From Bdellovibrionia bacterium (GTDB lineage: Bacteria; Bdellovibrionota; Bdellovibrionia; Bdellovibrionales; UBA1609), in NCBI GenBank assembly GCA_030432925.1, contig JAUILT010000019.1, forward strand, positions 1-39,939: a stretch of DNA of 39,939 nt, given 5' to 3'. Position numbers and translations under genes: made by a program. The notes beneath the pieces are model-generated. The model did no database searches and was not told the DNA's origin. It saw only the letters and a program-made list of their open reading frames with translations. Shown here piece after piece: positions 1-39,939 of this stretch. The first letter of the stretch is position 1. The number at the start of each line of letters is the position of its first letter.

Positions 1-1
1 A

Positions 2-185
2 ATCAGGAACATTTTCCTCTATGAGGGGAGTATTATAGCATTTACGGGGGCAATATTTGGGTTAGTTGCTGGCGTTGGAATAAGCCTTATCCAACAAGAG
101 TACGGTATCATTAGCATGGGCATGCATGCCGCGGTTATGGACAGCTATCCGGTCCAAATTCAGCTGATGGACGTATTTTTCACGG
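2..185 (+). CDS. LolE/FtsX-type ABC transporter permease, C-terminal fragment (probably foreign sequence)
   Basis: Frame 2 is open from the window edge to a stop at 197-199. The translation (FLYEGSIIAFTGAIFGLVAG, then a QQEYG segment, then DSYPVQIQLMDVFF) has the layout of the last transmembrane segments of MacB/LolE/FtsX-like permeases: a hydrophobic helix, a periplasmic stretch with a YPV motif, and the start of the final helix. The wording is closest to Bacteroidota LolE-like proteins as I remember them. The helix is not completed; from about base 163 the DNA reads as SppA in another frame. I therefore see this as the left part of a chimeric join rather than a gene of this organism. The exact end is uncertain (163-199). 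Confidence 0.5.
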
Positions 186-441
186 CACTTTTGCTGTAGA
201 AAATGGATTTGCTGATGAGTTGGGAACCCTTGAAGATGCTAAAAAGCATATCGGTGAACTGACTGGCCTCGGTGAAAATCCCGAACTATTTCAGCCTCGC
301 AAAAAACCGGAAGACTTGATAGAGTGGTTGAACCAAAATGCTTTGTTTTCATCTGTCAGTGAACGTACTATTGAAAAACTATTTCCTCAGGAGTTAGTGG
401 GGCGACCTTTGTTTTTAATGCCTGGAGTGATGGGAAAGTAG
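163..441 (+). CDS. sppA: Signal peptide peptidase SppA, C-terminal fragment
   Basis: SppA (peptidase family S49) is an inner-membrane serine protease that cleaves leftover signal peptides. Only about the last 92 residues are present. They begin with the conserved ADGRIFHG block, followed by the A-x-x-x-G-x-x-D-E-L-G pattern (FAVENGFADELG) typical of the S49 C-terminal half, and end in a basic, family-variable tail. The catalytic lysine and serine regions are missing. No SppA-like sequence lies upstream in this frame, which there reads as nonsense, so the gene is cut at about 163. The stop at 439-441 is 10 bases before the rhomboid gene, so the two are probably one operon in the source genome. 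A TTG at 220 could be mistaken for a start but lies inside the conserved domain. Confidence 0.75.
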   Translation, partial: ADGRIFHGTFAVENGFADELGTLEDAKKHIGELTGLGENPELFQPRKKPEDLIEWLNQNALFSSVSERTIEKLFPQELVGRPLFLMPGVMGK

Positions 442-451
442 GCATATCAAT

Positions 452-1213
452 ATGAACTATGGGCCTCAGCAACCGCAAATTGTATTGCCTCACTTCACTA
501 AAATGGTGAAGGCGTTGGTGATGATCAATGGGGTGGCTTGGGTTGGTCTGGTGCTTATTCTGCAAGGTATGATTCTCGAGGGAACTCCCGTTAATGGCTG
601 GTTTGGGTTAGTTCCCAATCGGGTGATTCAGCAGTTCGCTATTTGGCAGTTTTTTACTTATATGTTTCTGCACTCGTCCAGTATTTTTCATATTCTTTTT
701 AATATGTTGATCTTGTGGCTGTTTGGTTCAGAGCTTGAGGGGCGCTGGGGGAGTCGGTTTTTTCTCGCTTATTATATAGTGTGTGGAGTAGGAGCTGCTG
801 TGATCTATACAGTGGTTGTTTTAATCTATTACTTTATTACTAATAACTATTTACCACTGATGACTCCGGTTATAGGAGCGTCTGGGGCTGTATTTGGATT
901 ACTTTTAGCTTATGGGATCTTATTTGGTGAACGGGTGATTTACTTTATGATGATCTTTCCTATGAAGGCCAAGTATTTCGCCATGATCTTGGGAGGTGTA
1001 GAGCTCCTGACTTTAATGAACAGTGGCTTTTCAGGTCAGGTGGCTAACCTTGCCCATTTAGGGGGATTGATCTCAGGCTTTTTATTTTTAACAGGTTACA
1101 CGCGGTGGAAATCTCGAAGTGTCCGTAAATCCACGCAAAAGCGTGGACGACGCTTAAAATTGGTGGTAGATAACGAAAAGTACAACAAAGATGAGCCCAA
1201 ATATTGGAATTAA
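452..1213 (+). CDS. Rhomboid family intramembrane serine protease
   Basis: A 253-aa polytopic membrane protein with about six hydrophobic segments. Rhomboids cut transmembrane helices of substrates within the lipid bilayer using a Ser-His dyad. Visible motifs: H80 and N84 in a HILFN block (helix 2 HxxxN, oxyanion side), GASG at 142-145 with nucleophile S144, and H202 in AHLGG as the general base. All catalytic residues are present, so it should be active. The C-terminal 35 residues are basic and probably cytosolic. It follows the sppA fragment by 10 bases. ATG at 452 has only a weak upstream Shine-Dalgarno. Substrate unknown. Confidence 0.93.
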   Translation: MNYGPQQPQIVLPHFTKMVKALVMINGVAWVGLVLILQGMILEGTPVNGWFGLVPNRVIQQFAIWQFFTYMFLHSSSIFHILFNMLILWLFGSELEGRWGSRFFLAYYIVCGVGAAVIYTVVVLIYYFITNNYLPLMTPVIGASGAVFGLLLAYGILFGERVIYFMMIFPMKAKYFAMILGGVELLTLMNSGFSGQVANLAHLGGLISGFLFLTGYTRWKSRSVRKSTQKRGRRLKLVVDNEKYNKDEPKYWN

Positions 1214-1235
1214 AAACATTCGCCCGGAGGAATGA

Positions 1236-1442
1236 ATGAACTTAGGTAAGGCCCTTGAAAATCTGAAGTATGACAACCGTATGACAGACTGGAACCTTTC
1301 CCAGGGAATCATTACTGAAAAAGATGTAGAATCTTTTGAGAATTCTCTGGAAGACCTTTCTGGTCAGTGTGTGCCTTTGAACTTGGACAGTGACAGAAGG
1401 CTCAATCGGTCTCTCAATGGTGACGGAAACCCTCTTCAATAA
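1236..1442 (+). CDS. Small hypothetical protein (68 aa)
   Basis: A short acidic, soluble protein with no transmembrane segment or signal peptide. I do not recognise a named family, though small proteins starting with a similar NLGKALENLKYD block seem familiar next to rhomboid genes in Bdellovibrio-like genomes (memory, unverified). GGAGG at 1226-1230 is 5 bases before ATG 1236. A nearby ATG at 1232 leads to a stop after five codons, so 1236 is the start. It lies 22 bases after the rhomboid gene and is probably cotranscribed. It converges on the L,D-transpeptidase gene, with a repeat copy in between. Confidence 0.7.
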   Translation: MNLGKALENLKYDNRMTDWNLSQGIITEKDVESFENSLEDLSGQCVPLNLDSDRRLNRSLNGDGNPLQ

Positions 1443-1450
1443 GGTGGGGG

Positions 1451-1501
1451 ACGGGATCATTAAAATCCAAAAGTTTTATTATACGCACCTGACGGTGCTT
1501 A
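1451..1501 (+). repeat. Dispersed palindromic repeat, diverged partial copy (copy 3)
   Basis: This 48-base stretch lies between the converging 68-aa gene and the L,D-transpeptidase gene. It matches the 3' half of the element found twice at 18774-18934 (minus-strand sense there, plus-strand here). Both begin ACGGGATC, then AAAATC at the same distance, and both end with ACGCACCTGACGGTGCTTA; the middle 14-15 bases have diverged. The end forms a hairpin GCACC-TGAC-GGTGC at 1485-1498. The transpeptidase stop codon (1499-1501) abuts or overlaps the repeat edge. Confidence 0.7.
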
Positions 1502-2617
1502 GAGTTCTTTTTGTAATATAGGAGCTTTAGTTTTCATTAGTAAGGCCAGGTGTTTACTGCTCACGTGCCTCCAGTTTTCAGCAATGATTTTGTACTTGCC
1601 GTCAGCCTGTTTTTTCAGATGTAGAGTTTTTTCGCCAAAGTCTGAATTTTTGTCAGAGTTATAGCCTTGAAGAAATCGGATGATGGCTTCATCTCCATGA
1701 AAATAGATATTGGGTTTGGCAACTTGTACACGGATGTACTCATATTTTTGATTGAGCCCTTTTTTAAACTGTTTCCAGGTGTCCCAATCCATACGGGTGG
1801 AATAAAATGATTTGTCATAGTAGCCCATATACGTATCCAGCTCCATAGCTTCCCAGCTTTCTCGCCAGTCTTCCAGCCAGCTCAATATCTTTGTCTGCTG
1901 AGTTGTATATTCATCCAGTGGCACATATTTGACTTTCTTTGACACAACAATGGGTGTTTTTTTATAGGTGATGTATTTCTCCAAAGATTGGATCACCTCA
2001 TTGCGAACCACCACGCAACCTCTTGAGCCCCTATAAAGGGTCTTGGTTTTTGGAATAGCATGAAGCCAGATCCCTGATCCGGTTTTCTTTTCACGGCGGT
2101 CGAAAAGGTTGGGGTAATCCATGGTGTAAGCCTGGGAGCCATATTCATTAAAGTCCAGGGCATTTTCTCGATAGGTGGTTTGAAAAAAGTAGATTCCTTC
2201 AGGGGTTTTCTTGTCCCCGAGAATCTGCTTATCCCCCTCGGCTCGACCCATATCAGCAGCGTGGGCTTCCACAAAAATAGGACCAGTTTTGGTGTTCTTC
2301 CAGATAGTGAGGGTGCGAGTGGACTTGTCTAGAAGAAATGCGTAGGCAGAAAAGTAATCACCAGAGCCCAGTTTGGCCAGCTCAGTAGGTACTTGCCCTT
2401 CTGGAGGTAGGATTGGCTTGGGGTCTGGTTTTGTCTGGGCTTGGGGCTCTTCAGCGTCGCCATCTCCAACCTGGTTTTCCGGGCTGACAACCTTTCCGCT
2501 TTTGTCATAGGTCGGTTGACTTTCTGGCGTGGGGTCATCAGTCACCTCGTCCGCAAAAGTCGGAATAACGAGGGCCGTTGCAATCATCAAAAGGTAGAAT
2601 TTCACTCGCATTTTCAT
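1499..2617 (-). CDS. Secreted L,D-transpeptidase (YkuD fold) with C-terminal NTF2-like domain
   Basis: A 372-aa exported protein. L,D-transpeptidases make 3-3 crosslinks in peptidoglycan or attach groups to it from the periplasm. The signal peptide covers about residues 1-22, ending TFADE. A Pro/Glu-rich linker (about 25-80) precedes the YkuD domain (about 88-225). The active site is clear: H186 in WLHAIP and C201 in SRGCVVV, the HX14-SxGC arrangement. Residues about 250-365 (WLEDWRESWEAMELDTYMGY onward) look like the NTF2/SnoaL-like domain often found after bacterial L,D-transpeptidases. Bdellovibrio relatives carry many such enzymes, some acting on prey wall, so the target could be its own or foreign peptidoglycan. 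It converges on the 68-aa gene. Confidence 0.9.
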   Translation of the reverse strand: MKMRVKFYLLMIATALVIPTFADEVTDDPTPESQPTYDKSGKVVSPENQVGDGDAEEPQAQTKPDPKPILPPEGQVPTELAKLGSGDYFSAYAFLLDKSTRTLTIWKNTKTGPIFVEAHAADMGRAEGDKQILGDKKTPEGIYFFQTTYRENALDFNEYGSQAYTMDYPNLFDRREKKTGSGIWLHAIPKTKTLYRGSRGCVVVRNEVIQSLEKYITYKKTPIVVSKKVKYVPLDEYTTQQTKILSWLEDWRESWEAMELDTYMGYYDKSFYSTRMDWDTWKQFKKGLNQKYEYIRVQVAKPNIYFHGDEAIIRFLQGYNSDKNSDFGEKTLHLKKQADGKYKIIAENWRHVSSKHLALLMKTKAPILQKEL

Positions 2618-2659
2618 TCACTTCATTACAGGGCGCCACTGGCTAAAAGTCAAGATAGG

Positions 2660-2678
2660 AGCCCTCCTGAGGGGGGCT
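2660..2678. other. GC-rich hairpin upstream of the L,D-transpeptidase gene
   Basis: AGCCCTCC-TGA-GGGGGGCT forms an 8-bp stem including one T-G wobble. It lies 43 bases upstream of the transpeptidase start, between divergent genes. The plus strand continues TTTATG, a very short T run, so it might weakly stop plus-strand transcription; on the minus strand it would lie in the 5' leader. The role is not established. Confidence 0.35.
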
Positions 2679-2816
2679 TTATGCTCTGAATGTTCAGTAT
2701 TGAAACATGCTGCGGAGAGGCATTTTATTTAGGCAAAACTGGACCCTAGGTAGGGTGCTTTTGTCTTAAGACCTTTGTCGACACTGTCGATAGAGGGAGA
2801 GAGAGGGAGCAAGGTT

Positions 2817-3320
2817 ATGGCCGATGACAATCAGGATAAACCTAAAAAGGATATGGGCAAAATCTTTGCTCTGGCCTTTGCTGTTTTGAATTTGGCTGTA
2901 TTAGGGGGAGGGGCTCTTGTCGTTTATAAAGCAACTATTGGGTATCAAACCAAATCGACCACTGAAATGGAAGCTCTGCGGGAGCTTGCTTCATTTGAAG
3001 ATAAGCTGTCTGAAGGTCCTGTGATGTATTCTTTGGAACCCTTTAATACAAACCTTGGAGGGGTTCCCAGGCGGCTGATTCGGATGGAGATCAGTCTTGA
3101 AATGCTGGACGCAGAAGGTTTTGAAGAAGTTATGGGCCTAGGGGCAAAGGCCCGGGATCGTATTATGAAAATCCTCAATGGCAAGTCCTTTGGTGAGGTT
3201 GAGACTGTGCAGGGGAAATTGCACTTGAAAAATCAGATCATTACTCAGGTGAATTCCTTTCTCGATAAAGGTGTTGTTCAAAATGTTTATTTTTCTGACT
3301 TTGTTATCCAGGCTCAGTAG
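2817..3320 (+). CDS. fliL: FliL-like flagellar basal-body protein
   Basis: A 167-aa single-pass membrane protein. FliL surrounds the flagellar stator units (MotA/MotB) and modulates motor torque. A short Asp/Lys-rich cytosolic N-terminus leads into one transmembrane helix at about residues 13-34, then a periplasmic domain with the family features LEPFNTNL, RLIRMEISLEM and the closing VYFSDFVIQ. I chose ATG 2817 because of GGGAGCAAGG just upstream; a longer frame from TTG 2775 adds a non-conserved leader. No other flagellar gene is in the window, so this is an isolated copy, and an additional FliL elsewhere in the genome is possible. Confidence 0.85.
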   Translation: MADDNQDKPKKDMGKIFALAFAVLNLAVLGGGALVVYKATIGYQTKSTTEMEALRELASFEDKLSEGPVMYSLEPFNTNLGGVPRRLIRMEISLEMLDAEGFEEVMGLGAKARDRIMKILNGKSFGEVETVQGKLHLKNQIITQVNSFLDKGVVQNVYFSDFVIQAQ

Positions 3321-3431
3321 GGTCTTCAGACGCGTCCACAATTATTCAGACAGAGCCCTCATCTGTGGCTGCGGGACTCGCTACTTGCAGATATGTTTGA
3401 GAATCGTAATAAAGCTCTGACTTGAGTCCGA

Positions 3432-3463
3432 TTGACTTGCCCTTGTCATCCCTTCAAAATTAT
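3432..3463 (+). promoter_or_regulatory. Possible sigma-70 promoter for the M16 operon
   Basis: TTGACT at 3432-3437 is a good -35 match. With 17 bases of spacing the -10 would be CAAAAT (3455-3460), a partial match. It lies about 120 bases upstream of the M16 operon start, in a 263-base gap with no ORF. The call rests on sequence match alone. Confidence 0.3.
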
Positions 3464-3583
3464 ATCGATCTGGTTTGAATTTTTAAGGATTTTTGGGATT
3501 GATATGGCTGCAAATCAATTTCAAAAAAACAGCAAATTCAATCTGGATTGGTATAAACTGTCTTTTGTGGAAGGGAGCTTGTT

Positions 3584-4939
3584 TTGAAAAAAACTCTAAT
3601 TCTGTTTTTATGTCTGTTTGCATGGCCATCACTGGCAATGGACAAGCCAGTGGATGTCAGCAAAGACATTGGCTCACTGATCAAATTCAAGGTAGAAAAG
3701 TTTCAACTGGAAAATGGACTCACTGTTTTAATTCATGAGGACCATTCGGTTCCTATTTTGTCATTTCATCAGTGGTTTCGGGTGGGATCCAAAGATGAGA
3801 ATCCAGGCCGCACGGGGCTGGCTCATTTTTTTGAGCACCTAATGTTCAAAGGGACTAAAAAATATGACAGCGATGCGTTTGATAAAGTGATCAACTCTAA
3901 CGGCGGAGTTAACAATGCTTTTACTTCATTGGACTACACCGGATATTATGAAAACCTTCCTTCAGACAAGTTGGAGCTGGCTATAGACATTGAGTCAGAT
4001 CGTATGAGAAATCTAATTTTCAATCAGAAAGCCATTGATTCTGAGCGAGAGGTTGTCAAAGAGGAGCGCCGTTGGAGAGTGGACAACAGTGTTATGGGGT
4101 TTCTCAGTCAAAAAGTATTTTCCACGGTATTTAAGGTTCACCCTTACCGTTGGCCTATCATTGGTTACATGCGCGACCTCAACGCTGCCACTATGGATGA
4201 CATGAAGGATTTCTATAAGGTTCATTATGCTCCCAACAATGCTGTCGTGGTGATCGCTGGGGCTATTGACACCAAAGAGGCTCGTCAGTTGGTTTATAAA
4301 TATTATGGAGGTCTTGAAGCCCAGGAGCTTCCAAAAAAGGAGTATAGGCCAGAGCCAGAACAAAAGGCTGCACGGGTTTTAAATCTGACTAAAGAAATAC
4401 AAACTCCCATCTTCACTGTGGTTTATAAGGCTCCAAAAGCTGGAGACAAGGACGCCTATACTTTAGATTTAGCTTCTAATATTCTAAGCAACGGAAACTC
4501 CAGTCGGCTGTATCAGCGATTGGTTTATAGGTCTCAATTGACCAATTCTATTTCTAGTTACAACTATACGCCTCATCACCCAGGAATCTTTCGAGTTACA
4601 GGGACTATGAAACCAGGTAAAGATATGGAAACAGCACTGACAGCTGTTTATGGGGAGCTATACAAATTGCGTAAAACATTAGTGTCAGAAAAAGAACTTG
4701 AAAAGGCCAAAAGTCAGGTGATGTTTGGATATGTGGAGTCGTTAAAGACTGTGAGCGGTAAAGCACGGGCTATGGCCGTAAATGAAATTTTATTTGGTGA
4801 TTACTCTCATTTATTTCGTGAGTTAGATATGTATCAATCAGTCACTCGTGAAGACATTAAGGATGCAGCCACTAGGTACCTGATGCCTCATCAACGATCT
4901 ACGATTCGAGTGAGACCCAAAAAACAAGAGGGAGCGTGA
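3584..4939 (+). CDS. Secreted M16 family zinc peptidase (catalytic subunit)
   Basis: A 451-aa pitrilysin-type peptidase of the M16B kind. The signal peptide is about residues 1-18 (FLCLFAWPSLA). The inverted zinc motif HFFEH is at 81-85, and the third ligand E161 follows 75 residues later (VVKEERRW), as in the family. The second half is the usual degenerate repeat. This protein should therefore be an active periplasmic or exported peptidase that degrades peptides inside a closed chamber. TTG 3584 is the start, 6 bases after AAGGGAG. It is followed one base later by a non-catalytic homologue; pairs of this kind usually form a heterodimer. Confidence 0.93.
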   Translation: MKKTLILFLCLFAWPSLAMDKPVDVSKDIGSLIKFKVEKFQLENGLTVLIHEDHSVPILSFHQWFRVGSKDENPGRTGLAHFFEHLMFKGTKKYDSDAFDKVINSNGGVNNAFTSLDYTGYYENLPSDKLELAIDIESDRMRNLIFNQKAIDSEREVVKEERRWRVDNSVMGFLSQKVFSTVFKVHPYRWPIIGYMRDLNAATMDDMKDFYKVHYAPNNAVVVIAGAIDTKEARQLVYKYYGGLEAQELPKKEYRPEPEQKAARVLNLTKEIQTPIFTVVYKAPKAGDKDAYTLDLASNILSNGNSSRLYQRLVYRSQLTNSISSYNYTPHHPGIFRVTGTMKPGKDMETALTAVYGELYKLRKTLVSEKELEKAKSQVMFGYVESLKTVSGKARAMAVNEILFGDYSHLFRELDMYQSVTREDIKDAATRYLMPHQRSTIRVRPKKQEGA

Positions 4940-4940
4940 A

Positions 4941-6323
4941 ATGAAACAACTGGGATTGCTATTATTGACATGGACTTTACTCAGCTGTTCTTCTATGCAG
5001 AAATCTGCAAAGGTGGAATTGAGTGATTACCAAGAAATAACTCTAAAAAATGGTTTGAAGGTTTTATTAATGAAAGACACGTCTTTACCCTACGTGACTT
5101 TCGCTGTACTGCTTCGTTCGGGAAGTGCTGCCGATCCTGAAAAAATGGCAGGTTTATCATCAATGACAGCTTCTTTGTTGAAAAGGGGAACCTCTAAAAG
5201 AAGTGCTACACAGATTGCTGAATCCTTAGATCAAATAGGTGCAGATTTTTCGGCTTCGGTGAGTAAAGATTATTCAATGATTTCAGCCTCAGGATTATCT
5301 TTTCATCAGAATAAAATTCTTGAGGATTTTTCAGAAATATTAACAGAGCCCTCTTTTCCTTCATCAGAAATCAATAGGGTACGAAGCCTTAAAATCACCT
5401 CACTAAAGCAGACCGTGGATAACCCTGATAGTTTTGTGAGTAGTATTTTGGATTCCTACCTCTATGGCAGTCATCCCTACGGGGCCCATTCCCAGGGGAC
5501 TATCACTGACATCAAGAAAATTAAAAAGAAGCACATTATTCGTCACTACGTAAGTACCTATCGTCCCAATAACTCTCAACTGGCCGTGGTTGGAAATTTT
5601 TCTGATGATATTGTTCAACGTCTAAATGTGGCTTTTTCTGGGTGGAAGCCTCGCAAAGTGGATTCAATAAATGTTCCATCTTTTCCTAAAATTGAAGTTG
5701 GGCAAATGGAACTGATCAATAGGTCTGACCTCAAACAGACTCAGATCCGCTTTGGACACGAAGGGATCAAGAGGACCAACCCGGACTACCTGGCCGTTCG
5801 TGTGGCGAATAGTATTCTTGGGGGAGGTGGATTTACCAGCCGCCTAATGAACGAAGTGAGAAAAAAAAGAGGGCTGACGTACCATATTAGTTCTTATTTT
5901 GATTCTCGAGTCTCTCAAGGGCCTTTTGTCGTGACGACATTTACACGTCACGATAAAGTTCAAGAAACGATTGCAGAAACCTTTCGAGTATTAAAGAGTT
6001 TCAGAAAAAACGGTGTAACAGCTGAAGAAGTGGAAAGTGCTAAAGCTCTTTTAAAGGGTCAGTTTCCAAGAGCTATTGAAACTCCGGAGTCACTTGCTGA
6101 AAATCTCTTGATACTCAGATTTTATGGAATTTCAGATAGTTATTTGACAGATTATCTCTCTAATATCAGTAAGATTTCAGAGGAAGATGTTAATCGAGTG
6201 ATCAAAAAGTATATTCATCCAGATAGGATGAAAGTTTTAGTTTACTCATCAAAGTCCAAAGTGATGGGGCAGTTAAAGTCCTTTGGTGATGTCAAAGTGA
6301 AAAACTATCAAGACTTTCTGTAG
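4941..6323 (+). CDS. M16 family non-catalytic partner, lipoprotein
   Basis: A 460-aa homologue of the preceding protein. The N-terminus is a lipoprotein signal with lipobox TLLSC (C16), so it is membrane-anchored. Where the active partner has HFFEH this one has SMTAS (about 74-78), so it cannot bind zinc. Its C-terminal half keeps the family substrate-binding block (FTSRLMNEVRKKRGLTYHIS). In M16B pairs one subunit brings the zinc site and the other brings an Arg/Tyr pair that grips the peptide, which matches this layout. The start ATG 4941 follows the upstream stop by one base, giving translational coupling. The 3' end overlaps the converging minus-strand gene by 16 bases. Confidence 0.92.
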   Translation: MKQLGLLLLTWTLLSCSSMQKSAKVELSDYQEITLKNGLKVLLMKDTSLPYVTFAVLLRSGSAADPEKMAGLSSMTASLLKRGTSKRSATQIAESLDQIGADFSASVSKDYSMISASGLSFHQNKILEDFSEILTEPSFPSSEINRVRSLKITSLKQTVDNPDSFVSSILDSYLYGSHPYGAHSQGTITDIKKIKKKHIIRHYVSTYRPNNSQLAVVGNFSDDIVQRLNVAFSGWKPRKVDSINVPSFPKIEVGQMELINRSDLKQTQIRFGHEGIKRTNPDYLAVRVANSILGGGGFTSRLMNEVRKKRGLTYHISSYFDSRVSQGPFVVTTFTRHDKVQETIAETFRVLKSFRKNGVTAEEVESAKALLKGQFPRAIETPESLAENLLILRFYGISDSYLTDYLSNISKISEEDVNRVIKKYIHPDRMKVLVYSSKSKVMGQLKSFGDVKVKNYQDFL

Positions 6324-7015
6324 TAAAATACCAACGCTCCTGTAAGGGCAATAAATAATCCTACAAGAATCATTATATTGGTTAGAGAAAGCCCTGCAAA
6401 GATGTTGGGGCTTTTTATTAATGAGGTGATATCTTGAGGCGCTTGAGAGGAAGAACCATTAATTTGAGCTATGGAATTAGGAGATTGGTACTTTTGAACC
6501 TCTCGGGTGATTTTCGCTACAAAGGTTGAGTTAATTCGCAGAGATTGAATCAACTTTTTAAATGTGGAGCTGAATTTTTTTTGCTGCTGTTTCGAAGCAG
6601 ATAGTTGTAACAATATAGAGAGATCTCCTGAGCGAGTGGCCATATAAAGAGTGTAAAAATGAGGAACTTCACTGCTGTCGTGTAGGCTTTCTACCCACTG
6701 TTGAGGGCCAATCATTTTAACATCAGCGTAGATGACTTTTGAGGGTGTAGGAGCTTTATTTTTTAGAGATAGCATTTTGGGTTGTCTGAGGTGTTTGAGG
6801 TATAATTTCATGTTATCCTCAGGTCCAGCAACCTTAGCATTCAGTATGATGATTGCTTGGGTTTTGTCAGAGTTAGAGGTGGGCTGACAAACAAAACGAA
6901 CTTCACTTTTTGTACATTCCCACTGGCTCTCAGGTAGGTCAAAGCTCAAGTACCCGGCATCTAATGCCAGCCCCTGCAGGTGGAAAAGCAGAATGGCAAA
7001 AAGAAAATGGACCAA
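6308..7015 (-). CDS. Membrane-anchored exported protein, paralogue A (unknown function)
   Basis: A 235-aa protein of no family I recognise. It has an N-terminal signal-like segment (HFLFAILLFHLQGLAL), a soluble domain of about 150 residues with two cysteines near the start (ECTKSEVRFVC), a Ser/Gln-rich spacer, and one C-terminal transmembrane helix (about 210-230) ending YYRKS. It is clearly homologous to the upstream gene at 7018-7767 (shared AIIILNAK/AIIILTAK, AGP, YLKHL/YLNHL, PSKV, YT-YMAT blocks). It starts at TTG 7015 with AAGGAA upstream, two bases after the stop of its paralogue. The orientation predicts a periplasmic domain tethered by its C-terminus. Confidence 0.75.
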   Translation of the reverse strand: MVHFLFAILLFHLQGLALDAGYLSFDLPESQWECTKSEVRFVCQPTSNSDKTQAIIILNAKVAGPEDNMKLYLKHLRQPKMLSLKNKAPTPSKVIYADVKMIGPQQWVESLHDSSEVPHFYTLYMATRSGDLSILLQLSASKQQQKKFSSTFKKLIQSLRINSTFVAKITREVQKYQSPNSIAQINGSSSQAPQDITSLIKSPNIFAGLSLTNIMILVGLFIALTGALVFYYRKS

Positions 7016-7017
7016 TG

Positions 7018-7767
7018 TTATTTCCTTTTTTTCTTTTTGGGTTTACCAACATCCATTTTCATATAAGTGTAAACACCTATAGCAATCAGTAAAAGCAGAA
7101 TTCCTAGTATAGAAGATCCATACTTGCCAAAAAAACTGGTATTTTCATCGGGAATATCATCCATAGTATTGGGAGACAATATACCTGGAATAGGTGCTCC
7201 AATGGTTTCATTGTTTCCGCGAATAGCGAGATTGGGCCTGTTGGAGAGAAGGTTTTTATCAGCCACCACGCGCAGACTTTCTACGGCACGGATGAAGTCT
7301 TTTGAATATTTAGTGTAGTGGGCCTTGTGTGCACTAAAAGTGACGAGAATAGCAATGCGGTCTTTGATTGTGGCAAGATAACGGGTGTAGTAGGACGTCA
7401 CCTCACTGCCTTGGTGCATACCATCAATCCATTTGTGATTGGAGATATTTCGTTCTCTTACATGTAAAACTTTGGAGGGTATTATTTTACCATCTTTGGC
7501 AGCAATAGTTTTTGGGGTTTTTAGGTGGTTGAGATAAATAGCAAATGTGTCAGAGGGGCCGGCTTCCTTTGCTGTGAGAATAATAATAGCTTCTTTGGCT
7601 TTTTTAGAAAACCGACTCGTGCATACAGTCTCAGTGTGTTCTCTTTTACAGGTCCAGTTTTGTGGGAGTTCAAAGCTTACATAGGAGTTACTAAATCGTT
7701 CTGCAGTGGCATTCAGCCCCATGAGTAAAAGTGGTATCAGAGCCAGTCTTTTGTAAATTGATAGCAT
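7018..7767 (-). CDS. Membrane-anchored exported protein, paralogue B (unknown function)
   Basis: A 249-aa protein, first gene of a two-gene minus-strand operon with its paralogue. It has a signal peptide (about 1-22, LALIPLLLMGLNATA), a periplasmic domain with paired cysteines (WTCKREHTETVC) that may form a disulfide, a linker, a transmembrane helix at about 215-235 and a very basic tail (KPKKKKRK), which fixes the C-terminus in the cytosol. ATG 7767 is preceded by GGAGAG. It lies tail to tail with the M16 operon; a link in function is possible but not shown. No enzyme motif is visible. Confidence 0.75.
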   Translation of the reverse strand: MLSIYKRLALIPLLLMGLNATAERFSNSYVSFELPQNWTCKREHTETVCTSRFSKKAKEAIIILTAKEAGPSDTFAIYLNHLKTPKTIAAKDGKIIPSKVLHVRERNISNHKWIDGMHQGSEVTSYYTRYLATIKDRIAILVTFSAHKAHYTKYSKDFIRAVESLRVVADKNLLSNRPNLAIRGNNETIGAPIPGILSPNTMDDIPDENTSFFGKYGSSILGILLLLIAIGVYTYMKMDVGKPKKKKRK

Positions 7768-7850
7768 TATGATCTCTCCACCATTGATGTCATTACCTTA
7801 TGCAAAAAGTGTAGCAGAGAAATCATGGAATTGAAAAAACATTAATGATA

Positions 7851-9593
7851 TTAGGGGGCCGACCCGCTTGGGAGTTCCAGTTTTGCAGAGTTCACGGCCT
7901 CTAGGGCATTAAGATAGCGTCCAGAAACTGTACGGGTGTCGAGTCCCTCGACCTTCAGCCCGGAATTGAGTAAAATATTTTTCACTCCAACTGTTGAAAG
8001 AGAGGGGTTGAGAGCCCAAACTTGAGCGGCGACTCCTGCGACGATAGGTGAGGCCATGGAGGTCCCTGCCAACCCTTGATAGGAGATATCCGACGGGTTT
8101 TCATAGTATGACGATATCACCAAGTCATGAGGCTCAATACCACCAGGAGCCGTCACATCAACAGAGACCAGTCCGTAGTTAGAGTAGGGGGCTAATAGGT
8201 TTGTAGAGTCCTTGGCAGCGACAGAGACAATATTGTCATTAGGGAGTGCTGATGGGTAGCAGGGAACTTTGTCTATATTCATTCCAATGCCTAGCTGAGG
8301 GTGCCCATTGCCACTTGCAGCAATAATTAAAACACCTTTGGATTCAGCATAATTTATAACCTTAACCAGTTCAGGGTGAGGTGATTGACGGTAAGTCCCA
8401 AGGGACATATTCAGAATATTTGCACCGCTATCCACCGAGTAAAGAATAGCGCCGAGAATAGAACCCAGATCCCCACCAGAAGGCCCAATGGCTTTAACTG
8501 GTAGGATGCGGGCATCTTTAGCTAAACCAAATGTAGATGCTGCTGCCAGTCCCGCTACATGAGTGCCATGTCCGACATCGTCATAGGGAAAGGTATCCGC
8601 GTTGATAAAATCATATCCAAAAGCATCGTCAATAAAGCCGTTACCATCATCGTCTAAACCATTGCCAATAATTTCTTTATCGTTGTAATAAATATTGGTA
8701 TTGAGATCTGGGTGGTTATAGTGAACCCCTGTATCAATAATAGCAATCAATTGCCCAATGCCTGTTGAGACTTCCCAAGACTCTTCTGCTTGTACTTCAA
8801 TAAGATGTTTGAAGGGAGATAGAGATTTTGCAGCTCCTTCCACAGTACTACGAGTTAGCTCAGGGTTTCCAGTGACAGTGATGGCTACTTTTTTATATGC
8901 GCAGACATTGTACTTGTCTTGAGCTATCATAAGAACTTTATAGAGGCCATAGGCATCTGGTTTTAGCTGGAAGGTGGGAGAGGATAACAGCTTCTCACCC
9001 ATTTGAGAATTTACGGGAGGTTGTATGGCAAAGGTCACCTGAACATCAGAACCTACATCTTTATGGGCCACTGACAGACTGCCATCGAGTTGTAGGGTTT
9101 CTCCTAAAAGAATGGTTTTTCTTTCTTTCTGTGGCTCCCGATTATTAATGAGAAGATGGGCATTTGGAGCTTTATGAGCCTCGACACAGGGGTTGAGCTT
9201 TGAAGGCTCGAAAGAGTTCAGTTCTGCAAACTTCTCAATACTTGAGATGTCCAGTATGGGTTGATTATTTATCATATCTGCAGTGATAAACTGATTGTTC
9301 ATGGTATTTAAGTCAGGGAGAGCTTCATTGATATTAGATTCTAGAACGCCGTGAATTTCATAAAGACCATGTTTACTATTGATGACTCTGAAGCTGGCAG
9401 ATGGGTGCTTATTCATCAAGTAGGCGATATCTTCTGGTTGAGCGTGGGTAGTGATGACACCGACTTCATTAGCATTTTGAGGTGCTTGGTGAATCTGACG
9501 GTCGCCATATTTGGGTAATAAGTTTTCAGTGCACCCGATAAAAAGTAGAGAGGTTAAAAGAAGTACTACTAACTTTTGAAAGTTGACTTTCAC
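7851..9593 (-). CDS. Subtilisin-like serine protease (S8), lipoprotein
   Basis: A 580-aa surface or periplasmic protease. The N-terminus is a lipoprotein signal with lipobox LFIGC (C21). A propeptide-like region (about 40-130) and a beta-rich segment (about 150-245) precede the catalytic domain. The triad is complete: D287 in AIIDTGV, H342 in GHGTHVAG, S512 in GTSMASP, with oxyanion N429 in ASGNG. An Asp-rich NGLDDDGNGFIDD block after the first motif resembles the calcium-binding insert seen in many bacterial subtilases. The start is GTG 9593 after a purine-rich GGGAGGGAG. It diverges from the LysR gene, whose product may regulate it (inference from position). Confidence 0.95.
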   Translation of the reverse strand: MKVNFQKLVVLLLTSLLFIGCTENLLPKYGDRQIHQAPQNANEVGVITTHAQPEDIAYLMNKHPSASFRVINSKHGLYEIHGVLESNINEALPDLNTMNNQFITADMINNQPILDISSIEKFAELNSFEPSKLNPCVEAHKAPNAHLLINNREPQKERKTILLGETLQLDGSLSVAHKDVGSDVQVTFAIQPPVNSQMGEKLLSSPTFQLKPDAYGLYKVLMIAQDKYNVCAYKKVAITVTGNPELTRSTVEGAAKSLSPFKHLIEVQAEESWEVSTGIGQLIAIIDTGVHYNHPDLNTNIYYNDKEIIGNGLDDDGNGFIDDAFGYDFINADTFPYDDVGHGTHVAGLAAASTFGLAKDARILPVKAIGPSGGDLGSILGAILYSVDSGANILNMSLGTYRQSPHPELVKVINYAESKGVLIIAASGNGHPQLGIGMNIDKVPCYPSALPNDNIVSVAAKDSTNLLAPYSNYGLVSVDVTAPGGIEPHDLVISSYYENPSDISYQGLAGTSMASPIVAGVAAQVWALNPSLSTVGVKNILLNSGLKVEGLDTRTVSGRYLNALEAVNSAKLELPSGSAP

Positions 9594-9835
9594 GGCTCCC
9601 TCCCCCCGGAGATGGAGTGAGCTTTAAAAATTTACATGCTGAAATCAATGGAAAGTTTATTGAGAGAATTCATAAGTTAAGTTTATGGTGCCTTTAAAAA
9701 TAAAGTAAATTCATATAGTTACAATGAAATATCGCATTGAGGGGGAGGGCATAAAAATGCTCCAAAGAAATTTTTTTCAAACTTTGCCTGATAATTAAGG
9801 GTAAGAAAGTTATTTTCTAAATAGATACGCCACGA
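9594..9835. other. Intergenic, AT-rich part of the S8/LysR divergent region
   Basis: The 370-base gap between the subtilase and LysR genes has no ORF of note. Apart from the long hairpin listed separately, the sequence is AT-rich (for example around 9640-9720) and could hold the divergent promoters, but I could not pick a convincing -35/-10 pair. Confidence 0.4.
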
Positions 9836-9906
9836 CTTTTGGCGACTAAGAGCATTAAAAAGCCTCACCTTTCAGAGGGCTTTTTAACGCTCTTAGTTGC
9901 CAAAAG
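9836..9906. repeat. Long inverted repeat (29-base arms) upstream of the LysR gene
   Basis: The arms are 9836-9864 and 9878-9906, separated by 13 bases. Of 29 positions 27 pair perfectly, one is a G-T wobble and one a mismatch. The outer arm reads CTTTTGGCGACTAAGAGC and its return GCTCTTAGTTGCCAAAAG; the inner part is AAAAAGCC/GGCTTTTT, which resembles a bidirectional terminator. It lies between divergent genes, so it does not end any visible gene. It starts 128 bases and ends 57 bases before the LysR start codon, so it may lie in the lysR leader or act as an operator. Confidence 0.8.
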
Positions 9907-9963
9907 ATAGGAAGAGCCCTAAGTTTTGAGTGTAGCCTTAGGATTTTAAGAAGGGGTTGAAAA

Positions 9964-10869
9964 ATGAATCTTCAACAGCTGACAACGTTTTGTACGGTAT
10001 TGTCTGAAGGAAGTATGACAGCAGCAGCGGATAAACTCTTTCTTACTCAACCGGCTGTGAGTCAGCAAATTCGGAATCTCGAAGATGAGATGGGAGTGAA
10101 TTTATTGGTGCGTGGTGTGCGTCAGGTGAAGCCGACACTTCAAGGGCAACTTCTTTACGACTATGCCAAACGGATTTTACATTTGACCCAACAGGCAGAG
10201 GTTGCCATTCAGACGATCTCTCAAGAGCTCACTGGGGATTTGAGGATTGGAACACTGAATTCGTTGGGGCTTTATCTGGTGAGTCCGATTATTGGACTTT
10301 TTCTTAAGCATAACTCCAACCTAAATATTTCTTTAACCTATGGAACGGGTGAAAAAATCATTAGTGAAATGCGAAAAGGTAATATGGATGTGGTGATTCT
10401 TCCCGACCTTAAAACCGAGTATGGAATTGAATTTCAGGATTTTGATAAAAAGTTTCTGTTCAAAGATGAAATCTGGTTGGTAGGGTCGGGAAAAAATACA
10501 TCTCTACCAAGCTCTATAGAGCTGAAGCAATTGCCAAGTCACCCGGTGATCTCATTCACAGAAAAATATCCTGGATTCCGATTGATGATGGAAAAGAAAT
10601 ATACAGCAGACAAAATCCATTATAAGCCTGTATTTGAAACCGACAATGTGGGAACCTTAAAGCGGGTGATTGAGTCTGGTCTTGGCTGGGGCTTTTTACC
10701 TTCACATAGTATCCGCAAGCAGGTGCGTACAGGGCGTCTGTCGTTGATTCAGTGTGAAGATGTCAAGTACTCGGTCTCTGTAAATATGTACTTCAAGAAA
10801 GATCCACAAAAAGAACAAATGGTAGACGTATTTTACCGAGCTTTACATCAGCAGGCTTTGAACCACTAA
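9964..10869 (+). CDS. LysR family transcriptional regulator
   Basis: A 301-aa regulator. Residues 1-60 form the LysR winged helix-turn-helix (AAADKLFLTQPAVSQQIRNL is the recognition region), followed by a linker helix and a two-lobed effector-binding domain from about 90. LysR proteins usually act as tetramers, bind a small effector and control a divergent gene. I see no feature that tells which effector; the peroxide-sensing cysteine pattern of OxyR is not evident. AAGGGG upstream supports ATG 9964. The divergent neighbour is the subtilase, with a long hairpin between them. Confidence 0.92.
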   Translation: MNLQQLTTFCTVLSEGSMTAAADKLFLTQPAVSQQIRNLEDEMGVNLLVRGVRQVKPTLQGQLLYDYAKRILHLTQQAEVAIQTISQELTGDLRIGTLNSLGLYLVSPIIGLFLKHNSNLNISLTYGTGEKIISEMRKGNMDVVILPDLKTEYGIEFQDFDKKFLFKDEIWLVGSGKNTSLPSSIELKQLPSHPVISFTEKYPGFRLMMEKKYTADKIHYKPVFETDNVGTLKRVIESGLGWGFLPSHSIRKQVRTGRLSLIQCEDVKYSVSVNMYFKKDPQKEQMVDVFYRALHQQALNH

Positions 10870-10887
10870 CTCCGCTGTCAATTTTAA

Positions 10888-11727
10888 TTAAAGAATGGCG
10901 CCATAGGGGATATCCATTCGGGCAGCTACAACCCGGACGATTTCTGCAGCGGTTTCCTCTAGGGCTCGGTCGGTGACGTCAAAAACCGGCCAACGTTTGT
11001 TCTTTTTAAAAAGGTCCACGGCAAAGTCTATTTCTTTTTGAATGTGAGTAAGGCTGGCATATTCCCCTCCAGGGTCTTGGCCAAACTTCTCAAGGCGTTT
11101 CTTTCGAATTCTAGATAGAGAATCGTGGTCAATAGTGAGTGCCACAATTTTTCTTTGATCTACTTGAAATAGCTCATTGGGAGGGGCTGCTCCTAGAACT
11201 AATGGTACATTGGCAACTTTCCAACCTTTATGACTCAAGAATATGCTTAGTGGTGTTTTGCTAGTTCTGCTGATGCCTACCAAAATAATATCAGCCTTTT
11301 CTAAGCCAGTGACCATTTTTCCGTCATCGTGTTTCACGGTGAATTCGATGGCTTCAATACGCTTAAAGTAACGCTCATCTACAGTTCTTAATAGGCCAGC
11401 TTCGGGGGCGTTTTCATGGCCCCCTACGTAGGTATCTAAGGACTCTAGTAGTGGTCCCAGTAGGTCAACAGCAATCAAACCTTTTTCCGAGGTTTTTTCA
11501 TGAATCTTTTCTCGCATTTCAGGGCTGACCATAGTATGTACAAGACACCCCTGCTTTTGAAAGATCTCTTCAATCAGAGATTCTAGCTGACCTTCTGTGC
11601 GCACGTTTTTACAACGAACAATCTGAATATTTTTTTCTCTGAACTGTACAAGTCCAGCTCGAACCATGGCACTAGCAGTTTCTCCCGTACCATCAGATAA
11701 AATATAAACTGTGAGCGCATCTTGCAT
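10888..11727 (-). CDS. ppsR: PEP synthase / pyruvate phosphate dikinase regulatory protein (DUF299 kinase-pyrophosphorylase)
   Basis: A bifunctional enzyme that uses ADP to phosphorylate a threonine on PEP synthase or PPDK (inactivation) and removes it by phosphorolysis, releasing pyrophosphate. The N-terminus YILSDGTGETA, the P-loop GISRTSKT and the C-terminal IPYGAIL are characteristic. ATG 11727 gives 279 aa, close to the usual family length, and starts 7 bases after the preceding gene's stop. A longer frame from 11778 would overlap that gene. The target enzyme is not in the window. It is last in the nrdR-nusB operon. Confidence 0.93.
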   Translation of the reverse strand: MQDALTVYILSDGTGETASAMVRAGLVQFREKNIQIVRCKNVRTEGQLESLIEEIFQKQGCLVHTMVSPEMREKIHEKTSEKGLIAVDLLGPLLESLDTYVGGHENAPEAGLLRTVDERYFKRIEAIEFTVKHDDGKMVTGLEKADIILVGISRTSKTPLSIFLSHKGWKVANVPLVLGAAPPNELFQVDQRKIVALTIDHDSLSRIRKKRLEKFGQDPGGEYASLTHIQKEIDFAVDLFKKNKRWPVFDVTDRALEETAAEIVRVVAARMDIPYGAIL

Positions 11728-11734
11728 AAGTGGC

Positions 11735-12313
11735 CTAGTAGGAAAAGGATTTATTGACGAGCTTTTGAGTTCTCTCAACTTGGGTGGAAGCCCAAAGTAA
11801 AGGGAGTCGAGAACTCACAACAATAGCTACATTTGGTGAGGGGTGAATTAAAAAACTCATATCATCACTCTCTACCCGAGCAGAGGTCACTTTAAAGTGT
11901 TGCAGAAATCTTTGAGTGGGGATTTTAAAAATATCGAGGGCCGTCATTCTGGGTGGGACTAAATTTTTGGCACTAACCTGCTCAGTGAGATTTAACTTAT
12001 GAACCTGTCCACAAATACTGAACTCAGATAGGTACCAGGTCTGACCGCTTCTGAAAGATTCAAATAAAAAGACAAATTCATAGTAATTACGAAGGCCAGC
12101 AAGGATAATATTGGGTAGACGATCTGCATCTAGAACTTCATTGTGATTCACTAGGGCAATGGGTTGAGTTTCTATTTTGAGGCATTCAAATGGGAGACTT
12201 TTTTGGTCAGCCTCTGTGAAATACTCCTGCAATAGATGGGGTTGTATTTTGATGGTATTATCGTCCAGCCAGTTTTCAAGGGACTGAGTCACTTTACCCA
12301 AGGTGTTTTTCAT
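11735..12313 (-). CDS. Hypothetical protein (192 aa), fourth gene of the nrdR-nusB operon
   Basis: A soluble protein with no signal peptide or membrane helix and no motif I recognise. ATG 12313 has a strong GGAGGAG upstream and lies 5 bases after the stop of the previous gene; the longer frame from 12382 overlaps that gene and is unlikely. The mix of short hydrophobic strands suggests an alpha/beta fold. Its fixed place between two housekeeping-type genes suggests a cytosolic role, but nothing in the sequence names one. Confidence 0.75.
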   Translation of the reverse strand: MKNTLGKVTQSLENWLDDNTIKIQPHLLQEYFTEADQKSLPFECLKIETQPIALVNHNEVLDADRLPNIILAGLRNYYEFVFLFESFRSGQTWYLSEFSICGQVHKLNLTEQVSAKNLVPPRMTALDIFKIPTQRFLQHFKVTSARVESDDMSFLIHPSPNVAIVVSSRLPLLWASTQVERTQKLVNKSFSY

Positions 12314-12318
12314 TGCTA

Positions 12319-12786
12319 CTACTCCTCCAGAGGTGAGTGACTTGGAACAAATGAGACACCTGCCTGCTGGTCTTTGGGCCATTGATTTTCAAAAATATCT
12401 TCAGAGATTTCTTCTGGAAGAAAAAAACGAACAGTGGGCTCAGATAACTGTCTCCAGATTTTATGACATTCACTGACCCAGTCCTCAACTTTTTTTGTCA
12501 TTGGGACGTGGAGAACACTTCTTGTGGGTAAGTGGTTATGGCTATTAACTAAAAGAGGAGTGTTTCCGTTAATATTAAAATCAGGAAGGTTCAATTCATT
12601 TGCTTGAAGAATTTCTTCTAACTGAGTTGATATTTTTTGGGGTTGATGATTCTTCGCTCTTCGAATCTGCAGGTTCAGATACCAGTCAATCTTCCTGGTC
12701 CAAGGAGATTTTTGAGGATCAGGTACCACCCAGAGGTCTGCTCCCTGGCCAAAAGCTCCTGGATTGGCAAGTTTTTTTAGGCTCAT
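12319..12786 (-). CDS. Hypothetical protein (155 aa), third gene of the nrdR-nusB operon
   Basis: A soluble protein beginning MSLKKLANPGAFGQGADLWV. It is rich in Trp (WVVPDP, PWTRKIDWYLNLQ, VEDWVSECHKIWRQ, NQWPKD). I recall a similar GAFGQGADLWV start in Bdellovibrio hypothetical proteins near nusB, but cannot verify it. No catalytic motif is evident. It starts 33 bases after the nusB stop, with no clear Shine-Dalgarno, so translation may depend on upstream ribosomes. Confidence 0.75.
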   Translation of the reverse strand: MSLKKLANPGAFGQGADLWVVPDPQKSPWTRKIDWYLNLQIRRAKNHQPQKISTQLEEILQANELNLPDFNINGNTPLLVNSHNHLPTRSVLHVPMTKKVEDWVSECHKIWRQLSEPTVRFFLPEEISEDIFENQWPKDQQAGVSFVPSHSPLEE

Positions 12787-12819
12787 AGTTGATTATCAAA
12801 GTCGTATCGGTGAGCTACG

Positions 12820-13242
12820 TCAAGTTTTTTTCAGCTTGTGGATCTGATCTAGAACACCATTGACGAAGCTGCCGGACTCAGAGGATCCATATTTTTTGGA
12901 AATTTCAATAGCTTCATTAATCGCTGATTTGGCAGGCACTTCATTGTTGGAAAAGGCCATTTCGAAAGTTGCAATGCGCATGATATTGAGTTCCACTAGG
13001 GCCATTCTTTCAAGGGTCCAACGGGCACTATTTTGCTCGATAAGTCGGTCAATCTCATCTTTATGTTGATCAACTCCAGTCAAGACCCATTCGGCGTACC
13101 TCCAGACCTCATCTGGCGCTGAGAAATTACCTCGAAAGGTACCCAGTCCGTCTTTAAGAGAAAGGGCAGGGGAAAACTCCTGTTGGAAGAGAACTTGAAG
13201 AGCGAGTTCTCTTCCTAATCGACGCGTTTCTGGCACAATCAT
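12820..13242 (-). CDS. nusB: Transcription antitermination factor NusB
   Basis: A 140-aa all-helical RNA-binding protein. With NusE it binds boxA in rRNA leader transcripts and prevents early termination. The N-terminal RRLGRELALQVLFQQEF block and the C-terminal VPAKSAINEAIEISKKYG / GSFVNGVLDQI block are diagnostic, and the length is typical. ATG 13242 overlaps the nrdR stop in an ATGA arrangement, giving translational coupling. The nrdR-nusB order is common in bacteria. Confidence 0.96.
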   Translation of the reverse strand: MIVPETRRLGRELALQVLFQQEFSPALSLKDGLGTFRGNFSAPDEVWRYAEWVLTGVDQHKDEIDRLIEQNSARWTLERMALVELNIMRIATFEMAFSNNEVPAKSAINEAIEISKKYGSSESGSFVNGVLDQIHKLKKT

Positions 13243-13727
13243 TGTTTTCTCTCTTCAGTAAAAGAGATAGTTTTATTTTCAGCATGTTTTTTTACGTTTA
13301 GGCTATCAATAAATTCTTGGATGTCTTTAAACGTCTTGTAGACGCTTGCAAAGCGAACGTAGGCTACGTCGTCCAGGAGTCTAAGCTCTTGCATAACGGA
13401 TTGGCCAAGGCTTTGCGAGTTGAGTTCTTTTTCTCCGCGGCTTTGAACCCAGCGGGAAATTCTTGAAATAGCATCTTCAATTTCAGAAATACTCACGGGA
13501 CGTTTTTTACAAGCAATTTGAACACCACGACGAAGTTTTTCTTTTGAAAAGGGTTCACGGCGTCCATCCTTTTTCTTCACATAAGGAAAGTTGATAAGAA
13601 CAGTTTCCACTGTAGAGAATCTGAGCTTGCAACCCATGCACTCACGTCGTCTTCGAATATCCCCCTCTTTTTGCATCCGAGTATCTAGCACCCTATTTTC
13701 AAGATGTCCGCATTGGGGGCATTTCAT
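13239..13727 (-). CDS. nrdR: Transcriptional repressor NrdR
   Basis: A 162-aa repressor of ribonucleotide reductase genes. The zinc ribbon has C3, C6 (KCPQCGH) and C30, C33 (CMGC), followed by an ATP-cone domain (about 46-136) that senses the ATP/dATP balance. The length is near the usual 150-160. ATG 13727 is chosen because GGAGAG lies just upstream and the next codons give the conserved MKCPQCG start; the frame is open to 13742 but those residues are not conserved. No nrd structural gene is in the window. First gene of a five-gene operon. Confidence 0.96.
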   Translation of the reverse strand: MKCPQCGHLENRVLDTRMQKEGDIRRRRECMGCKLRFSTVETVLINFPYVKKKDGRREPFSKEKLRRGVQIACKKRPVSISEIEDAISRISRWVQSRGEKELNSQSLGQSVMQELRLLDDVAYVRFASVYKTFKDIQEFIDSLNVKKHAENKTISFTEERKQ

Positions 13728-13896
13728 TGAGCTCTCCTTCAAGTACTGCTGGTTTCTAAGCTAGATTGCACTTGTGGTCAAGTCTCGCCAAGGGGAAAAA
13801 CATATTGTAAGTATTTGAAATTTTAAGAGTTGTTGAGGCTTGTCACATTGCAAAAAATCCGCTATTTGTAGGTCATTCATAATGTAAGAGGTGAAC

Positions 13897-14583
13897 ATGT
13901 TATTAACGTTTTTACTTTCTCTGACCTTGGTATTTTCGAGCTGGACTTCTGCTCAGATCGAAATTGTTGATGGTGAAAGTGTCGGTGAAGAGTCTCAGCC
14001 CGAAACTGGCAAAAAAGCGGCTCAGGAATACTTTATAAAGAGAAGAAAAAATCAAAAAAATAAGGCTGGAGCCAACAGAAGGCACAGGCAAAATGACTCA
14101 CTTGGCTCTGCTGAAAGATATCTTTCCTTGCATCTGGGCCTGTTTTTTGATGAAGAGAGCTATAAATGGGCTGATGGTAATGAGGATGAAGTTTCTCAAA
14201 TAAATGGTGGTGTGACCTATCGAATGGGTGAGTGGGTTCACTCGATGGACATGAACTTTCGTGCTGACCTGACATCCTATGATTTAAACCAAGGGAAGGC
14301 AGTGAAGCTCAGTTTGTTGCCACTGATTACATTTCCCGATGTTCGAAGCCGGTTTCCGCTATATTTTGGAGCTGGTGCAGGATTAGGTATTTTCTTTAAG
14401 CAGATTAAAGAGGAGTCTCATATTGCTCTGGATTATCAAGTTGTTGCTGGTATAAGGCTGTTCGAGCTCGTTGAGAATATGGGGCTGATGGCTGAAGTGG
14501 GCATGAAAAACCATATACTTTTGATCAGTGATGGCCAATTTAATGGGGCCTTTTTTTCACTGGGTGCCGTATTTGAATTCTGA
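13897..14583 (+). CDS. Predicted outer-membrane beta-barrel protein
   Basis: A 228-aa exported protein of no named family. The signal peptide is about residues 1-20 (LLSLTLVFSSWTSAQ). A Lys/Arg/Gln-rich stretch (about 40-72) precedes alternating strands with aromatic ends (YLSLHLGLFF, VTYRMGEWV, PLYFGAGAGLGIFF, YQVVAGIRLFE) and a terminal strand ending in Phe (FSLGAVFEF), the usual signal for BAM-mediated insertion. ATG 13897 sits 6 bases after GAGGTG; an in-frame GTG at 13891 overlaps that ribosome binding site. Its last 56 bases overlap the longest frame of the next gene. Confidence 0.75.
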   Translation: MLLTFLLSLTLVFSSWTSAQIEIVDGESVGEESQPETGKKAAQEYFIKRRKNQKNKAGANRRHRQNDSLGSAERYLSLHLGLFFDEESYKWADGNEDEVSQINGGVTYRMGEWVHSMDMNFRADLTSYDLNQGKAVKLSLLPLITFPDVRSRFPLYFGAGAGLGIFFKQIKEESHIALDYQVVAGIRLFELVENMGLMAEVGMKNHILLISDGQFNGAFFSLGAVFEF

Positions 14584-15808
14584 TAACCTCCAAAAGGTTT
14601 TTTACCCTCTATTTGCCGGCTGTGTAGAAATTCTTTATGAAATTTTTCATAATGGACGTCGAACAGACAGGGCTTTGGACTATCATTTAAAAAAACAAAA
14701 AAAATGGGGAGCTCGTGATCGTAAATGGGTGACTGAACAAGTCTATTGCTGTGTGCGTGAGTGGCGTCAGGGTTTGATTTGTTTGGGGTTGCCTTGGTCT
14801 GATGCCAGTTTACCTGCTCAAGATAATCACGGTTCCCGACCAGATCAAAAAATAGTTTCAGATGTTTTAAAAGTCTGCCTTATGCAGAAAGGTTTGGATT
14901 TATCTGGTTTTCGTGAATCGACACCTCGCTGGAAGCCAGTGCCTTTAAAGGCTGAGAACTTGGCTTCGGATTGGTTCTACCAACTGGGGCACAGTCAGTT
15001 GAAAGAATGGGATGATATTCTCATGGCTCAAAACTCACAGGCACCGGCATTTTTGAGGGTGAACCTGCTAAAAGTGGCAAATACTTCGAGTTGTCAAACA
15101 AGGCTTTTGGGTGAAGGCCTTCCGGTTAAGCCTGTGGAAGGCTGTGAGACAGCCCTTCAGTTACTGGAAAGAAAAAATGTATTTCAAACATCTGTATTTA
15201 AAGATGGATGGGTAGAAATGCAAGATGTGGCCTCACAAAAGGTGGCACCTTTATTAGATCCTCAACCCGGAGAAAGGGTTATTGATGCTTGTGCTGGAGC
15301 CGGTGGAAAATCATTGCACCTTGCTGAGAGAATGAAAAATAAGGGGCAGGTAATTGCTTTGGATATCCATGAGTGGAAGCTAAGAGAGTTAAAAAAACGC
15401 TGTCGACGAGCTGGAGTAGACACTGTGGAGACACGTGTGGTGTCCTCATCAAAAGTTATCAAGCGCCTGAGGGGAAGCGCTGATGCGCTTTTACTAGATG
15501 TCCCTTGTACAGGGAGTGGCGTGCTTCGTCGTAACCCTGATCCTAAGTGGAGGCTACAGCAAAAGGAGTATGATTCTATTCGAAGTTTGCAACTGCAACT
15601 TCTTAAAGACTACTCTGGCATGCTCAAACCAGGGGGAAGAATGGTTTACTCCACTTGCAGTGTTTTTCTTGATGAAAACATTCGTCAGGTACAGAACTTT
15701 TTAAGTTCTGAAGAAGGAAAAAGATTTCAGCTGCGTTCAGAATTTTTTAACTGGCCTCACAAATCTTCTGGAGATGGGTTTTATGCAGCTCTATTGGATT
15801 TTTTATAA
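14528..15808 (+). CDS. RsmB/NOP2-type RNA m5C methyltransferase
   Basis: A SAM-dependent enzyme that methylates cytosine C5 in rRNA; RsmB targets 16S C967. The N-terminal helical part (ILYEIFHNGRRTDRALDY) resembles the NusB-like RNA-binding domain. The methyltransferase domain has the SAM site IDACAGAGGKSLHLAERM, the DVPCTGSG motif with C327 and the STCSVF motif with C377 (nucleophile in this family); numbers assume the start at 14528. The start is uncertain: GTG 14528, ATG 14531 or 14540, GTG 14564 and TTG 14573 are all in frame without a good Shine-Dalgarno. TTG 14573 would remove most of the overlap with the upstream gene. Exact rRNA position is inferred only at family level. Confidence 0.88.
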   Translation: MMANLMGPFFHWVPYLNSDNLQKVFYPLFAGCVEILYEIFHNGRRTDRALDYHLKKQKKWGARDRKWVTEQVYCCVREWRQGLICLGLPWSDASLPAQDNHGSRPDQKIVSDVLKVCLMQKGLDLSGFRESTPRWKPVPLKAENLASDWFYQLGHSQLKEWDDILMAQNSQAPAFLRVNLLKVANTSSCQTRLLGEGLPVKPVEGCETALQLLERKNVFQTSVFKDGWVEMQDVASQKVAPLLDPQPGERVIDACAGAGGKSLHLAERMKNKGQVIALDIHEWKLRELKKRCRRAGVDTVETRVVSSSKVIKRLRGSADALLLDVPCTGSGVLRRNPDPKWRLQQKEYDSIRSLQLQLLKDYSGMLKPGGRMVYSTCSVFLDENIRQVQNFLSSEEGKRFQLRSEFFNWPHKSSGDGFYAALLDFL

Positions 15809-15930
15809 AGTCTGTCCAAAGTCATTGGATGGACGATTTCGAGACTATTGTCTTAAAACCTTGATCTCATTTTGAGGCAGAAGAGCCAAATGTCTGTACC
15901 TCAGTGAGAATACTAAGCTATCCTCAGAGG

Positions 15931-16071
15931 ATGGAACTATTTGCTACATCATTTTTTTCTGTTCTTGGGCTCATGATTATAATGAATGGCCCCAAAAGTT
16001 ACCAAACACAGTTTATCCGAGTGCTTCAAAAAAGAAGTTTGAATACCAAAAAGCAAGAACCTATTGCTTAA
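15931..16071 (+). CDS. Possible small membrane protein (46 aa)
   Basis: ATG 15931 to TAA 16069-16071 encodes 46 residues. The first 20 form one hydrophobic helix (LFATSFFSVLGLMIIM), followed by a polar, basic tail (RVLQKRS, NTKKQ). AGAGG lies directly before the ATG, closer than usual. The end overlaps the converging 961-aa gene by 4 bases. The shape is that of a real single-pass small protein, but there is no homology support. Confidence 0.35.
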   Translation: MELFATSFFSVLGLMIIMNGPKSYQTQFIRVLQKRSLNTKKQEPIA

Positions 16072-18953
16072 AAACTTTTCTCTGTACTGAAGTGAATCAG
16101 TAACCCACTTTTTTGGTCTTCTGTTGTATGTTGAGCCCCAGTTTTAATTCTTAGAGGAATTCTGTGAATAAGCAGGGTCTCAAGTTCCACTCCGTATCTA
16201 TAATCAATGAACCAGGAGTTTAAGTGGGTGCTGGTTTCAGCATCGTAATAGCCGCCTTCTAGATAAATAGCAGACCTTCGAAAGCTCCACGGAAAGCGTG
16301 GAAAATAGAAGGGCGTATCAAAAGGGCGTTTGTAACTGGCCTCCACGGCACGGACACTTTTCAGGTCCACAGAGCTTTCGGGGAATAAACGATAAACTCG
16401 GACAAAATCATTTTTGAGTGAAGGGTTGTACGTCAGCCGGATGTTGTTTTTTTCAGCAACGCCTTCTGTGTACTGCAAAGAGAAGTAGTTTTCGTTTCCT
16501 ATGTCTCCAGATACAAGCATTTGTCCTACAATCACATTGTCTTTATCATTGAAGTCATAAGATGAGCGGATACTCTGATGAGCTAGGGTCAATGCCCAAT
16601 AGCGGTAAGGTTCGTACGCCAGAGGGTAGGACTGCAAATAGGAAAAACGGGTAGAGTTAGTAATGTCTAGGTTTTCTTCGAAACGGTCTCCAAGGAGGTC
16701 GTTTTTTTCGTAAGAGACATCCAGGTTCCAGGCTCCACTCCAGCGGCGCCAAACAAATAACGGAGTGGTGACTCCGGCAAACACCTGTTGGTCGTAGTAA
16801 AATAGGACATCGTCCTCAGTACCACCCAAAACTTTTACTCGATCCTCATTGTAGATGTATCCCACGTAGGGCTTCATTACATAACGGTTTAGCATGTATT
16901 GAATGGCTGCAGAGTTGGAGTCAAAAACCCTTTGATAGGTCAAGCCAATGGTGTTGTAAAAGAGGGGGTCTACAAACGTCGAGCTAATATACCCTTGAAT
17001 GCCTCCCGGATCGGCGCCCCCAATGGAGATATTGGTAGAGCTATATCTTAGATCTCCCAACACAGAATAATTTCTGTAGTCCAGCTCTGAAGCCTCCTGT
17101 GGAATTTGCATGGCCTCATTCATATCAGCCGTTTCAGCTTTGCCCTCTGCTTGCAGATGATTGTAGCTATAAAAAGTAGGGGAGGTCTCCACAGGGCTTT
17201 CGGCAATGATTTTGTAATCATAACCATTGCTGGTGATTTCTGCCACAATATATTGATTATCTCGGATGTTTCGGGCATCGATGATGAGGTCGGAATCACT
17301 GAGGCGAAAAATTTTTCCTTCTTTCCATTGAAACAGACCTGATCCAAGGGGGGTGGAGGCAATAAAATTAATGGCTCCTTCAGTTGTTTGCTCCAGCGGG
17401 TATCCATAAAAGCCTTGGTAGGTGAATAGAGCCTGTTGACCCATCATCAGAGTTCTTTGATCTTTATCCTGAACAAAATAAATGGGGTCTCCAGAATTGG
17501 ATAGGATGGAGGAGGAGTGAACATCACCAAACTCGGTGTCATCAATAAGCAGTCTGTTAGCAAAGAACTGGGAGCTACCTTCAATAGCAGCTGTTTTTCC
17601 TCCACGAATATCTTGAACAATTTTGGAGCGATACTCTGGTAAAAGCCTCAGGCCTTCACCATAAAGAGAGTTTTCCAGGTAACGGACGCTATGCCTGAGG
17701 GAAGCGGCCACAGCTGGTTGGCCATCCACCCAAAATACTTTACCCATGGAAAGGTCAATAGGTTCTTGTTGCCATTTCATTTGGTTTTTATCAATTTTTG
17801 TTAGTAGGGGAGGTTTTTTTAAGTCCTCCTGTACGAGAAACCAAACCATATTAGAGTTATGATTGAAGTTGGCAAAGGAGAGTCCTGAATAGAGGGGCTT
17901 TTCTTGGGAAGCTTTTTGATTTTTGACAATACTTTGCCAGCGAACATTGAATTCTCGAATCAGTTGACTGTAGCTTTTGCCAAAATGGTTTCTAAAAGTT
18001 TTATTAACGACGAGTGGGTTAATAAAGCGCTGTCCCTGCTCCAGAAAAAATTGATTGGTTCTTTCAACTCCATATTTTTCAGCAAGAAAGGCATTGAAAT
18101 ACCCGCCCACGAGGTATTTTTCCGTGCCATAGGGAAAGTAAAGGTGATCATTGAATAGCCTTTCTGGCGTGACTTTTCCGCTTTTTAATAGTTGAAATAC
18201 TTGAGCCCGGGCTTGACCACTGTAAAGTCGACCACCAATGCCGTGGGTGGACTCATTCATGACGGCGTTGCCTTCGAGCATGAACACGGGTGCGAACTGA
18301 TTGGGGTGAATAAACACGGGAACGTAAGGTGTAATGATAAATAACGGGTTTCCAAGGATTGACTTGAACAATGAGGAGATTTTGCTTTTGGCATCTAGCT
18401 GATAAAGGTGGGCGGACTCATGGGCCAGCAAAACACTGAACCAGTTGGGAGAGGCAAAAGAGTCCAGTATAGGAAAACCGCTGGGGTAGAAAAAGGTCAG
18501 TGTGTTGGGACTTACAGTGGCAAAACCATTGGCGATCTGATTTCGTTCAGAAGCCAGTACGAGAGAGGCTCTCTCCTCTAGCCTCCAGGAGAAGGACTTC
18601 TGGTAGAGAGTCCTCAGATGCTCATTGAACTTCACAGCCTTTGGAATGTGTCCTTTATAGAGCTGGGGAAAAATATAATGGTAGCCATCTTGTTCATGAA
18701 CGTAGTAGGAGGTGTCCGATGGAACCAATTGAGCCAGCGCAGTCACAGGCAAAAGCATCATGCTAAGAATAAGCACCGTCAGGTGCGTAAAAAGAGATTC
18801 CTGATTTTGACGATCCCGTTTTAACTGGACGGGGTGGCAAAATGAGGAGTTCTTTGACACCGTCAGGTGCGTAAAAAGAGATTCCTGATTTTGACGATCC
18901 CGTTTTAACTGGACGGGGTGGCAAAATGAGGAGTGTTCGAAAGTAGAACTCAT
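16068..18953 (-). CDS. Large exported HExxH metalloprotease with C-terminal beta-barrel-like region
   Basis: A 961-aa protein. A hydrophobic signal segment (LILSMMLLPVTALAQ) is at about 61-77, much deeper than normal, because two in-frame copies of a 77-base repeat encode residues 8-60. A zinc peptidase domain follows, with HESAH at 178-182 and E227 in LEGNAV as likely third ligand (gluzincin type). Residues about 370-640 contain repeated short strands, perhaps a TolB-like propeller. From about 680 to the end, alternating Tyr/Phe-rich strands look like an outer-membrane barrel ending in Phe. ATG 18953 overlaps the symporter stop (ATGA) and has GGAAG 7 bases upstream; the alternative is GTG 18776, just after the repeats, without a Shine-Dalgarno. 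Substrate unknown. Confidence 0.75.
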   Translation of the reverse strand: MSSTFEHSSFCHPVQLKRDRQNQESLFTHLTVSKNSSFCHPVQLKRDRQNQESLFTHLTVLILSMMLLPVTALAQLVPSDTSYYVHEQDGYHYIFPQLYKGHIPKAVKFNEHLRTLYQKSFSWRLEERASLVLASERNQIANGFATVSPNTLTFFYPSGFPILDSFASPNWFSVLLAHESAHLYQLDAKSKISSLFKSILGNPLFIITPYVPVFIHPNQFAPVFMLEGNAVMNESTHGIGGRLYSGQARAQVFQLLKSGKVTPERLFNDHLYFPYGTEKYLVGGYFNAFLAEKYGVERTNQFFLEQGQRFINPLVVNKTFRNHFGKSYSQLIREFNVRWQSIVKNQKASQEKPLYSGLSFANFNHNSNMVWFLVQEDLKKPPLLTKIDKNQMKWQQEPIDLSMGKVFWVDGQPAVAASLRHSVRYLENSLYGEGLRLLPEYRSKIVQDIRGGKTAAIEGSSQFFANRLLIDDTEFGDVHSSSILSNSGDPIYFVQDKDQRTLMMGQQALFTYQGFYGYPLEQTTEGAINFIASTPLGSGLFQWKEGKIFRLSDSDLIIDARNIRDNQYIVAEITSNGYDYKIIAESPVETSPTFYSYNHLQAEGKAETADMNEAMQIPQEASELDYRNYSVLGDLRYSSTNISIGGADPGGIQGYISSTFVDPLFYNTIGLTYQRVFDSNSAAIQYMLNRYVMKPYVGYIYNEDRVKVLGGTEDDVLFYYDQQVFAGVTTPLFVWRRWSGAWNLDVSYEKNDLLGDRFEENLDITNSTRFSYLQSYPLAYEPYRYWALTLAHQSIRSSYDFNDKDNVIVGQMLVSGDIGNENYFSLQYTEGVAEKNNIRLTYNPSLKNDFVRVYRLFPESSVDLKSVRAVEASYKRPFDTPFYFPRFPWSFRRSAIYLEGGYYDAETSTHLNSWFIDYRYGVELETLLIHRIPLRIKTGAQHTTEDQKSGLLIHFSTEKSF
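18774..18850 (-). repeat. 77-base palindromic element, copy 1 (in frame in the 961-aa gene)
   Basis: Identical over 77 bases to 18858-18934. In sense orientation (minus strand) it carries a hairpin formed by ACCCCGT and ACGGGAT and ends in a second hairpin GCACC-TGAC-GGTGC. It has no stop in the gene's frame and encodes the SSFCHPVQLKRDRQNQ... segment. A diverged copy is at 1451-1501. Confidence 0.9.
18858..18934 (-). repeat. 77-base palindromic element, copy 2 (in frame in the 961-aa gene)
   Basis: Perfect direct repeat of copy 1, separated by 7 bases (TCTTTGA on the plus strand). The period of 84 bases equals 28 codons, so the reading frame is kept through both copies. The perfect identity suggests a recent duplication. 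Confidence 0.9.
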
Positions 18954-20287
18954 TTTATGGCTTCCAGGTTTCTTTCTAGATCAATTTTTTCCACACGAGC
19001 CAGGTAAAGGGCTGCAGTGGAATCCCCTGTTACGTTCACAACCGTCCTTCCCATGTCGAGCAAACGATCAACACCCAGCACCAGCGCAATTCCTTCAGGA
19101 GGAATGCCCAAAGATGCCATAGCTGACATTAAAATGGGGATGGAGCCTCCGGGGACGCCAGCAACTCCTATGGAAGTAAGGAGTACCAAAACCACCAGAG
19201 TGAATTGTCCAGTCAGGCTGATATCAATGCCAAAAACTTGGGCTACAAATAAGGCGGCCACCACTTCGAATAGAGCGGTTCCATCCATGTTGACGGTCAT
19301 ACCCAGTGGGATACTAAAAGTAGTGATACTTTCTGGTACGCCAAAGCGTTTTTCTAGAGTGCGCATGGTGGTGGGCATAGTGGCACTGCTGGAACTGGTG
19401 GAAAAAGCAGTGGCTACGATCGGCAAAATTCGTTTGTAAAACTCAATCACCGGTATACGAATGACATATTTGACAATCAGCGAGTAGGTCACAAAAAAAT
19501 GGGTGAGGTAGCCAAGAATTACGACCATAATGTAGAGGCCCACATTGCCCATGACTTCTAGTCCAAAGTTAGCAACGGCATTGACCATTAAGGCTGCCAC
19601 AGCAAAGGGCGCCACTTTCATAATCCAGCCCACAATGCGGATACAGGCCTCGGAAATGGCATCTAGAAATTGTAGAACTGTCTGCGTGCCTCCCTTGTTC
19701 TCGTTTGTGAGAAGGGCAATCCCAAACAGGAATGATACAAAAATCACTGCGAGCATGTTAGCGTTGGCCAGCTCGGCGATAATATTTTTGGGGATAATAG
19801 TTGAGACAATACCTGGCCATAGAGACTCATTCACTCCGGCACTTTTTTCTTGAAGTCCTGAGATCTGCTCGCTCATGGCAACGACGGCCTCATTTCGAAT
19901 ATTTTCTGGAATCCCGGCTCCCGGCTGAAGAGTATTAATAAAAAACTGTCCAATCATCACGGCCATGAGTGTGGTGACAACATAAAACAACCCCAACCGT
20001 GTTCCTAGGCGTCCGAGGTGCTCGACAGTTCCCAGATTGGCCACTCCCACTATTAATGAACTCAAAACGAGGGGAACCACCACCATGAACAGACTTTGCA
20101 GAAAAGCCTTACCAATGGGGGCCGTCACATTGGACATAATCCACTTGGTCCAAGGAGCATCGGGAAAGTAAACGTTAAAAATAAGCCCTATGATGGCACC
20201 AACAATCAGCCCAACAAGAATCCGTGTGCTGATTGTTTTTTCATCATCCGGTCCGGATTCTGCTTTGTTTCTATTGATTTCAGACAT
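18950..20287 (-). CDS. Dicarboxylate/amino acid:cation symporter (DAACS, GltP/DctA family)
   Basis: An inner-membrane carrier importing glutamate, aspartate or C4-dicarboxylates with Na+ or H+. Family marks: serine-rich hairpin (AFSTSSSSATMPTTMRT), the NMDGTALFE motif in helix 7, the second hairpin GVPGGSIPILM and the substrate-site block DRLLDMGRTVVNVTGDSTAA in helix 8. ATG 20287 gives 445 aa, within the normal 400-450 range; the frame is open to 20380 but the extra residues are Cys/Arg-rich and overlap crcB. The 3' end overlaps the start of the 961-aa protease gene by ATGA, so uptake and proteolysis genes appear cotranscribed. The exact substrate cannot be read from sequence. Confidence 0.93.
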   Translation of the reverse strand: MSEINRNKAESGPDDEKTISTRILVGLIVGAIIGLIFNVYFPDAPWTKWIMSNVTAPIGKAFLQSLFMVVVPLVLSSLIVGVANLGTVEHLGRLGTRLGLFYVVTTLMAVMIGQFFINTLQPGAGIPENIRNEAVVAMSEQISGLQEKSAGVNESLWPGIVSTIIPKNIIAELANANMLAVIFVSFLFGIALLTNENKGGTQTVLQFLDAISEACIRIVGWIMKVAPFAVAALMVNAVANFGLEVMGNVGLYIMVVILGYLTHFFVTYSLIVKYVIRIPVIEFYKRILPIVATAFSTSSSSATMPTTMRTLEKRFGVPESITTFSIPLGMTVNMDGTALFEVVAALFVAQVFGIDISLTGQFTLVVLVLLTSIGVAGVPGGSIPILMSAMASLGIPPEGIALVLGVDRLLDMGRTVVNVTGDSTAALYLARVEKIDLERNLEAIK

Positions 20288-20358
20288 GCGGCGATCATAG
20301 GATGGACAGAAACAGGGTTCAAAGAAAAAATATCTGTTCCTCATACAGGGGGGAGTCA

Positions 20359-20739
20359 ATGAAAATCGGTGAATGGACATCTGTGGGGCTTGCCATGGCC
20401 TTGGGGTCTGTAGGCGTGCTTGTTCGAATTTTTGTCTCAGAGACGCTCAATAAAGGTGGGTTTCCTTGGGGGACACTGACTGTCAATGCGGCAGGGAGTT
20501 TGTTGATCGGCCTGATTATTGCCACTCAAAGTCGTTCGGGGGCTCCCTCCGTTGTATGGGTGGCCGTGGCTATTGGTTTTTTGGGGGCTATGACCACGTT
20601 TTCTTCGTTCTCCCTGGATGGAATCAAAATGCTTTCTGAGTCCCGTATTGGAGAGATGCTCCTTTATGTGGGAGTAACTAATATCACATGTCTGTCCTTT
20701 TGTTATTTAGGAACTCTGGGTGCTCGTTGGTTGCATTGA
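20359..20739 (+). CDS. crcB: Fluoride-specific ion channel CrcB/Fluc
   Basis: A 126-aa four-helix membrane protein. CrcB/Fluc dimers export fluoride passively. Visible signatures: GTLTVNAAGSLLIG in helix 2 (conserved Asn and Gly) and TTFSSFS in helix 3 (fluoride-track Phe residues). ATG 20359 has a strong GGGGGGAG upstream. It diverges from the symporter across 71 bases. I looked for a fluoride riboswitch in that gap and did not find its conserved GGCGATG/CTGATG segments. Confidence 0.93.
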   Translation: MKIGEWTSVGLAMALGSVGVLVRIFVSETLNKGGFPWGTLTVNAAGSLLIGLIIATQSRSGAPSVVWVAVAIGFLGAMTTFSSFSLDGIKMLSESRIGEMLLYVGVTNITCLSFCYLGTLGARWLH

Positions 20740-20983
20740 GTCCGAATCTTGCACACCCCTTTGTGAAAAATAGAGAGAAAAGGGTAAATTACTGTAATAA
20801 TTTATGTTTTTGAGTAGGTTCTAGGAGTTTTTCTGATCAACTTTCAAGCATTAAGGAGAAATTTACATTTTCCATTTGCGGTAAGTGCCTTGAAATATTG
20901 ACAAAAATCTGATAGAAAAAGCCTTTAATTTGTGGTCCGGGGGTTTGGGCCCGAAGTTTGAGGTGAGGTACAGGAGGTTATTG

Positions 20984-21436
20984 GTGCTCAATCCTAATGA
21001 TGAAGCAAATAAAGAAATAAATACGGCAACAGAGACCCCGTTAATGGGTATCGTGGAAGGGATTGATGAAGATCTGGCGAAGCTGGATGCTATCGATAAT
21101 ATCCTGGATTTGGAAGAGGTTGATTATCCAAAATTCACTCTGGCCAAAAATAAGGCGCGCTTTTTAAGAATGCTTACCTGGTATAAAAACAAAGAGGAGT
21201 GGCTAGAAGTGGCCCCTTTGTCAGGTGTGAGTAAGCTGTTTAAGCAGCAAACCAAGGAGTTGGAGGGAATTCGCTCCAATAAACTGGATTACGAAATGGA
21301 ATTGGAGACAGGGACCCTAACTCCGAGTCAGCGCTCTTATAGAAAAGACGAGCTAAAGATGTGCAAAGTGCACGAGAAGATGGCTGTTCATTTGATTGCT
21401 AAGATGCAGGTGAAAATCAAGTCGGGGCGTCGCTAG
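20984..21436 (+). CDS. Hypothetical cytosolic protein (150 aa)
   Basis: A charged, soluble, mostly helical protein with no motif I recognise. It begins with an acidic, Asn/Glu-rich stretch; the C-terminal half has Lys/Arg-rich helices (LTPSQRSYRKDELKMCKVHEK) and ends KIKSGRR. AGGAGG at 20972-20977 is 6 bases before GTG 20984 and only 3 before an in-frame TTG at 20981, so GTG 20984 is preferred over the longer frame from 20930. A terminator-like hairpin overlaps its 3' end. Confidence 0.65.
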   Translation: MLNPNDEANKEINTATETPLMGIVEGIDEDLAKLDAIDNILDLEEVDYPKFTLAKNKARFLRMLTWYKNKEEWLEVAPLSGVSKLFKQQTKELEGIRSNKLDYEMELETGTLTPSQRSYRKDELKMCKVHEKMAVHLIAKMQVKIKSGRR

Positions 21437-21450
21437 TCGACCCGACTTTT
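21419..21450 (+). terminator. Rho-independent terminator after the 150-aa gene
   Basis: AAGTCGGG (21419-21426) pairs with CCCGACTT (21441-21448) across a 14-base loop, followed by TTTT overlapping the stem end. The left arm lies inside the last codons of the gene. Confidence 0.6.
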
Positions 21451-21668
21451 AGCAAAAGGTCTGGGTCAAATTTGCCGTGGATTTTTTCAAAATACATTTG
21501 TTTCGAGCTGAAACAAATGTTGCCTCATTGTATTTTATTCGTGATTACTAGTGGTTATATCAAAATGGGAAAAACGGGCAATTTTTTCCTCATCATCTCA
21601 AGATGGGGCGCCGATAGGTAAAATGTGAGTCAAGTCTACACAATTTAAAACCCATTGGGAGGTAATTA
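21437..21668. other. Intergenic region before the Fis-type regulator
   Basis: This 232-base gap has no ORF. It contains an imperfect repeat around 21493-21520 (TACATTTGTTTCGAGCTGAA followed by ACAAATGT), an inverted pair ACATTTGT/ACAAATGT that could be an operator or small hairpin, and presumably the promoter of the regulator. Confidence 0.4.
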
Positions 21669-22112
21669 ATGGTACGTTCTACGCTTATCCTCGTCAGTAG
21701 CGATCCTACTGAAGTGGAAAGATTCAGAAATTTTGCTCAAGGGCACGGAGTCACTGCTCAAGTGTATACTCCTGCGGAATGGGCTCAAGGGTTGAATGAC
21801 CCTGAATTCAGAAAAAAAGTGGGCGGAAACGTTCCTTCTCTAACTGTGGGAACAGCTCCTATTGATGAAGGTGCCAAAATCTTACCTTTTCCAGGAGCTG
21901 GTGGTGGGCATCAACAGGACACTGCTACTGGTGGGAAAGTGCGCACAATCAATGAACTGGAAAGCATTGCTATTGAAAATGCCATTCATGAGTACAACGG
22001 AAATCTCACTGAGGCGGCCAAGGCTTTGGGCATTGGACGGGCGACTCTTTATAGAAAAGTAAAGCAGTATAATATCGACCCCTCTGCAGCCAGAAAGAAG
22101 CGCGCGGCTTAA
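21669..22112 (+). CDS. Fis-type helix-turn-helix regulator
   Basis: A 147-aa DNA-binding protein. The C-terminal third (about 92-138) is a Fis/NtrC-type HTH: LESIAIENAIHEYNGNLTEA, then AAKALGIGRATLYRKVKQY as the recognition helix. The N-terminal part starts like a receiver domain strand (STLILVSSDPTEVERFRNFA) but lacks the phosphoacceptor core, so it may be a decayed or shortened receiver. A Gly-rich linker joins the two. There is no AAA+ sigma-54 domain. GGGAGGT precedes ATG 21669. The protein may act as a nucleoid-type or promoter-specific regulator; targets unknown. Confidence 0.85.
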   Translation: MVRSTLILVSSDPTEVERFRNFAQGHGVTAQVYTPAEWAQGLNDPEFRKKVGGNVPSLTVGTAPIDEGAKILPFPGAGGGHQQDTATGGKVRTINELESIAIENAIHEYNGNLTEAAKALGIGRATLYRKVKQYNIDPSAARKKRAA

Positions 22113-22138
22113 AAGTTTTGCGAAATCCAAAAGAGCAT

Positions 22139-22169
22139 AAAAAACCACCTATTCATGAGGTGGTTTTTT
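22139..22169. terminator. Bidirectional Rho-independent terminator
   Basis: AAAAAACCACCT (22139-22150), 7-base loop, AGGTGGTTTTTT (22158-22169): a perfect 12-bp stem with A and T tracts on both sides. It serves the converging Fis-type gene and TPR gene; the TPR stop codon overlaps its edge (22168-22170). Confidence 0.9.
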
Positions 22170-23235
22170 ATTGGCATTTGTATTTGGCACTCATGAACTT
22201 TTTGGACAGGCTATATCGCTTTGCGAGTCGTAATTTGGCAGCGGCTGTTGCAATGTCTGAACGAATATTGGGATCGTCCTTACAAGCATCAATAAAGTAC
22301 TTTAAGGCCTTTTCTGGCTGACCTACTTCCATAAGAGTCGTGGCATAACTGCGGTTGGCTCTTAAAGAAGTAGGATCTGCTTTAACGGCAGCTCCAAAAT
22401 ATCTATTGGAGACAGGAAAATTCTTTTTCTTTTGATAAAACTCTCCAGCAGCCCATTGTGCAGCTTCTGATTGAGGAAATCTTTTGGCCGCAATTTTCAG
22501 CATGCGTTCGGATTGCTTTTCTTCACCTTTGTCGAAATAGGCTTGGGCTAGGTAAACATAGTTATCAGGATATTTTTTAGAGACCATAATAGCTCGTTTA
22601 CATTCATCAATAGCTTGGTTAAGATATCCATCCAAAGTCAACAAACGGCATTTGTCATTAAGAAATGTGGGGCGCTTTCCAAACTGTTGGATCATATCAT
22701 TGAGAAGTGTGCGGGCCTCGTAATTTTCAGTATTATCAATAAACATGTTTAGAAGTAGGTCATAGGAGGGCTTGAACTTTTTATTGAGTTCAATGGACTG
22801 TCTTAACGAACCAATGGCTTTTGTGCGAATATCTTTTTTGCGAGAAAGGTCCTCAGTCTGTTTTGCCCATTGAATATAGGCATTTCCAAGAATATAGTGG
22901 CTTTGATAGTTTTTTTTATCTTTATCTACAACGGCTTTTAAAATTCGAACCTCCTGATCATGTTGATTCAATTCACTGTAAGCACCAGCAAGAATTAGGT
23001 AAGAGGAAATGGGAATTTGCTCTGAGTAGGGGTTGAGAAGTTCTACTACCTTTGTAAAGTTTTTTTCCTGATAAAAAAGCTCAGCCAGTTGGGAGCGAAC
23101 CTTTAGGTTATCAGGTTTTTTTTGAAGCTGTTTTTCAAGTTGAGAGATAGAGGTTTGTTGGGCCACTGAAGGAAGGCCAATACAGAAAAAACTAATCAAG
23201 ATTGCGGTCATCCAATGTTGCATATTTGCTCTCAA
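22168..23235 (-). CDS. Exported TPR-repeat protein
   Basis: A 355-aa protein. A signal peptide (about 8-26, TAILISFFCIGLPSVA) precedes at least seven tetratricopeptide-like helix pairs from about residue 30 to 330 (for example QSHYILGNAYIQWAKQ, YPDNYVYLAQAYFDKGEEKQ, LRANRSYATTLMEVGQPEKA). TPR arrays bind peptides or scaffold protein complexes; here in the periplasm. The start is TTG 23235 (AAGG upstream) or ATG 23223 (GAGAG upstream); both give a working signal peptide. It shares a terminator with the converging Fis-type gene. Confidence 0.85.
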   Translation of the reverse strand: MRANMQHWMTAILISFFCIGLPSVAQQTSISQLEKQLQKKPDNLKVRSQLAELFYQEKNFTKVVELLNPYSEQIPISSYLILAGAYSELNQHDQEVRILKAVVDKDKKNYQSHYILGNAYIQWAKQTEDLSRKKDIRTKAIGSLRQSIELNKKFKPSYDLLLNMFIDNTENYEARTLLNDMIQQFGKRPTFLNDKCRLLTLDGYLNQAIDECKRAIMVSKKYPDNYVYLAQAYFDKGEEKQSERMLKIAAKRFPQSEAAQWAAGEFYQKKKNFPVSNRYFGAAVKADPTSLRANRSYATTLMEVGQPEKALKYFIDACKDDPNIRSDIATAAAKLRLAKRYSLSKKFMSAKYKCQ

Positions 23236-23274
23236 TATTACCTTTTTGTTTCTAAATGATCAAATAGATACAGG

Positions 23275-24150
23275 TTATTTGGGTTTATTTCTTTCTTTGA
23301 CTCCTGGGGAGTATTCAGCCGTCTTTTTTTTGAGAATTTCTTCTAGAGTTAAACCCTGCTCGTTACCCATTGAGAAAACGGCAGCTGTTGAACGATTGAT
23401 ATTACTGTAGTTGGGAGCTACGTGATTGTTAATATAACGAGCATAAGAGCTGCTTTTTCCAGATGAGCCTTGAGCATAGCCAATATTTTTTCCATAGGAA
23501 TCAGGGCTGTTAGTATTTGATTTATAAATTAAATTTCCGTGGCTGTCGTAGTATTGAGCATAGGGATTTTTTTTGTTAGTACTATTGTTAGATTTATTTG
23601 TTTTATTGTTATGATACTCAGTTATAGTGACAAATTGATCATCAAAATATTTGTTAAACGTTAGGGTTGTAATGTTTGTGAAAGAAACCTTTTTAGCTTC
23701 ATCACTATCTTTATAGGTACAAGTCATTTGCACTTGGCCGACAGCTGCAGCTTGCATGTTATCATGACAGCTTGCATTTGGATGATTTTGAACTAATTGA
23801 AGTATTGCAGCCACATCTTTTCTCACTACGCTCCATCCGTCTCTAAAAGAACTTTTCTTTATGTCGTAGTAAGCATCTTTGCTGGTTTGATCCATGTCAT
23901 CTGTGAGTCCAGGAATCCAAACTCGCCCACCACCATCTTCTCCACTTTGGTAATGCCATTTTCCTACATCCGGCGGGTTTTTATGATACCAAGAGGGAAT
24001 AGGAATGGTGCTATAAGCAGTGGCCTCATCACTGGCCCAAAGCAAGACCGTAATTACAATCAGTTGAAGCAAGAAAATCCCCATGCGTGAGATCCAAATA
24101 AGGTCGACGGTTTTATTAGGTGTGAGGATTATTTTTTTGAGATTGGTCAT
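23275..24150 (-). CDS. Exported hypothetical protein with Asn/Ser/Tyr-rich tail
   Basis: A 291-aa protein of unknown family. A long N-terminus leads to one hydrophobic segment (about 22-45, MGIFLLQLIVITVLLWA), which could be a signal peptide or anchor. The next region (about 50-165) holds two cysteines (NASCHDN, MTCTYKD) likely to form a disulfide. From about 180 the sequence is low-complexity, rich in Asn, Ser, Lys and Tyr (YHNNKTNKSNNSTNKK, YDSHGNLIYKSNTN). GGGGGA 5 bases before ATG 24150 supports the start. Codon use looks more AT-rich than its neighbours. The last 30 residues contain a charged helix. Confidence 0.7.
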   Translation of the reverse strand: MTNLKKIILTPNKTVDLIWISRMGIFLLQLIVITVLLWASDEATAYSTIPIPSWYHKNPPDVGKWHYQSGEDGGGRVWIPGLTDDMDQTSKDAYYDIKKSSFRDGWSVVRKDVAAILQLVQNHPNASCHDNMQAAAVGQVQMTCTYKDSDEAKKVSFTNITTLTFNKYFDDQFVTITEYHNNKTNKSNNSTNKKNPYAQYYDSHGNLIYKSNTNSPDSYGKNIGYAQGSSGKSSSYARYINNHVAPNYSNINRSTAAVFSMGNEQGLTLEEILKKKTAEYSPGVKERNKPK

Positions 24151-24480
24151 TAATATCCCCCGGATTTTGAATGTTTCAAATCAAATTTGTAGACATATGT
24201 CTAGATCGTTTTGAAACACTTAAACTTAAAACACCTCTGTGTCGATAAAACAGCAAGTACCAGGCCAGCTCAGCACATGTATGGAGGGCTTTGTCGTCGA
24301 GATATTTTGCAGGTGTTAATGGGTCAGACAGTTGTCTCGTATTGAGACATATGTACCCAGAGTGACAAATTGTGTTGATCACCTGTCAGAAATGTAACCG
24401 GCGGGCTCGAATAGAGTGAGAGAAGCTCCGGCATAATGCTGGCAATACCTTTAAAGTAGAATTTGCTGGAGGAAAAATAA
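24151..24480. other. Divergent intergenic region with nested dyad symmetry
   Basis: A 330-base gap between the exported unknown gene (minus) and the 225-aa gene (plus). TGTTTCAAA (24172-24180) and TTTGAAACA (24210-24218) are 9-base inverted arms flanking the perfect palindrome AGACATATGTCT (24191-24202). A second related site, GAGACATATGTA, occurs around 24342-24353. These look like binding sites for a dimeric regulator controlling one or both genes. No ORF in the gap looks real. Confidence 0.5.
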
Positions 24481-25158
24481 ATGACAGGGAATAAAGGCAA
24501 AAAAGATAATGTGATTAGTTTTCCGGCCGATAAAGTGAGCGCGCCAAAGGTGATTGAATTGCCAATAGTGAAGAGTCGCTCAAAAGGTTTACAGAGATCT
24601 CATTGGCTATATGGTTCTTTGGCGATGGTGTTTCTTGCAGCTTTACTAATGAATAGCAATGACAGTCTTCAATTCAATTCTCAGAGTAGAGAATCAAGGT
24701 CTCTTGCCAGTGTGGGAGTCACAGTTGGTTTGGAGCGTAATGAATTCCTAGAAAAGAAAATTGCACAATCAATATCTTCTCCTGCTGCTCAGAGAAGGCC
24801 GGCCAGTTTTGGTAAAAGCCCTTCTCCTGCTGATGAGTTTAAGTTCGGATTTTTAGAAAGCAAGTATGCTGTTAAATTCTATCAAGGTAAGGTCCAGGAA
24901 GTGGAGTTTGCCGGCACCCCCAGTCAGAATATAGAGCCTCGTTACCTTTCCAATAGAACGCAGTTTATTAACAAATATAAGAATCTGTTTTCAGTTCCCT
25001 TTTCCTCAACGGTGAGTTTAAATAGAGAGGTTGTAGATCAGAGAATCCATGAGACTTATGCGTTGCTCAACGCTGGCCATGCAAAGGTCGGGCAAATATC
25101 ATTTGAACTAGATGTCTATGGGCGCTTGTTGGGAATGAAAATTAAAACCATTCAATAG
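24481..25158 (+). CDS. Single-pass membrane protein of unknown function (225 aa)
   Basis: A cytosolic basic N-terminus (about 1-40), one transmembrane helix (about 43-58, YGSLAMVFLAALLM) and a periplasmic domain of about 165 residues with a Ser/Pro-rich linker. The topology resembles anti-sigma factors or adaptor proteins, but no zinc-binding anti-sigma motif is present, so no role is assigned. GGAGG lies 7 bases before ATG 24481. It precedes the RDD/TPR protein and the rhomboid by 70 bases on the same strand, so the three may form one operon; its single transmembrane segment would make it a possible rhomboid substrate (speculative). Confidence 0.7.
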   Translation: MTGNKGKKDNVISFPADKVSAPKVIELPIVKSRSKGLQRSHWLYGSLAMVFLAALLMNSNDSLQFNSQSRESRSLASVGVTVGLERNEFLEKKIAQSISSPAAQRRPASFGKSPSPADEFKFGFLESKYAVKFYQGKVQEVEFAGTPSQNIEPRYLSNRTQFINKYKNLFSVPFSSTVSLNREVVDQRIHETYALLNAGHAKVGQISFELDVYGRLLGMKIKTIQ

Positions 25159-25228
25159 AAGTGGCTATTTTTTTAGATAGCTTCCAAAAAATCTCAAAAT
25201 AGATCTTCGGTCTGCCGATAACCCTTAT

Positions 25229-27217
25229 ATGGTTATTGATGATGTTTTCAGAAAAAAAAACAGTGCCGAAAGAGGCTCTGGGCTGCCTCAAATCGGGACA
25301 GTGAAGTCTGACTTACTAGCCAACCCCCTTGACAGACTTGCAGCGTCTATTATTGATCTTTCAGTAATACTACTTCCTATTATCATTCTATTGAGTTCAC
25401 CTCTTAAAAGAGTTTTGATGTCTTCGGTATTAATGCAAAATGAGTTATTATTTATTTTATCTTTAGGGGGAATGGGGTTAGTGGCAGTTGCCACAGTCAT
25501 TCTTTATCAAGCGTTATTTGTACATTTTTTTAGTGGCACTATCGGGAAAAAAATATTTTATTTGAAGATAGTGAATATTTGGGGAGAAGAGCGGGTTTCA
25601 CTATCAGATGCTTTCTCTCGATCTATAGTATGGACATTGGAAACAGCTTTATTAATGATTCCTCATCTTTCAGTATTTTCAGACTCCCGAAGGCGCCCAC
25701 TGCATGATCGAGTGGCAAACACCATGGTAATTAACCCATCTAGAAAAAGTGTTTTACCTCCAAACATATTTGAAGTGACTTTTGCTAAAGTGATTGTATC
25801 ATCTGTGTTGGCTATAGCTTTGGTAATTTTAATTCAACAATTGATTCTTTTAGGCCAATCTTTGAACGACAATGAGTATCTTAGCTCTTTGATGGGCGAA
25901 GGTTCTGGACTTTGTGAAGAGGTTGACTGGGCTTTTGAAACCTGGCCGATTTTTGAAAAATCTGGAAATGATGTTCGAGTCAAAGTAGCTCTGGCATTAT
26001 TTGCAGCCGGGGAAGCCAGTAAAGAGTGTTTGAAAAAAGAAGTGGCATTTTTTCAATCTAATAATAAAGTTGAATCTCCGGTGGCTTATTTAGGTCAAGC
26101 TTTTGTTTTTTCTTCAGATTCAGAAAGATCCAATAAGTACTTGCAGAGAATATGTATAGTGGAACCTTACTCTCCAAGTTGTGCGATGGCAAAAATTGTG
26201 GAAAACTGGTCAGATTCTTCTTGGGAAGATGTAGATATGGGGTTTACCAGTATGGGCAATCAACCGCCCATTCATATCTCGGTTTGGGCGATTCGTCATT
26301 ACACAAAACAAAGACAGTTCGAAAAAGCCGCCGGATTTTTGGATCAGTTATCACCACAAAAAGCATTGGCTGGTTTTTTATCTCTGTATAGAGTGAAAGT
26401 TCTTTGGGGAATGCACAAGCGCAGTGAGGTTCGCGTGATTGCTAATACAGCTATGGAAAATCTCCCTCAAGAAGATCGTTTGCAGTTATCGAGCTGGATG
26501 TGTCGTCGTGAATTTTACAACGATCAGTGTGGAGCCTTTTTACGAGGAAGTTGTCGAGTTTTGTCCAGAGATGTTGAAACATCCGTGCACACTCTTTTAG
26601 ATCCGGACATTGCATTAATGACCGTGTTGAAGAGCCAGTGTCAGAATAACCAAGAGGAGATTCATCTTTTGGCAGATACTTATATGTCTCTTGAAATGAA
26701 AAAATTTATTCATGCAATGGAGTTTAAGAATAAGAACTCCAATAAGTCTGTTAGACTTCTGACAGAGCTTATTGAAGACTCTAAGGGGAATCCAGAATTG
26801 CAGCTACAAGCCAAGGTAGAGTTGATCGAAGCGGAAAACAAAGATGACTTATTAAATGATTTAAAAAAGTGGCTGTCGGAGACTCCATCAGAAAGTTGGG
26901 GAGTTGTGGGAGCTGCTTTTATGCGCCGATTGAATCAAGAGAGATTGTTTAATGATACTCATAAAGTAGGGTTGAAGATGTATGAAGCTGGTTTTAGAGA
27001 CGATTTTGTTTTAAAGCCTATGGTCGTTGCATTATTTTATTTAGGGAGTTCAAAAAAAGCTTGGGGGCTAGCGTCTATTTTAAAAAAGCGCAATCCGAAC
27101 CCTCATTCTATTACTGGGCCTAGAGGTCGAGTTCCAGCATCTTCCACACCATCTTCTGCTTATGAAGTGGTGGAGCAGACACTGGAGGAGAGGTTTTCGC
27201 ACCGGAGTCAAAAATGA
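25229..27217 (+). CDS. RDD-domain membrane protein with C-terminal TPR-like region
   Basis: A 662-aa protein. The N-terminal RDD domain (about 33-170) carries the family residues in LDRLAASIIDL, then GTIGKKIFYLKIV and RRRPLHDRVANTMV, with two to three transmembrane helices. Another helix lies at about 190-212. The remaining 450 residues are soluble, with short helix pairs (FEKAAGFLDQL, NKSVRLLTELIEDSKGNPEL) resembling TPR/Sel1 repeats, and many cysteines in the first part (CEEVDW, CLKKE, CIVEPYSPSCAMAK), suggesting a periplasmic disulfide-bearing domain. ATG 25229 lacks a clear Shine-Dalgarno. It overlaps the rhomboid start by ATGA, so the two are translationally coupled and probably work together. 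Confidence 0.8.
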   Translation: MVIDDVFRKKNSAERGSGLPQIGTVKSDLLANPLDRLAASIIDLSVILLPIIILLSSPLKRVLMSSVLMQNELLFILSLGGMGLVAVATVILYQALFVHFFSGTIGKKIFYLKIVNIWGEERVSLSDAFSRSIVWTLETALLMIPHLSVFSDSRRRPLHDRVANTMVINPSRKSVLPPNIFEVTFAKVIVSSVLAIALVILIQQLILLGQSLNDNEYLSSLMGEGSGLCEEVDWAFETWPIFEKSGNDVRVKVALALFAAGEASKECLKKEVAFFQSNNKVESPVAYLGQAFVFSSDSERSNKYLQRICIVEPYSPSCAMAKIVENWSDSSWEDVDMGFTSMGNQPPIHISVWAIRHYTKQRQFEKAAGFLDQLSPQKALAGFLSLYRVKVLWGMHKRSEVRVIANTAMENLPQEDRLQLSSWMCRREFYNDQCGAFLRGSCRVLSRDVETSVHTLLDPDIALMTVLKSQCQNNQEEIHLLADTYMSLEMKKFIHAMEFKNKNSNKSVRLLTELIEDSKGNPELQLQAKVELIEAENKDDLLNDLKKWLSETPSESWGVVGAAFMRRLNQERLFNDTHKVGLKMYEAGFRDDFVLKPMVVALFYLGSSKKAWGLASILKKRNPNPHSITGPRGRVPASSTPSSAYEVVEQTLEERFSHRSQK

Positions 27218-28257
27218 TTTTCCCTTTTCTCAAAGGAGTTCTCAACTTTCCTCAGGCTCGAGTAACATGGATGCTGGTGATCTTAAATACAGCGGTTATG
27301 CTACTGACTTACGGGGTAGCTAGCCAGTCTCAAGCAGCTCTCGAGAAACTATTAAGAGATGATTACTTTAGAGATTCTCAAGGACACCTTTATGCACAGT
27401 TCATTGATGGACACTCTAGTGGTTACTCATTGGTAATGAAAAATATCTCTGACAAAGCTTTGAATGGAGATGCTGAAAAAATAGCTCTACTGGGAACTAT
27501 GGCTATTCGAGATGATCAGTTTGTTAGAGAAGCCCCTTTCAGTAAATTTTATGGTGATCAGGTGGCTATTGAAAACTGGCATGACACTTTGGTCAAAGTC
27601 CGTGAAATTCAGTCTATGCATCCGAGTTACGTTTTGGGCTTGAGTGCTTCAGATGTAAGTATTGAAAAGTGGGTGAGTTATATTTTTGTTCATAGTGGGT
27701 TTGTTCACTTTTTTGGAAATATGCTGTTCCTAGTAATTTTTGGGTGTGCCTTGGAGTCCATTATTGGAGGCTTTGCATTTTTGATGGTATTTTTATGCTC
27801 AGGAGTTTTGGCGGCAGGAGCCTTTATTTTAATGACTGGAACAACAGCTGCTCCCTTGGTGGGTGCAAGTGGTGCTGTTAGTGGAATTATGGCCCTCTTT
27901 GCTTGTCTTTACTGGAAGCAGGGTGTGAGATTTATTTACTGGTTGTTTCTTCCATTTCGAGGCTATGCCGGATTTGTATGGTTGCCAGCTTGGGTGGTTT
28001 TATTGATGTGGTTGGCTTCAGATCTTGCCGGCTACTTGGGAACTCTCAGTGAATTTGGGGGTGTGGCCTACGCTGCCCATTTGGGCGGGGAGGCCACTGG
28101 AGTGCTTGTTGGAATTATTATTTTTCTTCTGAGATATAAAAGAAAAAAGGTGGAACCTCGAGCAAAGGAATCTCCACCTCTTGGAAAGCTATTTCCTTTC
28201 GATACGATTCATGACAAAAAAAGAATATCACTGTTCTCACACACTGATTCGGTTTGA
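27214..28257 (+). CDS. Rhomboid family intramembrane serine protease
   Basis: A 347-aa membrane protease, the second rhomboid in the window. Between helix 1 (about 17-35) and the core there is a soluble insert of about 115 residues. The core has H165 and N169 (VHFFGN), GASG at 217-220 with nucleophile S219, and H289 in AHLGG; all key residues are present. A basic cytosolic tail follows. The start codon overlaps the stop of the RDD/TPR gene. The large first periplasmic loop is unlike the rhomboid at 452-1213 and could recruit a specific substrate or the TPR partner. It converges on putA with a one-base gap and no visible terminator. Confidence 0.93.
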   Translation: MIFPFLKGVLNFPQARVTWMLVILNTAVMLLTYGVASQSQAALEKLLRDDYFRDSQGHLYAQFIDGHSSGYSLVMKNISDKALNGDAEKIALLGTMAIRDDQFVREAPFSKFYGDQVAIENWHDTLVKVREIQSMHPSYVLGLSASDVSIEKWVSYIFVHSGFVHFFGNMLFLVIFGCALESIIGGFAFLMVFLCSGVLAAGAFILMTGTTAAPLVGASGAVSGIMALFACLYWKQGVRFIYWLFLPFRGYAGFVWLPAWVVLLMWLASDLAGYLGTLSEFGGVAYAAHLGGEATGVLVGIIIFLLRYKRKKVEPRAKESPPLGKLFPFDTIHDKKRISLFSHTDSV

Positions 28258-28258
28258 A

Positions 28259-31200
28259 TCAATCATCTGACTCTTCCGGAGGAGCAAAGCCTCGGCGCAT
28301 TGTATTTTCAGTGATGACCTTTGGGTCCATAAACTGAGTCAAGTAGTCCGGTCCGCCAGTTTTACTACCTACGCCGGACATTTTAAATCCCCCGAAGGGG
28401 TGCCTTTCTACAATGGCTCCTGTGTTTCCACGATTAATGTAGAGGTTACCTACTTCAAATCTTTCCTTTACAGTCTCTATGTTGGCGGGGCTTCTTGAGT
28501 AGAGACCACCTGTCAAAGCAAAGGCCGTACCATTAGCAATGTCGAGAGCTTCGTCGATGTTTTTAGCGCGCATAATGGCCAAAACAGGGCCAAAGACTTC
28601 CTGTTGAGCCAGCTCACTTTTAGGGTCCACATCTATGAATAGAGTCGGGGGAACAAAGTGACCTTCATTGGGAACCTCTCCCTGAAAAACCATTTTAGAC
28701 TCTGAAGCGGCTCGTTCAATAATGCCCTGAATTTTTGTTTGAGCTTCGAGATCAACAACAGGTCCCATAAACGAGGTGGGGACTTCTGATGGGCCAACAT
28801 GGAGGCTTCGAGTGGCTGCAATCAGGCGTTCCACAAAGCGGTCATAAATGCCGTCTAAAACAATAGCTCGCGAACAGGCTGAGCATTTTTGGCCTTGAAA
28901 ACCAAAGGCTGAATACACAACTCCGGCTACGGCTTCATCTAGGTCAGCATCGGAGTCAATAATTATGGCATTTTTACCACCCATTTCAATGATACATTTT
29001 TTAACACTTTTTTGCCCAACCTGGGTTTGAGCTGTCTTCTGGATAATGTTGAGGCCCACAGATTGGCTGCCGGTGAATGAAATAATATCGACATCTTTAT
29101 GGCTAGTCATATATTCACCCACTACTTCTCCTTGGCCAGGAATAAAGTTGACGACACCATCAGGAACTCCTGCAGCTTTTAGGATTTTCATAAAACGGTA
29201 TGCTATGAGGGAGCTTTGTTCAGCGGGTTTCATTATCACGGTGTTTCCGGTGACAAGGCAAGAGACAGTCATCCCGGTCAGGATAGCGAGAGGAAAGTTC
29301 CATGGAGCAATGACTGCTGCGACACCTTTGCCTTGATAGTGGTAAAGGCTGAGTTCACCAGGAGCATGACCTGTTCGAAATGGTTGCCCTAATCGGCGCA
29401 TTTCTCTGGCGTAATAGCGGCAAAAATCAATGGCCTCGCAGATGTCACCATCTGCTTCTCCCCATGTTTTTCCAACTTCATAAACCTCCACTGCACAAAG
29501 CTCAAAGCGGCTTTGATCGATGAGGTCAGCAATTTTATCTAAGTAATCTGCCCTTTGTTTTGCTGGTGTTTTACTCCAGGTTTTGAACTTGGCTTTTGCT
29601 ACTTGGATGGCCTTTTCACAGTCTTCCACTGAGGCGAGGCTGATGTGTGCTAGTTTTTGATTAGGGTGTGAGGGGTTGTGCCGAGTCATGGCACTCTTCA
29701 ATTTGATTTCTTTGCCCCCAATAACAAGGGGGATGCTTTGTGGAAATGACTTTTTCACATTATTGAGGGCCTTAAGAAATTGGCTTCGGTTGTCTGCGAT
29801 GCTGAAGTCCAAGGGAGCATGGTTGTAAAATAGGTGGGACTTTTTGCTCACTTCAGCGGTCGAGGGAGTCATGCGAATCATTGGGTCTGCAAGAAGCTCT
29901 TCAACGGAAGTATTATCAGCAAACTTATTTTTAAGCCAACTTTCGTTGGAAGTATTTTCTAAGAGTCTTCGTACTAAGTAGGCCATTCCAGGAATTAATT
30001 CTCCCACGGTGGCATACTCGCGAACTCTATAACCCTGTTTGGTAAAAGAGCGTTTGATTTGGTCAGCCATTCCGTAGAGCATTTGGATCTCTACGGCTCC
30101 TTTGGGAAGGTTGGCGTTTTCCGCCATGACTAGGCTGGCGGCAATAGAGCGCACGTTATGAGACCCAATAGCCAGTCGAACATGCGGGTAGTTTTCAATG
30201 AGAATTTTGGCACATTCTTCAAAGCTAACATCGGACTCTGCTTTATTGGTAAAAACAGGGATCGGCCAGTCCTTTTGTTTAGCATGGATGACTTCGTAAT
30301 CCCAATAAGCCCCTTTTACTAGGCGCACAGTGAAGGAAGTTCCTCTTTTACGGGCAAAGTCTGCTAAGCGGTGAATATCGTCTTTGCTATCACGTAGGTA
30401 GGCCTGAATGACAATGCCGAAATGAGGCCAAGATTTAAATTCATCTTCTAAGAGAATCTGCTCGAAGACGTCCAATGTGAGATTTTTATGGGAGAACTGT
30501 TCCATATCAATATTAACAAAAACTTGATTCTCAATGGCAGAGCGAAAGATGGGGCGTAGTCTCTCTTTAAGGGTTTCCACGGAGTGTTTCCAGGCGGCCT
30601 CATGAATTTGAGAATAAAGGCTGGAGACTTTTACAGAAATATTCACTTTTGGAATATCTCCATTTTCATCTTTGTCCAGTATAGGATGAGTTTCCCAAGT
30701 TTTGGCGTCTTCTGCGAGCCAGTGAATCAGTTGCATGTATCTTTTTGAATAGTCTTCAGCTTCAGACTCAGACAAAGTGGCTTCGCCTAAAAGGTCTACT
30801 GTGAATGTCAGACCATTGGCACGAGTTTTTTTTAAAACAGGAAGAGCCTCTTCAGGAGTCTCTCCAGTGATAAACATTTTTGCCATTTGTGTGACATTTT
30901 TTTTTACAGCTCCGGCAAGGAGCCCAGGTGCCAGAGAGCCCACTCCCAGTCCAAAGTTAAACACAGGAGGAAGCTTTTCACCGTTTTCTGCAAAGTATTC
31001 CTTGAGGTGTCGGGCCACCTCAGAGCCGGAGTTTAAATAGGGGAGAACGTCCACAAAACGAAACATTTGGGTTTTAAAACTTTCGTTTTTCATGGACCAG
31101 TCCATGATCTGCCCGTACCACCAGTCTTTATTAAATAAAGACTTGGAGTCCCCCTCCATTCCATCAAGAATGGACTGCCCTTTGGCCACAATTTCTGATT

Positions 31201-31279
31201 GCGTCGAAATGGGGGGGTGAATAGATTTATTGGGTTCAAAGGCCTGTTTACTGGATGAACTGGTGGGTACCATTTCCAT
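28259..31279 (-). CDS. putA: Bifunctional proline dehydrogenase / L-glutamate-gamma-semialdehyde dehydrogenase
   Basis: A 1006-aa enzyme that oxidises proline to glutamate in two steps. The N-terminal half is the FAD-dependent proline dehydrogenase barrel (VRLVKGAYWDYEV, RLAIGSHNVRSI, YGMADQI). The C-terminal half is the NAD-dependent aldehyde dehydrogenase, with APWNFPLAI, FTGSQSVG, EMGGKNAII and the catalytic C799 in FQGQKCSACSR. The N-terminal ribbon-helix-helix DNA-binding domain of E. coli PutA is absent, so this is the shorter, non-regulatory type. ATG 31279 has GGGAGGAG just upstream; the frame is open to 31339. Together with the symporter and proteases it points to amino acids as carbon source. 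Confidence 0.95.
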   Translation of the reverse strand: MEMVPTSSSSKQAFEPNKSIHPPISTQSEIVAKGQSILDGMEGDSKSLFNKDWWYGQIMDWSMKNESFKTQMFRFVDVLPYLNSGSEVARHLKEYFAENGEKLPPVFNFGLGVGSLAPGLLAGAVKKNVTQMAKMFITGETPEEALPVLKKTRANGLTFTVDLLGEATLSESEAEDYSKRYMQLIHWLAEDAKTWETHPILDKDENGDIPKVNISVKVSSLYSQIHEAAWKHSVETLKERLRPIFRSAIENQVFVNIDMEQFSHKNLTLDVFEQILLEDEFKSWPHFGIVIQAYLRDSKDDIHRLADFARKRGTSFTVRLVKGAYWDYEVIHAKQKDWPIPVFTNKAESDVSFEECAKILIENYPHVRLAIGSHNVRSIAASLVMAENANLPKGAVEIQMLYGMADQIKRSFTKQGYRVREYATVGELIPGMAYLVRRLLENTSNESWLKNKFADNTSVEELLADPMIRMTPSTAEVSKKSHLFYNHAPLDFSIADNRSQFLKALNNVKKSFPQSIPLVIGGKEIKLKSAMTRHNPSHPNQKLAHISLASVEDCEKAIQVAKAKFKTWSKTPAKQRADYLDKIADLIDQSRFELCAVEVYEVGKTWGEADGDICEAIDFCRYYAREMRRLGQPFRTGHAPGELSLYHYQGKGVAAVIAPWNFPLAILTGMTVSCLVTGNTVIMKPAEQSSLIAYRFMKILKAAGVPDGVVNFIPGQGEVVGEYMTSHKDVDIISFTGSQSVGLNIIQKTAQTQVGQKSVKKCIIEMGGKNAIIIDSDADLDEAVAGVVYSAFGFQGQKCSACSRAIVLDGIYDRFVERLIAATRSLHVGPSEVPTSFMGPVVDLEAQTKIQGIIERAASESKMVFQGEVPNEGHFVPPTLFIDVDPKSELAQQEVFGPVLAIMRAKNIDEALDIANGTAFALTGGLYSRSPANIETVKERFEVGNLYINRGNTGAIVERHPFGGFKMSGVGSKTGGPDYLTQFMDPKVITENTMRRGFAPPEESDD

Positions 31280-31449
31280 AGACTCCTCCCTACGAGTAAA
31301 AAGTGCGCGTAGTATGAGGGGGGATGGATTTGCGGGCAAGAGGAAAATAAGGGCTGAAACCAGTTTCGAAAAATAGAAAACTTAAATCGGGTTGGTGTAT
31401 TAAAGTAAAATTTTTATTTTTTGCGAGTCAGAGGCGGAAAATAGCCCAT

Positions 31450-31470
31450 TTTACCCTGTATACAGGTAAA
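31450..31470. promoter_or_regulatory. Near-perfect palindrome between putA and the response regulator
   Basis: The core CCTGTATACAGG is a 12-base perfect palindrome; with one extra C on the left, the arms extend to TTTAC and GTAAA. It lies in the 295-base divergent gap, 171 bases from the putA start and 105 from the regulator start, and is a candidate operator. Confidence 0.45.
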
Positions 31471-31574
31471 TACTCTGTGAATTCGTAGGAAGTAGAACAA
31501 TTGTGGCTTGCCTTCGAGGGATTTCTGCGGATAAATTATCACGGTTTAGTCAATAATAAGCCTAGGAAGACTTT

Positions 31575-32258
31575 ATGACCAGTATTCTTGTCGTCGATGA
31601 TGAACGGGACGTTTGTGATTTCCTGGTAAATCTACTGAGTGATGAGGGGTTTGAGGCCGAAGCCAGTACAAGCCCTCGCGAAATCAAGATGAAAATTCAG
31701 CAGTTGGGAGCCAACTTGCTCCTTTTGGATTACCGGATGCCGGATCAAAGTGGCAGTGATGTGGTCAGGGAGTTAAGAGCGGATGAAAAATTTAAGAATT
31801 TGCCAATCATTATATTGACCGGTTTGGACGGCGAAGAGGAAAAGGTAGCTATGCTGGAGCTGGGGGCTGACGATTATATCACAAAGCCTTTTTCCTCCAA
31901 GGAGCTGTCTGCCAGGATTCGAGCTGTTCTAAGGCGTTCCCAGCACACTGAATCTGAACCCACAGAACTGTGTTCCAATGGGATTAATGTAGACCTTAGA
32001 GCACATAAGGTGTTTCTCAATCAGCAGGAAGTTTATTTAACTCTAACGGAGTTTAAAATTTTAGTTCAACTTCTTAAATCTGAAGGTAAGGTTCTTAGTC
32101 GTGATGAATTGAGAGCCACGGCTCTGGGTAATCTCAATGTAGCAGATCGGACGATTGATGTGCATATGGCCTCTTTGCGCAAGAAGTTGGATCCTCTGAC
32201 AAGGGCCATTCAGACAGTGCGTGGAGTTGGTTATCGCTATGGGGAACTCAGTCACTAG
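31575..32258 (+). CDS. OmpR/PhoB family response regulator (orphan)
   Basis: A 227-aa regulator. The receiver domain (1-120) has the acidic pair D8/D9 (VVDDE), phosphoacceptor D52 (LLLDYRMPD), Thr in ILTGLDG and the conserved Lys in TKPF. The C-terminal winged helix (about 130-225) has TLTEFKILVQLL, the recognition region ADRTIDVHMASLRKKL and the closing VRGVGYRYG. No histidine kinase is adjacent. AGGA precedes ATG 31575. It diverges from putA across a palindrome-bearing gap, so putA is a possible target (inference only). Confidence 0.94.
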   Translation: MTSILVVDDERDVCDFLVNLLSDEGFEAEASTSPREIKMKIQQLGANLLLLDYRMPDQSGSDVVRELRADEKFKNLPIIILTGLDGEEEKVAMLELGADDYITKPFSSKELSARIRAVLRRSQHTESEPTELCSNGINVDLRAHKVFLNQQEVYLTLTEFKILVQLLKSEGKVLSRDELRATALGNLNVADRTIDVHMASLRKKLDPLTRAIQTVRGVGYRYGELSH

Positions 32259-32802
32259 TGTGTGACGTCACACTGGTTTTGGGCAGGTAGGAGGTGGGGA
32301 GGTTTTTCCTCCCCTCCCTGTGCAAGGTGGGCTGTTGGTGGGTCAGTAGCTCTTCTAGGATCCACGGTTGTGGTTGAGAGCCGGTCAGATGACACTTCTT
32401 CTTTAATACAAACCTTGGGCCAATTTTTTGGGGTCATTTTGTCCTATGAGCTTAAAACTCTTTGAGCTAGGCTTTTGTAGAGAAGGCACTGTGTCTTCAC
32501 TAGGATCAAAACGACACCTAATTTATTCAATTATTTCAATAACTTATTTGAAATCAAAAAGAAACTTATAGTGTTCGACAATCTTTGCTAAGATCTCTCT
32601 AATTCATAGACACCAAAAAAATCAAAAATTTCAGAGAGTTATAAATTAGCCCCAAGGCCTTGAGGCTTCAAGGTGGGCCTGTTTTGATTTGACAAATTTT
32701 GTCATTTCTAAAATACAAAATAAATAAGTAATTACAATAACTTATATCAGTCCTCCTTGGCCTCAATCTTGAAGGTATAGAGGCTAAGGAGAAAGAAAGT
32801 CT
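32259..32802. other. Long intergenic region with palindromes before the matrixin gene
   Basis: A 544-base gap with no credible gene. It begins with a perfect 14-base palindrome GTGTGACGTCACAC (32260-32273) directly after the regulator stop. GGGGAGG-TTTTT-CCTCCCC (32296-32314) is a stable hairpin without a following T tract. Around 32689 a TTGACA box overlaps the dyad TGACAAA-T-TTTGTCA (32690-32704), a likely promoter/operator for the matrixin gene about 100 bases downstream. The rest is AT-rich. Confidence 0.5.
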
Positions 32803-33462
32803 ATGAAGACTCGGTTACTTATTAGTGGTTTGGTTATAACGATACTTTTACTCACCCAGGCCTGCACACGCAGTCTGGACCCTGAGGTGCCTTGTAACTT
32901 TGTCCAAAGCTCTCAAATGCAACGTGTTTCATGGAAGCAGAGTCTTCCCGTCAAATTGATGGTGCATGCCTCTGTGCCTCAAGCTTACTGGCCCTCCATT
33001 GAAGAGGCTATTAAACACTGGAACCTGCAGATGAATATCAAGGGTGTCAAGGGGCCTACATTTGTTGTGGAACTTTGGGGTGTGGGGGGAGCTGTGGCGC
33101 CAGATCAGGATTTCAACAATATGATCTATTGGATGTCTGATGATTGGGAGCCCAGCCTGGCCAACCAGCAAGCCCGTACCACTATATATTGGACAGGGTC
33201 TAGAGTTTATGAGGCTGATATTCGGATCAATGACAGAAACCACGATTTTTACACTCAGGAAGATGTGGAGGCTCTGGAAGAAGATGAGTATAAAATGAAG
33301 GTGGATTTTCAAAGCTTAATAGTTCATGAGTTGGGGCACGTTCTTGGGCTAGCCCACAATGCTGATAGCGGCAGTGTTATGCAAACAGAATTAGCCAGTG
33401 GCGTTGAAAGGCGTGTTTTGGGCAAGGTGGATACTGATTCTGTAAGTTGTGAGTATCTTTGA
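32803..33462 (+). CDS. Matrixin-like (M10) zinc metalloprotease, lipoprotein
   Basis: A 219-aa exported protease. A lipoprotein signal has lipobox LTQAC (C21). The metzincin zinc motif HELGHVLGLAH is complete (H175, H179, H185 with catalytic E176), followed by a Met-turn SGSVMQ (M193). Matrixins cut extracellular or periplasmic proteins. No propeptide cysteine switch is evident, and a predicted disulfide may link C31 with the near-terminal C216. TAAGGAG upstream of the start supports ATG 32803. It may be regulated through the TTGACA/dyad region upstream. Confidence 0.92.
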   Translation: MKTRLLISGLVITILLLTQACTRSLDPEVPCNFVQSSQMQRVSWKQSLPVKLMVHASVPQAYWPSIEEAIKHWNLQMNIKGVKGPTFVVELWGVGGAVAPDQDFNNMIYWMSDDWEPSLANQQARTTIYWTGSRVYEADIRINDRNHDFYTQEDVEALEEDEYKMKVDFQSLIVHELGHVLGLAHNADSGSVMQTELASGVERRVLGKVDTDSVSCEYL

Positions 33463-33659
33463 TATTGTGAAGTTACGTTGTTGTAAAAAGTTCCAAAATG
33501 GGACCTGCGTCTCGAGAATTTTGAGCTTGTAAGTTAATTTAAGTTTTATACGGACTCCAGTCTGGGTACTCTTGAGAGTGTCAAGGACGAGTCAAGATGT
33601 GATTGGCAACAGGTCAGGTTTCATTGAAAAAGGCTTGATGGTCTGCTTAAGGAGAGAGA

Positions 33660-33908
33660 ATGAACGTTCAGGAAGTTAAAATCACAGAGGAGAAAGATCC
33701 GGTAGCTGCGGAATCACGTAGGTTTGTGGCCAGGCAGTATATTGAGATTCCTCCAAGAAACGTTCAAGCCCCAACAGACGCATTGAAGCAGTTGGCGGCC
33801 AATGTTTCTAGTTTAGAGAGCTTGCACTCCCAGCTTTCTTTTATGATCCGTGAAATCCATGGGTTAAATGTCCGAAGAAACTCAAATAGAACCGGCACAA
33901 AAGCCTAA
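33660..33908 (+). CDS. Small hypothetical protein next to the coiled-coil/Hsp20 gene
   Basis: An 82-aa soluble protein with no named family. The first half is acidic then basic (EEKDPVAAESRRFVARQYIE), the second half is a helix with heptad-like hydrophobics (LKQLAANVSSLESLHSQLSFMIREI), suggestive of a short coiled coil. AAGGAGAGAGA lies just before ATG 33660. Its end overlaps by 4 bases the end of the converging coiled-coil/Hsp20 gene. A physical pairing with that protein is conceivable but unproven. Confidence 0.65.
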   Translation: MNVQEVKITEEKDPVAAESRRFVARQYIEIPPRNVQAPTDALKQLAANVSSLESLHSQLSFMIREIHGLNVRRNSNRTGTKA

Positions 33909-35455
33909 AGGCTGCTGCCAATTTTGGGAATAGAGATTTTTAGAATGCCATTTTCAAATACTCGGTGAATAGACTCTTCATTGACGGGGTGCTTGAGGGG
34001 GATTTGTTCACGAAAGCTTTGATAACTATTGGTTTCTAGTTTGCGGTCAGCGACTTCAACTTGATCTTCAAATTTTCTTTGGCCTGAGACAACAATTTTG
34101 TCTTTTTGCACGCGTACATCAATATTGTTTTGCTCGTGCTCAGGAATTTCAGTTTCAAAAATATAGGCATTCTCGCTTTCACGAAAGCGGGTAGGGGTGC
34201 CAGCGAGTCTATAAAAGGGATCATCAGATTTGTCCACATACTCTCCTACGGAGTTGAGCACTTCAAGCTTTTCTTTTTCTAGACTGCGAGTGAGTAGGTC
34301 TCTTTGATTTTGCAGTGCTTTTTCATTCAGTAAAGCATTTTTAGAATAAGTGTCTTTAAAAACAAGATTTTGATTTTTTAATTCTTTTTCGAAGTATTGC
34401 TTTTGCTGCTGCAGTTTTGCTTGATGTCGTTCAAGCAGCTTTTGTTGTTCCTGTTTGTGAAGATTTTCTTGCTCTTTCAATTCTTTTTCGTAGGTAAGGC
34501 TTTGCTTTTCTACCAAAGTTTCCCAATGGGATTTTTGATGATTGACCATCTTTTCACCGTGTTGGTGAGCTCGCTTGATTTCTTTAGAGTAATTATCTTG
34601 TGTTTCTTGCAAGTTTTGAACTCCTTGAGTGCGGGAGCCTCTTACTTTTCTCTTGTAGTCATCCTTGATGTTGGTGACTTCAGTGGTGCCCTCATTCACT
34701 TGTCTTTGCTTTTCTTCTCGAAACTTATTTCGAATGGAGGTCAAGGCCTTATGACTTTCTTCTTGCTCGCGAGCGTACACTTGATGATTGGTCTCTCGAA
34801 CCTCTTCAATACGAGCTTTTCCTTGTTTTTCGGCTTTTTCTCGACCTTTCTCGTGCAGGTTTTTTATCTGTTGAAGTCGAGCCGTCTGGGTTTCGCGCAT
34901 TTTACTCAGCTCTTTACTATGTTTATCACGAATCTCTCCCTTTTCTGATTGAACCCGGCGATGATATTCAGAAATGGCTTGATTGGTTTTTTGTTCCATT
35001 TGGTTGCGTCGCTCAGCTTGTTTTTTCTGGAAGTTTCGAGTGTAGTCAGTTTCAGACTGCATCACCTGTGTGCGGCGATCTCGTGCTGAAGTGAGTGTGC
35101 GATTGAGGTGTTCTTTTCGTTTTTCAATACTTTTTTCTAAGTTTTCTACCTGTTGCTGACCTTGTTTTTTGGTGTTTTCAATTTGTTGGTGGGAGGCTTT
35201 TCTGTGATACTCAATTTGCTGGGTTTTATTTTGACCTATTTGCTCAAGTGTTTTTTCTGAGTTTTTTTGGATATGGTTGATGGCAGCTTGTCCGCGTTCG
35301 TGCTCTGTTTGCTTTTTACTTGTATAGTCTTGTTTGATTTGGTTGAGTTGTTTTTTCTGTCTCTTTATCAGGGTTTCTCGCTTCTTTCGAAATTGATCGG
35401 TAAGGTCCCTGAGTTCAGTGCTATGTCTTTGATTGGAGCGATCAATACCCGACAT
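33905..35455 (-). CDS. Long coiled-coil protein with C-terminal Hsp20/alpha-crystallin domain
   Basis: A 516-aa protein. Residues about 10-405 are almost entirely charged and Gln-rich helix (KKRETLIKRQKKQLNQIKQD, QSEKGEIRDKHSKELSKMRE), with no Pro and heptad spacing, predicting a very long coiled-coil rod. Residues about 415-516 look like a small heat-shock protein domain: FYRLAGTPTRFRESENAY, ETEIPEHEQNNIDVRV, KDKIVVSGQRKFE, FREQIPL and the closing FENGILKISIPK, with the G-x-L motif of alpha-crystallin domains. Small Hsps are normally about 150 aa with a short variable N-terminus, so a 400-residue rod is unusual. No signal peptide, so cytosolic. It may be a structural or filament protein rather than a chaperone. 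Confidence 0.85.
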   Translation of the reverse strand: MSGIDRSNQRHSTELRDLTDQFRKKRETLIKRQKKQLNQIKQDYTSKKQTEHERGQAAINHIQKNSEKTLEQIGQNKTQQIEYHRKASHQQIENTKKQGQQQVENLEKSIEKRKEHLNRTLTSARDRRTQVMQSETDYTRNFQKKQAERRNQMEQKTNQAISEYHRRVQSEKGEIRDKHSKELSKMRETQTARLQQIKNLHEKGREKAEKQGKARIEEVRETNHQVYAREQEESHKALTSIRNKFREEKQRQVNEGTTEVTNIKDDYKRKVRGSRTQGVQNLQETQDNYSKEIKRAHQHGEKMVNHQKSHWETLVEKQSLTYEKELKEQENLHKQEQQKLLERHQAKLQQQKQYFEKELKNQNLVFKDTYSKNALLNEKALQNQRDLLTRSLEKEKLEVLNSVGEYVDKSDDPFYRLAGTPTRFRESENAYIFETEIPEHEQNNIDVRVQKDKIVVSGQRKFEDQVEVADRKLETNSYQSFREQIPLKHPVNEESIHRVFENGILKISIPKIGSSL

Positions 35456-35526
35456 GGGCGAGTCATCCTTTCATGGACTTTTTAAGGTCTGCTCTTCCTG
35501 AGCTGATATCTCATTGTAACCTGATC

Positions 35527-35883
35527 TTAGCCCGAGTTCGTCTGGAGCTCTTGAGAATTGGTCGTTGGCCCGGCAGACTCACCATTTGTAGGCTTTGGGC
35601 AGAGGGGTTTGTGATAGTTTGTATTTCCCCAGCACATCCAAGACGTATCATAAAGGACTTGAATAGCAGGACCAAGGTAGTAATAGCCCTTGTATTGGAT
35701 ATGGTCGAAGGTGGAGAGCACTGTTTTTTCGCTCCCAGTTTCTGTGTTATGTAGAACTAATTGATAGACTCGGTATTCACTGAAGGCCACAAGAGGGAAT
35801 AAAAAAAGGAGTGCTAATAAAATGTGCAGCCTGAATGACCAGTGAAAAAATCTTTTGGCACAAAATCTCCATTTAGAATCCAT
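35527..35883 (-). CDS. Small exported hypothetical protein (118 aa)
   Basis: A secreted protein of unknown family. A basic N-terminus (MDSKWRFCAKRFFHW) leads into a signal peptide ending about LVAFSE, so the mature part is about 83 residues. It contains VYQLVLHNT, QYKGYYYLG and a pair of cysteines (WMCWGNTN, PLCPKP) that could form a disulfide, and a Ser/Thr/Asn-rich tail. I recall similar small secreted proteins with the VYQ...STLDP...WMC layout in Bdellovibrio-type genomes (memory only). GGAGTAGGT lies directly before ATG 35883. It lies 71 bases downstream of the coiled-coil gene start, on the same strand, ahead of it in transcription. Confidence 0.65.
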   Translation of the reverse strand: MDSKWRFCAKRFFHWSFRLHILLALLFLFPLVAFSEYRVYQLVLHNTETGSEKTVLSTFDHIQYKGYYYLGPAIQVLYDTSWMCWGNTNYHKPLCPKPTNGESAGPTTNSQELQTNSG

Positions 35884-35985
35884 ACCTACTCCGTTGGGGC
35901 ATCCACTAGACTATCGGCGGGAACGCTTAGCGTCTAAAGTGTGCCCGATTTTGAGACACTTCAGGGGCTCCTTTATAAGTGAGCG

Positions 35986-36309
35986 TTAATGCTTGTCCGT
36001 GGTTGTTGCCAGAGCAGTATTATCGACAATGTGAAAGTAGGTTCTGAGTAGAATTTCATAGGATTCATCATCCAGTTCATGGAGAAAGCATAACTTATCA
36101 AAGAAAGTGTCCTGGCTGATAAGCTCAGTGAAGAGGTTTTGAATCCGGTCCATATTATCAAAATTAAAAAAGTCCATCTCCTCTGTGGGCTGCCTCAGGA
36201 CTTTGGCGACCTTATCATTTTCAAACAGTAAATGAAGACCATTGAGAGACTGACCGAGTAAGAGTTCGATATCTTCCATGCTTTTTTCATCAATACTTAT
36301 AGAGGCCAT
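35986..36309 (-). CDS. Hypothetical acidic protein (107 aa)
   Basis: A small soluble acidic protein, mostly helical (MEDIELLLGQSLNGLHLLFE, MDRIQNLFTELISQDTFFDK), without a recognised family. I prefer ATG 36309 because the upstream residues of the longer frame (to 36393) are basic and unlike the rest, but no Shine-Dalgarno clearly decides it. It diverges from the duplicated-domain gene at 36624 across a gap of about 300 bases. Regular helices with Asp/Glu/Leu suggest a protein-binding role; nothing more can be said. Confidence 0.5.
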   Translation of the reverse strand: MASISIDEKSMEDIELLLGQSLNGLHLLFENDKVAKVLRQPTEEMDFFNFDNMDRIQNLFTELISQDTFFDKLCFLHELDDESYEILLRTYFHIVDNTALATTTDKH

Positions 36310-36623
36310 AGATATTACTTTTGAATAATTCCCTTTATTCCTTATAGCTCTATCACATTTTATTTTTTTGACTGTTGCAAGGAGAAAACTCAAAATTCAA
36401 ACCGGATCGGTATATTTGAAAAATTCAAGTTTGGGGCGTGAGGAGAGGCACCTGTATAAGTGAAGTTCAGCAGAATTTGACATATGTTGACACTGCTCAT
36501 AGACTTTTTAAGAGAAAGGGAGTGCGCTTGGGGGTTCTCTCTAATAAAGGGCTTTTAGCATCTATGTCTCACAAAGAACCAATCCGTCCTGACAGACAAC
36601 AACCCCCCACGGGTGGTGAAATT
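36310..36623. other. Intergenic/leader region before the duplicated-domain gene
   Basis: A 314-base gap if both preferred starts are right. The plus-strand frame of the downstream gene is open back to 36438 but the encoded residues look random. No clear promoter; CCCCCCACGGGTGG near 36603-36616 can form a small hairpin just before the start of the next gene. Confidence 0.35.
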
Positions 36624-37481
36624 ATGTGCAATCAAAAAAAGCCGAAAGGCTCACCGATGGACGCCGACCCTATCGTGATAGATCACCAGGCAGGACTTTC
36701 TTTTCTGACAGAAGAGGATCTGCTGAATTATTTTGCAAAAGAGATTCAGATTTTGGAAGAAGAGTTTTTCAAAAAACGAAATTCTTCTGATTATCCTGAA
36801 GAGCAGTTAGTCGCCTTTGATGATGAGCTCAGTCAGGTCCTTGAGGACCCCGATGAAATTTGGGAGGACACTAAAACTCTAAAAGACGATTACGTTTGGT
36901 TCTATATCAAAAAATTTGAAAATAAAGCAGGCCTTGAAAGTTCACATTATCATATTGCTGCTTGCTATCTGACGGAGGATGTTCCGTCATTTATTTATCT
37001 ACATTTTCCCACTCGAGATGAAAAGTTGGTAAAGAACTTCCGACGCGAGGAATTGATTTTTGATCGTGAAAGTTTTGAAGCTCCATTAGGTGCCATTGAC
37101 GGCGATGCTTTGAATGAAGGAGATGAGTTGGCATTGGGGCTTTACAAGGCCATGATGCTTTTACGATCAGACAATGATCTAAAAGAGGATAATTTTGTTG
37201 AATTCCACGAGCTGCGTGAGCCGACTATTGAAGAACCAGATGAGATTTGGAGAAATACAGACTCTTTTGGTAATACGCTGGTGAGTTTTGTAAGGGAGTT
37301 TCCTGATGAACTCGCGAGTGGAGAGAGTCTGTGGTACATTGTGGTAACTCTGGAGGACTCTCCTTCGAACTCTCACGCACTTATGTTTTCGTTTCCTACG
37401 AATGATGTGAACCTTGTGGATCGCTATCGTCATGGAGAGAATCTTCAGGCCGAGGAGGTGGTTCAGGAGTCCTCCCACTAA
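36624..37481 (+). CDS. Hypothetical protein with an internal domain duplication
   Basis: A 285-aa acidic protein with no signal peptide. Two related units of about 75 residues can be aligned: one begins EDPDEIWEDTKTL (DNA about 36846) and the other EEPDEIWRNTDSF (about 37230); each continues with a beta-rich stretch, a variable loop and a closing block (YLHFPTRDEKLVKNFRREE versus MFSFPTNDVNLVDRYRHGE). The P-D-E-I-W motif followed by strands faintly recalls PBECR-type nuclease folds, but I do not claim it. ATG 36624 follows GGTGGTGA; ATG 36657 is an alternative, and the frame is open to 36438. It converges on the large lipoprotein gene, 5 bases apart. Confidence 0.65.
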   Translation: MCNQKKPKGSPMDADPIVIDHQAGLSFLTEEDLLNYFAKEIQILEEEFFKKRNSSDYPEEQLVAFDDELSQVLEDPDEIWEDTKTLKDDYVWFYIKKFENKAGLESSHYHIAACYLTEDVPSFIYLHFPTRDEKLVKNFRREELIFDRESFEAPLGAIDGDALNEGDELALGLYKAMMLLRSDNDLKEDNFVEFHELREPTIEEPDEIWRNTDSFGNTLVSFVREFPDELASGESLWYIVVTLEDSPSNSHALMFSFPTNDVNLVDRYRHGENLQAEEVVQESSH

Positions 37482-37486
37482 CAGTC

Positions 37487-39490
37487 TTATGGTAAAGAAA
37501 TGACTTGAAGGTCATCCCAATACTTGGTACCTGCGCCATGACTCCAAACCCCAACTGTTCCTTGAGTTAAGTGTCCTGCATTGGCATCAATGCAGTTGAT
37601 TTCAAAACTACCAGGCTCTGTGCTACCGTCAGCCCATACTTTTGCAAGAATACGTGTTTGACTGCCTTCATTAGAGACCTGAGCTTTAAATCGGTACCAA
37701 GTATTTTGAGAGACAATGAGTGAAGATGTGCATACGCCAGATGTAGTGGTCGTACCATGCGGAAGTATTTCAAAATAATTGTTAGTATAATATTTTCTGA
37801 GTCGATAATAGGTATTTGAGTTTGGATAATCTGAAAAAAAGGTAACTCCAACAGAAGTATTTGCAGCATCAATACGCATACGACCCGAGTACTCGTAGTG
37901 GGTCCAAGAAGCACTCCCTGCCGCCATATAATGTGAGTGAAAGTTGTCTCCATCAAAGTCAGAGCCAAAAGTTTTATTTCCGGACAAGTTAAAGCTGGTA
38001 AATATTCCGGGAGATTCGTTCATGGAATTGGAATCAGCTGTATCCAGCCAATTGTCTGGTTGAGCATTCACCTCTATAGACTCGAAGTTTTCATTATAAG
38101 GTAAAGCGGCGGTATCATAGACACGAGTGGTGTCACCTGGCATAAGGTTTCGCAACTCAAAGTCATCCCAAAACTTATCTCCTGGACCCATGGACCACAT
38201 GCCAAAGGTTCCAGAGGTGAGCCGAGAGCCACTGTCATCGTAACCAGAAAGCATCCAGTCGGCAGGTTCGCTTTCACCCTCTTCCCATATTTTTGCTCGA
38301 ACATCAGTCAATGCACCCGTATCTCGAAATTGGACCTCATACCGGTACCAAGTGTCATCATTCAGAGGGTAGACCATGGAGAGCTTGCCTCCTGAAAATG
38401 AGGTACTATGAGGCACTAACTGAATTTCATTTCCGGAGCCAGAGCGGAAGCGATAGTAGCTGTCAGAATTGGTAAAATCTGAAAACCCAGTCACACCAAG
38501 GTGTCCATTGGTTGAGGATCTTCTCATGCGGCCACGGACCTTGTAATTGCTCATTAAGTGGCTTCCCGAACCCACATAATGTGAGTGAATATTTGTAGCT
38601 GTACTTGATGTGCCTAAGCAGATATTTGAAGATACATCTGCTGTGTTGAAGAGGTCAGAAAATAGCAGCGAGTTTCCTGAGTTAGTATCTAAAATATCAG
38701 GAGGGTCAAAATTTGCTGAGTAAGAGTCAAATGAACTATCGAAAGTGAGGCTTATAAGATCAGAGTCAACTTGTATACTATCACTGGTTGGGCTACTAAA
38801 ATTGCCAACGGAGTCTTTAGAGCGAACACTCATGAAATAAGTCTGTCCACTGGTCAAAGTTAAAGACGTGGCCTCAATGGTAAGTGAATTAATATTGCCT
38901 ATTGAAGTCCATGCCACGATGCTATCATCGCCAGAAGAGGTCCCTATGGCATACTCAAAGTCAATAATTGTATGATCGTTGTCCGTCGCCTTTACAAAGG
39001 CAGCATTGAAATGACTTTTTGAAATTTCAGTTGCAGTGACAGAAATTGGAGCCAGTGGAGCCGTGTCATTATCTAAAACATTAAGGGTGAGTTGGAGAGA
39101 GTTTAAAAATAAATCCCCTTGGTAAATCAATAGAGAACTCTCATTAGATTCAACTTTGTTATCATCGGTAGGAGTTATTCTGCTAGTAACTGAAGTATCC
39201 CCTTGGGAGATTGTTAGGGTTCCTGAAGTTACTGAAAAGTTGGACTCAGGAGAAGAAATGGACCAGCTTAAAGTGCCTGAGCTTGGAGCCGGCTCACTGA
39301 ATAAAATAACTATATCTACACTAATGCCCTCAGTGAGATTAATTGCTGAGTGGGATGATGATAAAGAGATTTTATTATTTCCGAACTCACCACCAATATC
39401 ATCACCAGAGCTGCCTGTAATTGAATTATCGCAACCAGAAAAAATAACTGAAAAAAGGCAAGTTAAAGCCCACCAGAAACGTAATTTCAT
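37487..39490 (-). CDS. Large modular surface lipoprotein with duplicated lectin-like domain
   Basis: A 667-aa exported lipoprotein, lipobox VIFSGC (C20). After a Ser/Gly linker comes a Calx-beta-like domain (about 40-140: LTEGISVDIVILFSEPAP, VLDNDTAP). Next is a fibronectin-III-like domain (about 148-240, SGQTYFMSVRSKDSVGN). Two homologous units of about 200 residues follow (about 250-450 and 465-667), each with HSHY, GRMR, G(V)T-FSD, YYR(F/L)R, WYR(Y/F), AK(I/V)W and a closing (F/Y)WDD(F/L); these resemble concanavalin/LamG-like jelly-roll folds. No catalytic motif, so probable surface adhesion or glycan binding. Low Lys and high Ser/Thr/Asp suit an exposed protein. Confidence 0.8.
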   Translation of the reverse strand: MKLRFWWALTCLFSVIFSGCDNSITGSSGDDIGGEFGNNKISLSSSHSAINLTEGISVDIVILFSEPAPSSGTLSWSISSPESNFSVTSGTLTISQGDTSVTSRITPTDDNKVESNESSLLIYQGDLFLNSLQLTLNVLDNDTAPLAPISVTATEISKSHFNAAFVKATDNDHTIIDFEYAIGTSSGDDSIVAWTSIGNINSLTIEATSLTLTSGQTYFMSVRSKDSVGNFSSPTSDSIQVDSDLISLTFDSSFDSYSANFDPPDILDTNSGNSLLFSDLFNTADVSSNICLGTSSTATNIHSHYVGSGSHLMSNYKVRGRMRRSSTNGHLGVTGFSDFTNSDSYYRFRSGSGNEIQLVPHSTSFSGGKLSMVYPLNDDTWYRYEVQFRDTGALTDVRAKIWEEGESEPADWMLSGYDDSGSRLTSGTFGMWSMGPGDKFWDDFELRNLMPGDTTRVYDTAALPYNENFESIEVNAQPDNWLDTADSNSMNESPGIFTSFNLSGNKTFGSDFDGDNFHSHYMAAGSASWTHYEYSGRMRIDAANTSVGVTFFSDYPNSNTYYRLRKYYTNNYFEILPHGTTTTSGVCTSSLIVSQNTWYRFKAQVSNEGSQTRILAKVWADGSTEPGSFEINCIDANAGHLTQGTVGVWSHGAGTKYWDDLQVISLP

Positions 39491-39939
39491 ACAACTTCTT
39501 TCTGCAAACGTGCAACATCCCTGATGTTTATTTTATCACGTGGCTTTTTAATGCCAAACTCATCGTTTTTTAGGTATCAAACTGAAACAAAAAATAGTCG
39601 TACTGAAAAAAATCGTACCGAGTGCCCTTTTTGGGGCTCTCCGTTTTTGCGGTGGGTGCTGCAAAAAGCGTCATTTTTCATGATTATTGAAATTGAAAAC
39701 TAACGCCCCTCCTGGTTGTTTTTTCCTGAAAGTCCTCGCATCCAGCTCGTCCCCCTTCGGGGCGAGCTTTCAGGAAACCAAAGAGTCTGTTTTTCTATAG
39801 GCCTCGCGGCCAGGAAGGCCGTGAGAAAGGCCCTGTCAGGATGCAAAACAGCGATCTATCCGGATCAGCCTTTGTAAATAAGAAGCTGTCCAACCCTTGA
39901 AACCTTGAGGCTATGCGCCCTTTTTCGTCATCTCTCTGT
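39491..39939. other. Non-coding right end with several strong hairpins
   Basis: No ORF or RNA gene I recognise. Structures: GAGTGCCC-TTTTT-GGGGCTCTC near 39618-39640; TTTTTGCGG/CTGCAAAAA near 39644-39666; an 11-bp stem TTTCCTGAAAG (39722-39732) with CTTTCAGGAAA (39767-39777) enclosing GCTCG-T-CCCC/GGGGCGAGC; and CTCGCGGCC-AGGAA-GGCCGTGAG (39803-39825, one wobble). Together they suggest a structured RNA or leader, possibly belonging to a gene beyond the window. Confidence 0.5.

Follow-up and report, generated by a model that had tools for sequence, protein, structure and literature searches.

MITEs have terminal inverted repeats at their ends and a target-site duplication, and single-stranded DNA elements of the IS200/IS605 type carry subterminal hairpins at both ends and insert 3' of a fixed short target, with no duplication. 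In Rickettsia, RPE are palindromic repeats that lie in frame within ORFs and lengthen the proteins by tens of residues; some sit at the N-terminus, and RPE-1 proteins with such insertions are expressed (PMC3733652). The REP superfamilies treated by Di Nocera and colleagues also occur inside ORFs, where clusters code for 43-82 residues; their tags supply stop codons, and REPs at the N-termini of ORFs are often untranslated (PMC3733652). Enterobacterial MITEs of the RU/ERIC type are small repeats that have been reported within genes, where their frames are open (PMC2759123).

The window analyzed here (39,939 nucleotides) is the whole of contig C137 of a Bdellovibrionia genome of 3.04 Mb in 172 contigs. 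The initial annotation had described two identical 77-base palindromic copies, 84 bp apart start to start, in frame and free of stops near the start of a 961-aa protein, whose ATG overlaps an upstream symporter gene. The copies lie exactly where it placed them, translation of the minus-strand ORF (18953-16068) confirmed the open frame, and the overlap of the ATG with the symporter stop is present (18950-18953). The features are as follows.

18950-20380, minus strand: upstream sodium:dicarboxylate symporter gene (Pfam SDF, 5e-115)
18951-18953, minus strand: ATG start, which shares ATGA with the symporter stop, read from the sequence
16068-18953, minus strand: host ORF, 961 aa, with the extension and signal segment, an HExxH metallopeptidase-like region, a beta-propeller-like middle and an Omp85-like C-terminal barrel (translation, homologues, models)
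18770-18773, plus strand: TAAG tag bordering the array on its 5' side (either target site or element head), the same tag preceding 7 of 10 arrays
18774-18850, plus strand: copy 1 of the two-hairpin element, 77 bp of an 84-bp unit, identical to 18858-18934; covariance-model match 18772-18856, E 7.9e-20, this sequence itself having been used to build the model
18773-18786, plus strand: small hairpin of copy 1 (G-CACC-GTCA-GGTG-C), its 5 pairs conserved at 100% and compensatory changes present in the alignment
18797-18850, plus strand: large hairpin of copy 1, 20 pairs, of which 11 vary on both sides, with pairing in 90% of cells, supported by the fold
18851-18857, plus strand: TCTTTGA, the 7 bp that complete the 84-bp unit, in copy 1 only, lengthening the large stem
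18858-18934, plus strand: copy 2, lacking the last 7 bp (identity; covariance-model match 18856-18940, E 9.7e-16)
18881-18934, plus strand: large hairpin of copy 2, identical in sequence to that of copy 1
18774-18776, minus strand: GTG from the end of the element, an alternative start with no Shine-Dalgarno-like pairing
18732-18776, minus strand: residues 60-74, the hydrophobic part of the signal peptide, VLILSMMLLPVTALA (hydropathy peak; aligns with orthologue leaders)
1451-1499, minus strand: third copy in the window, 3'-truncated, right behind the TAA stop of an ORF (2617-1499) named a putative L,D-transpeptidase from its sequence (DNA and covariance-model searches)

The 77 bp are indeed identical, but the true unit is 84 bp, copy 2 lacking TCTTTGA. 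The description as palindromic holds for the small hairpin CACC-GTCA-GGTG and for the long hairpin, but the palindrome is imperfect and the long hairpin interrupted. The copies are read on the plus strand, opposite to the host ORF. A 20-base core had no second match elsewhere in the window at ≤3 mismatches (expectation 0.01), and chance is excluded as the source of the repeat. The plus strand of a copy folds at -33.1 kcal/mol (z -5.4) and the mRNA strand much more weakly, at -18.5 kcal/mol (z -2.3). An assembly artefact is an unlikely origin of the array, because repeats are more often collapsed than multiplied in assembly, and homogeneous arrays recur at other loci.

The repeat is not unique to this spot: a genome search of the kind proposed in the initial annotation recovered diverged relatives in the same genome at the DNA level. 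The family consists of a T(A/T)AG tag, a small hairpin, a CG-AAA linker, a large hairpin and AGTTC. In the aligned copies the small hairpin has the consensus NNCC-GTYA-GGNN and is followed by CG and an A-rich linker, and the large hairpin has the core ACGATCCCGT...ACGGGGYGGC, followed by AGTTC; units of 84-105 bp hold two different hairpins. Thirteen of 25 pairs were changed on both sides in the family alignment, and 92% of cells were paired versus 76% in shuffles, with 0 of 500 shuffles reaching the observed value. U-G pairs are invariant at fixed sites of the large hairpin in both genera, which suggests that the structure belongs to the plus strand, whether as RNA or as single-stranded DNA. 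Rfam returned only rRNA and tRNA on the element-bearing stretches. The covariance model gave 13 matches in the genome, among them the sequences from which it was built. Leaving aside a match to the hp1 hairpin only at C147, these form 10 independent arrays: the window pair, the copy at 1451-1499, C169 463 and 1532+1616, four copies in C165, C29 and C71. C147 and C106 hold partial motifs.

Query R1 matched 3 of 141 genomes of the order, all within the family of the window's genome. A second covariance model, built only from copies in G048 (genus g20, a different genus from that of the window), recovered at least 85 copies from G048, 9 from G047 and 5 from G046, and cross-detected 6 copies in the window's genome. 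Across the phylum, 4 of 369 genomes matched (the window's genome, G046, G047 and G048) in a search with fast filters and capped scoring that may miss weak copies elsewhere; the matches fall in 2 of the 182 genera of the phylum.

The tag before the arrays in the window's genome is TAAG in seven of ten cases and TTAG, GTAG and AGAG in one each, and in G048 it is TTAG in 38 of 45 arrays and GTAG in one. It is absent between tandem units in the window's genome and so belongs to the array border, not to the unit. Tandem neighbors are 99-100% identical versus a mean of 67% between arrays, from which it follows that arrays grow locally. Arrays in G048 comprise up to four head-to-tail double hairpins (e.g., L175, L176 and L196), whose inner hp1 hairpins differ in sequence yet still pair. 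Three copies surround flgM/flgN/flgK in a flagellar region (C169 463-1715); those at 465 and 1618 are identical though ~1.15 kb apart, which suggests recent copying or gene conversion. In the one rRNA operon examined (C165 25668-29522) an element occupies every internal spacer (16S-tRNA-Ile, tRNA-Ile-23S twice, and 23S-5S), without exception on the strand opposite the rRNAs.

Almost all family copies lie between genes, and the tag is often the stop codon of the upstream gene. The TAA of the tag is the stop of flgN and of the putative L,D-transpeptidase gene, and the stop at C29 is TAG. Among 45 G048 arrays read with their flanks, about 12 have an ORF of at least 100 aa ending inside the TTAG tag or its duplicate and none lies within a long ORF; judging from this sample, insertion inside ORFs is not a habit of the family. 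In the window's genome only the window array is in frame in a coding position. The repeat-encoded segment would yield peptides such as DRQNQESLFTHLTV, and no further stop-free match to it was found in that genome.

The analogy with RPE drawn in the initial annotation is apt, in that the window palindromes, like RPE-1, RPE-4 and RPE-6, lie in frame inside an ORF and add tens of residues. The families, compared by description, differ in that RPE belong to another phylum and carry the tag CGTC in R. conorii, and whereas RPE enter many unrelated ORFs, the coding insertion here is an exception, one array in frame. The resemblance to REP/BIME of the GTAG/CGTC superfamilies extends to tagged palindromes mostly just 3' of genes with the tag often serving as stop, clustered arrays, strand-asymmetric hairpins and occasional intragenic clusters coding for 43-82 aa (PMC3733652, PMC2817692, PMC8266576). 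The location that defines REPs (extragenic, near 3' ends, tag as stop) is also that of this family. Unlike those REPs, the tag is TAAG/TTAG, with GTAG at 1 of 10 arrays in the window's genome and 1 of 45 in G048; the unit is 84-105 bp with two different hairpins head to tail instead of a single 20-40 bp palindrome; and copy number in the window's genome is low, with no RAYT flanked by elements. RU/ERIC-type MITEs, compared by description, share the small intragenic repeat with an open frame. With regard to MITE features, no terminal inverted repeats span the present unit, its two ends are different hairpins, and the insertion site as reconstructed would need no target duplication. With regard to IS200/IS605 features, each end of the unit has a hairpin close by and TAAG borders the array on the 5' side; no link to a transposase was found. 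Integron attC sites, prompted by GTTAGGC/GCCTAAC in the C169 copies, were rejected by inspection, which showed neither the core motif in the window copies nor a bracketing inverted pair, and CGTC-REP, prompted by GACGATCCCG in hp2, was rejected because the motif differs in orientation and position.

We also looked for a mobilizing enzyme. Y1-like genes occur in most checked members of the family of genomes. The window's genome encodes a 188-aa RAYT-like relative of Y1 transposases (C6 1336-1902; weak NCBIfam REP_Tyr_transpos match), flanked by ORFs resembling penicillin-binding protein and mutL, with no element nearby. No element lay within ~1.5 kb of this gene or of the relatives' Y1/IS200 genes examined, and a copy flanking an autonomous Y1 transposase was accordingly rejected for these genes. 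The segments between neighboring copies in G046 and G047 held ordinary genes and no transposase. Spread by an HUH/Y1-type single-strand mechanism is probable by analogy with proposals for REPs. A bolder reading, which we consider rather unlikely, is that of an undescribed single-strand-mobilized double-hairpin family that inserts next to T(A/T)AG and grows head to tail, and whose unit, exactly 28 codons at this locus, could make the operon junction a translated leader of variable length.

The host protein was assigned to no family by Pfam or NCBIfam. Its HESAH (HExxH) motif and EGNA region are conserved in 15 homologues, which makes "protease" a reasonable name by motif. An AlphaFold2 model (pLDDT 82) is largely of high confidence apart from residues 1-74, which are disordered (leader pLDDT ~25), and Foldseek likened the C-terminal barrel to those of TamA/BamA; an Omp85-like barrel would require export. 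Homologues of this HExxH/barrel protein also occur in several MAGs labelled Helicobacteraceae (L128-L138), far from Bdellovibrionales. Orthologues align in 24 of 40 relatives, the best of them from about residue 57 onward, and orthologue leaders are short (~16-18 residues). As the initial annotation had anticipated, no homologue read has a related N-terminal extension, leaders beginning near the hydrophobic segment. In a congener, a Bdellovibrionales MAG (JAGRAB010000111.1; host protein 55% identical), nothing lies at the junction and the ORF opens with TTG straight after the symporter stop: MLNSLIFFISLLFPFAQAQVVPSD. The congener's symporter starts at the equivalent of residue 32, and the listed start at 20380 is probably too early.

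Excision of 162 bp restores MSSTFELILSMMLLPVTALAQ, similar to orthologue leaders, and joins MSSTFE in frame to LILSMMLLPV..., the short ancestral leader proposed earlier; the product MSSTFELILSMMLLPVTALAQLVPSD fits the leader design of the congener. An inserted palindromic repeat is supported by its relatives in the genome, by orthologue N-termini without it and by in-frame excision. Because the 162-bp empty site is itself reconstructed and a 161-bp excision breaks the frame, the argument from the reading frame is only partly independent. A neutral insert would be both in frame in length and open with a probability of about 1/3 × 0.4 = 0.13, ~0.4 of element frames in the genome being open, and this favors read-through only modestly.

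With moderate confidence, we favor a REP/MITE-like insertion that was locally duplicated and is read through as a dispensable extension of ~54 residues before a cleaved signal peptide. A non-autonomous double-hairpin repeat would have inserted once at the symporter-metallopeptidase operon junction, adjoining a TAAG tag that lies on the opposite strand to the genes, and a local tandem duplication would have followed. Since the 162-bp insert amounts to 54 open codons, ribosomes that initiate at the original ATG, in coupling with the symporter stop, would read through it. The product would be a disordered basic leader with ~54 extra residues ahead of an unchanged signal peptide. Signal peptidase would cut off the whole leader after ...TALA, which would leave the mature outer-membrane protein unaffected and the insertion tolerated. 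We infer translation, processing and mobility of the array from sequence. Nearly all other family copies are non-coding, which argues against read-through.

In a less probable alternative, the array is in effect an untranslated spacer with an accidentally open frame, and translation of the protease would begin downstream of it, either at the GTG that the repeat itself supplies (18776) or at ATG 18761/18758. Every sampled relative of the element is intergenic or at gene ends, and N-terminal REPs are often non-coding (PMC3733652). Two of the three frames on the coding strand are open through the array and the period of 84, a multiple of three, opens the second copy for free, so the open frame is weak coding evidence. 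A 15-residue leader from the GTG is also possible beside orthologue leaders of similar length. However, the GTG has no ribosome-binding signal (anti-SD pairing +0.7 kcal/mol), the ATGA overlap favors coupled initiation at ATG 18953, and a leader from the GTG would lack positive charge, as does that of the congener. The Shine-Dalgarno sequence claimed for the ATG proved weak (its best anti-SD pairing, at -18, reaches -3.3 kcal/mol and falls in the middle half of the values for random 22-mers), and start signals do not decide between ATG 18953 (weak pairing) and GTG 18776 (none).

Base pairing kept by covariation, and copies at gene borders and in rRNA spacers, would also suit a regulatory element under selection, its hairpins tuning mRNA stability or translation between symporter and protease. 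We regard this as improbable, as the transcribed strand here is the weaker folder (-18.5 vs -33.1 kcal/mol), copy orientation relative to genes differs from site to site and the congener has nothing at the junction. Retention as an extended n-region aiding secretion, like the extended signal peptides of autotransporters, would fit the basic repeat-encoded segment (QLKRDRQNQ twice) ahead of an uncharged h-region but is very improbable, since identity between the copies points to a recent duplication and not to selection acting on the peptide, and no orthologue has such a region.

The initial annotation knew of no such report in this lineage, and none was found for Bdellovibrio relatives in the open-access literature searched; the repeat family seems undescribed, though the kind of insertion is known from other bacteria. 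With its clear covariation, tag and growing arrays, it is an addition to Bdellovibrionales, for which that literature reports no such family. Its patchy presence, in 2 of 182 genera, makes its spread and the mobilizing enzyme testable. The window array is also a clean natural example of how a hairpin repeat can enter a coding frame at little cost, immediately ahead of a cleaved signal peptide.
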